From Dehalococcoidia bacterium (GTDB lineage Bacteria; Chloroflexota; Dehalococcoidia; Bin125): a stretch of 64,000 bases of DNA. The stretch is taken from contig JAJDWB010000010.1 in assembly GCA_022825855.1 (NCBI GenBank), positions 1 to 64,000 on the forward strand, written 5' to 3'. The translations under genes were made by a program, and so were the position numbers. Each line of letters begins with the position of its first letter. Position 1 is the first letter of the stretch. The notes under the pieces are model-generated. The model saw only the letters and a list, made by a program, of their open reading frames with translations. It made no database searches and had not been told where the DNA came from. Of this stretch, positions 1 through 64,000 are shown in pieces.

Positions 1-6
1 CGGCGG

Positions 7-85
7 ACCCCCTCTGCCTTCGGCATCTCCCCCCTGGGAGGGGGGAGGGCCCTCACCCTAGCCCTCTCCCTCGGGGAGAGGGGAC
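7..85. repeat. Intergenic palindromic repeats, types B and A
   Basis: Two GC-rich palindromic modules in tandem. The first (type B variant) has a TGCC/GGCA mini-hairpin followed by CTCCCCCC/GGGGGGAG arms. The second (type A) has the hairpin CCTCTCCCTCGGGGAGAGG preceded by CCCTCACCC. The same modules recur in at least a dozen intergenic gaps of this window, so they look like a dispersed repeat family and not gene-specific terminators. From here to the first gene near 440 I see no coding region, only this and the next repeat. Confidence 0.85.
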
Positions 86-92
86 CGGAGGG

Positions 93-243
93 TTTCAGGT
101 TTTGGGTGAACTTTTTTTTCTGGGGGGGGCTCCTGGGAAAACGGGGTGAATCTCCAGTGTTTTACTGGGGATCGTGTGATTCGGGGCTAGAGACTCTTTC
201 AGGTTTTTTCAGGTTTTTTCAGGTTTCTTCAGGGATGTTCAGG
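93..243. repeat. Dispersed element: hairpin plus phased T-tracts (copy 1)
   Basis: Order of parts: TTTCAGGTTT, a T8 run, a G8 run, a hairpin at about 150-173 (arms ATCTCCAGT and ACTGGGGAT, loop GTTTT), then three 10-bp units TTTTTTCAGG/TTTCTTCAGG at about 197-233. A second copy with the same order lies at 45155-45290. T6 runs spaced 10 bp apart would be expected to bend DNA. It sits just beyond the 3' end of the toxin-antitoxin operon. Function unknown. Confidence 0.8.
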
Positions 244-439
244 TTCGGCCTGTTCGGATCTGTTCGGGTGTGGCGGCGGTGGATTGAGGGGTTCATGGGG
301 TTGCCTTTCCGGTTGATGGGACGATTGTTCTGATTGTAGCGCGGTTTGGGTAAGATGGTCGGCCGGAGCGTCCGTTGTTGCGGGTGTAGATGGAGCTGGA
401 CCCTGCGAGGGCATCACGCCCGCGGCAGGAACGCCGCAC

Positions 440-874
440 TCAAGCTGTGGCCTTGGCCTTCTCATCTTGAGACTTACGCAAGGCGCCTGCCACGAGTTGG
501 ATTCGGGCAAGACTGGCCGAGTCGTAATCCGTAGCCTCGTACTTCTGGATCTGTTGCTCGTGGAGCCCAGTCCGATCCGCCAGTTGCTTCTGGGTGAGTC
601 GCTGAGCGATCCGCGCTTTGATCAGCAGGTTGGGAATGTCATGGACTCTGTCCAGTTCGTCGAGCGGGAACACGCCCTCCCTGAGCGACTCATACTCGCG
701 GAGCTCGCGGCGCAAGTCGTCCAGTTGACTCTCGACTCCCTCGATCTGGGCTCTCGCGATACGCGGATGGATCCCTTCCGCCGTGACATCTCGATTGCGC
801 AGGTCCGCGAGTGCCTGCTCGAACCGGGCAACCGCTGCTGTTGTGACCTGGTATTGACGTTCGTTCTTGATCAT
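440..874 (-). CDS. XRE-type HTH protein, probable antitoxin
   Basis: A 144-residue protein. Residues about 10-65 are a charged, probably coiled-coil N-terminal half. Residues about 83-135 form a Cro/C1-type helix-turn-helix, recognisable from LTQKQLADRTGLHEQQIQKYE. Its ATG overlaps the TGA of the upstream NTase-fold gene by 4 bp (ATGA), so the two are translationally coupled. HTH proteins of this size next to a small enzyme-like gene usually act as antitoxin and autorepressor. The palindrome over the operon promoter at 1311-1330 is a plausible binding site for it. The HTH call is firm; the antitoxin role is inferred from context. The usual antitoxin-first order is reversed here, as in HigBA-type operons. 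Confidence 0.8.
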   Translation of the reverse strand: MIKNERQYQVTTAAVARFEQALADLRNRDVTAEGIHPRIARAQIEGVESQLDDLRRELREYESLREGVFPLDELDRVHDIPNLLIKARIAQRLTQKQLADRTGLHEQQIQKYEATDYDSASLARIQLVAGALRKSQDEKAKATA

Positions 875-1308
875 GACTCGGCTCTCAAATCCAGGGCGAC
901 GATGCCCTTGGGCGTCCCGTCTCTGGTTCTCTGAAAGAAGTCCAGAAAGGCGGTGCCAGCGCTGTCGGCCAGACCGTCCGATTGGAACAGCTCGCCTCCA
1001 TACTTCTGCTTCTGCGCTGCCCGGCCATGGGCGAACTCGAACAAGACCGGGTCAACGCGGTCGGGATCGACCTCACTCCAATCCCAGCAGCCGTCGAAGT
1101 CTCCGGGAACCGCCTTGTCCGTGACGAAACTGCCGTCAATGTACAGAGTGTGGCAGCCGGCCTGCCTGAGATTCACCATCGCCCGCTCGATCCCTTGTAG
1201 CAAGTCCCGCCTGCGGGGATTGCCTCCAAATCTCTCGTTGTACTCCTCCCAGGTTGACCAGTGAATTCCTGGAGGGAGGAGGCCGTTGTCGTCAAAGCCA
1301 GGAATCAT
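871..1308 (-). CDS. DUF6932-like protein with nucleotidyltransferase motif, probable toxin
   Basis: A 145-residue protein starting MIPGFDDNG. It contains the signature of minimal nucleotidyltransferases, Gly59-Ser60 followed nine residues later by Asp70-x-Asp72 (GSFVTDKAVPGDFD). A second conserved stretch near the C-terminus reads TPKGIVALDL. I recognise the family as the short proteins labelled DUF6932. NTase-fold proteins paired with HTH proteins include toxins that modify tRNA or protein (MenT-like, MNT/HEPN), so a toxin role is likely but unproven. The start at 1308 is chosen because a -35/-10 pair ends 7 nt upstream of this ATG; upstream in-frame codons run into repeats. It is the first gene of a two-gene operon. 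Confidence 0.75.
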   Translation of the reverse strand: MIPGFDDNGLLPPGIHWSTWEEYNERFGGNPRRRDLLQGIERAMVNLRQAGCHTLYIDGSFVTDKAVPGDFDGCWDWSEVDPDRVDPVLFEFAHGRAAQKQKYGGELFQSDGLADSAGTAFLDFFQRTRDGTPKGIVALDLRAES

Positions 1309-1344
1309 CGACACAACGATATCATTGTGTGCTGTGACGCTCAA
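1309..1344 (-). promoter_or_regulatory. Promoter with palindromic operator for the NTase/XRE operon
   Basis: On the minus strand TTGAGC (1339-1344) and TATCGT (1316-1321) are separated by exactly 17 bp, and the ATG at 1308 follows the -10 box by 7 nt, so the mRNA is probably leaderless. A 20-bp palindrome, ACACAACGATATCATTGTGT at 1311-1330 (9 of 10 pairs), covers the -10 box and the presumed start site. This is what an autoregulating repressor site would look like. Confidence 0.7.
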
Positions 1345-1368
1345 GAGGGTGCAGTGACAACTTCGGGC

Positions 1369-1590
1369 GGGGAGCCGAGCGGGTGCTCGCATCCCCTGTT
1401 CAAGCCAGGGGCAGGCAAAGTGCGGGGCAGGCCGGAGGGCCCTCACCCTAACCCTCTCCCTCGGGGAGAGGGGATCCGAGCGGGTCCCCCGCATCGTGGC
1501 GCGGGGCAGGCTGCGCGGGGGCGGGGTCTCTTCTCCGCATGAGGTGAGGGCCCTCACCCTAACCCTCTCCCTCGGGGAGAGGGGACTGGA
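1369..1590. repeat. Cluster of palindromic repeats (types D, C, A, D, C, A)
   Basis: This gap between the toxin-antitoxin promoter and the surface-protein gene is packed with repeat modules. CCGAGCGGG units (type D) lie near 1374 and 1476, a GCGGGGCAGGC hairpin unit (type C) near 1500, and two type A hairpins near 1450 and 1560. Positions 1514-1588 are repeated almost exactly at 4991-5067, on the other side of the surface-protein gene. No ORF worth reporting. Confidence 0.85.
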
Positions 1591-1734
1591 TGTGTGGATT
1601 ACACGGGAATTGCATGTGGATTTGCACGGGAATTATGTAGACGACACGGGGTATGGGAGTGATAATTGTCTCTGCTGTGTGTGCGCCGGAATGTGGCGGC
1701 GCGGATGAACCAGGAGTGACGGGCATGAATTTCA

Positions 1735-1746
1735 CCCCCCCCCCCC
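1735..1746 (+). repeat. Poly-C tract (12 C) upstream of surface-protein gene
   Basis: An uninterrupted run of 12 C ends 38 bp before the ATG at 1785. Homopolymers of this length are slippage-prone; in the promoter or leader of a surface protein they can alter expression. Similar runs occur at 18777 (12 C) and 36379 (16 C). Confidence 0.9.
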
Positions 1747-1784
1747 GCGAATCTGAGCTCTCCGCGAGATGGCGAGGGTCCGGA

Positions 1785-4700
1785 ATGAGGCGGCCCACGC
1801 TACTGGCTCTGCTGTCCAGCCTGCTGATCCTGGTTGCCGCTGTTGCGGCGAGCGTGCTGTCGACCGGGCCGGTGTCGGCGCAGGCGTACCCGGAGTTTCT
1901 GATTGAGAATGTGCGGGCGCACGGGACGGCGAATCAACTGGTGATCACCTGGGAGCCGCCGCGTGTTGCCAAGCAGTACACCGTCGGCACCGGGGACGAT
2001 GCGACGACCATTGCGCGCAAGACCGGAGTCTCAAAGTACATTCTGCGGTTCGAGAACCGAGCGGCAATCGATGTCGTCCCGAGAAACCAGGGCGTGGACG
2101 TCACAGCCGACATCAGCGGGCTGGAGCCCGGCAAGCGCTACCACTTCAGCATCCAGACCTGCTTCGACGGCACGGGCACCTACTCCGGTTGCTACCTGCC
2201 GGAGGCCTACCGTTCGGCCTACACCGCGCCCAAGGCGCCGCTGTTTCTCAGCGTCGACCAGGCCCGGGGCAGTGAAGTGAAACTGAGTTGGGAAGGCGGC
2301 AACACCGTCGACCGCCAGCCGTTCGACCTGTACGACTATTTCGACTGCCAACAGAAGAGGATCGTGCCCGGAGTCAGCACCCCGTTTTCCTCATGTCGCA
2401 GGGGGTTCAGCGACCGGGCGAAGAACGTGACCGTGCCCGACATCGACACGGATTTCGTGTATGAGTTCCGAGTTCGCCACAAGGCCAGGAGCTTCAGGAC
2501 GACGATCCGCGTTGACGACCACAACCACGATGTCGCTGTCAACTACGAAGCCGGCCCCTGGCAAACGGTGACGGTCGGCGGGAAGCCGAAGGCGCCGGCC
2601 AACCTGCGGATTACGCGGACGACTTCCGGGTCGGTTTCGCTGGCCTGGGATCCGGTGACGGAGACCACCAGCGGCGGCGCGCTCGTTGGCAATGTCAGGT
2701 ACCTGGTTGCCTGGATCAATGAGTGGTTCGTTGATTGCACCTTCACAAATGAGAACACGGGGATTGAACTGCCGGGGCGGTGTGTCAGGAGCGACCAGGG
2801 CTGGGGCCCGTCCACGACGGGCACCAGCGCCACCGTGACGAACCTCGACCGCAACAAGACCTACAAGTTCAGCGTGCTGTCGCGCGGCGATCACCGGGTC
2901 GGCCAGAGCACCGGCTGGGCGGTCACGTCCCGGGCGGGGAGAATCAACCAATCGTTCCCGCAGAACAATCCGCAACCGGCCCAGCGCAAGGCGAAGGTCA
3001 CGGTGACCGCGGCCAATCCGGTCGTGGTGCGAGAGGGCGGGTCGGCCAGCTACACGGTGAGCCTGGGCGTGCGGCCGAGCAGCAACGTGGTGGTGCAGAC
3101 GTCGAGCGACCACGCCGCCGTGTCGACGGTGCCGGCGAGTCTGACGTTTACGCCGGAGAACTGGCAGACGGCGCAGACGGTGAGCGTCCGCGCGGGGCAT
3201 GACGGCGACGTGGGCGACGAAACCGCGACGATCCGGCATGCGGTCAGCGGGGCCGACGAATACTCCTCGACGGGCGCGCCGGTTGCCGTCGCGGTCGAGG
3301 ACGACGATCGGGCCGGAGTGACGGTGAGCACGACGAGCCTGAGCCTGACCGAGGGCGAGACGGCGAGCTACACGGTCGTGCTGGACGCGAAACCGAACGG
3401 CAACGTGTTGATCTCGCCGTTCGCGCAGCACAGCGCGGTCTCGGCCGAGCCGTGGACCTTGACCTTCACGCCGCAGAACTGGGCGACGCCGCAGACGATC
3501 CGGGTGACGGCGGTGCAGGACGCCGACACGGCGGACGCGCAGACGTGGGTGATGAACGTCGTGGCGGCGTTCTCGGGTTCCGGGTACGTCGGCGTCTCGG
3601 CGCCGACGGTGAACGTGTCGATCACGGACGACGACGAGCCGCAGGCGCAGGCGGGTCAGCAGGACGATCAGCAGGATCAGGGCGACTCGGAGCCCGAGGC
3701 GGAGCCGCAGCCTGAACCTCAGCCGGAGCCGACACCTGAACCGGAAGCCGAGCCCGGCAGCGTCACGCTGAGCGCGAGCAGCCTGCCGGTCGCGGAAGGC
3801 GGTTCTGCGACGTACACCTTGGTCCTGGACGCTGAACCGACGGCGAACGTGACGGTCGCGATTTCGAGCGACCACGCCGGCGTGTCGGCGCAGCCGAGCA
3901 GCTTGACGTTCACGCCGCAGAACTGGTCGTCGGCGCAGACGGTGCGCGTGGAGGCGTCGGAAGACGACGACACGTCGGACGAGTCGGCGACGCTGAGCCA
4001 TGCGGTGAGCGGCGCGGGCGAGTACGCCGGCATTGCGGTCGCTTCGGTGGCCGTCGCCGTGAGCGACAACGACGAGCCGCAGGTCCAGGCGGAGCCGACG
4101 CCGGAACCGGAGCCGCAGCCTGCGCAGCAGCAGTCGCAGGAGCCGGTCTCCGAGCCGGAGCCGGTGGTGCTGAGCGATCGTGACGTGCTGGTCGCCTTCT
4201 ACGAGTCGACCGGCGGCGCCAACTGGACCAACAACACCAACTGGCTGAGCGAAAAGCCGATCGGTCAGTGGCACGGCGTGACGACGAACTCGAACGGCGA
4301 GGTAACGCACCTGGCGTTGCGGATCAACAACCTGAGCGGCTCGCTGCCGGCGGCGCTGGGTCAGTTGGACGCGCTGCAGGTGCTGTCGCTGGATCGGAAC
4401 CAGTTGAGCGGGTCGCTGCCCGCCGAGCTGGGCAACCTGTCCAACCTGACTCGCCTGGCGATGAACCGCAACAGTTTGAGCGGGTCGATCCCGTCGGAGC
4501 TGGGCAATCTGTCCAAGCTGAGCATCATCGGTCTGGCGCGGAACCAGTTGAGCGGGTCGCTGCCTGCGAGTCTGGGCGGGCTGAGCGGACTGACCAAGGT
4601 GTCGTTGCACGACAACACGGGTCTGAGCGGTCCGTTGCCGTCCGGTTTCGGCAGCATGTCCGGCTTGAGTCGGCTGGCGGTCTCGCGGACGGGTCTGAGC

Positions 4701-4844
4701 GGCGCGTTGCCGCAGGGTCTGACGGGGAGCGCGCTGTCGTATCTGCACTTCGACGACACGGGTCTGTGCGCGCCGTCGGATCTGGCGTTCCAGGCGTGGC
4801 TGGCTGGGGTGCAGAGCTCGGCTGGGGAGGTTTGCGGGCCTTAG
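1785..4844 (+). CDS. Secreted FN3 / Calx-beta-like / LRR surface protein
   Basis: A 1019-residue protein. The start at 1785 gives a good signal peptide (MRRPTLLALLSSLLILV..., cleavage expected after AQA at about residue 33). Residues about 35-385 hold three fibronectin type III-like units (for example NQLVITWEPP and SVSLAWDPV). Three repeats of about 110 residues follow, each with EGG/EGE-SASYTV, LTFTP-NW-TAQTV and a DDD end, resembling Calx-beta-like repeats. They are joined by proline/glutamate-rich linkers (EPQPEPQPEPTPEPEAEPG). The C-terminal ~220 residues are plant-type leucine-rich repeats (NNLSGSLPAALGQL and variants) ending with a Cys pair. No LPxTG motif or membrane anchor is visible. 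Likely exported for adhesion or interaction with other cells or matrix. The gene lies between near-identical direct repeats and has a poly-C run upstream. Confidence 0.9.
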   Translation: MRRPTLLALLSSLLILVAAVAASVLSTGPVSAQAYPEFLIENVRAHGTANQLVITWEPPRVAKQYTVGTGDDATTIARKTGVSKYILRFENRAAIDVVPRNQGVDVTADISGLEPGKRYHFSIQTCFDGTGTYSGCYLPEAYRSAYTAPKAPLFLSVDQARGSEVKLSWEGGNTVDRQPFDLYDYFDCQQKRIVPGVSTPFSSCRRGFSDRAKNVTVPDIDTDFVYEFRVRHKARSFRTTIRVDDHNHDVAVNYEAGPWQTVTVGGKPKAPANLRITRTTSGSVSLAWDPVTETTSGGALVGNVRYLVAWINEWFVDCTFTNENTGIELPGRCVRSDQGWGPSTTGTSATVTNLDRNKTYKFSVLSRGDHRVGQSTGWAVTSRAGRINQSFPQNNPQPAQRKAKVTVTAANPVVVREGGSASYTVSLGVRPSSNVVVQTSSDHAAVSTVPASLTFTPENWQTAQTVSVRAGHDGDVGDETATIRHAVSGADEYSSTGAPVAVAVEDDDRAGVTVSTTSLSLTEGETASYTVVLDAKPNGNVLISPFAQHSAVSAEPWTLTFTPQNWATPQTIRVTAVQDADTADAQTWVMNVVAAFSGSGYVGVSAPTVNVSITDDDEPQAQAGQQDDQQDQGDSEPEAEPQPEPQPEPTPEPEAEPGSVTLSASSLPVAEGGSATYTLVLDAEPTANVTVAISSDHAGVSAQPSSLTFTPQNWSSAQTVRVEASEDDDTSDESATLSHAVSGAGEYAGIAVASVAVAVSDNDEPQVQAEPTPEPEPQPAQQQSQEPVSEPEPVVLSDRDVLVAFYESTGGANWTNNTNWLSEKPIGQWHGVTTNSNGEVTHLALRINNLSGSLPAALGQLDALQVLSLDRNQLSGSLPAELGNLSNLTRLAMNRNSLSGSIPSELGNLSKLSIIGLARNQLSGSLPASLGGLSGLTKVSLHDNTGLSGPLPSGFGSMSGLSRLAVSRTGLSGALPQGLTGSALSYLHFDDTGLCAPSDLAFQAWLAGVQSSAGEVCGP

Positions 4845-4847
4845 GTG

Positions 4848-5069
4848 GGGAGGGCCCTCACCCTAACCCCCCGTGTCAAGCACGGGGCAGGCTTCTCCCT
4901 CGGGGAGAGGGGACCGGAACCCCCTCTGTCACTCCGTGACACCTCCCCCCTGGAAAGGGGGGAGAGAGTAGAGGCCGAGGGGGCGGGCTTCGCGGGGGCG
5001 GGGTCTCTTCGCCGCATGAGGCGGAGGGCCCTCACCCTAACCCTCTCCCTCGGGGAGAGGGGACCGGAG
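4848..5069. repeat. Cluster of palindromic repeats, type A interrupted by C, then B, then A
   Basis: A type A element is split by a type C hairpin (CCGTG..CACGG followed by GGCAGGCT) at about 4872-4893. A complete type B element follows at about 4918-4965 and a second type A at 5028-5068. Positions 4991-5067 duplicate 1514-1588. The region separates the convergent ends of the surface-protein gene and the SDR gene. Confidence 0.85.
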
Positions 5070-5073
5070 GGGG

Positions 5074-5847
5074 CTAGTCGTCGAAGTCTTTGCGGGTTCG
5101 GGGGCGGACGGCGCCGTACTTGCGGAGGTCGGCGATGGTGACGATGCGGCCGGTCCAGTCGGGTCCCTGGGCGACGATCCAGAGGCAGGCGTCGGACATG
5201 ATGATGGGGTCTTCGAAGTCCATCTCCCTGGCGCGCTCGCCGAGGGTGAAGGCGTAGCCCTCGCTCCAGACGGAGAGTTCGAGTCGGAGGCAGTTGACGG
5301 AGACGCCGGTGCCCTTGAGGTCGCTGGCGAGGGACTCGGACATGGCTTCGAGGGCGCGCTTGGTGGTGGTGTAGCTGGCGCGTCCGAAGTCGGGACTGAC
5401 GGCGGCGCCGGAGCCGATGTTGATCACCGCGCCGCCGTCGGCCTGGGCCATTTTCGGAGCGACGGCGTGGGTGAGGTAGAAGGGCGCGTTGACGTTGATT
5501 TCGACGGCGAGGCCCCAGAGGTGGCGTCCCGACTCGAGCGCCTTGCCGGGCGGGGCGATGGCGGCGTTGTTGATCAGCACGTCGATGCGGCCGAAGCGGT
5601 CGTAGGTCTCGGCGACGGCGCGGTCGAGGTCCTCGACGTTGGCCAGGTTCGCGCCGATCGGCAGGCACTGCTGGCCCGCTTCCTCGACGAGCTGGGCGGT
5701 CTCGTTGACGGTGCCGGGCAGCTTGGTCGGGGTGTCGGCGGTGGAGCGTGCGACGGCGGCGATGTCGTAGCCGGCGATGGCGAAGTCCTGTGCGAGTTGC
5801 TTGCCGATGCCACGGCTGGCTCCGGTGATGAATGCGACTTTGGCCAT
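5074..5847 (-). CDS. Short-chain dehydrogenase/reductase
   Basis: A 257-residue classical SDR. The NAD(P)-binding TGASRGIG lies at residues 7-14, NNAA and the serine of NIGSG follow, and the catalytic YTTTK comes next. An AGGAGA Shine-Dalgarno precedes the ATG at 5847, which makes this start better than the one 13 codons upstream. It likely oxidises or reduces a hydroxy/keto group on a small metabolite; the substrate cannot be read from sequence. It is divergent from the CoA-transferase pair at 5923, with a 75-bp shared promoter region, so a role in the same pathway is possible. Confidence 0.9.
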   Translation of the reverse strand: MAKVAFITGASRGIGKQLAQDFAIAGYDIAAVARSTADTPTKLPGTVNETAQLVEEAGQQCLPIGANLANVEDLDRAVAETYDRFGRIDVLINNAAIAPPGKALESGRHLWGLAVEINVNAPFYLTHAVAPKMAQADGGAVINIGSGAAVSPDFGRASYTTTKRALEAMSESLASDLKGTGVSVNCLRLELSVWSEGYAFTLGERAREMDFEDPIIMSDACLWIVAQGPDWTGRIVTIADLRKYGAVRPRTRKDFDD

Positions 5848-5922
5848 GTTGAATTCTCCTTGCTGCCGCTCCTGCGGTCTCAGCATATCGGGCAGTTAGA
5901 CTTCCGCAGGAGGAGTAGGACG

Positions 5923-7197
5923 ATGCCCCATCACGTCAAGAGCCAGGCGCTCTCGCACCTGCGGATCTGCGACTTCACCGGTCAGTTGGCCGGAGCGGGC
6001 GCGACCAAGTTCATGGCCGCGTTCGGCGCGGAGGTGATCCGGATCGAGGATCCGACGAACCACGGCCGCTGGGACATCCTGCGCGGGATGCCGCCGTATG
6101 TGGACGATCGGCGCGGTCCCGAGCTGGGCGGGCCGTTCAACAATCACAACGTGGGCAAGCTGGGGATCACTCTGAACATCAAGACGGAGAAGGGGCGCGA
6201 ATTGTTCGAGCGGCTGGTGGGCATCTCGGATTGCGTGACGGAGAATTTCTCGTCGGGCGTGCTGCGGTCGTGGGGCTACGACTACGAGCGGCTGAAGGAG
6301 TTGAAGGACGACATCATCTACGTGTCCAACTGCGGTTTCGGGCACTCGGGGCCGTACGAGAAGTTCAAGACCTGGGGTCCGATCGTGCAGGCGACGAGCG
6401 GTCTGACGATGTCGTCGGCGATTCCGGATCAGCCGCCGGCCGGTTGGGGCTACTCCTACATGGATCACACCGGCGCCTACTTCATGGCGATGGCGATCAT
6501 GCTGGCGATTCACCATCGCAACCGCACGGGCGAGGGTCAGTACGTGGACGTTGCGGCAACCGAAGCGGCATTGACGCTGAACGGTCCGGTGCTGCTGGAC
6601 TACACGGTCAACGGGCGTCCGCTGCGGCGCGAGGGGTATCCCGACGCGAACCACTCGGTGAGTCCGGCGATGGCGCCGCACAATATCTATGCGGCGCAGC
6701 CGATTCCCGGCTCGTTCGACGAGGCGTGGATTGCGATTGCCTGCCGCAACGACGAGGACTGGCACGCGATGCGCGATGTGCTGGTGTCGGACGGTTGCGA
6801 GTGGGCGGCGAACGACGACTACGGTCAGTTGGCCGGTCGGATGGCGGCGCAGGATGAGCTCGACGAGCGGATCGGCGAGTGGTGCATGCGGCGCGATCCG
6901 TTCCAGTCGGCGGAGCTGCTGCGTGCGGCGGGCGTCCCGGCGAATGCGGTGCAGACGCCGGAGCAACGGATCGATCAGGATGTGAATTCGGCCGAGTCGA
7001 AGCTGTGGCCGACGATCCGGCAGACGGAGATGGGGCGGGTGCGCGTGGACGGGATTCCGGCGCGTTTCAGCAAGACGGATTGGTCGATGACGCGCGGCGC
7101 GCCGGTGCTGGGCGAGGACAACGACTATGTCTACGGCGAGTTGCTGGGTCTGAGCGAGTCCGAGATCGCCGGGCTGTACGAAGAGGGCGTGCTCTGA
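5923..7197 (+). CDS. Family III (CaiB/BaiF) CoA-transferase, catalytic-Asp subunit
   Basis: A 424-residue protein of the CaiB/BaiF/formyl-CoA transferase family, which moves CoA between acids through an aspartyl anhydride. The catalytic Asp (Asp169 of formyl-CoA transferase) aligns with Asp181 in YMDHTG, exactly 19 residues before RTGEGQ. Other family landmarks are FGAEVIRIEDP near the N-terminus, the CGFG..GPY segment and APHNIYAA. The start is preceded by AGGAGTAGGA. Its stop overlaps the start of a second CaiB-like gene (ATGA) whose Asp is replaced by Tyr, so a heteromeric enzyme is likely, as in SmtAB and BbsEF. Substrate unknown. Confidence 0.92.
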   Translation: MPHHVKSQALSHLRICDFTGQLAGAGATKFMAAFGAEVIRIEDPTNHGRWDILRGMPPYVDDRRGPELGGPFNNHNVGKLGITLNIKTEKGRELFERLVGISDCVTENFSSGVLRSWGYDYERLKELKDDIIYVSNCGFGHSGPYEKFKTWGPIVQATSGLTMSSAIPDQPPAGWGYSYMDHTGAYFMAMAIMLAIHHRNRTGEGQYVDVAATEAALTLNGPVLLDYTVNGRPLRREGYPDANHSVSPAMAPHNIYAAQPIPGSFDEAWIAIACRNDEDWHAMRDVLVSDGCEWAANDDYGQLAGRMAAQDELDERIGEWCMRRDPFQSAELLRAAGVPANAVQTPEQRIDQDVNSAESKLWPTIRQTEMGRVRVDGIPARFSKTDWSMTRGAPVLGEDNDYVYGELLGLSESEIAGLYEEGVL

Positions 7198-8450
7198 TGA
7201 CGACCAACCCGAACCCCGGGATGATGGCGCTCGACGATCTGCGGGTGCTGGAGATCGGCGACGAGCGCGGCGCCTGGTGCATGAAGCTGATGGCCGACAT
7301 GGGCGCGGACGTGATCAAGATCGAGCCGCCGGAGGGCGATCCGTCGCGGCAGTATGAACCGTTCGTGGACGACGAACCGCACCACGAGCGATCGCTGTTT
7401 TTCTGGTACTACAACACGTCGAAGCGCAGCGTGGTGATGGACTTCGACGACCGCTCGAACGCCGACGCGTTCATGAAGCTGGTCGAGTCGGCGGACGTGA
7501 TTCTCGACACCGATACCTACGATCCGATCGGGCGTCTGGGGCTGGACTACCGGCAGATCATGTCGGACAACCCTGGGCTGATCTGGTGCACGATCACGAA
7601 CTTCGGCTTCGGCTCGTCTCGGGACGAGGAACCGCACACGGATCTGACGCTGGCCGCCAACGGCGGCTTCGCCTGGATGAACGGCTACGACGACCACACG
7701 CTGCCGCCGGTGCGCGGCGGCGGTCAGCAGGCGTATCACACGGGCTCGAACTACGCCTTCATGTCGATCCTGACGGCGCTGCTGCACCGCGACGCGACGG
7801 GCGTGGGTCAGCACATCAACGTGAACATCAACGGGTCGGTAAACGTGACGACCGAGGCGGGTTCGTACTCGTGGCTGGTTTCGCACTCGACGGTGCAGCG
7901 CCAGACCGGGCGTCACGCGGGGGTCGCGCCGTCGATGCCGTCGCAGATTCAGTGCGCCGACGGCCGCTACGTGAACACGGGCATCCCGCCGCGACGTCCG
8001 GCCGAGTTTGGACTGTGTTACCAGTGGCTGGAGGACGAGGGTCTGCTCGATCAATTGCCCGAGGCGGCGCTCTTGCAGGTCGGGGCGGAGTTGGAGAGCT
8101 TCTCGCTGGCCGACGTGTTCCGGGGCGACAACGAGGAGTTGCTGGCGGTCTTTGGGGCCGGGCGGGCGGCGTTCGATCTGCTCGCCTCGAAGCTGACCGC
8201 CTACGAGTTCTACACCAAGGCACAGAACTTCGGCTTCCAGGTCGGCGTGATTCACAGTCCGGAGGAGGCGCTGGAGGACCCGCACTTCGTCGATCGGGGC
8301 ATGCAGGTCAAGGTGGAGCATCCGGAACTGGGTCGAGAGGTGATCTACCCCGGAGCGCCATATCAGTTGACGAAGGGAAGTTGGGGGATCACGCGGCGTC
8401 CGCCACTGCTGGGCGAGCACACGGATGAGGTGCTTGGGGAGTTAGGCTAG
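7197..8450 (+). CDS. Family III CoA-transferase-like subunit lacking the catalytic Asp
   Basis: A 417-residue CaiB/BaiF-family protein coupled by a 4-bp overlap to the upstream CoA-transferase. It keeps the fold landmarks (MGADVIKIEPPEGD, NFGFGSS, ATGVGQHINV, LGEHTDEVLGEL). The position equivalent to the catalytic aspartate is Tyr180 (QQAYHTG), 19 residues before ATGVGQ. It therefore should not form the aspartyl-CoA intermediate itself and probably serves as the structural or substrate-selecting partner of the 5923 gene product. It ends 4 bp inside the 3' end of the convergent hydrolase gene. Family certain; partner role inferred. Confidence 0.9.
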   Translation: MTTNPNPGMMALDDLRVLEIGDERGAWCMKLMADMGADVIKIEPPEGDPSRQYEPFVDDEPHHERSLFFWYYNTSKRSVVMDFDDRSNADAFMKLVESADVILDTDTYDPIGRLGLDYRQIMSDNPGLIWCTITNFGFGSSRDEEPHTDLTLAANGGFAWMNGYDDHTLPPVRGGGQQAYHTGSNYAFMSILTALLHRDATGVGQHINVNINGSVNVTTEAGSYSWLVSHSTVQRQTGRHAGVAPSMPSQIQCADGRYVNTGIPPRRPAEFGLCYQWLEDEGLLDQLPEAALLQVGAELESFSLADVFRGDNEELLAVFGAGRAAFDLLASKLTAYEFYTKAQNFGFQVGVIHSPEEALEDPHFVDRGMQVKVEHPELGREVIYPGAPYQLTKGSWGITRRPPLLGEHTDEVLGELG

Positions 8451-9322
8451 CCGGCCCGGCCGAGCCACTTCGCGGTCGCGCGTTGAGCTTTAGGGTCGAC
8501 GATCAGCCCGTGGCCGACGCCGCGGAGCCGGACGAAGTCCGCGCTCGGAATCGAGGAGGCCAGCGCCTGGCCGAATGCGATGGGGATGGTGGTGTCGGCG
8601 TCTCCGTGGACGATTAGGGTTGGGCATTTGATTCGATGCAAGTCGTTGCTGAGGTCCGAGTTGCGCTGGGCTTTCATGTTGAGCAGGGCTCCGAGCGTGA
8701 GGCGGGCGAGTTCGGTGTTGGACAGGTTGTCCAGCGCGCGCTGACGGTTGTCCCTGGCTGAGTTGAGCGCCGGGTCGGGTTGGGGCGGTTGGGGCGGCGA
8801 GCGCCACTCGTCCTCGGATGCGGCTACCGCCTCGTGAATCCCCTGTTGCTCGAACAGATCGAGCAGTGCGAGGCGAGTGGCGACGGTGGCGAGGCGGTCG
8901 GCGACGAAGGGGTCGGTGTGGTCTACTCCGCTCGGCGAGAGCGTCATCAGCGCGGCGCCGGTGTTGAGGAGGACGAGTGATTCGACCCGATCGGGATGGT
9001 CGATGGCGAGCCGCATTCCGATTGGGCCACCGGCCGAGGTCGCGATCACCGCGGCCTGCTCAATACCGAGATAATCGAGCACGTAGACGGCGTCGTTGGC
9101 GAGGTCTTGGAGAGTGAACGGGTCGGCGTCGTACTGCGAGAGGCCGGCGCAGCGGCGGTCGTAGCAGATCAGCTTGAGGCCGTCGGTGGGGACCTGCCAG
9201 CGGATTCGGGGACCGTTCCAGAGCGTTGAGGACGGGCCGCCCCAGGCGCCGTGGACGATCAGGACGGGCCGACCGGCGGGGTCGCCGCCAACGTCATAGG
9301 CGACGCGGCGGCGGTTGATGAT
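8447..9322 (-). CDS. Alpha/beta hydrolase (start codon uncertain)
   Basis: About 291 residues of a complete alpha/beta-hydrolase fold: oxyanion segment VHGAWGG, nucleophile elbow ATSAGG (Ser present), acid HGDADTTIP and base GVGHG. The reading frame opens immediately after the stop of the MBL gene at 9325, but no ATG, GTG or TTG lies between there and the first conserved strand (NRRRVAYDVGG). The coordinate given uses an ATC codon next to the MBL stop; an ATA 12 nt upstream is the other option. It is the third gene of the luciferase-like/MBL/hydrolase operon, probably an esterase or lactonase. Confidence 0.75.
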   Translation of the reverse strand: MINRRRVAYDVGGDPAGRPVLIVHGAWGGPSSTLWNGPRIRWQVPTDGLKLICYDRRCAGLSQYDADPFTLQDLANDAVYVLDYLGIEQAAVIATSAGGPIGMRLAIDHPDRVESLVLLNTGAALMTLSPSGVDHTDPFVADRLATVATRLALLDLFEQQGIHEAVAASEDEWRSPPQPPQPDPALNSARDNRQRALDNLSNTELARLTLGALLNMKAQRNSDLSNDLHRIKCPTLIVHGDADTTIPIAFGQALASSIPSADFVRLRGVGHGLIVDPKAQRATAKWLGRAG

Positions 9323-9324
9323 TG

Positions 9325-10098
9325 CTACACGTATTTGGGCTGGTCCTCGATGCCGGGCATGACCCAGGTGACGAGTTCGGTCGGTGGGTCGGCGAAGGTC
9401 AGGCCCTCCATGTTGGGCTGCACACCGCTGAGCGTGAGCTGGTACTCCTCGACGTACTCGGGTTCGCCGCCGACCATGCGGAAGGGTCGGTCGTGGCCGG
9501 GGTAGAGGATGTCGGACATGCTCATCACGCGTGCGATCGACTCGTTGGCCTGGGACTCGCTGTAGAAGACGAGCGGGCTGCGTCCGGCCTTGCCGACGGC
9601 GGCGGTGTGCATGGCGTCGCCGGTGAGTCCGCAGGTGCCGGCCTCGGTCTCGACCAGCAGACCGATGCTGCCCGGCGAGTGGCCGGGCAGGTGGATGACC
9701 CTGACGCCTTTGGCCAGTTCGTCGCCTTCGTCGACTTCGGTCATCGGGTGAGTCTCGATGGCGGCGCCGGTCCACTGGGGCGTGGCCCAATCGTTGACGT
9801 GTGGCTCGGAGGCGTACTTGCGCTCGTGCGGGTGGATCGCCATGGGGACGTCGGGAAAGGCGTCGAAGTTCTGGACGTGGTCCCAGTGGGCGTGGGTCAT
9901 GAAGATGAGGTCGATGTCGGCGACGGTCAGTCCGCGCGCGGCGAGCTGTTCCTGAAGCTGAACGCGGCGGCCGACGTGGGCGGTGTCGACGAGGATGCGG
10001 CGTCCGTCGGACTCGACCAGGATGACGGCGCAGAAGGCGGGCGTGCCCGAATCGGTGCCGAACGAGTAGCCGGGAAGGAGGATGTCGATAGTGGCCAT
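9325..10098 (-). CDS. Metallo-beta-lactamase-fold hydrolase (lactonase-like)
   Basis: A 257-residue MBL-fold protein beginning MATIDILLPG. Zinc ligands are visible: THAHWDH, the His of PGHSPGS, the Asp of TGDAMH and the final His of YPGHD. This spacing resembles N-acyl homoserine lactonases and related lactonases, but substrate assignment is not possible. No strong Shine-Dalgarno is seen before 10098; the start is chosen because conserved sequence begins there. It lies 37 bp after the luciferase-like gene and directly precedes the hydrolase, in one minus-strand operon. Confidence 0.88.
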   Translation of the reverse strand: MATIDILLPGYSFGTDSGTPAFCAVILVESDGRRILVDTAHVGRRVQLQEQLAARGLTVADIDLIFMTHAHWDHVQNFDAFPDVPMAIHPHERKYASEPHVNDWATPQWTGAAIETHPMTEVDEGDELAKGVRVIHLPGHSPGSIGLLVETEAGTCGLTGDAMHTAAVGKAGRSPLVFYSESQANESIARVMSMSDILYPGHDRPFRMVGGEPEYVEEYQLTLSGVQPNMEGLTFADPPTELVTWVMPGIEDQPKYV

Positions 10099-10135
10099 TT
10101 CCAGGAGTCTTTCGTCTCGGGTTGGGACGTGGCGT

Positions 10136-11386
10136 CTAGTCGCCGGAGGCGGCGGCCGCCGAGGCGGCGCGGGCCTGGGCGGCATCGTCGTAGGCGATGC
10201 TGACGGGCGGGTTGGAGTCGAAGGGGCCGTCAAGGTCGAGTTCGGCGCCCATGTCGCGCAGAGCGGGCATGACCTCGGTGCCGAGCAGCTCGATGCAGCG
10301 CATCGAGTCCTCGTGGGTGACGCGGCCGTCGTTGCCCCAGAGGGCGAGGATGCCGGGGCGGGTTTCCTCGAGGATGGTGCGCAAGCTGCGGATGCACTCG
10401 TCGGGGGTGCCGGCGATGATCTGCATGTTCTCGATCTGGTTGTCGAAGGACTGGGCGCGCGGCGGGGGCCGGCGGCCGTTCATGACCTCGACCAGCGCTT
10501 CGCGGTTGCGGGGCGAGGCGTAGCCGGCCGGGTTGGACCAGACGGGGTGGGCGAGTCCGGTGAACTCGCCTTGCATCCACATGAATTGCGAGGCGTTCTG
10601 CATTGCCTTCTCGGTCGTGTCGGCGACGTGGACACGGAGCAGATAGCCGCGGTTCTCGGGGCCCGGGTCGTAGCCGACCTCGTGGGCGGCGTCGTCGTAG
10701 GTCTGCCAGATGCGCTTGGTCGCCTCGATCGTGGTGTTGAGCGCGATGTAGGGGTAGCGGTGCTTGGCCGCCCAGACGACGGTCTCGCGGGAAAGCACGC
10801 CGGGGATCCAGATGCGCGGGTGGGGCTGCTGCATGGGCAGGGCCCAGGGGTTGACGACGCGGTGCTGGTAGTGGCGGCCCTCCCAGCGGAAGGGTCCGGG
10901 GCGAGTCCAGGCTTCGACGATCAGGTCGTGAGCCTCCTCGAATCGCTCGCGGTTGTAGGCGGGGTTGACGCCGGTGGCGAGCTGCTCGGTGCCGCCGCCG
11001 CGGACAAAGCCGGAGACGAGCCGTCCGCCGGAGATCATGTCGATCATGGCCAGCTCTTCGGCCAGCCGGATCGGGTTGTCGGCCAGCGGCAGGGGGTTGC
11101 CGAGCAGGACGATCTTGACTCGCTCCGTGGCGCCGGCGAGCACCGAAGCCCAGATGTTGCACTTGGCCTGCATGCAGAAGGGCGCGTTGTGGTGCTCGTT
11201 GAGCATGATCCCGTCGACGCCGACTTCCTCGGCCAGCCGGTACTCGGTGAGTCGGTCGTTGTAGAGCTGGGAGCCGGCGACGGGGTCGAAGTTGGAGTTG
11301 GAGAAGAGGAGGGCGGTGACGCCCTCCTCGGCGGCGTGCTCGTCGTAGGCGGACATCGGCTGTTCGGTGAAGTACATGAGGTGCAT
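10136..11386 (-). CDS. LLM-class flavin-dependent oxidoreductase
   Basis: A 416-residue luciferase-like monooxygenase-family protein. It has the TIM-barrel landmarks EEVGVDGIMLNEHHNAPF, LLGNPLPLADNPIRLAEELAMID, SGGRLVSGFVRGGG and IPGVLSRETVVWA. These proteins use FMN or F420. The genome probably makes F420, but the cofactor cannot be decided here. Being the promoter-proximal gene of an operon with a lactonase-like MBL protein and an alpha/beta hydrolase suggests an oxygenation-then-hydrolysis pathway for an organic substrate (for example a Baeyer-Villiger-type step followed by ester or lactone opening). That pathway is inference. Confidence 0.9.
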   Translation of the reverse strand: MHLMYFTEQPMSAYDEHAAEEGVTALLFSNSNFDPVAGSQLYNDRLTEYRLAEEVGVDGIMLNEHHNAPFCMQAKCNIWASVLAGATERVKIVLLGNPLPLADNPIRLAEELAMIDMISGGRLVSGFVRGGGTEQLATGVNPAYNRERFEEAHDLIVEAWTRPGPFRWEGRHYQHRVVNPWALPMQQPHPRIWIPGVLSRETVVWAAKHRYPYIALNTTIEATKRIWQTYDDAAHEVGYDPGPENRGYLLRVHVADTTEKAMQNASQFMWMQGEFTGLAHPVWSNPAGYASPRNREALVEVMNGRRPPPRAQSFDNQIENMQIIAGTPDECIRSLRTILEETRPGILALWGNDGRVTHEDSMRCIELLGTEVMPALRDMGAELDLDGPFDSNPPVSIAYDDAAQARAASAAAASGD

Positions 11387-11463
11387 GACGGGCCCTTATC
11401 CAGAGTCGAGGTGACGGTGGGCAGTCTAGCGTTCGGGGTGAGGGGCTATCACGCTCGACGAGC

Positions 11464-11515
11464 GGACCCCCCTCTGTCACTCCGTGACATCTCCCCCCTG
11501 AAGGGGGGAGAGAGT
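11464..11515. repeat. Intergenic palindromic repeat, type B
   Basis: Contains TGTCACTCCGTGACA followed by CTCCCCCCTGAAGGGGGGAG, the standard type B double hairpin. It lies between the 3' end of the HTH gene and the 5' end of the luciferase-like gene. Confidence 0.85.
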
Positions 11516-11525
11516 ATCCGGAGGG

Positions 11526-12170
11526 TTAGGCGGCTGTTGGGGTGGTGATCTGGTCGAGGTAGTGGAGGATTTGGTCGGGGGACTTGCCCTTGAGGTGGGG
11601 GAAATGCTGGACGGCTTCCTCGATCAGGGCGTCGAGATCGGGGTCGGTGGGGATTTTTTTCGGATCGGGCTCCGAATCGGCGATTTCCTGCTCTGGACTG
11701 GAGATCGTGGAATTGGGGGGATCAATTTGTGCTGATCTTGGAGTGGTTTCTGCCAGTTCCTGTGCATCCTCCTCGTAGAGCTCGGGCTGGTCGGGGCGCT
11801 GTGCGGCGCGCTGCTGGACCTCGTGGGCGGTGCGGCGGATCTCGCGGGCGAGGGCGTTGAGGCGGGTTTGCTGAGCGTCGCGGGCGCGGAGGTACTCGGT
11901 CGAGGTGAGACGGGTGGCCTGCTTTCCGACTTCGTCGGTCTGGATGGCGAGGGAGAGTCGGAGCTGGAGCAGATAGAGCGAGTCGAGCAGCAGATCGTCG
12001 GCTGCGGCTGAGGCCAGACTGGCCCAGTGGGTCTCGACGAACTGGAGGTCGGCGCGGACGGTGGCCTTGGAGATGCCGAGTTTCTCGGCGATGTCCTTGT
12101 GGGGGAGGTTGCGCTGGCTGTAGTAGCGCACTCGGAGAGCGCGTCGGCGGCGTCTGGGGGTGATGTGCAT
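11526..12170 (-). CDS. HTH DNA-binding protein of unknown role
   Basis: A 214-residue protein. Residues about 5-45 hold a basic stretch (RRRRRALRVRYYSQ) and a helix-turn-helix (PHKDIAEKLGISKATVRADL) like those of small terminase subunits or resolvase-type regulators. The middle is helical and charged, residues about 115-180 are acidic and low complexity, and a short conserved-looking tail follows (PHLKGKSPDQILHYLDQI). The start at 12170 has a consensus AGGAGG upstream; an in-frame ATG 16 codons earlier exists. The leader upstream is unusually G-poor and resembles the leader of the gene at 18364. No phage genes are nearby, so I do not call a terminase. Confidence 0.75.
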   Translation of the reverse strand: MHITPRRRRRALRVRYYSQRNLPHKDIAEKLGISKATVRADLQFVETHWASLASAAADDLLLDSLYLLQLRLSLAIQTDEVGKQATRLTSTEYLRARDAQQTRLNALAREIRRTAHEVQQRAAQRPDQPELYEEDAQELAETTPRSAQIDPPNSTISSPEQEIADSEPDPKKIPTDPDLDALIEEAVQHFPHLKGKSPDQILHYLDQITTPTAA

Positions 12171-12255
12171 GGTTGGGGCCTCCTGCTGCGTCAGACAGAT
12201 GTTCTTGTGAGTGTACATGAATGTGTGTTCGGTGTTGTGTTGTGGTTTGCGGAGG

Positions 12256-12480
12256 GGGTACCGGAACCCCCTCTGTCACTCCGTGACATCCCCGCATCAA
12301 GTGCGGGGCAGGCTCCCCCTGGAAGGGGGGAAGAGAGTAGGAAGCTCGGGGTGGGGAGGTTTCGGCTGTGCCAGAGGGGCCTCACCCGCCGGAGGGCCCT
12401 CACCCTAACCCTCTCCCTCGGGGAGAGGGGACCGGAACCCCTTCTGCCTTCGGCATCTCCCTACTGGAAGGGGGGAGAGA
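12256..12480. repeat. Cluster of palindromic repeats, B interrupted by C, then A, then B
   Basis: A type B element (12266-12336) is split after GTGACAT by a type C hairpin CCCCGCATCAAGTGCGGGG plus CAGGCT. A complete type A follows at 12387-12429 and another type B variant (TGCCTTCGGCA form) at 12437-12478. This is the bulk of the 335-bp gap between the HTH gene and the next gene. Positions 12171-12245 are the G-poor leader. Confidence 0.85.
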
Positions 12481-12505
12481 TTGGATTGCTGCTGCTGCCA
12501 CTCGG

Positions 12506-13222
12506 TCATCTCGAGTCGTCCGCTGGCAAACCGATCTCTAAACGGGCGTTGCCGACGCGAATAGTTAGCGTCGCCTCGGGATCGTCGGTGCGGACCTTGC
12601 AGAAGATTGTCCCGTCGTCGGAGACGGAAGTTGATTGACTGATCACTCTGCCGAACTCAGAAGTACACTCCACGGGCGCCCCTTTGGGCTCATGGGCATG
12701 GCTGAGAACGATCCACAGCACACCGTCCTCGTGGCTGCTGCGGAACCGGGACGAGAGGAACAGCGGCTGCAGATCGAACGGCGCTGCTGAGTCAAGCAAA
12801 TGGTGCCACTCAAAATTGCAGTCCAGCACTAGCGGACGATCCCGCCCCGAAGTCTGATTCAGATATCGTTGCCATTCTTCATGTTGGTCAGGCAGGGTGT
12901 TGCATCTGGGATTGGTCGGACGACGAGCAAACAGAGCAAACCTCGACTCCCCACTCTCATTGATGTACCAGCGTCCGCTCACATCGGCCGGCAAGCAGTC
13001 GCCCAAGTACTGCGAATCTCGGTTATCGAAGTGCCTCAAGCTGTGGTCGGACCTGTCCAGCAGCAGGCAGTCACTGCCATACAGCGAGCCGCGTGCTCCA
13101 GGCAAGGGAGTGAGTTGAGGGGTGCTTTGCCCTCGCGCGACCATGACGCTGAGAACACCAACGGTGACGATTAAGACTGCGAACGCCACTCGGACAAGGC
13201 CCCGTGGTTCCAATACTGACAC
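12506..13222 (-). CDS. Membrane-anchored or secreted hypothetical protein
   Basis: A 238-residue protein with a GTG start at 13222 preceded by AAAGGGG. Residues about 8-30 form a hydrophobic helix (signal peptide or N-terminal anchor), and the rest is exported sequence. Several cysteines (YGSDC, LGDCLP, PRCNT, LDCNFEW, VECTS, IFCKV) could form disulfides outside the cell. I do not recognise the family. Its final ~60 residues look like a small beta domain. A sigma70-like promoter is visible upstream at 13265-13292. Confidence 0.7.
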   Translation of the reverse strand: MSVLEPRGLVRVAFAVLIVTVGVLSVMVARGQSTPQLTPLPGARGSLYGSDCLLLDRSDHSLRHFDNRDSQYLGDCLPADVSGRWYINESGESRFALFARRPTNPRCNTLPDQHEEWQRYLNQTSGRDRPLVLDCNFEWHHLLDSAAPFDLQPLFLSSRFRSSHEDGVLWIVLSHAHEPKGAPVECTSEFGRVISQSTSVSDDGTIFCKVRTDDPEATLTIRVGNARLEIGLPADDSR

Positions 13223-13264
13223 GACTGGCCCCTTTCAAGAATGACCAAAGTCTTCTGCCACACA

Positions 13265-13292
13265 GGTATAGCGCAACGGACCGTGTGTGTAA
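13265..13292 (-). promoter_or_regulatory. Candidate promoter for the 12506-13222 gene
   Basis: On the minus strand TTACAC (13287-13292) and TATACC (13265-13270) are 16 bp apart and lie 43-70 bp upstream of the GTG start. An inverted repeat GGACC-N10-GGTCC (13278-13297) overlaps the spacer and -35 box and could be an operator. Confidence 0.5.
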
Positions 13293-13431
13293 GGTCCTGT
13301 AGTGGCACTGTCAATGTGTCGTTTCCATGCAAACTTGAAGATTCACGGAGCATTTTGGCTGGGCGGTTGGATTAGGGTCGGCTACGGTGGGGTTTTGGCC
13401 CTAGGCACCGACGGTGGTGCTGGACTCGGCG

Positions 13432-13550
13432 AGACACCTGCGGCAAGCGAGGGTATGACGGGGCCTTATGGGCGGAGGGAGACCGAGCGGGTCCCCGAAT
13501 GAATCGGGGACGGGGGAGGGCCCTCGGCCGCCGCCTAAGCGGGGGCGGCT
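13432..13550. repeat. Repeat cluster (types E, D, C)
   Basis: A degenerate type E unit (CCTGCGGCAAGCGAGGGTATGACG; intact copy at 52546) is followed by a type D unit (CCGAGCGGGTCCCC) with hairpin CCCCGAATGAATCGGGG, and by GCCGCC..GGGGGCGGC arms. With the promoter region this fills the 330-bp gap 13223-13554; no gene is seen. Confidence 0.7.
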
Positions 13551-13554
13551 TTGG

Positions 13555-13821
13555 CTAGGCGATGCTCGCGAATCCCGAGCGTGAGAGGGGAGCGAACGTA
13601 GGCAACGCAGGCAGGATGTTGCGGGCCGGCGTTGTCCACTGCCATCCGCCGTCCAGTCGGTGTTGGAGGCCGACGGAGACGAATCCGTTGCCGTTGGATC
13701 GGGCGGCCAGACGGACTTCGGCGCCGTGTTCCCGGGCGATCGACTTCGAGACGGGATGGACAAGTTCGACGCTGGCCGCCAGGATCAGCGCCAATGACAG
13801 AACGCCGAGGAACCGGCGCAT
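13555..13821 (-). CDS. Small secreted protein with EVR..AR..QHR domain
   Basis: An 88-residue protein: a signal peptide (MRRFLGVLSLALILAASVEL) followed by a small domain with the pattern EVRLAAR-x6-FVSVGLQHR and a Trp-rich turn. The same pattern, EVRVLAR...VEVAVQHR, opens the mature part of the binding protein at 63254. It is therefore a stand-alone copy of a domain that elsewhere is fused to a solute-binding protein. The start is chosen at the ATG 7 nt after the stop of the upstream hydrolase, implying coupling; an overlapping TTG start at 13836 is possible. Function unknown; location outside the membrane is inferred. Confidence 0.65.
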   Translation of the reverse strand: MRRFLGVLSLALILAASVELVHPVSKSIAREHGAEVRLAARSNGNGFVSVGLQHRLDGGWQWTTPARNILPALPTFAPLSRSGFASIA

Positions 13822-13828
13822 CACGGGA

Positions 13829-14593
13829 CTAGCCAACGATTGCCTCGGCGAGGGCTTCAGGGGCGTCGGATTCGAGGTTGTGGCCTCCGGGGAGTTCGAT
13901 CAGTTGGGCGTCGGCGAGGAGTTCGAGGTATTGGCCGGCGACGCTTGGGGGGACGATGGCGTCCTGGGCGCCTCGGACGACCTTGGTCTTGACGCTGACG
14001 TTGCGCAGCAGGTGAGGCAGGGTCTGGCTGTAGAGGAAGGGTTTCCAGGCGGTGCGGGCGGTCATCTCGCGGTTGGCGTCCCAGGCGACGAGCTGCTCGG
14101 TGGAGACTTCCTCGCCGTAGAGGGCGGTGAAGTTGGCGGGATCGGCGAAGCAGGACTTGACGTAGTCGGCGTGCGCTTCGAGGAACTGGTCGCGGATTTC
14201 GCCGTCCTCGGGCTGCAGGCCCATGGCGTTGACGAGGACGAGGCTGTCGAGGCGGGACTGGTTGGCGGTGGCCATCTCGGCGGCGACGTAGCCGCCGAAG
14301 CCGAGTCCGACGATGGTGCAGTCGGCGACGCCGAGTTGGTCGAGCAGGAGGGCGCAGACGGCGGCGATGTCGCGGACGCTGCGCATCCAGTCGCCGCGCT
14401 CGGTGCCGTCCCAGCCGGGCAGCGTGGGCAGGATGACGTCGCGGCGTGCGGAGAGGGCGTCGTGGAACTCGAGCCAGCCCGGATTGCCGGTTTCGTGGTG
14501 GAGGACGAGGACGGCGGGTCCGTCGCCGCCGCGTCGGAGCTGGATGGGGAGGCCGGCGACCTCGATGGTGGACTCGGTGTATCCGTCGGACAT
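13829..14593 (-). CDS. Alpha/beta-hydrolase-fold protein lacking the nucleophile
   Basis: A 254-residue alpha/beta-hydrolase. Asp (RGAQDAIVP) and His (PGGHNLE) are in place, but the nucleophile elbow reads VGLGFGGY, so Gly98 replaces the usual Ser. The codon is GGC and the surrounding sequence is intact, so this is not a frameshift. Either the protein is non-hydrolytic (binding, or cofactor-free lyase or oxygenase chemistry, as known for some members of this fold) or it uses another residue. AGGAGAGGA precedes the start. A small secreted-protein gene follows 7 nt after the stop. Confidence 0.85.
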   Translation of the reverse strand: MSDGYTESTIEVAGLPIQLRRGGDGPAVLVLHHETGNPGWLEFHDALSARRDVILPTLPGWDGTERGDWMRSVRDIAAVCALLLDQLGVADCTIVGLGFGGYVAAEMATANQSRLDSLVLVNAMGLQPEDGEIRDQFLEAHADYVKSCFADPANFTALYGEEVSTEQLVAWDANREMTARTAWKPFLYSQTLPHLLRNVSVKTKVVRGAQDAIVPPSVAGQYLELLADAQLIELPGGHNLESDAPEALAEAIVG

Positions 14594-14689
14594 GGGGGCG
14601 TCCTCTCCTAGCTCGGGCCGGCGCGATCTGCGTCGTCGTGCGGCATGGTAGGGCAGGCGCGCTGGTACTCTCGGGCCAGGAGACCAGCA

Positions 14690-14730
14690 AGGCCCTCACC
14701 CCAGCCCTGTCCCTCGGGGAGAGGGAGTCA
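14690..14730. repeat. Intergenic palindromic repeat, type A (diverged)
   Basis: GGCCCTCACCCCAGCCCTGTCCCTCGGGGAGAGGG, a diverged type A copy. It lies between a TACTCT hexamer near 14663 and the start of the aminopeptidase gene, so it would be part of that gene's leader. Confidence 0.7.
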
Positions 14731-14747
14731 GAGACTGAGGATTTGAC

Positions 14748-17327
14748 ATGCCAGACTCGACGATGGACACGCTCAATGTGCTGACTGAGGTTGAGGCCCA
14801 GGAGCGGGCGGGGCGGGTGTCGGATGTGGGCTATTCGCTGGCGCTGAGTCTGACGAAGGGCGCTGCGACGTATGAGGGATCGGTGGCGGTGCGGTTCTCG
14901 CTGGCCGACCCGTCGGCGGGGACGTTCCTGGATTGTACGTCGCAGTCGATTGATTCGCTGACCGTAAACGGGGCGGCGGTTGAGGTGAGGCACGAGCGGA
15001 ACCGTCTGTACCTGGACGGGTCGGCGCTGGGATCGGAGAACGTGGTCGAGATTGCGTATACGAACGAGTACGACCACATCGGCGCGGGGCTGCACCAGTT
15101 TGTCGATCCGGAGGACGGCGAGGAGTATCTGTACACGCACTTCGAGCCGTACGACGCGCACCGGCTGCTGCCCTGTTTCGACCAGCCGGACATCAAGGCC
15201 TCGCTGGATCTGACGGTGACGGCGCCAACGCAGTGGGAAGTTGCGGCGAACTATCCGGTGGTCTCTTCGTCGGACGCCGGGGATGGTCGGACGACGCACG
15301 TGTTTATGGAGACGCCGCGGATTTCGACCTACCTCTTTGCGTTCATCGCGGGGCCGTACAAGCGCTACGAGGACACGTGGTCGGATGCGGCGGGCGAGAC
15401 GTCGTTGGGTGTGCTGTGCCGCGAGTCGATTGCGCCGTACTTCGACCCGGACGAGTTCTTCCAGGTCACGCGGGACGGGCTGACCTTTTTCTCGGAGTTC
15501 TTCGATTTCCGCTACCCGTTCGACAAGTACGACCAGGTGTTTGTGCCGGAGTTCAACATGGGGGCGATGGAGAACGTGGGCTGCATCACGTTCTCGGAGC
15601 GGATGATCTTCCGCGACCCGCCAACGGAGATCCAGCGGTTGAATCGGGCCGAGGTGGTGCTGCACGAGATGGCGCACATGTGGTTCGGCGACCTGGTCAC
15701 GATGCGCTGGTGGAACGACCTGTGGCTGAACGAGTCATTCGCGACCTACATGGCCTACCTGGCGATGGAGCATGCAACTCGCTGGTCGGAGAGCGCGTGG
15801 TCGGCGTTCCACGCGCGGATGAAGGCCTGGGCCTACGAGCAGGATCAGTTGCCGACGACGCACCCGATCGCGGGCGAGGTGCCGGACACGGACGCGACGT
15901 TCCTCAATTTCGACGGGATCACGTACGGCAAGGGTGCGGCAGTGCTGAAGCAGCTCGTGGCGTTCATCGGCGCGGACGGGTTCCGCGACGGGATGCGCGA
16001 CTACTTCCGCACCCACGCTTGGGGCAACACGTCGTTGAGCGAATTCCTCGCGGCGCTGGAGCGCGGATCGGGCCGGGAGCTGGGGCGCTGGTCCGAGCTC
16101 TGGCTGGAGTCGGCGGGGGTGAACACGATCGCGCCGCAATGGGACGTGGCGGAGGGGTCGGTGAACTCGTTCACGATCCGGCAGTCGGCTCCGGCGGAGC
16201 ATCCGACGCTGCGTCCGCACCGGACGGAGATCGCGGTGTACGACCGCTCGGACTCGGGTCCGCGACTTCGGGATGCGCAGCCGGTCGATATAGACGGGGC
16301 GTCGACGGTGATCGAGGAGCTGTCGGGCGCGGCGGCGCCGGCGGCGGTGTTCCCCAACCACGACGATCACGCCTACGCGAAGATTGCGCTGGACGAGCAC
16401 ACGTTGTCGTTCGTGCGGGAGGAGTTGGATCGGTTCCCGGACGGATTCCAGCGGTTGCTGCTGTGGCACACGCTGTGGGACATGGTGCGAGATCAGCAGT
16501 TCTCGGCGGCGGACTATGCGTCGCTGGCGACGGACAAGCTGGCCTCGGAGCGGACGCTGGAGATTGCGCAGACGGTGGCCTACAACGCGTTGCACGCGGT
16601 GGGATCGTATCTGCCGGACGACTTGCGCCTGCCGAGCGCGGCGGGGTTGTACCGGTTCTCGCGGGAGCAACTGTTCGCGACGTCGGAGCCTGATTTCCGG
16701 ATCATGTGGTCGCGGGTGATGATCGGTGCGGCGCAGAACGTTGAGCACATTGCGGAGGCGCTGGCGCTGGTCGACGAGGGGACGGGGATTAACGGGTTCG
16801 AGCTGGACCAGGACATGCGCTGGTCGCTGGTGGCGAAGGCGACGGCCTACGGGCTGGAGGGCGGCTTCGAGCGGCTGGCGTCGGAGCTGGAGCGCGACGG
16901 ATCGGATCGGGGCCGCCGGGCGGCAGAGCAGATTCGAACCTCGCGGGCGGACGCCGCGGTCAAGGCCGAGGCGTGGACTCGTTACCAGGAGGACACGGAG
17001 GCGTCGCTGCAGATGCAGACGGCGTCGATGCACGGATTCTGGTGGAGGCCGCAGTCGGAGTTGCTGGCGCCGTTCGTCGGGCGATTCTTCGACGAGATCG
17101 AGGGCGTGTTCGAGCGCAAGGACAAGGAGTACGCCTCGCGCTTCTTCGGGGCGCTGTATCCGGCGCAGATGGATCCGACGGACCAGGTGATCGATCGCTC
17201 GGAGGCAATTCTCGGTCGGCTGGGGCCGGATCAGCCGGTGCTGGCGAGGCAGTTGCGGGAGGCAGTCGACGAAGCGAAGCGGGCGCGGGCGTGTCAGGAG
17301 TTCGCCCGTTCCCAGGTCTGGAGCTAA
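14748..17327 (+). CDS. pepN: M1-family aminopeptidase N
   Basis: An 859-residue gluzincin that removes N-terminal residues from peptides in the cytoplasm. The exopeptidase motif GAMEN lies at residues 272-276, the zinc site HEMAH at 306-310 with third ligand Glu329 (LNES), and the YGKGA segment follows. The long C-terminal helical domain (ERAP1-like) completes the length typical of actinobacterial-type PepN. No signal peptide is present. GAGGA lies before the ATG. The MOSC gene starts 2 nt after its stop, so the two are co-transcribed. Confidence 0.95.
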   Translation: MPDSTMDTLNVLTEVEAQERAGRVSDVGYSLALSLTKGAATYEGSVAVRFSLADPSAGTFLDCTSQSIDSLTVNGAAVEVRHERNRLYLDGSALGSENVVEIAYTNEYDHIGAGLHQFVDPEDGEEYLYTHFEPYDAHRLLPCFDQPDIKASLDLTVTAPTQWEVAANYPVVSSSDAGDGRTTHVFMETPRISTYLFAFIAGPYKRYEDTWSDAAGETSLGVLCRESIAPYFDPDEFFQVTRDGLTFFSEFFDFRYPFDKYDQVFVPEFNMGAMENVGCITFSERMIFRDPPTEIQRLNRAEVVLHEMAHMWFGDLVTMRWWNDLWLNESFATYMAYLAMEHATRWSESAWSAFHARMKAWAYEQDQLPTTHPIAGEVPDTDATFLNFDGITYGKGAAVLKQLVAFIGADGFRDGMRDYFRTHAWGNTSLSEFLAALERGSGRELGRWSELWLESAGVNTIAPQWDVAEGSVNSFTIRQSAPAEHPTLRPHRTEIAVYDRSDSGPRLRDAQPVDIDGASTVIEELSGAAAPAAVFPNHDDHAYAKIALDEHTLSFVREELDRFPDGFQRLLLWHTLWDMVRDQQFSAADYASLATDKLASERTLEIAQTVAYNALHAVGSYLPDDLRLPSAAGLYRFSREQLFATSEPDFRIMWSRVMIGAAQNVEHIAEALALVDEGTGINGFELDQDMRWSLVAKATAYGLEGGFERLASELERDGSDRGRRAAEQIRTSRADAAVKAEAWTRYQEDTEASLQMQTASMHGFWWRPQSELLAPFVGRFFDEIEGVFERKDKEYASRFFGALYPAQMDPTDQVIDRSEAILGRLGPDQPVLARQLREAVDEAKRARACQEFARSQVWS

Positions 17328-17329
17328 CC

Positions 17330-18109
17330 ATGCAGATTGCTGCCTGTTACACGTATCCGGTGAAGGGGATGACGACGCACTCGATGGGGTCGCTGATGTT
17401 GCGGCCGGGAGAGTCGGTGGTGGGGGATCGGGCGTTCATCTTCGCGTTTGGCAATGCGGAGCCTTCGGGCTCGGTTGGCTGGGTGTCCAAGCGGCACTCG
17501 GTGACGATGCTGAACACGCCGTACCTGGCCTGGATCGAGTCGGGCTGGGACCCCGAGGCGCGGGTGCTGTCGGTCACGGTCAAGGGACAGACGAAGTCGG
17601 CCCACGTGGACGATGCCAGTGCGCGGCTCGAACTCGCCGAATGGATGACCGATGTGGTGCTGGGGCTGCCGGAGAATCCGCTGCGCGGGCGTCCGGAGCG
17701 GGAGCCGCTACGGCTGCTGGGCGACGGCGAGTCGCGCTTCACCGATCGCGGGCCGACGCAGATTTCGCTGGGCGGGATGGCCTCGCTGGCGGACCTGTCG
17801 GCCAGGGCGGGCGTCGAGGTCGACATGCGGCGCTTCCGGCTCAACTTCTCGGTTGCGGGTGTGGAACGGTGGGACGAGTTTGATTGGGTCGGCAAGCGGC
17901 TGAAGATCGGGGAGACGGTCGAGATCGACGTGACGGCGCCGATCCAGCGCTGCAACGCGGTCAACGCGTCGCCGACGGGCGAGGGTCGGGACATGGACCT
18001 GATGAAGGTGCTGAACGCCGAGTACGGACATCTCGACTTCGGCGTGGAGGCGAATGTGCTGGTCGGCGGCGAGGTGCGGGTGGGGGACGAGATCTTGGTG
18101 GTTGCGTAG
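17330..18109 (+). CDS. MOSC domain protein
   Basis: A 259-residue protein with an N-terminal MOSC beta-barrel region (YPVKGM...L.PGESVVGDRAF) and a C-terminal MOSC core containing the single conserved cysteine in PIQRCNAVN. MOSC proteins bind molybdenum cofactor or transfer sulfur (MoCo sulfurase C-terminal domain, mARC, YiiM/YcbX). The YcbX-like arrangement suggests Moco-dependent detoxification or Moco handling, but the 2Fe-2S domain of YcbX is absent. It starts 2 nt after pepN. Confidence 0.85.
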   Translation: MQIAACYTYPVKGMTTHSMGSLMLRPGESVVGDRAFIFAFGNAEPSGSVGWVSKRHSVTMLNTPYLAWIESGWDPEARVLSVTVKGQTKSAHVDDASARLELAEWMTDVVLGLPENPLRGRPEREPLRLLGDGESRFTDRGPTQISLGGMASLADLSARAGVEVDMRRFRLNFSVAGVERWDEFDWVGKRLKIGETVEIDVTAPIQRCNAVNASPTGEGRDMDLMKVLNAEYGHLDFGVEANVLVGGEVRVGDEILVVA

Positions 18110-18112
18110 GGC

Positions 18113-18232
18113 CCTCGGTAGGGCCCTCACCCCCCGCCTGCCCCTGGCTTGTACAGGGGACGCGGGATTCCGTTGCCCCGCGCTCCGCCTGCCCCTGCCA
18201 TGAACAGGGGACGCCGGGCTCAGACCTCGATC
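18113..18232. repeat. Intergenic palindromic repeats, type C-like
   Basis: Two GCCCCTG..CAGGGGAC hairpin units (near 18139 and 18191) follow a truncated type A start (GGGCCCTCACCCC). They have the look of the type C hairpin with variable loops. No gene in the gap. Confidence 0.7.
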
Positions 18233-18363
18233 TCCGAGCGAAGCGCCCAGGTCCGCCTCGCCTCAGCTTCCCCACGCCCCCTCCGCCAACCATGACACAA
18301 CAACAGCACATCCGTACATATACCATCAATCACAAACGCATGTTCACCGAAAGGACCCCGCCC

Positions 18364-18690
18364 ATGACCGACGCACAGGCAACCCGACAGCAGATCCACG
18401 ACCGATACTGGGCAATCGCCAACGACCCCAGGCAACGCGGATACGTCCAGGTCCGCGCCCTCGACTCCCTCTGCCGGATGCTCGACCTCTTCCCTCGCGC
18501 CCAACAACCCAACGGTGTCCCGGAGCCACAGCTACCCGACTTCGACGATCCCGAAGTCCTCGCCTCCCTGATGAGTGAACAGCAGATCGAAAGCCTGATG
18601 GCCAGGGAACGCGCCAAAGCCAAGGCCGAGGCGGAGCAGGACGAGGAAGACGACGACCCATCCAATCCCGACGAGGACGAACCTCCCTAA
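18364..18690 (+). CDS. Small acidic hypothetical protein
   Basis: A 108-residue soluble protein. The N-terminal ~55 residues look folded and helical (RQQIHDRYWAIANDPRQRGYVQVRALDSLCRML), and the C-terminus is a charged tail rich in E and D ending DEDEPP. The start is set by GAAAGGA 10 nt upstream; an in-frame ATG 24 codons earlier lies in a G-poor leader resembling that of the HTH gene at 12170. Codons favour C at third positions, unlike the G-rich style of neighbours, hinting at a separate origin. Family not recognised. The size and helical start recall phage small-terminase-associated or regulatory proteins, but that is weak. Confidence 0.65.
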   Translation: MTDAQATRQQIHDRYWAIANDPRQRGYVQVRALDSLCRMLDLFPRAQQPNGVPEPQLPDFDDPEVLASLMSEQQIESLMARERAKAKAEAEQDEEDDDPSNPDEDEPP

Positions 18691-18776
18691 TACCCGTCCC
18701 CATCTTTTTTTCTCGCGCGCCCACCCTCAATCCCGACCGCCAATCGGGATCCGGCCCCGCACACCCACATTTGGGT

Positions 18777-18848
18777 CCCCCCCCCCCCGCGCAGCCTGCC
18801 CCGCTCTTGATGCGGGGCCTGCCCTCGGCCTGAACAGGGGACGGGGGA
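18777..18848. repeat. Poly-C tract (12 C) and type C hairpins
   Basis: A run of 12 C (18777-18788) is followed by CCCCGCTCTTGATGCGGGG and CCTGAACAGGGG hairpin units. The tract ends 82 bp before the start at 18871. Confidence 0.8.
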
Positions 18849-18858
18849 ACGGAGGCCG

Positions 18859-18864
18859 TAAGAT
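18859..18864 (+). promoter_or_regulatory. -10 hexamer TAAGAT, leaderless start
   Basis: TAAGAT ends exactly 6 nt before the ATG at 18871 and no Shine-Dalgarno is present. This implies that transcription starts at or next to the start codon. Confidence 0.55.
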
Positions 18865-18870
18865 TCGGGC

Positions 18871-19626
18871 ATGGAACGCTTTCCGGAGCAGTCGTGGGAC
18901 CCGCTGGACGAGCGGGTGCCTGTGTGGCTGTCGACGGCGGCGGTGACGGACGGGGCCCGGATTCCCTACGCGTCGAACTTCGTCTTCTTGCTGGAACTGC
19001 AACATGACGAGGCGCCGATGCCGGGCTACGCGGTCTACAAGCCGGGCAAGGGCGAGAATCCGCTCTGGGACTTTCCGCCCAACCTGTACCGGCGCGAGGT
19101 GGCAGCGTTCCGTCTGTCGTCGGCGCTGGGCTGGGACCTGATTCCACCGACGGTCGAGCGCGAGCAGGGCATGGAGTACGGGATCGGCTCGCTGCAGGCG
19201 TACATCCCGACGGACTACAGTTGCACCTTCTTCGAGCTGCGGGAGGAATACGCCGACCTGATGCGGCGATTCGCCCTGTTCGACTGGTTGTCGAACAACG
19301 CCGATCGCAAGGGCGGACACATTCTCAAGGGCGAGGGCGATCACCTGTGGGGGATCGACAACGGGTTGTCGTTCCACGAGGACGAGAAGCTGCGCACGGT
19401 GATCTGGGACTATGCGGGGGATGCGATTGACTCGGCGCTGCTGGAGGACGTAGAGCGGCTGATTCCGAGGCTGGAGGGCGAGGGCGACGCGGCGGTGGCG
19501 CTGGCGGGCCTGTTGAGCATGGGCGAGATCGAGGTGCTGCGCCTGCGCGCGTCGCGGGTGCTGGAGAGCGGTCGTCTCCCGGAACCGCCGGCGGGTCGGC
19601 GCTCGTATCCGTGGCCGTTGGTCTGA
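18871..19626 (+). CDS. SCO1664-like / PI3-4-kinase-fold family protein
   Basis: A 251-residue protein with kinase-like landmarks: YKPGKGENPLWDFP (nucleotide-binding loop region), FDWLSNNADRKGGHIL (catalytic-loop N-x-D-R) and WGIDNGLSFH (metal-binding Asp). These match the SCO1664 / HipA-related phosphatidylinositol-kinase-fold proteins common in actinobacteria and Chloroflexota. Substrate unknown. The gene heads a two-gene operon; a CoA-transferase follows 13 nt downstream. Confidence 0.85.
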   Translation: MERFPEQSWDPLDERVPVWLSTAAVTDGARIPYASNFVFLLELQHDEAPMPGYAVYKPGKGENPLWDFPPNLYRREVAAFRLSSALGWDLIPPTVEREQGMEYGIGSLQAYIPTDYSCTFFELREEYADLMRRFALFDWLSNNADRKGGHILKGEGDHLWGIDNGLSFHEDEKLRTVIWDYAGDAIDSALLEDVERLIPRLEGEGDAAVALAGLLSMGEIEVLRLRASRVLESGRLPEPPAGRRSYPWPLV

Positions 19627-19639
19627 GAGGACTGTCGAA

Positions 19640-22039
19640 ATGAGCTCTGGCTCTCTGGACGGAATGCTCGTCGTCGATTTGAGTTCCGGACTGGGCGGGG
19701 CGTACGCGTCGAAGCTGCTGGCCGATCTTGGGGCTCGGGTGGTGCTGGTTGAGCCGCCGGAGGGTTCGACTCTGCGCGAGTGGGCGGCGGACGGGCGCGC
19801 CTGGGGCGGGCCGTGGGCTCACCTGAGCGGGGGCAAGGAGTCGGCCGCGCCGGCGGACGGGGAGTCGGCGCGGCGGTTGCTGCGAGGACTGTCGTCGGCG
19901 GCGGACATTGTGATTCTCGATCAGGATTCGCATTGGCGATCGGCGCTGCCCTCGGTGCTGCCGGAGCGGGTGGTGCGGGTGGAGATGTCGCCCTGGGGAT
20001 CGGACGGACCCTACGCGGGCTGGCGCGGATCGGACATCGCCACCTGGGCGATGGGCGGCTACATGAACTTCACCGGCGATCCCGAGGGCGGGCCGCTAAT
20101 GCTGCCGGGCGGACAGTCGGAGTTGCACGCCGGCGTCCATGCGGCGCTGGCGGCGCTGACCGCGATCCGCGAGCGGCGGCGCTCGGGTCATGGCCAGACG
20201 GTCGAGATCTCGGCGCTGGAGGCGAACCTGTCGGCTCATGCCTGGCTGGTCTCGTCCTGGATTGCGAGCGGGTTGCCGCTGAACCGGGTGCCGCACGACT
20301 TCACCAGGACGCGGGACGGCTGGGCCCTGTTCATGCGCGCGGTGCCGAATCCGAACATCTTCCTGCTGGTCGGTCAGCCGGAGCGGATGGAGTCGGTCGA
20401 GATCACGAATCTCGACAAGTGGCGCGGGCAACTGGCGCAGCTCTACGCGGACGTGGAGGCCTGGGCGCAGGATCACGACTCGGTCGAGGTGGCGACGCTG
20501 GCCCAGGAGCTGCGCATCGCATGTACGCCGGTGCTGGACGCGCAGGGTCTGGACGAGAACATCCAGCTCGCCACCCGGGGCTGGTGGGAGCAAGGCGAGG
20601 ACGCCGAGTGGGGCGACCTGCGCTTCCCCGGTCCGGCCTACTTCATGTCGTCGACGCCGGCCGAGCGGCTCGGACCGGCGCCGGCGCTAGGCGAGCACAC
20701 GGAGGCGCTGGCGGAGGAGTTCGCCGATGCGCCCGCGCCGAGTCCGCCGGCGGCGATGGCGACCCGCGATCTGCCGCTTGCCGGGATGCGAGTGGTGGAG
20801 CTGACGAGCAACTGGGCAGGGCCGATTGTGGGGCGTCACCTGGGCGACCTCGGTGCGGACGTGATCAAGCTGGAGTGGGCGGCGCGTCCTGCGACAAGAG
20901 CTCTGTTCATGCCCGGTCCGACCCAGGACCCGCAGAAGTATCCCTACGACCGGGCGATGTACTTCAATCTGCTCAATCGCAACAAGCGCGACCTGATCGT
21001 CGACCTCTCGGCGGACGAGGGCAAGCAAATCTTCATGGAGTTGATGCGCGAGGCGGACGTGTTCGTGGAGAACAACTCGGCCCGCGTGATGCCGAACCTG
21101 GGCCTGGACTACGAGACGGTGCGAGAGGTGAACGAGCGGATCGTGTACGTGTCGATGTCGGGCTTCGGGGCGACCGGACCGTGGCGCGACTGGTCGGCGT
21201 ACGGCTCGAACATCGAGGCGTCGTCGGGTCTGGCCTCGGTGACCGGCTACGAGGCCGGCCAGGTACGGCGGACGCCGCTCTTCTACGCGGACCCGGTCTC
21301 GGGCAATCACGCGACGGTGGCGATCCTGGCGGCGCTGGAGCATCGCGACGAGACCGGCGCGGGTCAGTACATCGACGTGGCGCTCAACGAGGCCGGGGCG
21401 GCCTACTTCTTCGAGTCGTTGATGGCGTACCAGACCAGCGGCGAGGTGCGGCGGCCGCAGGGGAATCGGGACGCGCGCTTCGCGCCGCAGGGCGCGTACC
21501 GGGCCGCGGGCGAGGACTCGTGGATTGCGTTGTCGGTGCAGAGCGACGACGAGTGGGCGGCGTTATGTCGAGTACTGGGTCGGGACGACCTGCTGGCCGA
21601 CTCGGAACTGTCGACGCTTGCAGGCCGGACGGCGCGGGAGGACGAGTTGGACGTGGCGATCGAGTCGTGGACGAGCGAACGGGAGCAGTACGAGGCTGCC
21701 TGGGCGTTGCAGCGTGCGGGCGTGTCGGCGGCGCCGATCCTGGCGAACTGGCAGGTGCTGCACGATCCGCACATCCACGAGCGGGGCTTCTACCGGTGGG
21801 TCAACCACTCGGTGATCGGCGTCTATCCGTATCCGAGCTGGCCCTGGCGGTTCAGCCGCACGGAGCCGTCGATTCGGCGCGCCGCGCCGCGATTTGCCGA
21901 GCACAACCACGAGGTGCTGTCGGAGCTGGGCTACGACGACGAGCAGATCGCGGAGTTGTACGCGTTGGAGATCACGTCGGATGTGCCGACGGCTCCGCTG
22001 TTGATCGCTCGAGGCGGGTTCACGTCCACGGACGACTGA
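19640..22039 (+). CDS. Double-domain family III CoA-transferase (fusion)
   Basis: A 799-residue protein containing two complete CaiB/BaiF domains (about 1-360 and 375-790) joined by an Ala/Pro linker (ADAPAPSPPAAMA). The catalytic position is Glu161 in the first domain (GGQSELHAG) and Asp551 in the second (YADPVSG), each 19 residues before the RSGHGQ / ETGAGQ motif. The C-terminal half should be the active transferase and the N-terminal half the modified partner, mirroring the separate gene pairs at 5923/7197 and 46973/45714. The single-domain family length is about 400, so this is a true fusion. GAGAGGA precedes the ATG. Confidence 0.9.
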   Translation: MSSGSLDGMLVVDLSSGLGGAYASKLLADLGARVVLVEPPEGSTLREWAADGRAWGGPWAHLSGGKESAAPADGESARRLLRGLSSAADIVILDQDSHWRSALPSVLPERVVRVEMSPWGSDGPYAGWRGSDIATWAMGGYMNFTGDPEGGPLMLPGGQSELHAGVHAALAALTAIRERRRSGHGQTVEISALEANLSAHAWLVSSWIASGLPLNRVPHDFTRTRDGWALFMRAVPNPNIFLLVGQPERMESVEITNLDKWRGQLAQLYADVEAWAQDHDSVEVATLAQELRIACTPVLDAQGLDENIQLATRGWWEQGEDAEWGDLRFPGPAYFMSSTPAERLGPAPALGEHTEALAEEFADAPAPSPPAAMATRDLPLAGMRVVELTSNWAGPIVGRHLGDLGADVIKLEWAARPATRALFMPGPTQDPQKYPYDRAMYFNLLNRNKRDLIVDLSADEGKQIFMELMREADVFVENNSARVMPNLGLDYETVREVNERIVYVSMSGFGATGPWRDWSAYGSNIEASSGLASVTGYEAGQVRRTPLFYADPVSGNHATVAILAALEHRDETGAGQYIDVALNEAGAAYFFESLMAYQTSGEVRRPQGNRDARFAPQGAYRAAGEDSWIALSVQSDDEWAALCRVLGRDDLLADSELSTLAGRTAREDELDVAIESWTSEREQYEAAWALQRAGVSAAPILANWQVLHDPHIHERGFYRWVNHSVIGVYPYPSWPWRFSRTEPSIRRAAPRFAEHNHEVLSELGYDDEQIAELYALEITSDVPTAPLLIARGGFTSTDD

Positions 22040-22051
22040 GGCGGGCGCGGG

Positions 22052-23623
22052 TCAAGCGACGGAGCCGCCGAACTGGTGGCGGGCGGAGGTGATGGGGTTG
22101 GCGGCCATCTGGCCGAGGCCGCAGAGCGAGCCGGCGGTGATCAGGGGGATGAGCGCGTCGACGTCGGCCCAGTTGCCGTTGGCGAGGGCCTCGGCCATAC
22201 GGCCCGAGCCTTCGCGGCAGGGCGTGCATTTGCCGCACGACTCGTTGGCGTTGTAGTCGGCCCAGACCTGGAGGGCGCGCTCGATGCCGAAGGATTGCGG
22301 GATGGCGATGATGCCGCCGGCGCCCAGCAGCGCGCCGTGGCCGTCCATGGCTCCGGGAGCGATGGGGGTGTCGAAGTTGTCGGGCGCGAGGAAGCCCCCG
22401 GAGGGTCCGCCCATGGTGACGCCGGCGAGGGTCTCGGTGGGCTCGGCCAAGTCGATGATCTGAGATACCGGCGTGCCCAGGGGCAGCTCGATCACCCCGC
22501 GATTACGGAAGGCGCCGCTGAGCTGGATCAGCTTGGTGCCGGGCGTCGACTCGCCGCCGACCTCGCGGAACCAGTCCGCGCCGAACTCGAAGATGTCAGG
22601 CAGGTTGGCCAGGGTTTCGACGCTATTGATCGCCGTGGGCCGGCCCCAGAGTCCGCGCTCGGTGGGATAGGGCGGCTTGAGCCGAGGCACGGCGCGGCGG
22701 CCCTCGATCGATTCGAGGATCACGGACTCCTCGCCGCAGACGTATCCGCCCGCGCCGCGCCGGATCTCGACGGTCAGGCCGTCGAGCAAGCCCCGGGCGC
22801 GGGCGGATGTGATCGCATCATGGGCGGCGGCGGCGGAGCGGTCGGCCATGCCGTTGATGTACCAGAAGGCCTCGGACGCGCCAAGGACGTAGCAGGCGAT
22901 GCGGATGCCCTCGAGGATGCGTTGAGGGTCGGACTCCATCAGCCAGCGGTCCTTGAACGTGCCGGGCTCACCCTCCTCGCCGTTGGCGACAAGCAAGGGC
23001 TGTCCGTTGAGCGGGGCGGCCTGGAGCGCACCGCCCCACTTGATGTGGACAGGGAAGTATGCGCCGCCGCGGCCGAGCAGTCCGGCGCGCTCAACGAGCG
23101 TCAGCGCGTCGGCAGGACTGAGTTGCGCCGCCGACTGCCAGCCTCGCCATTGCGGCGGATCGGTGCTGCGCCGGACGCTGACGCGGGACTCGCCGCCGGG
23201 CACGAGGGCGCGGGCGGCGTCGAAGACGGAGGGGTCGAACGAGGCTTCGAGCCGGTCGCTGCCCGTGACCGCGAGAGGGGCGTGATCGGCGGCTGCGCAG
23301 AGGAACATGCACTCGTGAGCTTCGCCGTCGAGGTCGGCGTCGCCGGCGGCGATGCGGCAGGAGAGTCCGCGACATACGCGGACGGCGTCGGGAGTGAGCG
23401 GCGTCCAGCGGAACTCGGTGTAACTGGTCGCGACGGCGAAGAGCTCGGCGCGGGGCATGTGGATCCAGCGGGCGACCTCTTCCAGGGCCGCGGTCTCCAG
23501 GTAGCCGTAGACGTGATCGACCGCGTGCAGCGCGGGCAACGCCTGGGAACGGCGGCGGGGCAGGTCGGCGAGCGCCGACCGCAGGTCCGAGAGTTGCGCT
23601 TCCGCCGTCGTCTCCGTGGTCAC
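22052..23623 (-). CDS. NuoE-NuoF-like fused NADH-binding flavoprotein
   Basis: A 523-residue protein. The N-terminal ~125 residues resemble the NuoE/HoxE [2Fe-2S] thioredoxin-like domain (cysteines in VCRGLSC and ECMFLC). The remainder is the 51-kDa NuoF/HoxF/FdsB flavoprotein: GRGGAYFPVHIKW (FMN/NADH loop), ANGEEGEPGTFKDR, CGEESVILESIEG and the [4Fe-4S] motif ESCGKCTPCREG...CGLGQ. It should pass electrons between NAD(P)H and a partner (formate dehydrogenase, hydrogenase or bifurcating complex). No partner subunit is encoded next to it: upstream is a divergent ureohydrolase, downstream a convergent CoA-transferase. The start is GTG. Confidence 0.88.
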   Translation of the reverse strand: MTTETTAEAQLSDLRSALADLPRRRSQALPALHAVDHVYGYLETAALEEVARWIHMPRAELFAVATSYTEFRWTPLTPDAVRVCRGLSCRIAAGDADLDGEAHECMFLCAAADHAPLAVTGSDRLEASFDPSVFDAARALVPGGESRVSVRRSTDPPQWRGWQSAAQLSPADALTLVERAGLLGRGGAYFPVHIKWGGALQAAPLNGQPLLVANGEEGEPGTFKDRWLMESDPQRILEGIRIACYVLGASEAFWYINGMADRSAAAAHDAITSARARGLLDGLTVEIRRGAGGYVCGEESVILESIEGRRAVPRLKPPYPTERGLWGRPTAINSVETLANLPDIFEFGADWFREVGGESTPGTKLIQLSGAFRNRGVIELPLGTPVSQIIDLAEPTETLAGVTMGGPSGGFLAPDNFDTPIAPGAMDGHGALLGAGGIIAIPQSFGIERALQVWADYNANESCGKCTPCREGSGRMAEALANGNWADVDALIPLITAGSLCGLGQMAANPITSARHQFGGSVA

Positions 23624-23711
23624 CGCCGACCCTGCCTTTCCTCACCCCTGGGACGCGCTGGATACCATTCTACGTACCGCCCTGGTAATCAGCGGAGGCG
23701 CAAGGCGACCG

Positions 23712-24725
23712 ATGTCCGACGAACGCGATCTTCCCGGCTCGTACGCCGAGGCGCACGGCAAGCGCCGGCCGCCGAACCGTTACGGGCCGGGACATACCTA
23801 CCTGGGCGTGCCGCAGGCAAGTCTGCGCGAGCCGGAGTCGCTGGCCGAGGCCAAAGCGGTGATCGTCGGCGCGCCGTTCGACGCGGGGACGAGCTATCGA
23901 CCCGGGGCGCGTTTCGGTCCGCAGGCGATTCGCGGAACCGACTACCTGCCGCACAGCGGTTACCGGCCCCACCTGGCGCTGCGAGTCGACCCGCTGGGCG
24001 AGTTGGGCGTGGTCGATGTCGGCGACGTGCACATGCCGCAGCTCGACAGCGAGGGCGGGCTGTCGCGGTTGATGGAGGCCTGCCGGCAGGTGTCGGCGGC
24101 GGGCGCGATCCCGGTCGTGCTGGGCGGCGATCACACGATCACGTATGCGACGGCGCAGGGGGTCGCCAAGCACCACGGCTTCGGCCGAGTGGCGCTAGTC
24201 CACTTCGACGCCCACGCCGACACGGGCGACTCGGAGGGCGGGCTATGGGGTCACGGCACGCCGATGCGGCGGCTGATCATGAGCGGCGCGATTCGCGGCG
24301 ATCGGTTCCTGCAGATTGGGTTGCGCGGCTACTGGCCGGATCCGCCGATCCTGGAGTGGATGGCGGAGCAACGGATGCGCTGGTACGAGATGACGGAGGT
24401 CGTCGAACGCGGTCTCGATGCCTGCCTGGCGGAGGCGCTGGCACTGGCTGCCGACGACTGCGACGGGGTGTTCCTCTCGGTCGATGTGGACGTGGTCGAT
24501 CCGGGCATGGCGCCGGGCACCGGGACGCCGGAGTCGGGCGGGCTGACGTCGCGGCAATTGCTCGACGCCGTGCGGCGCATCGGCATGGAGTCGAACCTGC
24601 TGGGAATGGATGTCGTCGAGGTCGCGCCGGCCTACGACCAGTCGGACGTGACGGCGCTGCTGGGCAATCGGGTGGTGCTGGAGACGCTGTCGGGGGTGAC
24701 CGTGCGTCGCAAACGGGACGCCTGA
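23712..24725 (+). CDS. Ureohydrolase (agmatinase/arginase family)
   Basis: A 337-residue Mn-dependent ureohydrolase. Metal-binding motifs are complete: GGDHTIT, DAHADT and SVDVDVVDP followed by APGTGTPESGG. It resembles SpeB-type agmatinases or guanidinopropionase-like enzymes, which release urea from guanidino compounds. The exact substrate is not readable. The start at 23712 is preceded by GGAGGC. It is divergent from the NuoEF-like gene and is followed by an apparently separately transcribed luciferase-like gene. Confidence 0.9.
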   Translation: MSDERDLPGSYAEAHGKRRPPNRYGPGHTYLGVPQASLREPESLAEAKAVIVGAPFDAGTSYRPGARFGPQAIRGTDYLPHSGYRPHLALRVDPLGELGVVDVGDVHMPQLDSEGGLSRLMEACRQVSAAGAIPVVLGGDHTITYATAQGVAKHHGFGRVALVHFDAHADTGDSEGGLWGHGTPMRRLIMSGAIRGDRFLQIGLRGYWPDPPILEWMAEQRMRWYEMTEVVERGLDACLAEALALAADDCDGVFLSVDVDVVDPGMAPGTGTPESGGLTSRQLLDAVRRIGMESNLLGMDVVEVAPAYDQSDVTALLGNRVVLETLSGVTVRRKRDA

Positions 24726-24743
24726 AGCGGTCGGGCGTGCCGC

Positions 24744-24749
24744 TACTCT
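24744..24749 (+). promoter_or_regulatory. -10 hexamer TACTCT, leaderless start
   Basis: TACTCT ends 6 nt before the ATG at 24756; there is no Shine-Dalgarno. Confidence 0.5.
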
Positions 24750-24755
24750 GTGCGC

Positions 24756-25769
24756 ATGTCCTCTCATGGCGACCCGATGCAGTTTGGCGTCCTGCAGTTC
24801 TTCAGTTGGCCGGGACGCCGAGTGCCGCTGCCGACGGTGTATGAGCGGGCGCTCAACCGGATCGACATCATGGATGAGAGCGGCTACGACTGCGTCTGGC
24901 TGGCCGAGCACCACTTCTCCACGTATTCGGTCTGCCCATCCGTGCATCTGATGGGGATGCATGTCGCCGGACGCACCAAGAACATCCGCATCGGCACGGC
25001 GGTGACGCTGGCCTCGTTCTATCACCCCCTGCGGATTGCGGAGGAAGTGGCGCTGCTCGACATTCTTTCCGGCGGCCGGGTCAACTGGGGCGCGGGACGC
25101 GGGTTCGACCGGACGGAGTTTCGCGTCTTTGGGGTCGAGTTCGAGGAGTCGTATCCGCGCTTCCGCGAGTCGGTGCAGGTGGTGCTGGAGGCCTGGCGGC
25201 AGGAGCGGATCACGTGGCACGGCGATTACTTCGACTTCGACGAGATCGAGGTACTGCCCAAACCGCACCAGCAGCCGACGCCGCCGTTCTGGGTCGCCGC
25301 CGGCGGACCCGACGCGATCGGCTGGGCGGCGAAGCAGGGCTACTCGATCCTGATGGATCCGCACGCGACCCACGCCGAGATCGGCGAGAAGCGGCGGAAC
25401 TACTTCAAGGCGCTGGAGGCGCACGGTCACGAGACCGAGGACCGCGTGATACCGATGGCGCGGCTGATCGCCATCGCCGATACGGACGAGCAGGCGGAGC
25501 AGATCGCGCGCGACGGCGCTCAGTGGACGATCGGCTCGTACGCCAACGACAAGGTCAGCGGCAACTCCAGCCCGGCACGGCAGCTATCGGTCGACGATCT
25601 CATCGACCGCTACGCGAACCAGGTCGTGATCCACGGCAGCGCGTCGAAGGTGATCGATCAGCTTGAAGAGTTGCGCGAGACGATCGGCCTCGACTACCTG
25701 ATCGCGTCGCCGTTCTCGCACGACTCCTTCGTCCGCTTCACCAGGGATGTGATGCCGCACTTCCAGTGA
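24756..25769 (+). CDS. LLM-class flavin-dependent oxidoreductase
   Basis: A 337-residue luciferase-like protein (MQFGVLQFFSW, WLAEHHF, RIGTAVTLASFYHPLRIAEEVALLD, SGGRVNWGAGRG). The closely spaced acyl-CoA genes that follow (enoyl-CoA hydratase 34 nt downstream, DUF2277, acyl-CoA dehydrogenase) suggest it is part of an operon that oxidises an organic acid or terpenoid-like compound. FMN or F420 use is undecided. The ATG at 24756 is chosen because of the -10 hexamer spacing; an ATG at 24777 would also fit. Confidence 0.9.
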   Translation: MSSHGDPMQFGVLQFFSWPGRRVPLPTVYERALNRIDIMDESGYDCVWLAEHHFSTYSVCPSVHLMGMHVAGRTKNIRIGTAVTLASFYHPLRIAEEVALLDILSGGRVNWGAGRGFDRTEFRVFGVEFEESYPRFRESVQVVLEAWRQERITWHGDYFDFDEIEVLPKPHQQPTPPFWVAAGGPDAIGWAAKQGYSILMDPHATHAEIGEKRRNYFKALEAHGHETEDRVIPMARLIAIADTDEQAEQIARDGAQWTIGSYANDKVSGNSSPARQLSVDDLIDRYANQVVIHGSASKVIDQLEELRETIGLDYLIASPFSHDSFVRFTRDVMPHFQ

Positions 25770-25803
25770 CCCAACCTCGACCAGCAGCAGGGGGAGTATT
25801 CGC

Positions 25804-26655
25804 ATGACTTATGAGTTCATCACCGTGGAGCGCACCGGCGCTCAGGAGGGCACGATCTGGATGGAGTTCAACCGTCCGGAGAAGCTCAACGCGCTGACGT
25901 TTCCGATGCTCTCGGAAATGCTCGACGCGCTGTACAAGATCCGCATGGACCGCTCGGCGCGGGTGCTGGTGATCACAGGCAAGGGCCGGGGATTCTGCGC
26001 CGGCATGGATCACGGCGGGGGCGCGCGGGGCATCGACTTCTGGGACGACAACCCAGACCCGCTGGTGGGCAATCCGGCGCCGGAGGGGTATCCCGACAAT
26101 GAGGGTCAGCGGCTCAACTTCCGCTACGAAACGAAGACGTTTGCCGAGTTGCGGCGGCTGGACATTCCGGTGATCGCGGGAGTCAACGGCGCCTGCGTGG
26201 GCGCGGGGTTCGACATGGCCTGCCTGGCCGACCTGCTGGTGGCGTCGAAGAACGCCCGCTACCAGGTCGCCTACGTGAAGCGCGGGCTGTACGCGGACCT
26301 GGGAGGCTTCTGGGCGATTCCCAAGATCATCGGTTGGCGCAAAGCCATGGAGTTGATGTTCACCGGTCGCTTCATGAGCGCCGAGGAGGGTCACGAGGCG
26401 GGCGTGAGCAACTACCTGGTCGAGCCGGAGGACTTCGAGGAGCGGCTGCGGGAGTTTGCGCAGGAGGTCGAGAATGGTCCGCCGATCGGTCAGAAAGTGG
26501 GCAAGCTGATGGCCTACCGGACGGCGAATCTCGACTACGAGTCGGCACTTGAGCTCTCCGGCGGCGTGCTGCCGCTGGTGCAGAACTCGTTCGACCGGGT
26601 CGAGGGTGTGCAGTCCTTCGTCGAGCGACGCGAGCCGAAGTTCAGCGGGTTCTAG
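25804..26655 (+). CDS. Enoyl-CoA hydratase/isomerase family protein
   Basis: A 283-residue crotonase-fold protein. Oxyanion-hole segments are GKGRGFCAGMD and NGACVGAGFDMACLADL; the catalytic loop reads RGLYADLGGFWAIPKIIG. An insert after the CAGMD motif (residues about 72-105) is common in fatty-acid and terpene-degradation paralogs. GGGGGAG precedes the ATG. It is second in the luciferase-like / hydratase / DUF2277 / acyl-CoA dehydrogenase operon. Confidence 0.9.
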   Translation: MTYEFITVERTGAQEGTIWMEFNRPEKLNALTFPMLSEMLDALYKIRMDRSARVLVITGKGRGFCAGMDHGGGARGIDFWDDNPDPLVGNPAPEGYPDNEGQRLNFRYETKTFAELRRLDIPVIAGVNGACVGAGFDMACLADLLVASKNARYQVAYVKRGLYADLGGFWAIPKIIGWRKAMELMFTGRFMSAEEGHEAGVSNYLVEPEDFEERLREFAQEVENGPPIGQKVGKLMAYRTANLDYESALELSGGVLPLVQNSFDRVEGVQSFVERREPKFSGF

Positions 26656-26664
26656 GAATCGACC

Positions 26665-26940
26665 ATGTGCAGATCGATCAAGCGACTGCGCCTGCCGGAG
26701 GGTCCGGCCGGCGCGGTTGAAGTGCGGGAGGCCGCGCGACAGTACGTACGCAAGGTGAGCGGGATGCCGCAGCCGACGGCGAGGAACGAAGAGGCGTTTG
26801 AGCAGGCGGTCGACGAGATCGCCTTCGCGACAGCGCGATTGCTCAATCGGCTGCCGCCTCTGCAACAGCGCGCATCGGCTCCCGCCGTAAGATCAACTCA
26901 TCCGGTCCGACAGATTCAGGCAAGGCGAACCCGACGATGA
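26665..26940 (+). CDS. DUF2277 family protein
   Basis: A 91-residue protein. MCRSIKRL..., the VRKVSGMPQPTARNEEAFEQAVDEIA core and the length match DUF2277, a small conserved family of unknown function often found beside metabolic genes. The last ~20 residues (Arg-rich) extend beyond the usual end and overlap the next gene by 4 bp (ATGA). AGGAA lies before the ATG. Confidence 0.8.
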   Translation: MCRSIKRLRLPEGPAGAVEVREAARQYVRKVSGMPQPTARNEEAFEQAVDEIAFATARLLNRLPPLQQRASAPAVRSTHPVRQIQARRTRR

Positions 26941-28103
26941 CGACATTCCAGCTCTCCGAAGCCGACCGCATGGTCCAGCAGACGGCGCACGAGTTCGCCA
27001 AGAGCGAGGTTCGGCCTGTCGCGATGGAGTACGACGAGCGCGACGAGTATGCCTGGGACGTCGCCGAGAAGGCGGCGGAGATCGGGCTGACGGGCGTTCC
27101 GCTGGGCGGACTGTCGGCCGAGCCCGGGATTACCGCGATGATCACGGCCGAGGAGTTGAGCTGGGGCTGCGCGGGGATCGCGCTGGGGACGCAGGTCTCG
27201 GGACTGGCGGCGACGGCGATCTCAGTGATCGGCACGCCGGAGCAGAACGAGCGCTGGATTCCCGAGTGCACGGCGGAGGACGGCAAGCTTCGGTTGGGCG
27301 CGCTGGCCCTGACCGAGCCGGACGCGGGCTCGGACGCGGCGATGATTAAGACCCGGGCCACGCGCGACGGCGACGAGTATGTGCTCAACGGGACGAAGCG
27401 GTTCATCACGGGCGGCGGCATCGCCGACATCACCGTGGTCTTCGCGCGGGAATCCGACTCTGAGGGCTGGCGCGATGTGTCGGCGTTCGTGGTGCCCAAG
27501 GAGGCGGAGGGATTCAGCCAGATCAAGAAGTGGGACAAGATGGGCATCCGCGCCTCGCACACGGCCGACCTGGCCTTTGACGATGTGCGCATTCCGCTGG
27601 AGAACCGGCTCGGCGACCCGGATCCCGACTTCCGCTCGGGCGGCCGCGGCGCGCTGGGCACGCTGGCGGCGACGCGGCCCTGGATCGGCGCGTTCGCGGT
27701 CGGTCTGGCCCGCGCCTCATTCGAGTACGCGGCCGACTACGCGCGCGAGCGCAAGACGATGAGCCGGCCGCTGATCGAGCACCAGGGCGTGGGATTCATG
27801 CTGGCCGACATGGACATCGCGATCGACGCCGCGCGGCTGCTGACCTGGCGCGCAGGAGAGATGGCTTCCTCGAACCAGCCGTTCGAGCTTGAGGAGGCAA
27901 GCAAGGCGAAGACGTTCGCCTCGGACATGGCGATGAAGGTGACGACGGACGCGGTCCAGGTCTGCGGCGGCGTCGGCTTCATGCGGGAACTGCCGCTGGA
28001 GAAGTGGATGCGGGACGCCAAGATCTTCCAGATCTTCGAGGGCGCCAACCAGATTCAGCGGATGGTGATCGCGCGCAATATCCAGGGTCGATACTTCGCG
28101 TAG
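26937..28103 (+). CDS. Acyl-CoA dehydrogenase
   Basis: A 388-residue FAD-dependent acyl-CoA dehydrogenase. Landmarks are ALTEPDAGSD, GTKRFITGG, WDKMGIRASHTADL, QVCGGVGFMRELPLEKWMRDAKI and the catalytic Glu in IFEGANQIQR. It introduces the alpha-beta double bond in an acyl-CoA and feeds the hydratase two genes upstream. Start codon overlaps DUF2277. Confidence 0.95.
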   Translation: MTTFQLSEADRMVQQTAHEFAKSEVRPVAMEYDERDEYAWDVAEKAAEIGLTGVPLGGLSAEPGITAMITAEELSWGCAGIALGTQVSGLAATAISVIGTPEQNERWIPECTAEDGKLRLGALALTEPDAGSDAAMIKTRATRDGDEYVLNGTKRFITGGGIADITVVFARESDSEGWRDVSAFVVPKEAEGFSQIKKWDKMGIRASHTADLAFDDVRIPLENRLGDPDPDFRSGGRGALGTLAATRPWIGAFAVGLARASFEYAADYARERKTMSRPLIEHQGVGFMLADMDIAIDAARLLTWRAGEMASSNQPFELEEASKAKTFASDMAMKVTTDAVQVCGGVGFMRELPLEKWMRDAKIFQIFEGANQIQRMVIARNIQGRYFA

Positions 28104-28121
28104 CAGCGGCGGCCGGTTGCC

Positions 28122-28232
28122 TTAGAACGCCCCGGCCCAGGCGAGGATCGTCCAGACGACCATGCCGAGGAAGCCGGCTCCGAGCAGCAGTTGGAACAGG
28201 ATGAGACTCTCGGTGGGTCCTCGTCTTGGCAT
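28122..28232 (-). CDS. 36-residue single-pass membrane protein
   Basis: A very short ORF. A consensus GGAGG lies 6 nt before the ATG at 28232. The product has a short basic N-terminus (MPRRGPTES) and one hydrophobic helix (ILFQLLLGAGFLGMVVWTILAWAG). Hydrophobicity plus the clear ribosome-binding site support a real small membrane protein. It is convergent with the acyl-CoA dehydrogenase and divergent, 28 bp away, from another small membrane protein gene. Confidence 0.6.
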   Translation of the reverse strand: MPRRGPTESLILFQLLLGAGFLGMVVWTILAWAGAF

Positions 28233-28260
28233 GGTTGGCCTCCGAGGGGCAGGGTAGCCG

Positions 28261-28605
28261 ATGGTTGAGTTGGCGGTCTTCGACGACCTCGCCGAGTTGC
28301 GCGACGCGGTGCTGGTGCTGGCCGGGATCGGGGCGGCGTTGGTGGCCTTCGTGTTTCTCGTCGTGGTGCTCAAATTCTCGTTGACGGCGTACCGGATCGT
28401 GCGGCGGCTGGAGCGATTCCACGAGCGCCGGATCGACGGCAATGTCGCGGTCGCCGACGCGAAGCTGGCCGCCTGGCTGGAGGAGGAGCGCTGGTCGGCG
28501 CGAGGCATGCTGGAGCTGGTCCAACTGGCGGCGCAGCAGGTGCAGGAGCGTCGCAAGCCGCCCGAGAAGAAGCGGCGGCTGTTCGGGTTGCTGCCGCCGG
28601 CGTAG
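28261..28605 (+). CDS. Small membrane protein of unknown function
   Basis: A 114-residue protein. One transmembrane helix (about residues 17-39, VLAGIGAALVAFVFLVVVL) is followed by a basic, helical cytoplasmic part (YRIVRRLERFHERR...WLEEERW) and a basic tail (PPEKKRRLFG). Probably an inner-membrane protein with coiled-coil tendency. Family not recognised. Confidence 0.65.
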   Translation: MVELAVFDDLAELRDAVLVLAGIGAALVAFVFLVVVLKFSLTAYRIVRRLERFHERRIDGNVAVADAKLAAWLEEERWSARGMLELVQLAAQQVQERRKPPEKKRRLFGLLPPA

Positions 28606-28716
28606 GGAATCGGCCACGCGAGGCGTATTGTTCCGCCGATCACGCTCACCTAACATGGGGCGCGACCGCGCTGGATCGCGCGGCGCTGGAAGAGTGATCC
28701 CTGGGAAGGACACAAC

Positions 28717-29832
28717 GTGAAAGCTGCCATTTTCGATCCTGCCAACCAGGAGAAGGACGGCGACCGCTCGGTGCTTGAGGTGCACGACATCAACGTGCGC
28801 GACCCGCGGCCGACCGAAGTGCTCGTGCGCACCACGACATCGGGCGTGTGCCACTCCGACCTCCACTTCGTCGACGGCAAGTGGGCTGCGGCATTCGGCG
28901 GACTTCCCGCCGTGCTGGGCCACGAAGCTGCCGGTGTGGTCGAGTCGGTCGGCGACGACGTGACTTACGTCCAGCCGGGCGACAACGTGATTATGTCCTT
29001 CCGCCCCTTCTGCGGCGAGTGCTATTGGTGCCTGCGCGGCGAGCCCAACCTGTGTCCCGACCCTGCCGGCGCGCAACTGGCCATGGACCGCCTGAACTGG
29101 GACGGCCGACCGGTCGTGCAGATGGCCAGCGTGGGCTCCTTCGGCGAGTACATGCTGACTTCTCAATCGGGAGTCCTGAAGATTCCCGAGGACATTCCGC
29201 CGGCCGAGGCGGCACTGGTCGGCTGCGGCGTGATGACCGGCGTCGGCGCGGCGCTGTACACGGCCAAGGTGCCGGGCGGCTCGGTCGTGGCCGTGATCGG
29301 CTGCGGCGGCGTAGGACTCAACGTGATCCAGGGATGCCGGATCGCGGGCGCGAGCCGGATCATCGCGGTCGACATCCTGCCCAACAAGCTCGAGTACGCC
29401 GAGCAGTTCGGCGCGACCGATGTGATCAACGCCTCCGAGGTGGACGCCGTCGAGGCCGTGCAGGAGCTGACCTCGGGTATGGGCGTTGAGATCGCGTTCG
29501 AGGCGATTGGCAACGTACACGCGGCGCGTCAGGCCTGGGACATGGTCCGCGCCGGCGGGACCGCCTGCATTGTCGGGATGATGCCGCTCGGATCCGAGGT
29601 CAGCCTGCCCGGTCCGGAGTTCTTGCAAGAGAAGAAGGCGATCGGCTGCATGTACGGCTCGACCCGGTTCCGCGAGCACATGCCGAAGCTGCTCGATCTC
29701 TACCGCCAGGGCAAGCTCGACCTGACCGGGCTGGTCTCCAAGCGCTTCGCGCTGGGCGAGATCAACGAGGCGTTCCGCGCCATGCAGGCGGGCGAGGTCG
29801 CCCGCGGCGTGCTCGATATCTCGCAGCCATAG
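28717..29832 (+). CDS. Zinc-dependent alcohol dehydrogenase (MDR, class III-like)
   Basis: A 371-residue medium-chain dehydrogenase. The catalytic zinc site is in GVCHSDLHF and GHEAAGVV; the structural zinc cysteines are in FCGECYWCLRGEPNLC; the Rossmann loop is GCGGVGLNVIQG. It resembles the NDMA-/NAD-dependent AdhC group that oxidises primary alcohols or formaldehyde adducts. The start is GTG with GGGAAGGA upstream. A strong hairpin follows at 29865. Confidence 0.92.
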   Translation: MKAAIFDPANQEKDGDRSVLEVHDINVRDPRPTEVLVRTTTSGVCHSDLHFVDGKWAAAFGGLPAVLGHEAAGVVESVGDDVTYVQPGDNVIMSFRPFCGECYWCLRGEPNLCPDPAGAQLAMDRLNWDGRPVVQMASVGSFGEYMLTSQSGVLKIPEDIPPAEAALVGCGVMTGVGAALYTAKVPGGSVVAVIGCGGVGLNVIQGCRIAGASRIIAVDILPNKLEYAEQFGATDVINASEVDAVEAVQELTSGMGVEIAFEAIGNVHAARQAWDMVRAGGTACIVGMMPLGSEVSLPGPEFLQEKKAIGCMYGSTRFREHMPKLLDLYRQGKLDLTGLVSKRFALGEINEAFRAMQAGEVARGVLDISQP

Positions 29833-29864
29833 TTCTGGCGTCGCCCGGAGCGGCGAGACGCAGA

Positions 29865-29895
29865 CGCGCCGTCCGATCGTTCGGGCGGCGCGTTT
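29865..29895 (+). terminator. Rho-independent-type terminator after alcohol dehydrogenase
   Basis: Arms CGCGCCGTCCGA and TCGGGCGGCGCG pair at 11 of 12 positions with a 4-nt loop and are followed by TTTCG. It lies 33 bp after the stop and 38 bp before the next gene. Confidence 0.7.
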
Positions 29896-29932
29896 CGCTG
29901 CTCGCAGAACAGGACGATCGGAGGAGCCGCGC

Positions 29933-31228
29933 ATGAGTCCGATGAACTTCGACGACTTCCTCCCGCCGCGTTCCTCGGCGCGGGCAGGGCGTGAGGGCGC
30001 GGCCGAGCAGGCGCTGCGGTCGATTCCCGACGGGGCTCGGGTGGTGGTGCCGCCGATGTCGGCGACGCCGGTGGGGTTGCTGGACGCGCTGGACTCGTTG
30101 CGCGGCGGCTGGACCTTGATCGAGATTGCGACCGGCAACCTGTTCGCGCATGTGGCGCCGCTCGACCATCCGCATGAGCCGTTCCGGTTCTCGACCTATC
30201 AAACCAGCGGACCGCTGCGCGATGTCGAGGCGGCGGGCGCGCTGGAGCACATTCCCTCGACCTATGCACAGGTGCCGGGACTGTTCCGGCCCGACGGTCC
30301 CTTGCCGGCCGACGCCTTGCTGATTCAGGTCTCGGAGCCGGGGCCCGAAGGGAAGTACTCGTTGGGCACGTCGGTGGGCGGGATCGTCGACGTGGTGCGG
30401 ACGGCGCCGCTGGTGATCGCGCAGGTGAATCCGAATCTGCCCTACACGTTCGGCGCGGCCGAGCTGCGGCGCGAGGAATTCGACTGGCTGGTCCCGCTGG
30501 AGAGTCCGGTGCTGGAGTTGCGCCGCTCGGAACCGGGGGCGCTCGAGCGCGAGATCGCGGCGGCGGTGGCGAAGCTGGTCACCGACGGCGCGACGCTACA
30601 GTTCGGGATCGGCGGCGTGCCGGAGGCGATCATGGGCATGCTGGGCGACCGGCGCGACCTGGGGATTCACTCGGGGCTGATCTCGGACGGCGTGATGCAG
30701 TTGGCCGAGTCGGGCGCGCTGAGCGGGACGCGCAAGGCGACCGCGCCGGAGCTGATCATCACAACCGAGGCGGCGGGCAGCGCCGAGTTCTTCCACTGGC
30801 TGGACCGCAATCCGGCGGTCTGCATGGCGCCGGCCGGGTACACGCATTCGCTGGAGGTGCTGGCGCGGCAGACGAACTTCGTCGGCATCAACTCGGCGGT
30901 CCAGGTTGCGCTGGACGGGACGATCAACGCGGAGTCGCTGGGCTCGAGGCAGATCTCGGGACCGGGCGGTCAGCCGGACTTCGCGGCCGGAGCGATGCTC
31001 AACGGCGGCGTCTCGGTGGTGGCGATGTCCTCGACTGCGGCGCGCGGCCGGGTCTCGCGGATCGTCCGTCACCTGGACGCGGAGGCGGTGGTGACGACGC
31101 CGCGCACGCTGGCGGACCGGATTGTGACCGAGTTCGGGATGGCCGAACTGGCCGGTCGGACGCTCGGCGATCGGGCCGCGGCGCTGCGACGGATTGCGCA
31201 CCCGGACTTCCGCGACGAGCTGAGCTAG
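29933..31228 (+). CDS. Family I CoA-transferase / acetyl-CoA hydrolase-like, active-site Glu missing
   Basis: A 431-residue protein of the 4-hydroxybutyrate/acetate CoA-transferase family (LQFGIGGVPEAI, ISGPGGQPDF, AHPDFRDEL). In AbfT-type enzymes the nucleophilic Glu lies in H-[ST]-E-M; here the same place reads IHSGLISDG, with Gly248 in place of Glu. Everything around it is conserved and in frame. The protein may be a hydrolase-like or non-covalent variant, or may use another acid. AGGAGCC precedes the start. It stands alone between a terminator and the cNMP-binding gene. Confidence 0.85.
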   Translation: MSPMNFDDFLPPRSSARAGREGAAEQALRSIPDGARVVVPPMSATPVGLLDALDSLRGGWTLIEIATGNLFAHVAPLDHPHEPFRFSTYQTSGPLRDVEAAGALEHIPSTYAQVPGLFRPDGPLPADALLIQVSEPGPEGKYSLGTSVGGIVDVVRTAPLVIAQVNPNLPYTFGAAELRREEFDWLVPLESPVLELRRSEPGALEREIAAAVAKLVTDGATLQFGIGGVPEAIMGMLGDRRDLGIHSGLISDGVMQLAESGALSGTRKATAPELIITTEAAGSAEFFHWLDRNPAVCMAPAGYTHSLEVLARQTNFVGINSAVQVALDGTINAESLGSRQISGPGGQPDFAAGAMLNGGVSVVAMSSTAARGRVSRIVRHLDAEAVVTTPRTLADRIVTEFGMAELAGRTLGDRAAALRRIAHPDFRDELS

Positions 31229-31409
31229 TCGGTTCGCCGCGGCTGTTTGAGAGGCGCGGCGCGGCCTGTGTCATGCGTCATACCCTTCCGGCGGTCGCGG
31301 TTCGGGTGCGATGGGGGCATCGGGCGAGGCAACCGCTATCTTGCACAGGAAGCGCGTACGACCTGCGCCCGCACCCGGAGCGGCAGGTCACGAAGCTGGG
31401 GAGGCTCAG

Positions 31410-31850
31410 ATGCCAACTTCGATCGAAGACATGCTCGCCAACACTTCGCTGTTCTCTCGCGTCGACCGCGACGAGTTGCACGAGATCGCCGGCTGGGTCC
31501 AGATTCAGGACTACCGGGCGGGGCAGGTGATCGATCGCGAGGGCGATCTGGGCACCACGCTGCACATCATTCGCAGCGGCTCGGTGGATGTCTATCAGGC
31601 CTACGAATCGGACGACCAGCAGCACCTGGCCTCATTCGGCGAGGGCGACTTCTTCGGTGAGATGGCGTTGCTGCTGGGCCGGCCGCGCTCGGCCACGGTG
31701 GTCGCCAAGGAAGACACCGAGTGCCTGCAGATCCTGCGCAACTCGTTCGCCGAGAGCGCCAGCGCGACCGTGCTCTGGGCGATGCTGCAGCACGTCGCCG
31801 AGCGTCTGGCCCACGCCGACGAGACGATCGGCCAGATGCACTCGCACTAG
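31410..31850 (+). CDS. Cyclic nucleotide-binding domain protein
   Basis: A 146-residue protein made of one Crp/PKA-type cNMP-binding domain. The phosphate-binding cassette is FGEMALLLGRPRSATV, with the Arg that contacts the phosphate present. There is no HTH or kinase domain. A GGGGAGG site fixes the start. It likely works as a nucleotide-sensing regulator of an unseen partner. It overlaps the convergent dehydrogenase gene by 4 bp. Confidence 0.88.
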   Translation: MPTSIEDMLANTSLFSRVDRDELHEIAGWVQIQDYRAGQVIDREGDLGTTLHIIRSGSVDVYQAYESDDQQHLASFGEGDFFGEMALLLGRPRSATVVAKEDTECLQILRNSFAESASATVLWAMLQHVAERLAHADETIGQMHSH

Positions 31851-32740
31851 GACGAGTGCCGGACCCCTTGCCCCAGGCCTGAGACCACGCGCGCCAGCGC
31901 CTGCGTGCCCTCGTCGCCGAGGCCGGAGGACTGGAGCTGGTAGTAGAGCTGCTGCACCAGCGAGGTGTTGGGCAGCGGCTGGAGCACATCGCCGCCGGCC
32001 TCGAGCGCGAGCCGCAGATCCTTCTGCATCAGCCGGACCATGAAGCCGGGCGCGAAGTCGCCGGCGGCGATCCGCGGTCCGAGGTTGGTGAGCTGCCAGC
32101 TTCCGGCCGCGCCGGCCGAGATCGCGGCCAGCATCCGCTCCTGGTCGACGCCCGACTTGTCGGCCAGCGAGAGCGCCTCGCAGACGCCGAGCAGCGCGCC
32201 CGCGATGGCGACCTGGTTGCAGAGCTTGACCGTCTGACCGGCGCCGGTCGGGCCGCAGTGGGTGATCGTCGAGCCCATCGCCTCGAGCACGGGACGGCAG
32301 CGATCGAGCACGTCGGCCTCGCCGCCGACCATGATCGAGAGCGTGCCCGCCCTGGCGCCGGTGTCGCCGCCGGAGACGGGCGCGTCGAGCATCGACACGC
32401 CGCGCTGCGAGAGTTGGGCGGCGACATCGCGGGTGACGGCCGGGGAGATCGTCGACATGTCGATCACGACCGCGCCCTCGGCGAGCCCGTGGATCGCGGC
32501 GTCGTCGCGGTTGACCAGCACATCCTCGACATCGGGCGAGTCGGTGACGATCGTGATCAGGATGTCGGAGGTCTGGGCGACCGCCTGCGGCGAGTCGGCA
32601 GGCGTCGCGCCGAGCTCGACGCAGGCGTCGATTCCCGGTTGGGAGCGGTTCCAGACGGTCGGCGCGTAGCCGGCCCGGATCAGGTTGGCGACCATCGGCA
32701 CGCCCATGATGCCCAGCCCGATGAATCCGATGCGCTCCAT
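31847..32740 (-). CDS. Beta-hydroxyacid dehydrogenase (3-hydroxyisobutyrate dehydrogenase family)
   Basis: A 297-residue protein. Family signatures: FIGLGIMGVPMVANL (NAD(P)-binding), DAPVSGGDTGARAGTLSIMVGG, the catalytic lysine in GAGQTVKLCNQ and MQKDLRLAL. It oxidises a 3-hydroxy acid or reduces a semialdehyde (HIBADH, tartronate semialdehyde reductase, GLYR). The exact member is not decided. AAGGGG precedes the ATG at 32740. Confidence 0.92.
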   Translation of the reverse strand: MERIGFIGLGIMGVPMVANLIRAGYAPTVWNRSQPGIDACVELGATPADSPQAVAQTSDILITIVTDSPDVEDVLVNRDDAAIHGLAEGAVVIDMSTISPAVTRDVAAQLSQRGVSMLDAPVSGGDTGARAGTLSIMVGGEADVLDRCRPVLEAMGSTITHCGPTGAGQTVKLCNQVAIAGALLGVCEALSLADKSGVDQERMLAAISAGAAGSWQLTNLGPRIAAGDFAPGFMVRLMQKDLRLALEAGGDVLQPLPNTSLVQQLYYQLQSSGLGDEGTQALARVVSGLGQGVRHSS

Positions 32741-32779
32741 GGCCAACCCCTTCAGACCTTCAGAACCGTGCGATGCGAC

Positions 32780-32785
32780 TACGAT
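32780..32785 (+). promoter_or_regulatory. -10 hexamer TACGAT, leaderless start
   Basis: TACGAT ends 7 nt before the ATG at 32793, with no Shine-Dalgarno. It lies 40 bp outside the divergent dehydrogenase start. Confidence 0.45.
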
Positions 32786-32792
32786 ACGACCC

Positions 32793-33074
32793 ATGCCGCT
32801 CTATCTCACCGAGGCCCGCTGGGACGCCGCGCAGCCGCTGGACGACGTGCTCGCCGCGCTGGAGGAGATCGTCCAGCGCACCGGCGGACAGGTGCAGCAG
32901 ACGCTGCAGGTCGAGGACGGTCTGTCGCTGACGATCGAGACGCCCGACAATCTGTCGTTGTTCCGCATCGGCCGCGAGGCGGCGGCGCTGGGCCTGGAGC
33001 TGAGCTCGCGGGCGGCATTGTCCCGAGTCGAGGCGGAGGCGCTCGATCGGGCGCATCGAGCGCGACACACGTAG
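32793..33074 (+). CDS. Hypothetical protein, 93 residues
   Basis: Starts MPLYLTEARWDAAQPLDDVL. It is predicted to be a small soluble alpha/beta protein with helices around residues 17-28 and 59-90. No motif recognised. It is followed 10 nt later by another small gene with a perfect GGAGG, so both form a short operon. Support comes from the promoter-like hexamer and the coupled downstream gene. Confidence 0.6.
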   Translation: MPLYLTEARWDAAQPLDDVLAALEEIVQRTGGQVQQTLQVEDGLSLTIETPDNLSLFRIGREAAALGLELSSRAALSRVEAEALDRAHRARHT

Positions 33075-33084
33075 GAGGATCACG

Positions 33085-33282
33085 ATGGCCGACGACGCAC
33101 GCTGTGAAGAGATCCGCGCCGAGCGGGCGCGGCTGAACCTGCTGGCCGACGACATGCCGGGCAAGCTGCCGCCGCAGCCGGGCGATGGCCCGCTGGGTCG
33201 GCCCAACCCCGAGTTGCGGCGGATCTACGACCAGATCAACGATCTGCGCAAGGAACTGCTGGCGATGGGCTGCAAGCCCTGA
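33085..33282 (+). CDS. Hypothetical protein, 65 residues
   Basis: A small charged protein (MADDARCEEIRAERARL...) with a Pro/Gly-rich middle (PGKLPPQPGDGPLGRPNP) and a helical C-terminus ending LLAMGCKP. TAGGAGGATCACG before the ATG is a clear ribosome-binding site. No family recognised. Confidence 0.65.
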   Translation: MADDARCEEIRAERARLNLLADDMPGKLPPQPGDGPLGRPNPELRRIYDQINDLRKELLAMGCKP

Positions 33283-33288
33283 GGGGGA

Positions 33289-33352
33289 GGGCCCTCACCC
33301 CCCGCCTACGCGGGGGCAGGCTCTAACCCTCTCCCTCGGGGAGAGGGGACGG
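33289..33352. repeat. Type A repeat interrupted by type C
   Basis: GGCCCTCACC is separated from TAACCCTCTCCC by a hairpin insert CCCGCCTACGCGGGGGCAGGCTC. The same insert position is used at 59975 and 61590. Confidence 0.85.
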
Positions 33353-33417
33353 GGATTTACGTTTGGTTGATGACGGGGGTGGAGTGGGGGCGGGAAGCTG
33401 GCTGAGGAGACGCGGAA

Positions 33418-33443
33418 GAGGCGGGGCCTTGCGACCCCGCCTC
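33418..33443 (-). terminator. Terminator after the FPDTG protein gene
   Basis: Perfect 9-bp arms GAGGCGGGG/CCCCGCCTC with an 8-nt loop, downstream of the minus-strand gene ending at 33498. It may act in both directions, also for the small plus-strand genes ending at 33282. Confidence 0.65.
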
Positions 33444-33497
33444 TCCGTGCCGTTACTCGGCCAATGCCGGTCAGGCATCGCTTCCGCGCGAAAGGGC

Positions 33498-34064
33498 TTA
33501 AGCGCGGTTGCGCATCCGGCGCAGACCGAGACCAGTCACCGATGCCGCGGAGAGCGCGATCAGCAGGCCGATCAGGCCGGCCGAGACGCCGCTGCCGTTG
33601 TCAGCGAGACCACCGCTCCCCGTGTCGGGGAACTCGTTCTCGTCGTCGAGCATGGCGCCCTCGTCGTCGTCCTCCATCATCGAGTCCTCGCCGTCGCCCT
33701 CTTCCATCATCGAGTCCTCGTCGCCCTCCTCCATCATGGAGTCGTCGTCGCTCATCGCGACGGTCAGGGTGACGCCCGTGCTGTCGGAAGTCGAAGCGAC
33801 GATCGTTGCGTCGGCGGCTTCGCCGTTGACGGTGAAGCTCGCGCTCTCGGCCGCGGCGGCCGGAACGTCGATGTACCAGCTCCCGTCGTCGCCGACGGTG
33901 GCCGAGCCGAGCTCGTTCCCGTCCGCGTCCACCGCGCCGATCGTGTCGCCGGCGGTGGCGTCGGTGCCGTAGAAGCGGTGCGGCGGGGTGTCCTGGGCCG
34001 TCGCGGCGGCCAGCGCCGCCAGCGCGATCACGACACCCAGCGCAACTGTGATGATCCGTTGCAT
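33498..34064 (-). CDS. Secreted acidic protein with FPDTG cell-wall sorting-like signal
   Basis: A 188-residue protein. Signal peptide 1-23 (MQRIITVALGVVIALAALAA). Residues 30-104 form a small beta domain (TAGDTIGAVDADGNEL, GDDGSWYIDV). Residues 105-143 are tandem acidic units DDDSMMEEG/GDEDSMMEEG/GEDSMMEDDD. FPDTG lies at 145-149, a hydrophobic helix at about 158-180 and a basic tail LRRMRNRA. The C-terminal order matches LPxTG-type sortase substrates, with Phe for Leu. Probably displayed on a monoderm cell surface; the acidic Met-rich repeats could bind cations. AAAGGA precedes the start. It lies 94 bp after a larger surface-protein gene. Confidence 0.85.
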   Translation of the reverse strand: MQRIITVALGVVIALAALAAATAQDTPPHRFYGTDATAGDTIGAVDADGNELGSATVGDDGSWYIDVPAAAAESASFTVNGEAADATIVASTSDSTGVTLTVAMSDDDSMMEEGDEDSMMEEGDGEDSMMEDDDEGAMLDDENEFPDTGSGGLADNGSGVSAGLIGLLIALSAASVTGLGLRRMRNRA

Positions 34065-34097
34065 GTCAGCGTCCTTTCATTCGGTCGCCTGCAACCC

Positions 34098-34144
34098 GGC
34101 GGGGCCCTCACCCCCTCCCTCTCCCGGGGGAGAGGGAGGGGAAA
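34098..34144. repeat. Type A-like palindromic repeat
   Basis: GGGCCCTCACCCCCTCCC followed by CTCTCCCGGGGGAGAG, a variant type A between the two surface-protein genes. Confidence 0.75.
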
Positions 34145-34158
34145 GAGCGCCCGTCCGG

Positions 34159-36297
34159 CTAGTTGCTGACGTAGAGGATGTCGTTGTCGGTGACCAGGAA
34201 GTCGGTCGAGCCGGGAACCTCGTTGCCGTTGACGACCGAGTAGCGGACCCAGGCGGAGCCGTTCCACAGGTGGATGGCGGTCGCGCCGCGGCCCGAGACC
34301 AGGGCGAAGAGCTCGGAGGCCGAGCTGGCGGTGTCGCAGGTGTAGGTCGCGAAGCCGCTGGTTTCGCTCAGGCAGCCAAGGGTGACTTCCTCGGCCTCGG
34401 CGGTGTCGGCGGCGCCAGCGGTGCTGTTGACCGTAGTGGCTGCCTTGCCGCTGCCAGAGATTGCCGAGATCACTGAGCGGCCATCACCGATCACAACAAA
34501 GGTCGCAGTGGCCACGCCGTCCTTGGTCATCTTGCCGGCGTTGCCGACCAAGTCCAAGATGGCGCCGTTGCCGCTGGCTCCGAAGGTGACCTCAGTGCCG
34601 TCGGAGACGGAGTTTCCGTCCTTGTCGGTCACAGTGGCAGTCGCGGTGACGAAGGCATCGTCGTCACCGGGGCTGGTGTTGTCTACGGCAAGTTCGATGT
34701 TCGCAGCGGCACCGGCCACGTTGAACGTCGCCGTGTCCTCGAGCTCTCCCTGGCTCACCGTGACGGTGTACTCGCCGGCGGCCAACGGCGCCGCCTGGGT
34801 GCCCTTGCCGGTCAGTGTGATGTAGTACTTCGTGCCAGACTTCGTCGGCTGAGATGCGTCGATCTTCGAGCGCAACACGCTCTTGTCGTCTGGACCAGTG
34901 ATGACAATCCGAACGCCTCGAGTCGGCGGGGTTGCCTTGTTGCCACCATCATCGGTTGCCGTGACCTCAAGCTTGACAGTGTCATCGTCAGCGCCAGCCT
35001 CATTCACTGCAAGCAGTGCTTCGGTAGCGTCAGCGACCGACAAGCCTGTCGGTGTACCTGAGAAGGTCAGCGTGACCGTTTCAGTCGTGATGGAGGTGCC
35101 AGGACCAATGACCAGGGCGTACACATCTACTGTGCCGGGCTTGCTGTTCGCCTTGCTGAGGGAGAACTTCACCGTTTGGCCAACTCGCTCACCTGTCTCT
35201 TCTTCCCGAAGAACGTTGCCAGTTACCCCAGTAACACCGAAGTCAACTCTGCCGCCTCCTGCGATGACCTGAATCTCAGAGACATCGCCAGGGTTCGACT
35301 TGGAACCAAGACTGTTGAAGGCCTGCACCACCAGGTTGATTTTGCCACCGACGAGGACCGTTCCAGACTCAGGAATTGTCTCATCCTTGATTGTCGCCGG
35401 GTTGTCGTCCATGACGTTGCCGAGCGACAAGGTTGCGCTACCAAGCCCAGCGCCAGCATCGTCTGTAACGGTCAGCGTTTCAGTGTCGCTGGCCGTCACG
35501 CGACCTGTCGCAGCTTCCTGCGAGTCGGCGCTAGCGGTGACGGTGTAATCGCCGGTTGGCACCCCCGCGGTGGACACCAGGAACGTTGCCGAGATCCGGA
35601 CCGAAGGCTGGTCGCCATCGGTAGCTGGATCGCCATCAACTGCGCTGACCTGGTCGCCGACTGCAGATGCGGTCTGAACCCGCGTAGCCGTCCTGCCCTC
35701 GCCACTGACAATGGCCAACGGCGCAGGCACGGTAAGGGAAATGCTCGGGCCGTCTGCTGCAGTGTCGCTCTGCGCGTTGGGCGAGTACGACGCGGTAACG
35801 GTGACGGTCAGCGGTGTGGTTGCGCTCGCCCTGACCGTGTTGTCGGAGTCGCCGAAGTCGATCTTTGTGATCTCGAAGCGATGGACCTCGAACAGGTAGA
35901 CGACATCGGTGACATCAGGGTCATCACCCTCGTCTGGACCATCCGCCACTACCGTGCGGTGCGTCACAGTTGCAGTGCCGAAGTCAGCGGCCGTGACTGT
36001 CGAGCCACTGATCGTGACAACCTCGTCGTCGCTCGACTGCAGGTACTCACCGACTGTAGTGGCAGTCAGTTCTGCGCTATCCGCGACTGCGTCCGGGCTA
36101 GTGGTGCCTGGAATGTCACACGAGTCGGTGTTACCGAGATCGTTTGTGAAGGGTGCTTCAGCAGTGTCGGCAGTACAGTCGCCCAGTGCGATCGCCGCTC
36201 TCGCCGACGGCATCACCGTGAACATCGCAGCGACGAGGGCGAGCAGTGTCGCCAAAGCCACCACATTGGTGCGCTTGCGCGCAAGTGATCCAATCAT
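34159..36297 (-). CDS. Secreted Ig-like repeat surface protein
   Basis: A 712-residue protein. The start at 36297 has GGGAGAAG upstream and gives a signal peptide MIGSLARKRTNVVALATLLALVAA... ending near SARA. The mature part is all-beta with repeated Ig/invasin-like strands (for example ADGPSISLTVPAPLAIVSGEG, TVLVGGKINLVVQAFNSLG, DKDGNSVSDGTEVTFGASG). The C-terminal domain ends with AIHLWNGSAWVRYSVVNG and VTDNDILYVSN. There is no LPxTG motif or terminal membrane helix. Likely an exported cell-surface or extracellular protein. A 16-C homopolymer lies 82 bp upstream of the start, and the FPDTG protein gene follows. Confidence 0.85.
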   Translation of the reverse strand: MIGSLARKRTNVVALATLLALVAAMFTVMPSARAAIALGDCTADTAEAPFTNDLGNTDSCDIPGTTSPDAVADSAELTATTVGEYLQSSDDEVVTISGSTVTAADFGTATVTHRTVVADGPDEGDDPDVTDVVYLFEVHRFEITKIDFGDSDNTVRASATTPLTVTVTASYSPNAQSDTAADGPSISLTVPAPLAIVSGEGRTATRVQTASAVGDQVSAVDGDPATDGDQPSVRISATFLVSTAGVPTGDYTVTASADSQEAATGRVTASDTETLTVTDDAGAGLGSATLSLGNVMDDNPATIKDETIPESGTVLVGGKINLVVQAFNSLGSKSNPGDVSEIQVIAGGGRVDFGVTGVTGNVLREEETGERVGQTVKFSLSKANSKPGTVDVYALVIGPGTSITTETVTLTFSGTPTGLSVADATEALLAVNEAGADDDTVKLEVTATDDGGNKATPPTRGVRIVITGPDDKSVLRSKIDASQPTKSGTKYYITLTGKGTQAAPLAAGEYTVTVSQGELEDTATFNVAGAAANIELAVDNTSPGDDDAFVTATATVTDKDGNSVSDGTEVTFGASGNGAILDLVGNAGKMTKDGVATATFVVIGDGRSVISAISGSGKAATTVNSTAGAADTAEAEEVTLGCLSETSGFATYTCDTASSASELFALVSGRGATAIHLWNGSAWVRYSVVNGNEVPGSTDFLVTDNDILYVSN

Positions 36298-36378
36298 GTC
36301 TTCTCCCTTTCCACGGGAATCAGGGGGGCGCCGGCAACCCTTGCCGACCACACAGCTGACAAGGAAAAGCGTCCTATA

Positions 36379-36394
36379 CCCCCCCCCCCCCCCC
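36379..36394. repeat. Poly-C tract (16 C) upstream of surface-protein gene
   Basis: The longest homopolymer in the window, 82 bp upstream of the minus-strand start at 36297 (it reads as poly-G on the coding strand). Prone to slippage, so its length in any assembly should be treated with care. Confidence 0.9.
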
Positions 36395-36457
36395 GTCAAG
36401 GGGTTGGCGATACCGAAGCGGCACAAATTACGTTGGGGCAACATTCGGGGAGGGGCG

Positions 36458-36645
36458 GACCCCCCTCTGTCACTCCGTGACATCTCCCCCCTGAAGGGGG
36501 GAGAGAGTGCATGGGGAGGGGCTGCCGCCGCCTGTTCAGGCCAGGCCCCCGCCTACGCGGGGGCGACGTAGGGGGGTGACGGGAGGCCTTATCAGGCCAG
36601 GGGCAGCCCGTGCGGGCCCCCGCCTGCGCGGGGGCGACGTTGGAT
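36458..36645. repeat. Repeat cluster, type B plus two type C hairpins
   Basis: A type B element at 36461-36510 is followed by two hairpins CCCCCGCCTACGCGGGGGCGAC / CCCCCGCCTGCGCGGGGGCGAC near 36546 and 36618. Together with the poly-C run this fills the 380-bp gap 36298-36677. No gene is seen there. Confidence 0.85.
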
Positions 36646-36677
36646 GGGTCTCATTGGGGAAAGGGGATCGGATTGGG

Positions 36678-37079
36678 TTAGAGGCGGGCGAGGATGGCGG
36701 CCATGAGGGCGAACATGCCGGAGAATCCGATGGCCATGATCCAGTAGAGCGTGCGGAAACGGCGGTCGATGTCAGCGCGGAACTCGTCGAAATCGCAGTG
36801 GAACTCAGCGCGCAGCTGGTCGAGGCCGCGGTGGAGGTCTTCTCGGAGCTGGTCGAGGCCGCGTTGGAGGTCTTCGCGAGTCATCTGGAGCTGCTCTTTG
36901 GTGGCGAGCACGGTCAAGTCCGCTTTGGTCGCGGTCTGCGACAGCACACGGGTCATGCCGAGTTGGAAGGCGCGGGCGAACGCCTTGGCCTGGGGCGCCT
37001 CCATCCCGACCTCGATGAGTTCTTCTTCGAGGTTGTCGGCCCAGTAGTCGATCTGCGGGTCGGCAGGTTCAGTGACCAT
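36678..37079 (-). CDS. DUF1640-like coiled-coil membrane protein
   Basis: A 133-residue protein. Residues about 20-50 are helical, and residues about 60-105 form heptad-like repeats (EQLQMTREDLQRGLDQLREDLHRGLDQLRAEF). A C-terminal transmembrane helix (YWIMAIGFSGMFALMAAILARL) follows. This order resembles DUF1640/CCDC90-type proteins. Likely an oligomeric tail-anchored protein; function unknown. AGGAGCC precedes the start. Confidence 0.7.
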   Translation of the reverse strand: MVTEPADPQIDYWADNLEEELIEVGMEAPQAKAFARAFQLGMTRVLSQTATKADLTVLATKEQLQMTREDLQRGLDQLREDLHRGLDQLRAEFHCDFDEFRADIDRRFRTLYWIMAIGFSGMFALMAAILARL

Positions 37080-37120
37080 GCAAGGCTCCTGTGGGGGTCA
37101 TGGTAGCGCAGCGGCCTCAC

Positions 37121-37185
37121 CACCCGCTCCGCGGGGGAAAGCGGGGAGCCGAGCGGGTCCCTGCGTGAAGCAGGGGCTGGGCAGG
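37121..37185. repeat. Type D repeat with hairpin
   Basis: CGGGGAGCCGAGCGGGTCCC followed by a CCCTGC..GCAGGG hairpin. It is the same type D arrangement as near 1374 and 13487. Confidence 0.75.
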
Positions 37186-37186
37186 G

Positions 37187-37420
37187 TCAGCGATCCCACG
37201 AGGCGCGCTCTTCGGCGAGGTAGTCGTCGACCTCTTTGCCGGTCTTGAAGAGGCGCTCGCGGGGGCCGTCGTTGATGATTTGCCAGATGGTGCGGCGGGG
37301 CGGGGCGGGCTCGTGGAGGATGACGACTTCGACGGTCTGGCCTGCTTCAAGTTCCGGGCAGACGAGTTCGAGCTTGCCGCCGGGCTGGACGGTGACCTGC
37401 TGCTTGAGCTCTTGCGGCAT
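37187..37420 (-). CDS. VapB-like / AbrB-like antitoxin-type protein, no toxin partner
   Basis: A 77-residue protein. The N-terminal half is a beta strand-rich swapped-hairpin-like segment (QQVTVQPGGKLELVCPELEAGQTVEVVIL). The C-terminal half carries the LFKTGKEVDDYLAEERASWD tail typical of small antitoxins paired with PIN-domain VapC toxins. No PIN gene follows; the next downstream gene is the coiled-coil protein. AAGGG precedes the ATG. Assignment is by pattern only. Confidence 0.6.
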   Translation of the reverse strand: MPQELKQQVTVQPGGKLELVCPELEAGQTVEVVILHEPAPPRRTIWQIINDGPRERLFKTGKEVDDYLAEERASWDR

Positions 37421-37555
37421 GGGATTGCCCTTCGATGCTCGGGGAGCCGTGTTCATTGTATCGGCGGATCGGAGGGGGCGGGTTCGGTTAACTTGCCGTG
37501 ATGTGGGTGGCATTTGGCGGGGGGAATCGATAGGCTGAGTTGTACAACTGAATAT

Positions 37556-37712
37556 TGGGGCCGAATCCCCGCGCGGTCTGACCGGGCGGGGAGCGGGGGA
37601 CCCACCAACTTGGGGTGAATGCGATTCGTCCGCTCCTGGAGCCGAAGAGTCGCACGGCGCGCTCCCTTGCGCCGAACCCGTCAGCTAACCCCGTAGGCGA
37701 CCGAGGGAGACG
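37556..37712 (+). ncRNA. Cyclic-di-AMP riboswitch (ydaO-yuaA type)
   Basis: Carries the conserved blocks of the ydaO motif in the right order and on the plus strand: GGAGCGGGGGACCCACC (37590-37606), TTGGGGTGAAT (37610-37620) and GCCGAACCCGTCAGCTAAC followed by CCGTAGGCGACCGAGGGAGA (37671-37709). The class senses c-di-AMP and normally controls cell-wall hydrolase, resuscitation-factor or ion-transport genes in cis. Here no plus-strand gene follows before a strong terminator at 37910. Boundaries are approximate. Confidence 0.85.
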
Positions 37713-37909
37713 GCGCGCCGGTTTGCGAGTTTGCGAACCGCCGCGCAGACCAGAACCCGTGTCTTGAGCACGGCTCCATCGGTCAGCCCGCCTGCTCACG
37801 GAGCGTGAGCGGCGATCGGCCAACCGACACGAGAGTCACGCCGGGAGCGACCGCCCGGCGCACTCAGGGGCACGGGTTTCTCGCTCGCCCGGCCCCGCTT
37901 CCTGGCCGA
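37713..37909 (+). other. Structured, non-coding stretch between riboswitch and terminator
   Basis: About 200 bp without a convincing ORF but with several hairpins: CGGTTTGC/GCGAACCG (37719-37740), CTCACG-gag-CGTGAG (37795-37809) and CGCCGGG/CCCGGCG (37839-37860). It could be an extended expression platform, a small RNA body or the remnant of a lost gene. The 540-bp gap 37421-37961 holds only this, the riboswitch and the terminator. Confidence 0.5.
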
Positions 37910-37940
37910 CCCCCGGACATCGCGTCCGGGGGTTCGGTTT
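37910..37940 (+). terminator. Intrinsic terminator closing the riboswitch transcript
   Basis: Perfect 9-bp arms CCCCCGGAC/GTCCGGGGG with a 5-nt loop, followed by TTCGGTTTA. It may also serve the convergent enoyl-CoA hydratase gene ending at 37962. Confidence 0.75.
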
Positions 37941-37961
37941 ATCCGGAGACCTCACAGCCGA

Positions 37962-38777
37962 TCAGCGGCCGATGAAGTTGGGCGGCCGCTTCTCGAGGAA
38001 GGCCTTGGCCGCTTCCTTGTTGTCCTCGCCGGTGAAGGAGAGGCCGACGTGCGCGCCTTCCTGGTAGAGCGAGTCGCTGAGGCTGGCGGTGGCGGCGTAG
38101 TTGAGCGTCCACTTCATCATCGAGAGCACGGCGGTCGGCCCCTGGGCCAGCTCGCGGCAGAAGGCGAGTCCCTCGGGCAAGAGTTCGTCGTGCGGCACGA
38201 CGCGGGTTACGATGCCCAGCGCCTCGGCCTCGTCGGCGTTGATCCGGCGGTCGAGCATCAAGAGCTCGCGGGCGCGGGTGATGCCGACCATCTGGTTGAG
38301 GAACCAGGCCACGCCGTAGTCGCCGGAGACGCCGATGTTGCGGAAGGCGGTGACGAAGCGGGCGCGGTCGGAGGCGATGCGGAAGTCGGTGGCCAGGCAG
38401 AGTCCGAGTCCGCCGCCGGCGGCCGGTCCGTTGACCAGCGAGACGGTCGGCGTACCCATCTCGTGCAGCATGCCGGTGGTCTGCTGCTGGCTGCGGTGGC
38501 TGCGGCGATTGCTGACGCCGGGTCCGGGCGGCGGCGCGTCGGAGCGGCGGCTCATGTTGTTGATGTCGGCGCCGGCCGAGAATCCGCGTCCCGCGCCGGT
38601 CAGCGCGACGCAGCGGATCTCGGGGTCGTCCTCGCAGTCGACGAGCGCGTCGGAGAGCCGCTGGAGCAGGTCGTCGCCGAAGGCGTTCATGCGCTCGGGC
38701 CGGTTCAGGGTGATCAGCGCCACGCCGTCGTCGCGCTTGTCGAGGATGACGGTGGCGTCGCTGTCTGATTCTGGCAT
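37962..38777 (-). CDS. Enoyl-CoA hydratase/isomerase family protein
   Basis: A 271-residue crotonase-fold protein: LNRPERMNAFGDDL, TGAGRGFSAGADIN (oxyanion hole), NGPAAGGGLGLCLATDFRIAS and GVSGDYGVAWFLNQMVG. The C-terminal KRPPNFIGR follows the usual pattern for family members with a loop after the ADI motif. It hydrates or isomerises an enoyl-CoA; substrate unknown. AAAGGA precedes the ATG. Monocistronic. Confidence 0.92.
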   Translation of the reverse strand: MPESDSDATVILDKRDDGVALITLNRPERMNAFGDDLLQRLSDALVDCEDDPEIRCVALTGAGRGFSAGADINNMSRRSDAPPPGPGVSNRRSHRSQQQTTGMLHEMGTPTVSLVNGPAAGGGLGLCLATDFRIASDRARFVTAFRNIGVSGDYGVAWFLNQMVGITRARELLMLDRRINADEAEALGIVTRVVPHDELLPEGLAFCRELAQGPTAVLSMMKWTLNYAATASLSDSLYQEGAHVGLSFTGEDNKEAAKAFLEKRPPNFIGR

Positions 38778-38881
38778 CTGCGGTCCTTTCGGAGTGCTGT
38801 GGGATCTGTGGCTGTGGATTCACGGGCGGAGCCGGTGAGGGCGATCCACTCACTGCCAGCCATGCTAGGCGCAGACGTGCG

Positions 38882-38887
38882 TACACT
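38882..38887 (+). promoter_or_regulatory. -10 hexamer TACACT, leaderless start
   Basis: TACACT ends 6 nt before the ATG at 38894; no Shine-Dalgarno precedes this start. Confidence 0.55.
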
Positions 38888-38893
38888 GGCGGC

Positions 38894-39589
38894 ATGTGCG
38901 GACGATTCACGCTGACGGTCGATTCGCTGGAGTTCGTCGAGGCCGTACAGCGGCTGAACGTGAAGCTGTTCGGCGGCGATTTCACGCCGCGTTTCAACAT
39001 CGCGCCGACGCAGCTCCACCCCATTTTGCTCGCTGACGGCGAGGAGTTTGCCGCTCAGCCGGCGCGCTGGGGACTGGTCAATTCGTGGGCGAAGGACGCC
39101 AAGCGGGCGGCGCGGCAGATCAATGCGCGCTCGGAGTCGGTGGCCGAGTCCCGGGCCTACGCGCGGCCGTTCAAGCGTCAGCGCTGCCTGGTCCCGGCCG
39201 ACGGCTGGTACGAGTGGAGCGGGCCGAAGACGGAGCGTCAGCCGCACTGGATCCACCGCGCCGACCGCGAACCGTTCCTGTTCGCCGGTCTCTACGACGT
39301 CTGGCATCCAGAGCCCGACCGTCCGGCGATGACGTTCACAATCCTGACCCGCGAAGCGGCGGAGGCGCTGGCGAGCATCCACTCGCGGATGCCGGTGGTG
39401 CTGCCGCCGGATCGGCAGGAGGCCTGGCTCGATCCGGGCAACCAGGAGCTGGAGTCGGTGTTGCCGCTGCTCGATCTGCCGCCCGACGATTCGTTCGTGG
39501 GCGAGGCGGTGTCGACCAGGGTCAACGCCGTGCGCAACGACGATCCGGGTCTGCTCGAGCCCGAGCATCAGCAGGCGCTGGAGCCCTGA
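38894..39589 (+). CDS. yedK: SRAP (YedK/HMCES) abasic-site shield protein
   Basis: A 231-residue SOS-response-associated peptidase-like protein. Catalytic Cys2 (MCGRF) forms the thiazolidine link to abasic sites in single-stranded DNA. Also seen are FNIAPTQ, WGLVNSWAKD, INARSE, CLVPADGWYEW and the active-site His in HSRMPV. Length and motifs are complete. It protects replication forks from abasic sites. The DinB-family gene follows after 25 bp. Confidence 0.93.
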   Translation: MCGRFTLTVDSLEFVEAVQRLNVKLFGGDFTPRFNIAPTQLHPILLADGEEFAAQPARWGLVNSWAKDAKRAARQINARSESVAESRAYARPFKRQRCLVPADGWYEWSGPKTERQPHWIHRADREPFLFAGLYDVWHPEPDRPAMTFTILTREAAEALASIHSRMPVVLPPDRQEAWLDPGNQELESVLPLLDLPPDDSFVGEAVSTRVNAVRNDDPGLLEPEHQQALEP

Positions 39590-39614
39590 GACTTCCAAGA
39601 CTGGGGAGGGCCGC

Positions 39615-40142
39615 GTGTTTACCGATATCGATGTCTTTCTGCGCTACTTCAGGTCGGTCAACGGCCGCGCCGTTCGCGATGTGACGGCACTGCCGCCCGA
39701 GGCGGACGGCTGGACGCCCCAGGGCGGAGAAGGCGAGATGGCGTGGTCGATCAACAAGCTGATCGGGCACATGTGCGGATCGCGGCTGTACTTCGCCAGC
39801 GCCTACCGGCGCGAGGGCTGGATCTCGCCCGAACCGCCGGACGTGTCGAGTCCGAAGCTCTGGGGGCCGGCGCTCGACGCGAGCTTCGAGGAGTTCAGCC
39901 GGCTGGTGACCGAGGTGGGGCCCGAGGGTCTGACGCGTCAGATCGAGATGATCGACACGCCCGGCGCCACACTGAGCGGCTGGCGGCTGTTGCTGATGAT
40001 GATGGAGCACGATATTCACCACCGATCGCAGATCGATACCTACGCGGGCTTGAACGGCTGGGATCCGCCCGACATCTACTTCCGCTCGGCCGAGACGATC
40101 GCCGAACGACAGGATGAGCAGATCGCGAAGTACCGCTCGTGA
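39615..40142 (+). CDS. DinB/YfiT-like metal-binding four-helix protein
   Basis: A 175-residue DinB-superfamily protein. Histidines expected to bind a metal lie in IGHMCGS and MEHDIHHRSQID. Superfamily members act as thiol-dependent S-transferases (bacillithiol, mycothiol) or have unknown roles. GTG start with GGGGAGG upstream. Its stop overlaps the next gene start (GTGA). Confidence 0.85.
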   Translation: MFTDIDVFLRYFRSVNGRAVRDVTALPPEADGWTPQGGEGEMAWSINKLIGHMCGSRLYFASAYRREGWISPEPPDVSSPKLWGPALDASFEEFSRLVTEVGPEGLTRQIEMIDTPGATLSGWRLLLMMMEHDIHHRSQIDTYAGLNGWDPPDIYFRSAETIAERQDEQIAKYRS

Positions 40143-41110
40143 GCGGCGAGCAAGCCGCGCCCTCGCTGGAGGAAGTGCGCCGGGCGCGGGAGATTATCGG
40201 GCGCACGCTGTCGCTGCCGACGCCGTTGGTCCACAGCCCCGGATTGTCGGAGCGCTGGGACGCGCATGTCTCGCTCAAGCTGGAGTGCATGACGCCGACC
40301 TCGGCGTTCAAGGTGCGCGGCGGGGTCTACCTGGCCTCGCAGCTCACCGAGGACGAGCGCGAGCGCGGTCTGGTCACGTCTTCGACCGGCAATCACGCGC
40401 AGTCGATCGCCTTCGGCGCGGCCTCGATCGGGGCGGCGGCGACGATTTTCATGCCGGCCAACGCGAATCCCGACAAGGTCGCGGCGACGAGGCGTCTGGG
40501 CGGCCGGGTGGAGCTGGTCGGCGAGCGGTTCGACGACTCGCGGCGGCTGGCCGAGGAGTTTGCCGCCGAGCGTGGGGCGCGATACGTCGAGCCGATCGAG
40601 CCCCGGTTGATCGCGGGTGTCGGCACGGCGGCGCTGGAGGTCCTGGAGGAGCAGCAGCCTGAAACCGACCTGGTGCTGCTGCCGCTGGGCGGGGGCAGCG
40701 GGTCGTGCGGTTGGGTCACGGTGCGCGACGGGCTCGAGCATCGCGCCGAGATCTGGGCGGCGCAATCGGCGCAGTCGCCCGCGGCGCACGACGCCTGGCG
40801 ATCGGGCCGGCTCGACGATCGGCCGAACCGCAGTCTGGCCGAGGGCGTCGCCACGGGCACGCCGTTCCCGATGGCGATCGAGCTGCTGCGGGGGCGGCTG
40901 AACGACTTCATCCTCGTCGACGACGCACGGATTCTCGACGCGATCCGGCTGCTCTGGGATGTTCAGCACGTGATGGCCGAGCCGGCCGGCGCGGCGCCGG
41001 CCGCGGCGGCGGAGCATGAGCGCGAGCGGATCGCGGGCAAGCGGGTTGTGCTCGTGATCAGCGGCGCGAACGCGACGCGAGGCCAGCTCGTCGAGTGGCT
41101 GCAGGACTAG
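40139..41110 (+). CDS. PLP-dependent threonine dehydratase-like enzyme
   Basis: A 323-residue fold-type II PLP enzyme. The Schiff-base lysine is in TSAFKVRGG, the substrate loop is SSTGNHAQS and the phosphate-binding glycine loop is LGGGSGSCG. There is no C-terminal ACT domain, so it is of the catabolic threonine/serine dehydratase or serine racemase type. In biosynthesis, isoleucine could alternatively come from citramalate (cimA at 57873). GTG start overlapping the DinB gene. Confidence 0.88.
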   Translation: MSGEQAAPSLEEVRRAREIIGRTLSLPTPLVHSPGLSERWDAHVSLKLECMTPTSAFKVRGGVYLASQLTEDERERGLVTSSTGNHAQSIAFGAASIGAAATIFMPANANPDKVAATRRLGGRVELVGERFDDSRRLAEEFAAERGARYVEPIEPRLIAGVGTAALEVLEEQQPETDLVLLPLGGGSGSCGWVTVRDGLEHRAEIWAAQSAQSPAAHDAWRSGRLDDRPNRSLAEGVATGTPFPMAIELLRGRLNDFILVDDARILDAIRLLWDVQHVMAEPAGAAPAAAAEHERERIAGKRVVLVISGANATRGQLVEWLQD

Positions 41111-41397
41111 CCCGCGACGTCGTTGATCTGACTTGCCAGCACGAAGTCGAAGTCGGTGACGCCACCGGCGTCGTGGGTGTTGAGCGCGATCTCGACGGTG
41201 TTGTAGACGTTGGACCAGTTGGGATGGTGGTCGAGCTTTTCGGCCAGCAGCGCGACCGAGGACATGAAGCCGAAGGCGGCGACGAAGTTGTCGAACTGGA
41301 AGCTGCGGGTGAGCGAGCCGTCCGCGTAGGACCACCCGGCGATCTCGGACAGTCGGCCGCTAATCTCTGAGTCACTCAGCTTGCGTCGATCCGGCAT
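41107..41397 (-). CDS. phhB: Pterin-4a-carbinolamine dehydratase
   Basis: A 96-residue protein with the PCD signature: W-x-Y near the N-terminus, FNFxxAxxF-like FDNFVAAFGFMSSVALLAEKLDHHPNWSNVYNTVEIAL, and THDAGGVTDFD. It dehydrates 4a-hydroxytetrahydrobiopterin or has a pterin-related role. GGAGG precedes the ATG. It overlaps the convergent PLP gene by 4 bp. No phenylalanine hydroxylase is nearby. Confidence 0.93.
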   Translation of the reverse strand: MPDRRKLSDSEISGRLSEIAGWSYADGSLTRSFQFDNFVAAFGFMSSVALLAEKLDHHPNWSNVYNTVEIALNTHDAGGVTDFDFVLASQINDVAG

Positions 41398-41444
41398 GCG
41401 ATCCTCCGTTCGGCTCTGGTCTGTCAGGCGAGTATAGGAATCCG

Positions 41445-41873
41445 ATGGCGACGCTCGACGATGTCCGCGCAGTGCTCCAATCGGCGCGTCACGGCTATCT
41501 GTCGACGGCGTCGGCCGAGGGCGATCCGCACCTGCAGCCGGTCGTCTTCCAGGTCGTCGGCGATGCGGTCTACATCGCGATCGACGAGAAACCGAAGACG
41601 ACGCTTCGTCTCAAACGGCTGACGAACATCGAGGCAAACCCCAGGTTCGCACTGATGGTCGACCACTACGACGATAACTGGAATCGGCTGTGGTGGATCC
41701 TCTTGCGGGGCCCGGCGAGGGTGCTCTGGCCAACAGAGTGGCGAGTTGATGAGGCGTCGGCGGCGATTGCCGCGCTTCGGGCCAAGTACCCGCAGTACGA
41801 GTCGATGGGGCTGGAGGAGCGCCCACTGCTGAAGCTGACGCCGGAGCGCGTGACTCGCTGGTCGGCGTCATGA
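41445..41873 (+). CDS. PPOX-class F420-dependent oxidoreductase-like protein
   Basis: A 142-residue split-beta-barrel flavin/F420 protein: HGYLSTASAEGDPHLQPVVFQVVGDAVYIAI, KRLTNIEANPRFALMVDHYDDNW and LRGPARVLW. It matches the Rv2061/TIGR03668-type family expected to bind F420. The start has TATAGG 6 nt upstream and no Shine-Dalgarno. Convergent overlap with the RelE-type gene. Confidence 0.85.
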   Translation: MATLDDVRAVLQSARHGYLSTASAEGDPHLQPVVFQVVGDAVYIAIDEKPKTTLRLKRLTNIEANPRFALMVDHYDDNWNRLWWILLRGPARVLWPTEWRVDEASAAIAALRAKYPQYESMGLEERPLLKLTPERVTRWSAS

Positions 41874-42158
41874 CTGCTCATAGCCTTCGTAGACATCTTC
41901 GCGGCTACGGCGGCGGATGCGGACGATCTCGATCTCTCGATTGGCGTTGTCGACTCTGAAGATCATGCGCCAATCGCTGATCGGAAGGCGAATTCGCCAA
42001 ACGTCGTCACGGTCGGGCAGGTTGAGTTGCCGCGACTCGGGCATATGCGGTCCGCCAGCAAGCAATCTCTTGTATCTATTGGCAACAACTCGCGGTTCGG
42101 GCGCTAATCGAGATCGCTCCAAGTCCGCCTCAGGGCTGTACCGGACTCGGTACCGCAC
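41868..42158 (-). CDS. RelE/ParE-family toxin
   Basis: A 96-residue protein. VRYRVRYSPEADLERSRL opens the fold and VWRIRLPISDWRMIFRVD...IEIVRIRRRSREDVY is the RelE/ParE core with basic catalytic-type residues. Expected to cut mRNA on ribosomes or poison gyrase. The GTG start 4 nt after the stop of the upstream partner indicates coupling; a further upstream TTG is less likely. Confidence 0.8.
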   Translation of the reverse strand: MRYRVRYSPEADLERSRLAPEPRVVANRYKRLLAGGPHMPESRQLNLPDRDDVWRIRLPISDWRMIFRVDNANREIEIVRIRRRSREDVYEGYEQS

Positions 42159-42162
42159 CTGC

Positions 42163-42582
42163 CTAATCGTCCCTCGCCAACTGCGGGACAAAGAGAAACA
42201 GCGCCTCGGGAAACGTGCTCCGCACGCGCCTCAAGAATGCCTGACCTTCGACCGTTGGCAACTTGCGGTCCATCCGCATATCCACGTGCTCCGGAAACTC
42301 TGTCACCAAGCGGACGAAGAACTCGTGGTCAGGATCGTCGGGATTGTCTTCGGGATCGGGGACCTCGACAAGCGTGATCTCTCCGCGGGCGCGTTTGGCC
42401 TCAAACTCCCGGACCGAGGCGATGTCCTCAGCATCCTCTTCCGGGGTGAACTCGGGAGGCGGATGCGTGAGATGCATGAATTGCGCCCACTCTTCATCGC
42501 TGCCGTCGAGCGCGCGATCGAGCGCGTCCATCCATTCGGCCTGGACTTCATCCAGCGTGGGCTGCTGCTCCTGGAGGACCAT
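42163..42582 (-). CDS. Acidic partner of RelE-type toxin, probable antitoxin
   Basis: A 139-residue acidic protein (MVLQEQQPTLDEVQAEWMDALDRALDGSDEEW...). No ribbon-helix-helix or HTH signature is visible. The position directly upstream of and coupled to a RelE-type gene suggests an antitoxin, but it is longer than usual RelB/ParD proteins. The C-terminal half (FFVRLVTEFPEHVDMRMDRKLP) looks folded. AAGGG precedes the ATG. Confidence 0.6.
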   Translation of the reverse strand: MVLQEQQPTLDEVQAEWMDALDRALDGSDEEWAQFMHLTHPPPEFTPEEDAEDIASVREFEAKRARGEITLVEVPDPEDNPDDPDHEFFVRLVTEFPEHVDMRMDRKLPTVEGQAFLRRVRSTFPEALFLFVPQLARDD

Positions 42583-42632
42583 TACTGATTCCCTTGCGTG
42601 CGCTTGACAGGGCCCATGATAGGTCGAACCGC

Positions 42633-43436
42633 CTAGAGCTGGGTCCAGTCGCGGCCGGTGAGGGTGTCGTAGCGGCTGTCGGGGCCTGTCCAGCCGCCGT
42701 CGACGACGAGCTGCTGGCCGGTGATGTAGCCGCTCGCGTCGGAGGCGAGGAAGAGCGCGGCATTGGCGATGTCGATCGCTTCGCCCGAGCGGCCCAGGGG
42801 ATGCAGACTGGCCCAGTCGCGGCGGGTCTGCTCGATCCGTTCCTCCGGCAGCCAGCCCTGGCCCGTGGCGATGCCGCCGGGACAGATGCAGTTGATGCGG
42901 ATCCCGGACGAGGCCCATTCGCCGGCGGCGGCGCGGACCATGGCGATGACGGCGCCCTTGGAGGCGCAATAGGCGGCGATGCCGGAGAGTCCGACCAGTC
43001 CGGCGACCGAGGCCGTGGCGATGATCGAGCCGCCGCCGGCGCGTTCGAGGTGGGGGATGCCGTACTTCATGCCCAGCCAGACGCCGCGGATGTTGACGTC
43101 GTAGACGAGGTCAAATGTCTTCTCTGGGCAGTCGCGCACGTTGTCTTCGTTGGGACCGACGCCGGCGTTGTTGTAGATCACGTCGATCCGGCCCCAGGCC
43201 TCGTCGGCGGCGGCAAACATGGCCTGCACGTCCTCGCCGCTGCGCACGTCGGTCTCGATGAAGCGTGCGCCGATCTGCGACGCGACCTCAGGCCCGCGCT
43301 CCGCGTTGCGATCGGCGATCAGCACGCGAGCGCCCTCGGAGGCGAACAGCCGCGCCGTTGCCTCGCCGATGCCCGATGCGCCGCCGGTGATTACGGCGAC
43401 CTTGCCGTCCAGCCGTCCTTCGGACTGTGTCGTCAT
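42633..43436 (-). CDS. SDR family oxidoreductase (third of a tandem trio)
   Basis: A 267-residue classical SDR: TGGASGIGEATARLF, NNAG, ATASVAG (Ser) and YCASKG (Tyr/Lys). It shares long identical stretches with the two preceding genes (VWLGMKYGIPHLERAGGGSI, AAGEWAS.GIRINCICPG, VDGGWT). AGGAG precedes the ATG, which overlaps the previous gene's stop. Likely an alcohol/ketone dehydrogenase in a degradation pathway. Confidence 0.92.
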   Translation of the reverse strand: MTTQSEGRLDGKVAVITGGASGIGEATARLFASEGARVLIADRNAERGPEVASQIGARFIETDVRSGEDVQAMFAAADEAWGRIDVIYNNAGVGPNEDNVRDCPEKTFDLVYDVNIRGVWLGMKYGIPHLERAGGGSIIATASVAGLVGLSGIAAYCASKGAVIAMVRAAAGEWASSGIRINCICPGGIATGQGWLPEERIEQTRRDWASLHPLGRSGEAIDIANAALFLASDASGYITGQQLVVDGGWTGPDSRYDTLTGRDWTQL

Positions 43437-44257
43437 GACGTCGCTCCTGCCGGGTTGTAGGCGGTGGGGCTGAAGTCGTACCAGCGCCGATCGACGGAGG
43501 TCCAGCCGCCGTCGACGACGATGGCCTGGCCGGTCATGAAGCTGGATTCGTCGGAGGCGAGGAACAGCGCGGCCTCGGCGATGTCGATGCCCTCGCCCGA
43601 GCGCGCCAGCGGCGTGCTGAGGCTCGCACGCTCCCGCCAGGCAGCGGCGCGGCCGGGATCGGGCGGGCCCTGCGAGTCGTCGCCGATTCGCGTGGTGATC
43701 GGACCCGGACAGATGCAGTTGATGCGAATGCCCTTGGCCGCCCACTCGCCGGCTGCGGCGCGGGTCAGCGCGATCACGCCGCCCTTCGATCCGCAGTAGC
43801 CGACGATGCCCGCCAGCCCGCTCAATCCGGCCACAGAGGCGGTGGAGATGATCGAGCCGCCGCCGGTGCGCTCCAGATGAGGGATGCCGTACTTCATGCC
43901 GAGCCAGACGCCGCGCAGGTTGGTGGCCATGATGCGGTCGAAGAGCTCTTCGGGGCAGTCGCGCGCGTTGCCCTCGGGCCCGCCGATACCGGCGTTGTTG
44001 TAGATGATGTCGACGCCGCCGAATCGTTCGGCGGCGGCCGCGAACATCGCCTGCACGTCTTCTCCGCCGGAGACATCCGCCGTGAACGCCGCCGCCGATG
44101 AGCCGATCTCGCCTGCGGCCTCTTCGGCCCGCTCGGTCCAGCGGTCAACGACGAGCACCCGCGCACCCTCCTCGGCGAACCGGGCGGCCGTGGCGCGTCC
44201 CATACCCGAACCGGCGCCGGTGATCACGGCGACTTTGCCCTCGAGTCGATTGCCCAT
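43433..44257 (-). CDS. SDR family oxidoreductase (second of a tandem trio)
   Basis: A 274-residue SDR with TGAGSGMGRATAARF, NNAG, STASVAG and catalytic YCGSKG. GGGAGGA precedes the ATG; the stop overlaps the next SDR start (ATGA). A short insert after GDDSQGPPDPGRAAAW is shared with the first gene of the trio but not the third, so the first two are closest to one another. Confidence 0.92.
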   Translation of the reverse strand: MGNRLEGKVAVITGAGSGMGRATAARFAEEGARVLVVDRWTERAEEAAGEIGSSAAAFTADVSGGEDVQAMFAAAAERFGGVDIIYNNAGIGGPEGNARDCPEELFDRIMATNLRGVWLGMKYGIPHLERTGGGSIISTASVAGLSGLAGIVGYCGSKGGVIALTRAAAGEWAAKGIRINCICPGPITTRIGDDSQGPPDPGRAAAWRERASLSTPLARSGEGIDIAEAALFLASDESSFMTGQAIVVDGGWTSVDRRWYDFSPTAYNPAGATS

Positions 44258-44274
44258 GTCGTCCTCCCTGCGGA

Positions 44275-45078
44275 TCAGAATTCTTGCCCGACGAGCTCGT
44301 TGTAGCGGCGATCGATCGCGGTCCACCCGCCATCGACCACCATGGCCTGTCCGGTAACCAGCGTGGATTCGTCGGAGGCCAGGTAGAGCGCCATGTTGGC
44401 GATGTCGCGGCCCTCGCCGCCGCGGCCCAGCGGGTGGGCGATGGCGCCTCGCTCTCGCCGGCGTTCGAGGTTGGCCGGGTCCTGCTGGCCCTCGGAGTCG
44501 TCGCCGATGCGTGTGGCGATGGCGCCCGGGCAGATGCAGTTGATGCGAATGCCCTTCGAGGCCCACTCGCCGGCGGCCGCGCGGGTCAGCGCGATCACGC
44601 CGCCCTTGGAGGCGCAGTAGGCGGCGATGCCCGACAGGCCCGTGATGCCGGCGATCGAGGCGGTCGAGATGATCGATCCGCCGCCGGCGCGTTCGAGGTA
44701 GGGAATGCCGTACTTCATGCCGAGCCAGACGCCGCGCAGGTTGATTGCGATGAGCTCGTCGAAGACCGACTCGGGGCAATCGCGGACGTTGTCTTCTCGG
44801 ACGCCGATGCCGGCGTTGTTGTAGATGATGTTGATGCCGCCGAAGGCATCGACCGCGGCGGCGTACATCGCCTGGACATCTTCGCCCTGGGAGACGTCGC
44901 CGGTGAAGGCGACGGCCGCTTCGCCGATACCGGCGGCGGCATCCTCGGCGCGTTCGGCCCAGCGGTCCATGACGAGCACGCGGGCGCCCTCCTGGGCGAA
45001 CAATTCAGCGGTCGCGCGGCCCATGCCAGAACCGGCGCCGGTAATCACGGCCACCTTGCCATCCAGTCGTCCAGCCAT
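44275..45078 (-). CDS. SDR family oxidoreductase (first of a tandem trio)
   Basis: A 267-residue SDR with TGAGSGMGRATAELF, NNAG, STASIAG and YCASKG. AGGAGG precedes the ATG. It leads a three-gene operon of near-identical SDRs, probably produced by local duplication; each keeps a full catalytic set. Confidence 0.92.
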   Translation of the reverse strand: MAGRLDGKVAVITGAGSGMGRATAELFAQEGARVLVMDRWAERAEDAAAGIGEAAVAFTGDVSQGEDVQAMYAAAVDAFGGINIIYNNAGIGVREDNVRDCPESVFDELIAINLRGVWLGMKYGIPYLERAGGGSIISTASIAGITGLSGIAAYCASKGGVIALTRAAAGEWASKGIRINCICPGAIATRIGDDSEGQQDPANLERRRERGAIAHPLGRGGEGRDIANMALYLASDESTLVTGQAMVVDGGWTAIDRRYNELVGQEF

Positions 45079-45154
45079 TCGGAGCCTCCTGACCTGCGCG
45101 ATGTGCGCGACCGGCGTCGCGCATCGTACGGAGGGTAGAGCGGCGGAACGTCGT

Positions 45155-45290
45155 TTTCAGGTTTCGGGTGGATTTTTTTTCGGGGCCCGTATCGGCGAAA
45201 ACCAGACACGATCTCCAGTGTTTTGCTGAGGATCGTGGATCACGGGCTTTCAGGTTTTTTCAGGTTTTTTCAGGTTTCTTCAGGTCGCCG
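45155..45290. repeat. Dispersed element: hairpin plus phased T-tracts (copy 2)
   Basis: Same order as 93-243: TTTCAGGTTTCGGG, T8, GGGG, then the hairpin at 45208-45236 (arms ACGATCTCCAG and CTGAGGATCGT), then CAGGTTTTTT twice and CAGGTTTCTT at 45251-45284. Flanks differ, so this is a repeat of about 135 bp. It lies in a 635-bp gene-free gap between the CoA-transferase operon end and the SDR promoter. Confidence 0.8.
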
Positions 45291-45412
45291 CGTTCGAAGC
45301 TGTTCGGGTTGGTTCGGATGCGCTCGGGCTCGTTGACCGCCGATCGGCGGCACTCGGCGAACAGCGGAACGCGTGCGGGGCCGCGAGAATTTTCCCTGGA
45401 GGCCGATTCGGT

Positions 45413-45444
45413 TGCGATCTCCAGTGTTTTACGGGAGATCGCGC
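45413..45444. repeat. Isolated third hairpin of the same type
   Basis: Arms GCGATCTCC (45414-45422) and GGAGATCGC (45434-45442) pair perfectly; the loop starts AGTGTTTTAC, matching the loop side of the other two copies. The T-tract part is absent. Apart from the two repeats I see no gene or other feature in 45079-45713. Confidence 0.7.
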
Positions 45445-45713
45445 GCAGACGGGGGGCAGAAATGATCAATTCCGGAGTGGTTTTGGCGGTTCCAGGCCAG
45501 GTTTGTGCGCGAACTGGCAACTCCCGGGACAGTGTCCGGCCGCCGGGGAATCTGGCGCGGAGCGGGATGCGTGTGCCCATGGCGAGATCGAATACTCCAG
45601 AGCCGTCGTGACGAACCAGCACGCGTGTGCTTGTACGCACAAACGTACCAAGGGAGGCTCAGGGAGTCAAGGCGAAGTTTGCCAACTGAGCGCCTGTTTA
45701 GCGCGGGAGCGCG

Positions 45714-46973
45714 CTAGGTGAGGGCGTCGGCGATGGCGAGCTGGGCGATGCGTTCGTCGTCGTAGCCGAGGATGTCGCGGAGGACGAGATCGTTGTCGCG
45801 GCCGATCGACGGGGCCACGGAGCGGTAGCTGGGCGGCGTTTCGGACATCTGGCCCTTGGCCGCCTCGAAGGCGGTTCCGCCGTGGACCGGATGTTCCATG
45901 CGGACGAAGTGTCCCCGATGCCGCATCTGCGGATCCTCCGCCGCGGCCCCGCTGTTGGAGACGGCGTGGGCGGGGACGCCGAAGGCCTGCAGCATGTATT
46001 CGAGCTCAAGCGCGCCGTGATCGGCGGTCCAGCCGCCGACTATCTCGTTGAGTTCGCCTTCGTTGGCCTTGCGAGCGCTGAGATCGGCAAAGCGGTCGTC
46101 GCAGGTGAGTTCGCCCCTGCCCATCGCGGAGCAGAGGTTGGCCCAGTCGGCGTCGTTGCGGACGGCGATGGCGACCCAATCGTCGTCGCCGGCGGCGCGG
46201 TAGCAACCGTGCGGGGCCATGTCGGGGTCGGCGTTGCCGACCAGTTGCGGCACGCGGCCGTTGATCGTGTAATCGAGCAGCGCGGCGCTCATGAAGTGGA
46301 GCGAGGATTCTGCCTGCGCCTGGTCGATGTAGAGGCCCTCGCCGGTGCGATCGCGATGATCGAGAGCGGCGAGGATGGTGGGCAGCGCGAATCGCGGAGA
46401 GAGGTAGTCGGTGTAGGCGGAGTAGGGGCCGATCGGCGCTTCACCCGGGTTGCCGGCGAGCGCGATGTAGCCGCCGATGGCCGCGCCCATGGTGCCAAAA
46501 CCGGCTACGCGTGAGAGCGGACCTTCCTGTCCGAAGAGACAGGTGGAGAGCATGATCAGATCGGGTTTGAGGGCCTTGAGCGACTCGTAGTCCATGCCCC
46601 AGGCGCGCATGGCGCGAGGCGAGAAGGACTCGGCCAGGACGTCGCACCATGCGATCAGGTCGAGCAGCACCTCGCGCGCCTCGGCGGTGGCCAGGTTGAG
46701 CGACACGCCCAGTTTGTTGATGTTCATGTTGCCGAACAGGCCCGAGTGATCGGGGCCCTGCGCGTTGTCGTGGAACGGGCCGATGCCCCTGGCGGTCTCG
46801 ATCCGGTTGGCGGACTCGACGCGAATCACGGTCGCGCCGAAGTCGGCCATCGCGCGGGTCGCCGTCGGTCCGGCCACGACCCACATCAGGTCGAGCACCT
46901 TGATGCCGGCGAGCGCTCCTTCGGTGGGGATGCCCGGGGCGCTGGGCAGTGCGGCCGCATCTGAGGCTGTCAT
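45714..46973 (-). CDS. Family III CoA-transferase, catalytic-Asp subunit
   Basis: A 419-residue CaiB/BaiF protein. Asp189 in AYTDYLSP sits 19 residues before RTGEG, the position of the catalytic Asp. Other landmarks: FGATVIRVES, CLFGQEGPLS and NADPDMAPHGCYRAAG. Its start overlaps the stop of the upstream Asp-less CoA-transferase (ATGA), so the two are translated together, probably as a heteromer. Order is opposite to the 5923/7197 pair. Confidence 0.9.
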   Translation of the reverse strand: MTASDAAALPSAPGIPTEGALAGIKVLDLMWVVAGPTATRAMADFGATVIRVESANRIETARGIGPFHDNAQGPDHSGLFGNMNINKLGVSLNLATAEAREVLLDLIAWCDVLAESFSPRAMRAWGMDYESLKALKPDLIMLSTCLFGQEGPLSRVAGFGTMGAAIGGYIALAGNPGEAPIGPYSAYTDYLSPRFALPTILAALDHRDRTGEGLYIDQAQAESSLHFMSAALLDYTINGRVPQLVGNADPDMAPHGCYRAAGDDDWVAIAVRNDADWANLCSAMGRGELTCDDRFADLSARKANEGELNEIVGGWTADHGALELEYMLQAFGVPAHAVSNSGAAAEDPQMRHRGHFVRMEHPVHGGTAFEAAKGQMSETPPSYRSVAPSIGRDNDLVLRDILGYDDERIAQLAIADALT

Positions 46974-48214
46974 CAGATCACCCCTCGTTCCTGCAACTGA
47001 GCCAGGTCGGCGGCGTCGAGTCCGAGTTCGGCGTAGACCTCGGCGTTGTGCTCGCCGAGGTCCGGCGCGCGACGGCGGTACTCGAGTTGATTGGCGGAGA
47101 GCTGGACGAACGGTCCGGGGAAGCGAACGGGCTCGGGCCAGGCGGGCATCTCGTGCTCGCGCCAGAAGTTTCGCGCCTTGAACTGTTCGGAGTCGGCGAC
47201 TTCGTCCACGGTTGTGACCGGGACGATCAGGAGGGAGCGCGCCTGCGCCTCGCGGAACAGTTCGCCTCGCGAGCGCTTGATGATGAAGTCGCCAACCACG
47301 CTTAACAGCCGGTCCCACTCGGAGAGCGGCCGCTGGCCGGAGATGAACTCGGCGCCGAGGCCGATCCAGTCGAGGTCGCGGTCTTCCTGGGTGCATTCGC
47401 CCTCGTCGTACATCCACTCGAAGAGTCTGCGGGAGAACGGGCCGATGCCGGAACCGAAGAGGAAGGTGAGCGAGATGTAGCCGTCGGCGGCTTCCCAGAT
47501 CAGTTTGCCGGTGAAGGGACCGACAGCCATGCCGCCGGCGACGCGCGCGGTCTCGGCGGCGCCGATCGAGGCGGCGAGGTTGGCCGACATCGAGGCGGCC
47601 GCGACCGATTGCTGGGCGGAGATATCGACGTGTTGTCCGCGGCCGATCGATCTGCGGGCGTAGAGGGCGATCATGGCCGCGCTGGCGGCTTCGCCGGAGG
47701 CGTGGAACCAGGCCTGGGGCACTGAGACGCGGACCGGCGCCTGGCCCGCGCCGCCGGCGAGGATCAGCGGTCCGCCGGCCGCCATGAGGATCAGGTCGGT
47801 TGCTTCGTAGGACGCCTTGGGGCCGGTCTGTCCGAAGGCGGAGATCGAGGTGTAGATCAGGTCCTCGTGCTGGGCGGAGAGATCGGCGTAGCCGAGTCCG
47901 CGGGCGTTCATGACGCCGGGCGTGTCGGACTCGAGGACGAAGTCGGCGGTTGCGGCCAGTTGCCGGACCAGGGCCTGGCCGTCGGAGTGATCGAGGTTGC
48001 AGGTGATGCCGCGCTTGTTGCGGGCATAGGCCCACCAGTAGAGCGAGCGGTCGGGGCTGGGATTGTCGCCGGCGAAGGGGCCGACGGAGCGCGCGGAGGA
48101 GCCGTCGGGCGGTTCCACGCAGATCACATCGGCGCCGAGGTCGGCGAGGATCTGTCCGGCCAGCATGCCCCGCTGATCTGTCAGGTCCAGCACGCGATAC
48201 GGCGTCAGCAACAT
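46973..48214 (-). CDS. Family III CoA-transferase-like subunit lacking the catalytic Asp
   Basis: A 413-residue CaiB/BaiF protein starting MLLTPYRVLDLTD, with GGGAGGA upstream. The catalytic position holds Trp169 (VPQAWFHASG), 19 residues before SIGRGQ. Fold landmarks (LGADVICVEPPDGSSARS, SISAFGQTGP, LGEHNAEVYAEL) are intact, so it is a maintained protein and not a pseudogene. It likely partners the next gene. The shape resembles the 7197 product. Confidence 0.88.
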   Translation of the reverse strand: MLLTPYRVLDLTDQRGMLAGQILADLGADVICVEPPDGSSARSVGPFAGDNPSPDRSLYWWAYARNKRGITCNLDHSDGQALVRQLAATADFVLESDTPGVMNARGLGYADLSAQHEDLIYTSISAFGQTGPKASYEATDLILMAAGGPLILAGGAGQAPVRVSVPQAWFHASGEAASAAMIALYARRSIGRGQHVDISAQQSVAAASMSANLAASIGAAETARVAGGMAVGPFTGKLIWEAADGYISLTFLFGSGIGPFSRRLFEWMYDEGECTQEDRDLDWIGLGAEFISGQRPLSEWDRLLSVVGDFIIKRSRGELFREAQARSLLIVPVTTVDEVADSEQFKARNFWREHEMPAWPEPVRFPGPFVQLSANQLEYRRRAPDLGEHNAEVYAELGLDAADLAQLQERGVI

Positions 48215-48275
48215 CGGTCGGCGCTCCTCCCGCTCAGCGATTGAAGAGTATCGCAACGCGCAGGAAGACAGAGCA

Positions 48276-49346
48276 TCACTGCAGCGCGCCGGATCCGCTG
48301 ATCTCCCAGGCTTCCTCGATCTTGCCGTTGCGGTGTGCGTGGAGCGTCCGATGCAGGAGGACGGTGCTGTCGGAGTAGTGCGGGACGAGTTCGACGCGGT
48401 CGCCGATCTGCAATGGGTCGCCGCCGTCCCGTGACAGGTGCGTGTGCTCGGCGCTGAGGCCGACGCACTGCCAGCCAGCGGGGTTGATTACTGAGGGCAG
48501 GCCGGTGTGGCGGCCGGTCGCCTTCCAGCCCGCGTCGCCTGCGGCTCGGTCGGCGTTGGCGGCCGAGACGACCTGGCAGACGAGGCTCAGCGCGCGCCGG
48601 TGGCCCTCAACGCCCATCCCTTCGTAGGTCAGGTCCATCAATGCCGCGCCGCCGGCCTGGAGTTCGTTGAGCACGCCCTGTTCCAGCACGTAGCGATAGT
48701 TGCCGCTGCCGCCTCCGGAGCGCACGCCGATCTCGTGGCCGTCCTGCCGACAGAGATCAGCGGCGTGCGCCAGGATCGCGGCGGAAGCGGCGGTCTCGCG
48801 CTCCTTTTCGTCGTCGGGCAGGCCCATCACGTGACCCTCGTAGCCCATCAGGCCGCGCAGGCGCAGCGCGGGGAGATCGGAGATCAGCGCGCAGAGTGCG
48901 GGCGCTTGCTCGGGCGTGACGCCGCAGCGATGCAGGTTGACGTCAATGTCGACGAGCAAATCGACGGTCACACCGGCGGCGTCGGCCGCAGCGGAGATCT
49001 CGCGGATGTTGGCAGCGTCATCGACGGCGACGCAGAGCGTCGCCAGTTGCGCGACCTCGATCAGCCGGGCCACCTTCTGATCGCTGACGACCTCATTGGC
49101 GATCAGGATGTCGGTCACGCCGCCTCGGGCCATGGCCAGCGCTTCCGTGGCCTTGGCGCAGGTGACGCCGACGGCGCCGGCTTCGAGCAGTCGCAGGGCC
49201 ATGGCCGGGGACTTGCAGGCTTTGACGTGCGGCCGCCAGGCGATGCCGGCCTCGGCGCAGCGACGAGCCATGAGCTGGGCGTTGTGTTCGAGGGCATCGA
49301 GGTCGACCAGCAAGGCCGGCGTGTCGAGCTCCCAGATCGAGGTCAT
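48276..49346 (-). CDS. D-threonine aldolase / DSD1-like PLP enzyme
   Basis: A 356-residue fold-type III (alanine racemase-like) enzyme: PLP lysine in RPHVKACKSP, DIDVNLHRCG, RSGGGSGNY and the C-terminal metal-site segment SAEHTHLSRDGG...VPHYSDSTVLLH. The family splits beta-hydroxy-D-amino acids (D-threonine aldolase) or dehydrates D-serine (DSD1). Exact substrate open. GGGAG precedes the ATG. 61 bp upstream of the CoA-transferase pair and on the same strand, so it may head their operon. Confidence 0.88.
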   Translation of the reverse strand: MTSIWELDTPALLVDLDALEHNAQLMARRCAEAGIAWRPHVKACKSPAMALRLLEAGAVGVTCAKATEALAMARGGVTDILIANEVVSDQKVARLIEVAQLATLCVAVDDAANIREISAAADAAGVTVDLLVDIDVNLHRCGVTPEQAPALCALISDLPALRLRGLMGYEGHVMGLPDDEKERETAASAAILAHAADLCRQDGHEIGVRSGGGSGNYRYVLEQGVLNELQAGGAALMDLTYEGMGVEGHRRALSLVCQVVSAANADRAAGDAGWKATGRHTGLPSVINPAGWQCVGLSAEHTHLSRDGGDPLQIGDRVELVPHYSDSTVLLHRTLHAHRNGKIEEAWEISGSGALQ

Positions 49347-49393
49347 AGCATGCTCCCATCGAAGTCACTGGAATCCTAGCGAAACGCCGAGCG

Positions 49394-50149
49394 ATGCCCT
49401 TCTCCCAGATCAACGGCCTGCGACTCTTCTATCACGAGCAAGGGCCCGACGATCCCGACGCGTCCACGATTGTGCTCGTACACGGGACGCAGGGCAACGC
49501 CTCGCTCTGGGCCGACCTGATCGACACGCTCTCGGACCGGTTCCGCTGCGCCGCGCTCAACCACCGCGGTCGCGCGCCCTCGGAGTCGCCGGACGACGCG
49601 TCGCTGTACAGCATCGAGCAGTTCGCCGACGACCAGGCCGCCTTCATCGAGCGGCAGGGTTACCGCAACATCACGATGATCGGCTGGTCGCTGGGCGTGC
49701 GGACGACGCTGGCCTATCTGGATCGGCACGGATCGGAGCGCGTGGGACAGGCGATCCTGGTCGCCGGGCCGCCCTCGCCCAACTTCGGCGGTCAAGCGCT
49801 GACGCCGCCCGATCAGGACGCGCCGCCGCGCGAGGTCTGGGGGCAGCAGTTCCGCGCCTCGACCGAGGCCTGCTGGGCAGGGTCGCAACACTCGCGGGCG
49901 ACCTGCGATCTGGAGTCGACGCTGGCCGAGATCGAGATCCCGGTGGCGCTGTTTCCCGGCCGGCACGATCCGATCTGTCCTCATGCGGCAGCCGAGTTCA
50001 TGGCGCGGGAGATTCCCGACGCCACGCTGGTGACGTTCGAAGAGTCGGGCCACGCGCCGCTGGTCACGGAATCGCAGCGGTTTGTCGAGGAAACGGTCGC
50101 CTTCATCGAGCGCTGCGAGGCATCTCGGCGGGCGACTGAACACGACTGA
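49394..50149 (+). CDS. Alpha/beta hydrolase
   Basis: A 251-residue alpha/beta hydrolase with a complete triad: VLVHGTQGN, nucleophile in MIGWSLGVR, Asp in [10 protein letters not shown] and His in ESGHAPLV. Esterase or enol-lactonase-like; substrate unknown. It is divergent from the DSD1-like gene with 47 bp between the starts. Confidence 0.88.
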
Positions 50150-50233
50150 CGCGGGACAGGTTGCGCTGCCTGCGACGCACGGGCAGCCAAATGCGCGGTG
50201 ATACGCTGGCGACAGCGTGCGCCGTGAGCATGA

Positions 50234-52465
<2,232 letters not shown>

Positions 52466-52480
52466 CTCTCTTGCTTCGTC

Positions 52481-52504
52481 ATGGCCGCGCTCCGCCGCGG
52501 CCAT
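52481..52504 (+). terminator. Terminator hairpin after katG
   Basis: Perfect 9-bp arms ATGGCCGCG/CGCGGCCAT with a 6-nt loop, 15 bp after the katG stop. No T run follows, so termination strength is uncertain. Confidence 0.5.
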
Positions 52505-52545
52505 CTCGCCGCGTTGACCACCAACGTCTGAGCCGGAATCGGCGA

Positions 52546-52572
52546 GATACCCGCGGCAAGCGCGGGTATGAC
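52546..52572. repeat. Type E palindromic repeat
   Basis: Perfect arms ATACCCGCG/CGCGGGTAT with loop GCAAG, followed by GACGA. A degenerate copy is at 13432. It lies between the convergent katG and sulfurtransferase genes and could terminate both. Confidence 0.7.
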
Positions 52573-52585
52573 GAGGAAGAGACAA

Positions 52586-53458
52586 TCAGTCCACGACGAG
52601 CGGCAATGACTCGTTGGCTGCGTATTCTGACATTGAGGCGTCGTAGACGGCGACGTTGTCGTAGCCCAGCAGGCTGAGCACCAGCGCGTCGTTTGAGGCT
52701 GCAATGCCGCCGCCGCAATAGGTCACGACCCGCTGCGACTTGTCCGGCGCGACTTCGGCGAACATGCCGGCGAGTTCGTCCGACGGCCGGTAGAGGCCGG
52801 TCTCCGGGTCGATCAGTTCCATCGCCGGAACGTTGGTCGAACCGGGAATGTGTCCGGCGCGGCCGTAGGTCCGGCCGCCGTCCGCGCCCGAGTGCTGGTC
52901 GCGCCCGAGCGCGTTGATCAGGCAGCTCCCGCCCGAGTCGACGAACGCGTTGACCTCGGCCAGGTCGGCGAAGCGATCGAGGTCGGCGCTCGGTGTGAAC
53001 GCGGCCGGCGCGTAGCTCGCCTCCTCAGTGGATGCAGGCCGGCCCTCGTCCGACCAGCGGCGCCAGCCGCCGTCAAGCACGGCGGCGTTGCGGCAGCCCA
53101 TCGAGCGGAACATCCACCACAGCCTCGCTGCCCACATCGAACCCAGGCGGTCGTAGAGGATCAGCGTCGAGCTCTCGGAGATGCCGTGCCGGCCGGCGGC
53201 CTCGGCGAAGGCGTCGGCCGAGGGCATCATGAAGCGCAGCCGTTGGCTGTTGTCGGAGAAGTCGGCCTGCAGGTCGAGGAAGCCGGCGCCGGGGATGTGT
53301 CCCGACTCGTACTCGGCGCGCCCCGACTCGACGCGATAGCCGCCGCCGTCGCGCGGTCGCAGGAAGACCGTCGATTCGAAGACGCGGACATTCGGATCGT
53401 CCAGGTGCTCTGCCAGCCAGTCGGTGGAGACGAGATATTCGGGATGCGCGAATGCCAT
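52586..53458 (-). CDS. Tandem-rhodanese sulfurtransferase
   Basis: A 290-residue two-domain rhodanese. The N-terminal domain (residues about 8-140) is inactive-like, and the C-terminal domain carries the catalytic Cys in VTYCGGGIAASNDAL. The loop CGGG(I/V)(A/T) suits thiosulfate or 3-mercaptopyruvate as sulfur donor. Cytoplasmic, since no signal peptide is seen. AAGGA precedes the ATG. Confidence 0.92.
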   Translation of the reverse strand: MAFAHPEYLVSTDWLAEHLDDPNVRVFESTVFLRPRDGGGYRVESGRAEYESGHIPGAGFLDLQADFSDNSQRLRFMMPSADAFAEAAGRHGISESSTLILYDRLGSMWAARLWWMFRSMGCRNAAVLDGGWRRWSDEGRPASTEEASYAPAAFTPSADLDRFADLAEVNAFVDSGGSCLINALGRDQHSGADGGRTYGRAGHIPGSTNVPAMELIDPETGLYRPSDELAGMFAEVAPDKSQRVVTYCGGGIAASNDALVLSLLGYDNVAVYDASMSEYAANESLPLVVD

Positions 53459-53567
53459 GATCGGAGGTCCTTGTCGGTCCTGTGGTGTTCCGGTTTCACG
53501 GCTAGGTTAGCCATCCCCCGCGATAGACTGCCTCCGTACCTCCAGCAGCACCTGAGACATCCCGCTC

Positions 53568-54533
53568 GTGGCCTATCTGAACATCTTCGCGCCCACCGCC
53601 GATGCCGTCGACATGACGCAGACGGACGAGTTTGCCTCGCTCTGCCAGTCGGCCGCCGACCTGGGCATCTCGCACGCGGCGAGCGTGCGCTACGTCTCGC
53701 GCAACACGGTGATCAACCACCTGCGACTGCACCTGCTCGAGTGGGGCGACCCGGCCAACCCGACCATCGTGCTGCTGCACGGCGCCAACCAGTCGGCGCA
53801 TAGCTGGGACCTGGTCGCGCTGCACCTGGCCGATCGCTTTCACATCGTGGCGCCCGATCAGCGCGGCCACGGCGACTCCGAATGGGCACGCGACGCCGAT
53901 TACGGCCCCGACCAGATGGCGTCCGACGCACTGCACCTGATCCACGAGGACGGCCTCGAATCGCCGATCGTGATGGGCCACTCGATGGGCGGGATGGTCA
54001 CGATGCGGCTGACCGCGCGCGAGCCGTCGCTGCCCCGGGCGGTGGTACTGGTCGACGTCGGCCCCGAGGTCTCGCAGCGCGGCGCGGAGCAGATTCGCAA
54101 CTTCGTCGTACGCAACGTCGAATTCGACCATCTGGACGAGTTCATCGATCGGGTCGCGGCCTACGATCCGTTCCGCTCGCGCGAGCACATGGAGCGCACG
54201 GCGCGCTATAACCTGGTGCATCGCTCGGACGGCAAGTACGTCGCCAAGTCCGACCGCATTCTGCACGATCCCGGCTTCCGCCGCCCGGCGGCCGACCGCC
54301 GTGACGTCGCCGACGGATTCCACCAGTTCGCGGGACCGACGCTGCTCGTGCGGGGCGAGTCGAGCAACATCCTCCAGGCCGACGCGGCGCAGCGCTTCGT
54401 CGAGGAGTTGCCCAACGCCCGGCTGGTCGAAGTGCCGGACTGCGGACACAACGTCCATTCGCAGAACACGCGGGGATTCATCGAGGCCGTTTCCGGCTTC
54501 CTGCTCGAGGCCGCGCGCCACGATCCGGCCTGA
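53568..54533 (+). CDS. Alpha/beta hydrolase
   Basis: A 321-residue hydrolase with HGANQS, nucleophile elbow MGHSMGGM, an acid-region LLVRGESSN (Asp replaced by Glu/Ser in this loop) and His in VPDCGHNVHS. The ~55-residue N-terminal extension before the first strand contains no signal peptide. GTG start without a clear Shine-Dalgarno. Substrate unknown. Following genes are close but have their own -10 hexamer. Confidence 0.85.
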   Translation: MAYLNIFAPTADAVDMTQTDEFASLCQSAADLGISHAASVRYVSRNTVINHLRLHLLEWGDPANPTIVLLHGANQSAHSWDLVALHLADRFHIVAPDQRGHGDSEWARDADYGPDQMASDALHLIHEDGLESPIVMGHSMGGMVTMRLTAREPSLPRAVVLVDVGPEVSQRGAEQIRNFVVRNVEFDHLDEFIDRVAAYDPFRSREHMERTARYNLVHRSDGKYVAKSDRILHDPGFRRPAADRRDVADGFHQFAGPTLLVRGESSNILQADAAQRFVEELPNARLVEVPDCGHNVHSQNTRGFIEAVSGFLLEAARHDPA

Positions 54534-54541
54534 ATCTGGCG

Positions 54542-54547
54542 TAACAT
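54542..54547 (+). promoter_or_regulatory. -10 hexamer TAACAT, leaderless start
   Basis: TAACAT ends 6 nt before the ATG at 54554, with no Shine-Dalgarno. Confidence 0.5.
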
Positions 54548-54553
54548 CAAGAC

Positions 54554-55195
54554 ATGGCCAACCAGTACGTCGCACGCGACCGGGAGACGGGATTCGAAGT
54601 CTCGGTGACGGGCGAGTTTCCCGAGCATCCCGACGACCGGATGCGCATCGCGCGCACGACGACCCTGTTCACCAAGCTGATGTCGACGCTGTTGCAACGC
54701 GACGAATCGCAGCGGCGGATGGGCTTTCGCGCGATCGAGACCCAGCTCGAGATCGCCGACGCGCTGATCCGACAGGATCACGTCGAAGTCCAGCGGCTGG
54801 TGCGGGAGACGCTGACCTCGATGGGCGTCAGCGAGGACCAGCTTCGCGAAATGGCCCAGCGTCTGGCCGAGGCCAGCGGCCTGGATCCGCGCGTGGCGCA
54901 GGAACTGTCGCGGGCGTTCGGCTTCGAGATGGATCCCGCCGCGGGCGCGGACACCGACGGTCCGGACGTGCTGGATGCGACCGCCTCCGAGTCGGACAGC
55001 GCCGAAGAGCCGCTTAATCCGCAGATCCTCGAGCAGTTGGACCAGTTGCTCGCTGAGGCGGAGCGCTCGGCGGGAACCGCGAGCGAGACCGGGGACGAGT
55101 CGGTCGAGTCGGACGATGACGCGGGCTCGGGCGAAGGCAGCGATACTGAGGACGAATCGGACCCTGACAACGATCAGAAGGGATCGGCGACATGA
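54554..55195 (+). CDS. Acidic hypothetical protein
   Basis: A 213-residue protein. Residues 1-125 appear folded and mainly helical (GEFPEHPDDRMRIARTTTLFTKLMSTLLQRDE...). Residues about 130-213 are a Glu/Asp/Ser-rich disordered tail ending DPDNDQKGSAT. Its stop overlaps the DinB-family start by 4 bp, so the two are co-translated. Family not recognised. Confidence 0.65.
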   Translation: MANQYVARDRETGFEVSVTGEFPEHPDDRMRIARTTTLFTKLMSTLLQRDESQRRMGFRAIETQLEIADALIRQDHVEVQRLVRETLTSMGVSEDQLREMAQRLAEASGLDPRVAQELSRAFGFEMDPAAGADTDGPDVLDATASESDSAEEPLNPQILEQLDQLLAEAERSAGTASETGDESVESDDDAGSGEGSDTEDESDPDNDQKGSAT

Positions 55196-55728
55196 GTCAA
55201 TCGGCGGTTGGATACATCAAGGACATGCTCAGCTTCATCCACGGCGGGTTCCGCGACGCGCGGACGGGGCAGTCGGAGGAGCAGTTGCACTTCGTGCCCG
55301 ACGGCGAATCGCACTCCGTCGCCTGGGTGCTGTGGCACGCGGCGCGGGTCGAGGACCTGCTCGTCCAGGGGGCCTGGCAGGGCAAGAACGAGATCTGGCG
55401 CGAGGGCAACTGGGCCGAGAAGACCGGCCTGCCCGAGCGCGGCTTCGGCACCGGTCAATCGACCGAGGAAGCTTCAGCAGTCGCGATCGGCGACATGGAC
55501 CAGTTCTGGGCTTACCAGGACGCGGTCAACGAATCGACCCATGCCTTCCTCGACTCGCTCAGCGACGACGACCTCTCGCGGGAGGTCAAGCTGGGCGACC
55601 GCACGGAAACGCTGGGCGAGTCGATCACCCTGCACCTCTGCACGCATCTCAACGGTCACCGCGGTGAGATCAACCTGATCCGCGGGATGCACGGACTCGA
55701 TCCCGTGCGGCCCAACATGGGCGGCTAG
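55192..55728 (+). CDS. DinB-like metal-binding protein
   Basis: A 178-residue DinB-superfamily protein; likely metal-binding His residues are in VLWHAARVEDLL and LCTHLNGHRGEINLIRG. Thiol-S-transferase-like or unknown function. It overlaps the upstream acidic protein gene (ATGA) and is followed after 27 bp by the epimerase gene. Confidence 0.85.
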   Translation: MSQSAVGYIKDMLSFIHGGFRDARTGQSEEQLHFVPDGESHSVAWVLWHAARVEDLLVQGAWQGKNEIWREGNWAEKTGLPERGFGTGQSTEEASAVAIGDMDQFWAYQDAVNESTHAFLDSLSDDDLSREVKLGDRTETLGESITLHLCTHLNGHRGEINLIRGMHGLDPVRPNMGG

Positions 55729-55755
55729 CAGGACCGGCTGGACTGGAGACAGGCC

Positions 55756-56637
55756 ATGCACGTAGTGATCACCGGCGCGAGCGGACTGGTCGGCGGCGCG
55801 CTGATCGCCGAGTTGCGCCGTCGCGGCGTCAATGTCACGGCTGTCTCGCGCAATCCGCGCGCCCATGCCGCGCTCTCGGGCGTCACCTGGACCGGCTGGG
55901 ACGGGCTGACCGACGCCGTCGCGGGCGCGGCCGGCGTTGTGCATCTGGCCGGCGAAGGCATCGTCGATCAACGCTGGTCCAGCGATCGCAAGGCGGCCCT
56001 GCGCGCAAGCCGGGTCGAGACGACGCGCCAGGTCGTGCAGGCGATCCAGGAGTCGGGCGAAAAGCCGGGCGTGCTGGTCAGCGCCTCGGCGATTGGCTAC
56101 TACGGCAACCGCGTCGAGCGGGAATCGACCGAGTCGGCGCCGGCCGGGGACGACTTTCTCGCCCATCTCTGCGTCGACTGGGAGGCGGAGGCGCAGGGCT
56201 CGGGCGTGCGCACGGTCACGGCCCGGATCGGGATCATCCTGGCCAACGAGGGCGGCGCGCTGCCGCGTCTGCTCTTCCCCTTCAAGCTGGGATTGGGCGG
56301 ACCAATCGGACTGGGCCGCGCCTGGTGGAGCTGGGTGCATATCGACGACGTCGTGGGCGCCATCGTCCACGCGCTGGAAAATCCGAGCGTCGAGGGAGCG
56401 ATCAACCTGACCTCGCCGAAGCCGGTCCGCAACCGGGAGTTCTCCTCGGCGCTGGGTCGCGCCGTCAGCCGTCCCGCATTGATGCCCGTCCCGCCCCTGG
56501 CGCTCAAGCTGACGCTGGGCGAGGGCGCGAGCGTGCTGCTCGCCTCGCAGCGCATCCTGCCCACGCGGACGCTGGACCTCGGATATCGGTTCAAGTTCAT
56601 CGAGATCGACGACGCGCTGCGGGACCTGGTCGCCTGA
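55756..56637 (+). CDS. TIGR01777 family epimerase-like protein (YfcH type)
   Basis: A 293-residue extended SDR: VITGASGLVGGALIAEL, VVHLAGEGIVDQRWSSDRKAALRASRV, SASAIGYYGNR and the family C-terminal domain (LALKLTLGEGASVLLASQRILP). Members are linked to cell division (SulA/YfcH-like) or plastid FtsZ placement but the reaction is unknown. Confidence 0.92.
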   Translation: MHVVITGASGLVGGALIAELRRRGVNVTAVSRNPRAHAALSGVTWTGWDGLTDAVAGAAGVVHLAGEGIVDQRWSSDRKAALRASRVETTRQVVQAIQESGEKPGVLVSASAIGYYGNRVERESTESAPAGDDFLAHLCVDWEAEAQGSGVRTVTARIGIILANEGGALPRLLFPFKLGLGGPIGLGRAWWSWVHIDDVVGAIVHALENPSVEGAINLTSPKPVRNREFSSALGRAVSRPALMPVPPLALKLTLGEGASVLLASQRILPTRTLDLGYRFKFIEIDDALRDLVA

Positions 56638-56642
56638 GCGCC

Positions 56643-57812
56643 ATGGCCGAGCCGATTGCCCTGCGCTACGGGATCAATCCGCACCAGCAGCCCGCGTCCG
56701 CGTCGGCGATCGGCGAGTGGCCGTTCGAGGTGCTCAACGGCCAGCCCGGGTACATCAACCTGCTCGACGCGATGAGCGCCTGGAGCCTGGTCCGCGAGCT
56801 GCGGGCAACGCTGGGCGAGCCGGCCGCTGCCTCCTACAAGCACGTCTCGCCGGCCGGGGCCGCGATCGGTCTGCCGCTCTCCGAGCGTCTGGCCCGCGCC
56901 TACGAGGTGGAGCAGCTACCGCTGTCGCCGGTCGCCGCGGCCTACGCCCGCGCCCGCGGCGGCGACCTGGTCAGCGCCTACGGCGACTTCGCCGCCGTCT
57001 CCGACACGGTCGATGCGTCCCTGGCCCGCTTCCTCAGACGCGAAGTCTCGGACGGGATCATCGCGCCCGATTACGAGCCCGAGGCGCTCGACGTCTTGGC
57101 CAGGAAGAAGGGCGGCCGCTACCTGGTCCTGCAGGCCGATCCCACCCTGGAGCTGCCGGCCGTTGAAACGCGCGACCACTTCGGCATCCGCCTGGAACAG
57201 CCGCTCGACAGCCAGCCGATCGACGAGTCCTGCTTCGACCATCCGGTCACCGAACTGACTGAGTTTTCCGACGACGTGCGCCGCGATCTGCTCGTCGCGA
57301 CGATTGCGCTGCGCTACACGCAGTCCAACTCGGTCTGCCTGGCCGCCGACGGCCAGGTGATCGGCCTGGGCGCGGGTCAGCAGTCGCGCATCCATTGCTC
57401 GCGGCTGGCCTGCGGCAAGGCCGATCGCTGGATGCTGCAGCAGCACGATCGGGTGCTGGGGTTGGAGTTCGACCCGTCGCTCAAGCGTCCCGACCGCTTC
57501 GCCGGACGCGAGCAATTCATCGCCTGGCAGGAACTGTCGCAGCCGGAGCGCGAGCGCTTGCAGTCGCAGGTGACCAATTGGTCGGGACCGTTGACCGACG
57601 ACGAGCGGCACAAGTGGATCGGCGGCTTCCGCACCGTGCTCAGCCACGACGCCTTCATGCCCTTCCGCGACAACGTCGACCGGGCGCAGGCGTCGGCCGT
57701 CACGCACATCCTTCAACCCGGCGGTTCGATTGCCGACGACGACACGATCGCGGCCTGTAACCAGTACGGCATCGTGATGGCGCTGACCGGCCAGCGACTG
57801 TTCCGACACTGA
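56643..57812 (+). CDS. Stand-alone AICAR formyltransferase (PurH-like)
   Basis: A 389-residue protein equivalent to the AICAR transformylase domain of PurH: LRYGINPHQ, the KH dyad in SYKHVSPAGAA (canonical form KHVNPCG), TQSNSVCLA, GAGQQSRIHC and DAFMPFRDNVD. The IMP cyclohydrolase (MGS) domain is missing, so IMP ring closure must be done elsewhere. It starts 5 nt after the epimerase gene stop. Confidence 0.9.
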   Translation: MAEPIALRYGINPHQQPASASAIGEWPFEVLNGQPGYINLLDAMSAWSLVRELRATLGEPAAASYKHVSPAGAAIGLPLSERLARAYEVEQLPLSPVAAAYARARGGDLVSAYGDFAAVSDTVDASLARFLRREVSDGIIAPDYEPEALDVLARKKGGRYLVLQADPTLELPAVETRDHFGIRLEQPLDSQPIDESCFDHPVTELTEFSDDVRRDLLVATIALRYTQSNSVCLAADGQVIGLGAGQQSRIHCSRLACGKADRWMLQQHDRVLGLEFDPSLKRPDRFAGREQFIAWQELSQPERERLQSQVTNWSGPLTDDERHKWIGGFRTVLSHDAFMPFRDNVDRAQASAVTHILQPGGSIADDDTIAACNQYGIVMALTGQRLFRH

Positions 57813-57837
57813 GCACGGGTCCGCTGGCAATGCCGCG

Positions 57838-57866
57838 CTGACCGCCGTTTGGATCGGTTGTAGGCT
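57838..57866 (+). promoter_or_regulatory. Promoter of cimA, leaderless start
   Basis: CTGACC (57838-57843) and TAGGCT (57861-57866) are 17 bp apart; the ATG at 57873 follows the -10 box by 6 nt and no Shine-Dalgarno is present. Confidence 0.6.
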
Positions 57867-57872
57867 CAATCC

Positions 57873-59516
<1,644 letters not shown>

Positions 59517-59668
59517 CCCTCGGCCGACCAGTTTCCGTCCACCCATTCCGATTGGCGATGCCCGTGTCGCGGGCGCTAGCATACGAATTGGACATTGTGG
59601 GTCGCTGCTGTGCGGAACTGCGCTGACGATGCCGGTGCGAGGGCAAGGCCCAGGGGAGAAGCGGGGAG

Positions 59669-59893
59669 ATGGCAGACAACGATCTCGAAGTCGTCCAGGG
59701 TGGATTTCCACGCTGCGCGCAATGCGAAGGCGGCGTGCTCGTGCCGCTCTCGGACTTCGGCGGCCAGGGAGCCGCGGTGCACTACAAGGCCTGGGTCTGC
59801 ACCGATCCCAAGTGCCTGTTCAACCTGAAGATCCGCAACGGCGACGTCTACCTCAACGAGCCGATCTACGACGGCCGCGACGACCGCCGCTAA
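59669..59893 (+). CDS. Small zinc-ribbon protein
   Basis: A 74-residue protein with Cys16-x2-Cys19 and Cys44-x4-Cys49 (FPRCAQCEGG, VCTDPKCLF), the pattern of a zinc ribbon. The tail is acidic then basic (YDGRDDRR). GGAGAAG lies upstream. Unknown function; zinc-ribbon proteins this short often bind RNA or partner proteins. Confidence 0.7.
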   Translation: MADNDLEVVQGGFPRCAQCEGGVLVPLSDFGGQGAAVHYKAWVCTDPKCLFNLKIRNGDVYLNEPIYDGRDDRR

Positions 59894-59908
59894 CACCCCG
59901 GCGTCTGT

Positions 59909-60022
59909 GCTCCGGTCCCCTCTCCCTCTGGAAGAGGGCCAAGGTGGGGGTTCCCTTCCGATCCCCTCTCCCTCTGGGAGAGGGTTAGAGCCTGCCCCCG
60001 CGAAGGCGGGGGTGAGGGTTCC
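59909..60022. repeat. Two reverse type A repeats, one interrupted by type C
   Basis: GGTCCCCTCTCCCTCTGGAAGAGGG at 59916 is a diverged type A. TCCCCTCTCCCTCTGGGAGAGGGTTAGAG is then followed by CCTGCCCCCGCGAAGGCGGGGGTGAGG at 59960-60019, i.e. the C hairpin sits inside A at the same site as at 33300 and 61590. Confidence 0.85.
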
Positions 60023-60078
60023 GCCAGGGTCCCCTGGGCAACAAGCCGCCACCGAAATCCGTAGTACGCTGATCCCGT

Positions 60079-60155
<77 letters not shown>

Positions 60156-60216
60156 TCCCAACTCACCCACACTCCGTACGGGCGGCCCACAGCGGCCGCC
60201 TGTCGCGATCTTGCCT

Positions 60217-61539
60217 TCAGCTCCTCGTGACCGGAAGCGGCAACCGCGCCTGCAGCGGCTGCCGCACGCGCGACGCCGCAACGAAAATCACCGCCGACGC
60301 CGCCGCGCAGATCGCATAGAGCAGCAGCGCGTCGTCGTAGCTGCCCGTGTTGTCGAAGATGCTCCCCGCGACCAGCGGCGAGAAGAAGATCGCGATCGTC
60401 TCGAACATGAACCCGGTACCCAGGATCGTGGCGAAGTTCGACAACCCGAACGCCCGCGAGATCATCAGCGCCTCCAGCGGCGGCACCGTCGCAAAACCCA
60501 GCACGTAGAGCACCACGTGCAGCGCCGTCCCGCCGTCGCTGCCGCCGACCACGTAGAGCGTCAGCATCGAGCCGGCAACGAACAGCGATCCCACCGCCGC
60601 AATCCCCTCCGGCCGCCGGATCCGCTCGAGTTGCGATCCCGCCGCCAGCAGCCAGATCACCGCGGCGCCGGCCGTGATCGACACGATCAACGCCGCCCGG
60701 GAGTCGCTGTAGCCCACTGACTGGTAGTACGGATGCGCCTGCGACAGCCAGCCGAAGACGACGAAGAAAATCGCCATCAACCCGAACACCAGCAGCCAGA
60801 ACAGCCTCGTCCGCAGCGCCTCGCGCACCGTCAGACCCGACAACGTCACCTCCGGCGGCCGGCCCAGCGCGGCGTCCGCCTCCGCCTCCTCCGGGTGCGC
60901 GTAAGCACGCTCGCCGCCCGGCGGCGGCTGATCGCGAACCAACAGGAAGGCCACCGCGTAGGCGCCCACGATCATGATGCCCGAGTAGATGAACGCGTCT
61001 TCCCAGCCCAGCCTCGAGATCAGCAGTTGCACCAGCGGCAGCATGATCAACTGCCCCATCCAGACCGACGCCCCGATCAGGCTCGTTGCCACCGCGCGGT
61101 GATGATCGAACCAGCGCACCGCCAGCGCCTGCGCCGGGATGTAGGCGATGCAGCCCAGCGAGATCGCGCTGATCCCCATGTACACGTACCACTGCCAGAG
61201 CTCGCGCATGAACGCCAGCAGCACGAACGCAACGCAGCACATCGGCGCGCCGATCAGCATCAGCCGCCGCGGACCGACCACGTCGATCAGCCGCCCGATC
61301 AGCGGCGCCGACGCCCCGACCACGCCGACCGTGACCGAAAACCCCAGCGACACCTGCGCCCGCGACCAGCCGAAGTGCTCCTCCAGCGGCAACACATACG
61401 CCCCGAACGAGCCGAACGTCACGCCCTCGGCCACGACCATCGCCACCACCATCCCGAACAGCACCCACCACCCGTAGTACAGCCTGCCCAGCCGCCCCCG
61501 CTTGCCGCGCCGCTCAACCCTCGTCGCTTCGACAGCCAT
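60217..61539 (-). CDS. MFS transporter (monocarboxylate/OFA-like)
   Basis: A 440-residue, 12-helix major facilitator. The start of helix 1 is [26 protein letters not shown]. The loop 2-3 signature is [16 protein letters not shown], helix 4 carries [15 protein letters not shown]-like [21 protein letters not shown] long acidic cytoplasmic loop ([22 protein letters not shown]) separates the two halves. Resembles oxalate/formate and monocarboxylate porters; uptake of a carboxylate is plausible. No Shine-Dalgarno; a -10 hexamer precedes the start. Confidence 0.88.
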
Positions 61540-61546
61540 AGCCCGC

Positions 61547-61552
61547 AGGCTA
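61547..61552 (-). promoter_or_regulatory. -10 hexamer TAGCCT, leaderless start
   Basis: On the minus strand TAGCCT ends 7 nt before the ATG at 61539, with no Shine-Dalgarno. Confidence 0.45.
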
Positions 61553-61555
61553 CCC

Positions 61556-61703
61556 CTCCAATCCCCTCTCCCCGAGGGAGAGGGTTAGAGCCTGCCCCCG
61601 CGGAGGCGGGGGGTGAGGGCCCTCTGCGTCAGCAAACACCCCCTCCACCGTTTCCATCTCCCCCCGCTTCGCGGGGGGAGATGCCGAAGGCAGAGGGGGG
61701 CGC
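61556..61703. repeat. Reverse type A with type C insert, then reverse type B
   Basis: CCCCTCTCCCCGAGGGAGAGGG and GTTAGAG are followed by a CCTGCCCCCGC..GCGGGGG insert and GTGAGGGCC (61560-61621). The B copy (CTCCCCCCG..GGGGGGAGATGCCGAAGGCAGAGGG) is at 61657-61700. Confidence 0.85.
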
Positions 61704-61765
61704 TCTGCCGATACTCCGAAGGGCTATCTTGCAACCAAGCTCCGCACCGCGACGAAAGACGCCCC

Positions 61766-62899
61766 ATGACCACCACCCTCAGCAGCATCAGCACGACCCC
61801 GCTTCCCTGGCCCAACCAGCGCGAGCTGCCCGAGATCACCCGACCGCTGCCCGCCGGCACCACGGTCATCTCCGCCGACAGCCACTGGCTCGAAACCGGC
61901 GAGTTCGTCGACCGCATGCCCGCCCGCTATCGCGACCGCGCGCCCAGGGGCTTCTTCAACGAGCGCGGCTTCCACATGGAGATCGACGGCGACTCGACCG
62001 ACAACAAGGCCATGCCCAGCGAGATGATCGAGGGCCGCGCCGGCATGTGGGACGCCGATCTCCGCGTCGCCGAGATCGCGCGCGAAGGCGTCGAGCAGGA
62101 AATCCTCTTCCCCCAGCGCATGCTCGGCGTGATCCGCCACAAGGACTTCGACTACATCCAGGCCTGCATGGACGCCTACAACGAGATGCTCGCCGAGTTC
62201 TGCGCCCAACACCCGGACAAGCTGCACGGCCTCGCCCTGCTCAACTACTGGGACCCGGAGCGTACCGAGGACGAGTTGCAGAAGATCAAGGCGCTCGGCT
62301 TCAAGGGCGTGCTCATGCCCTCGCTGCCGCCGCCCCACGCCAAGGTCTACTACAACGCCCGCGCCCTCGAGCCGATGTGGCGCGCCATCGGCGAGTCCGG
62401 CCTGCCGCTCAGCTTCCACGTCGGCGAAACCTTCGACGCCCGCGGTCAGGGCGGCCTCGCGACCACCATCGTGGTCGCCTTCCAGCCCTTCCGCCGGATC
62501 TTCGCGCTGCTCACTTTCGCCGGCATCTTCGAGCGCAACCCGGGACTCAAGGTCGTCTTCACCGAGGGCGGCATCGCCTGGGTGCCCAGCGCGCTCTTCG
62601 ACTGCGACAAGGTCTACGCCTCCTTCGAGAGCGAGATGACGCCCAAGCTGGCCAAGCCGCCCAGTCACTACTGGTTCGAGAACTGTTACGCCACCTTTAT
62701 CGAGGACCCCTCCGGCCTGCGCCAGCTCGACCTGATCGGCGTCGACAACGTCATGTGGGGCAGCGACTACCCGCACCCCGAGAGCGCCGTCGGCTACGGC
62801 CAGCAATCCCTCTGGGACGTGTTCGACGCCGCCGACTCCATCGAAGACGCCCAGAAGATCGTCGGCGGCAACGCCCAGAAACTCTGGGGCCTCGCCTGA
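61766..62899 (+). CDS. Amidohydrolase family protein (amidohydrolase_2)
   Basis: A 377-residue TIM-barrel metal-dependent hydrolase or decarboxylase: VISADSHWLE near the N-terminus, PLSFHVGETFD (His ligand) and WGSDYPHPES (catalytic Asp). The segment NPGLKVVFTEGGIAWVP is the family barrel strand. Resembles ACMSD-like decarboxylases or aromatic acid hydrolases; no substrate assigned. A TATCTT hexamer lies at 61725-61730, giving a leader of about 30 nt. It is transcribed divergently from the transporter at 60217, which might bring in its substrate. Confidence 0.9.
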   Translation: MTTTLSSISTTPLPWPNQRELPEITRPLPAGTTVISADSHWLETGEFVDRMPARYRDRAPRGFFNERGFHMEIDGDSTDNKAMPSEMIEGRAGMWDADLRVAEIAREGVEQEILFPQRMLGVIRHKDFDYIQACMDAYNEMLAEFCAQHPDKLHGLALLNYWDPERTEDELQKIKALGFKGVLMPSLPPPHAKVYYNARALEPMWRAIGESGLPLSFHVGETFDARGQGGLATTIVVAFQPFRRIFALLTFAGIFERNPGLKVVFTEGGIAWVPSALFDCDKVYASFESEMTPKLAKPPSHYWFENCYATFIEDPSGLRQLDLIGVDNVMWGSDYPHPESAVGYGQQSLWDVFDAADSIEDAQKIVGGNAQKLWGLA

Positions 62900-62902
62900 T
62901 CC

Positions 62903-63052
62903 GATCCCCTCTCCCTCAGGGAGAGGGTGAGGGTGAGGGTTCCCCCTTCCCACTAGACACCTGCACGCGAAACCCAATAGAAGTCGCCCCCGCGTAGGCG
63001 GGGGCCCGCGCACCTTGCCCCTGGCTCGAACAGGGGACAGGGGCCGGCGACC
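62903..63052. repeat. Reverse type A plus type C-like units
   Basis: CCCCTCTCCCTCAGGGAGAGGGTGAGGGT (62906-62934) is followed by CCCCCGCGTAGGCGGGGGCCC and CCCCTGGCTCGAACAGGGGAC units near 62990 and 63019. Positions 62900-63253 also contain the promoter below; no gene is seen. Confidence 0.8.
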
Positions 63053-63104
63053 CGGCACCCGTCTCTGCTCCAGAACCAACGACAACTTGAGCCGCGCGTC
63101 TCTG

Positions 63105-63146
63105 TTGACGCGTCTATTGCCCTGTCTTATCGTGCACAATCTGCAC
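63105..63146 (+). promoter_or_regulatory. Sigma70-type promoter with downstream palindrome
   Basis: TTGACG (63105-63110) and TATCGT (63128-63133) are 17 bp apart. An inverted repeat GTGCA-N5-TGCAC (63132-63146) covers the predicted start site, a good place for a repressor site. The binding-protein gene starts at 63254, leaving a leader of about 110 nt. Confidence 0.65.
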
Positions 63147-63253
63147 ATGCTCGACATGCGCCGTGCTCACTCATATCCCACATGAACGTGCGGATAGTCC
63201 CTCTTGAGCACACAGCATGCGCCTCTCGTGCACGGTCGGCGGAAGGGGCTCCC

Positions 63254-64000
63254 ATGTTCAAGACGCTCATCACGTTCGGGGCGGGCATTGCGGTCGCTGT
63301 TGTTGCGCTGACTGCGCTGGGCATGATCGGCGCCGACCATGCCACGCATCCGGGAGACGTCGAAGTTCGGGTCCTGGCCCGCAACCTGGAGGATGGACGC
63401 GTCGAAGTTGCGGTGCAACATCGGCATGACGACAACTCCGAGTGGAGTCGGCAGGCCTTGCCCAGGGCGCGCTACCTGGCGCCCGATTCCGAAGCTGGAC
63501 ACTGGAGAGCCAGCAACCCGGTCGCCATCCAGACCATGCCGGCCCAGGCGGAGGCCGAGGCCGCGCAAGTCGACCCTGACGCCAACCCTGCCACGGTCGC
63601 CGCGACCACCCAGGCCGGCGACCTGCCCGATCTCTACTGCCTCGTCACGCACGAGAATCCCGGCGACCAGGAATTCTGGAATCAGGTGCGCCAGAACGCC
63701 CAGCGATGGTCCGAAAACGTGCCTGTTCGACAGCGCGTCGTCGGCTCCGGCGACCCCGCTGAGCAGTCGGCGCTGATCCGCGAGTGCCTTGAGGACGGCG
63801 CCGTCGGCATCGGCGTCACCCTCGCCAATCCGGACGGCGTCGCCGCAGCGATCAGCGAAGCAATCGCCGCAGGTGTGGTCGTCAACAGCTTCAATTCCGG
63901 TCACGGCGACTTCCGTCGGCTGGGCATCAAGCGGCACGTCAGCATCAATGAGGTCGAGGGTGGACGAGAAGCCGCTCGCCGCCTGGCCGAAGCCGGAGTC
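63254..64000 (+). CDS. Periplasmic/sugar-type substrate-binding protein with N-terminal EVR..QHR domain (partial)
   Basis: 249 codons are visible and the frame is open to the window edge. GGAAGGGG precedes the ATG. Signal peptide MFKTLITFGAGIAVAVVALTALG; residues about 35-90 form a small domain with EVRVLARNLEDGRVEVAVQHR and LPRARYLAPD; an Ala/Glu-rich linker follows; from about 125 (DLPDLYCLVTHENPGDQEFWNQVRQNAQRW) the sequence resembles LacI/RbsB-type type I binding proteins, including ANPDGVAAAISEAIAAGVVVNSFNSG. An ABC importer substrate is likely. The domain before the binding fold recurs alone at 13555. Confidence 0.8.
   Translation, partial: MFKTLITFGAGIAVAVVALTALGMIGADHATHPGDVEVRVLARNLEDGRVEVAVQHRHDDNSEWSRQALPRARYLAPDSEAGHWRASNPVAIQTMPAQAEAEAAQVDPDANPATVAATTQAGDLPDLYCLVTHENPGDQEFWNQVRQNAQRWSENVPVRQRVVGSGDPAEQSALIRECLEDGAVGIGVTLANPDGVAAAISEAIAAGVVVNSFNSGHGDFRRLGIKRHVSINEVEGGREAARRLAEAGV

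Follow-up and report, generated by a model that had tools for sequence, protein, structure and literature searches.

Riboswitches that recognize c-di-AMP are known as cis-acting regulators of transport, cell-wall and osmotic genes. Bacteria also make small RNAs with CU-rich, anti-Shine-Dalgarno seeds, the "cuckoo" RNAs of alphaproteobacteria among them; these RNAs are not known to carry an aptamer. A review links the ydaO riboswitches to genes that encode transporters or serve cell wall remodelling and the osmotic response (PMC7266159). Two small RNAs controlled by B12 riboswitches, EutX of Enterococcus faecalis and Rli55 of Listeria, carry ANTAR sites that capture EutV (PMC7602753). The merRNA of Bdellovibrio is a stand-alone c-di-GMP riboswitch RNA, 445 nt long and devoid of an ORF: its massive expression has been measured, a role as a reservoir has been proposed, and it is not conserved outside Bdellovibrio (PMC3627812). 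Searches of a literature collection that takes in few subscription journals turned up no noncoding product behind a riboswitch for c-di-AMP.

The RNA described here lies in a 64,000-nucleotide stretch of a Dehalococcoidia genome (referred to below as the window) and has something in common with each of these systems. It has the full-length aptamer of the ydaO/yuaA class (RF00379), and its relatives in sister genera also have the usual attenuator behind that aptamer, but what it would regulate is a conserved noncoding module, there being no gene in cis. With EutX and Rli55 it would share the device of a riboswitch attenuator that governs the making of a trans-acting noncoding RNA, while differing in ligand and aptamer and bearing no sequence relation to them; where they have ANTAR sites, the conserved 3' part of the present RNA has an anti-Shine-Dalgarno-like linker. 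Like merRNA, it stands alone, is about 400 nt long, and carries a cyclic-dinucleotide riboswitch but no ORF; merRNA differs in its c-di-GMP ligand, its measured massive expression and its limitation to Bdellovibrio. With the "cuckoo" RNAs it shares an exposed CU-rich stretch beside or within hairpins. The RNA is best read as a riboswitch-regulated regulatory RNA, following the logic of EutX/Rli55 (for B12) or of merRNA (for c-di-GMP).

Comparison of genome sequences establishes that the locus matches the aptamer model and has no coding gene behind it, that the module is conserved and structured, and that it is strictly coupled to the aptamer; that c-di-AMP acts on other genes through this RNA is probable. 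The explanation that we favor, with reasonable though by no means full confidence, is that of a noncoding RNA, some 400 nt long and standing alone, with its own promoter, a 5' c-di-AMP aptamer and a 3' effector module, through which the signal would act in trans. The initial annotation of the locus had offered a riboswitch-controlled small RNA as one option among several, and it is this option that the comparative evidence supports.

The aptamer and its locus

The ydaO-yuaA motif had been recognized on the plus strand from its conserved sequence blocks, and the covariance model bears this out: positions 37549-37714 (+) match RF00379 over its full length (model 1-134 of 134) at 83.3 bits, E 6.8e-18 (cmscan, Rfam 15), above the gathering score of 38 bits, and contain the invariant core of the ydaO aptamer. 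Class membership is accordingly given by a score above cut-off over the whole model. A search of the entire 2.8-Mb genome finds this RF00379 match and no other; three genomes of another family (G051, G077 and G093, family f33) have 5-6 separate aptamer-core matches each, as against one in the window's genus. The c-di-AMP synthase domain (PF02457) is present in 13/13 genus genomes checked, including the window's own. The host bacteria may live in sponges, a guess made from isolate names.

The RNA has a minus-strand gene on either side: a small ORF upstream (~37187-37513) and echA (PF00378; 37962-38777) as the next gene 3' of the RNA, whose opposite direction had been pointed out before. The earlier statement that no credible ORF follows the aptamer also holds, the ORFs found there being short, chance ones that are not common to relatives; no ORF of at least 30 aa is kept in position and frame across the genus. 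The adjacent downstream plus-strand gene that is a usual, if not strictly defining, feature of ydaO aptamers is absent from the window's genus. What is found is a conserved noncoding effector part without an ORF, of the kind that characterizes EutX and Rli55. The downstream hairpins that had been noted are equally well founded: the segment 37549-37945 folds at -224.5 kcal/mol (z = -5.9 relative to shuffled sequences), and its fold is conserved.

Two other features lie further upstream. At 36541-36640, a palindromic, GC-rich intergenic element that looks REP-like (ccccgcct.cgcgggggcgacgt) occurs twice, and a 774-aa ORF on the minus strand (34159-36483) resembles a repetitive secreted or surface protein; Pfam has nothing that matches this ORF, and the other genus genomes lack a homologue of it at this place.

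Conservation within the genus

A 411-bp stretch of the locus was searched for in 100 relatives. It is present at nearly its full length, and with 73-85% identity, in all 14 of the other genus genomes, so that the whole RNA of ~400 nt is kept at the same locus in 15/15 genus genomes examined, between a 3-hydroxyisobutyrate-dehydrogenase-like gene upstream and echA plus SRAP downstream. In the genus alignment, promoter-like blocks are followed by the aptamer and by long invariant blocks that extend to the final hairpin; the flanks align poorly. The 4-fold degenerate sites of the neighboring echA, each genome being compared with the window, serve as a yardstick of relatedness (the echA values for G005, for which the comparison picked the wrong ORF, are to be ignored). 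Identity to the window is 46-86% at these sites, 82-94% in the aptamer, 74-82% in the platform, 91-100% in hairpin H1 and 86-100% in the H2-linker-H3 module (37867-37939). Measured against echA, the gene-less piece is thus the best-conserved piece.

A misassembly, one of the possibilities raised at the outset, is discounted by the recurrence of the same arrangement in the 14 other assemblies of the genus. None of these has an NlpC/P60, Rpf or transporter gene at this place, and hairpins H1, H2 and H3 are kept across the genus. On this comparative evidence, the RNA is neither relic nor misassembly.

The proposed effector module

H1 (37833-37865, +) is formed by GAGTC and ACTC around GCCGGG, a loop and CCCGGC, and is paired in 100% of cells. 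H2 (37867-37896, +) presents the loop UUUCUCGCUC at 37877-37886, which is kept while the stems change. There follows an exposed linker, CUUCCUG (consensus CYUCCUG; 37898-37904, +), a presumed anti-Shine-Dalgarno-like seed that is found in 18/19 sequences, and then the closing hairpin H3. Folded in isolation, the module adopts the order hairpin, free linker, hairpin in 19/19 sequences, with linker unpaired probabilities of 0.68-0.99. H3 likewise folds in every one of the 19, its arms being wholly different in sister genera. No known RNA family of Rfam matches the module, even when thresholds are relaxed. Over 10 bp, the 3' arm of H3 (GGGGGUUCGG) complements CCGAAUCCCC in the aptamer; chance alone should give matches of such length in an RNA this long, and the complementarity is discounted.

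The same module stands behind the aptamer in three sister genera of the family (G015, G016, G018 and G019), and the aptamer there adjoins the same dehydrogenase gene wherever the contig is long enough to tell. At 141-181 nt past the aptamer, one finds GGACAGGG and a loop with UCUCGCUC-CCCUGUCC, then GCCUCCUG, then the closing hairpin. Both arms of the H2 stem differ between genera (GGGGcaCGGG/CCCGnCCCC versus GGACAGGG/CCCUGUCC); loop and linker are unchanged. The module varies little within the window's genus, and the covariation in it therefore rests on these four sister-genus genomes.

What might such a module do? The exposure of CYUCCUG and its anti-Shine-Dalgarno-like character suggest pairing with the start regions of mRNAs. 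Alternatively, the module might sequester a regulatory protein, as EutX and Rli55 sequester EutV, and not pair with mRNA at all: a protein could bind two neighboring hairpins whose loop and linker are invariant, and the best-known precedent works in just this way. We think this unlikely, though by no means fanciful, because the exposed CYUCCUG complements Shine-Dalgarno sequences and because no specific protein is indicated. An effector that pairs with mRNA is the reading followed below.

A covariance model of the module (R1) applied to 393 genomes of the class finds it in 19 genomes of the family (E 8e-18 to 3e-7). A marginal R1 match in G107 (E 0.004) is not accompanied by an aptamer, and a blastn match to the module in G061, in a region that also lacks an aptamer, is a chance match. 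Neither aptamer nor module was found in G017, which represents a fifth genus of the family. In an exact-motif scan of 84,980 species, the intact architecture occurs only in Dehalococcoidia/Chloroflexi records that match the family, each time 164-306 nt past an aptamer, and the hairpins are absent from the remaining motif matches. By these searches, the module is confined to one family of Chloroflexota and strictly coupled to the ydaO aptamer.

The predicted ends of the transcript

Promoter-like boxes, TGGCAT (37508-37513) and TAGGCT (37531-37536) separated by a 17-nt spacer, lie on the plus strand as conserved blocks ahead of a predicted transcription start at ~37544 (ACAACTGAATA). In the genus alignment, a GCA block, a TAnnCT block and the start ACAACWGAATA are kept; sister genera also have a TAnnnT box together with AACTGAATA. 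A consensus scan makes no promoter call at 37508-37536, and the resemblance to a sigma-70 promoter is to that extent weak.

The 3' end is presumed to lie at H3 and its weak U-tract, UUUAU (37905-37942, +). The initial annotation had seen a perfect 9-bp terminator here. The hairpin (37905-37939) is indeed very stable; the perfection and the terminator are less secure, since the hairpin has one bulge and its poor U-tract elicits no call from a consensus terminator scan, which needs 5 or more T in 8. G007 and G008, two of the 15 genus members, have CAAUUC as their tail and lack the U-tract; in three sister-genus genomes the U-tract is better than in the window.

Putative switch strands between aptamer and module

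Aptamer and module are joined by strands that can pair in more than one way. The 5' strand of the aptamer's P1 helix (a) lies at 37557-37564, and the 3' strand of P1 (b; GGCGACCGAGGGAG) at 37696-37709; b has a partner, b' (CTCCATCGGTCAGCC), at 37774-37788, two hairpins (37713-37747 and 37757-37773) lying between them, and a' (ATCGGCCAACCG; 37815-37826) can pair with either a or b' (all on the plus strand). In the consensus fold of 15 genomes, the b-b' helix is paired in 98.9% of cells and the a-a' helix in 97.3%, with double changes at two pairs of the latter; the inner hairpin between b and b' is kept in all 15, its sequence differing, and a b'-a' hairpin is possible in 15/15 despite inserts of 3 to ~60 nt.

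In the four sister-genus genomes, a hairpin and U-tract (an intrinsic terminator) directly follow the aptamer and precede the module, and the 3' arm of this terminator (GAUCGGC, for example) can pair with the P1 5' strand GCCGAAUC (duplex -8.8 to -14.1 kcal/mol). We infer from this anatomy, which also sets the direction (ligand to termination), a textbook attenuator: P1 formed, with ligand bound, would lead to termination, and P1 open to antitermination. The window's genus has no such U-tract ahead of the module, save for a U-rich hairpin insert in G014, and the four mutually exclusive strands remain. The ligand may there control folding, stability or factor-dependent termination. Thermodynamic folding of three sequences favors the unconstrained fold over one with P1 forced by ~4-13 kcal/mol, so that the ligand would need to take effect while the RNA is being transcribed.

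The attenuator bears on a further explanation, that a very abundant RNA simply binds c-di-AMP as a reservoir or sponge in the manner of merRNA (445 nt), its 3' part serving stability alone. The existence of a gene-less stand-alone riboswitch RNA of similar size and the stable hairpins at the 3' end speak for it. A stability element need not, however, keep the sequences of the H2 loop and of a single-stranded linker while its stems change; a terminator ahead of the module, as found in the sister genera, is understandable as a means of controlling it but not for a sponge; and a pure sponge, which had been among the original suggestions, leaves unexplained that conservation is highest past the aptamer. 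It is accordingly a doubtful candidate, and the stand-alone RNA with an effector module remains the preferred reading.

Genes in cis

The next plus-strand gene in sister genera encodes a stand-alone YjeF_N-domain paralogue (L068:7308-8093, L067 ~7838-8650, L069:1302-2081) that differs from the long housekeeping form; those genomes of the window's genus that were checked lack it. The RNA and YjeF_N are separated in G015 and G019 by an SRPBCC gene on the minus strand, which makes cis control very unlikely there. A -10-like TACT box directly abuts the YjeF_N ATG, suggesting a leaderless mRNA. That the RNA is an ordinary cis leader decaying after loss of this gene, or the remains of a deleted gene as initially entertained, is most improbable, the paralogue's pattern of presence and absence notwithstanding: the gene-less part is the best conserved and is strongly kept in 19 genomes, an opposite-strand gene adjoins the RNA in two sister-genus genomes, and the module closes with its own hairpin ahead of a gene that appears to have its own start.

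Ordinary ydaO riboswitches of the class serve as a control: in five other families, a plus-strand ORF begins 1-75 nt past the ydaO copy, and one of these ORFs encodes a GT20 protein. In G026, the gene directly behind ydaO (L024:1403-3055) encodes a GT20 protein of the trehalose-6-phosphate synthase type (PF00982), an osmolyte gene. G018 and G019 have second ydaO copies (L070 ~3382-3523, G018:C24; L071 ~7048-7190, G019:C19) ~80 nt before a KamA-like radical-SAM gene of the lysine 2,3-aminomutase type; control of beta-lysine osmolyte synthesis by c-di-AMP would fit an osmotic role.

Proposed mechanism

The stand-alone RNA with a trans-acting module could work as follows. In sister genera, binding of c-di-AMP would stabilize P1 and free the 3' arm of the first hairpin; transcription would then end there, and no effector module would be made. 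In the window's genus, where the U-tract has been lost, strand exchange between (a-b + b'-a') and (a-a' + b-b') would refold the RNA and thereby control its activity, stability or completion. The effector would act in trans through pairing of the CYUCCUG linker, and possibly of the H2 loop too, with Shine-Dalgarno-like sites in mRNAs, and one riboswitch would thereby govern genes that do not adjoin it. A more specific version, which we put forward tentatively and would not bet on, makes the RNA of the window's genus allosteric: it would sense c-di-AMP directly and expose or hide the mRNA-pairing module by refolding, controlling a regulon with its own synthesis unchanged.

A search of three genomes for the seed CCAGGAAG-N3-10-ATG, in which 30/49 places were read, yielded no convincing target. 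The two candidates recurring in more than one genome, an HrcA-like site internal to the coding sequence and a small protein resembling a zinc ribbon, whose Shine-Dalgarno sequence is an ordinary one, are too weak, and there is no recurrent seed match around the KamA homologues of the genus.

Significance

A conserved c-di-AMP riboswitch driving a noncoding effector would extend this class from cis to trans regulation. As it is the sole c-di-AMP riboswitch of its genome, the c-di-AMP regulon of these Chloroflexota would, if this reading is true, be testable through one RNA. The family also presents an evolutionary series, from an attenuator with its U-tract in the sister genera to the loss of the U-tract in the window's genus, which lets one ask how an attenuator turns into an allosteric RNA.
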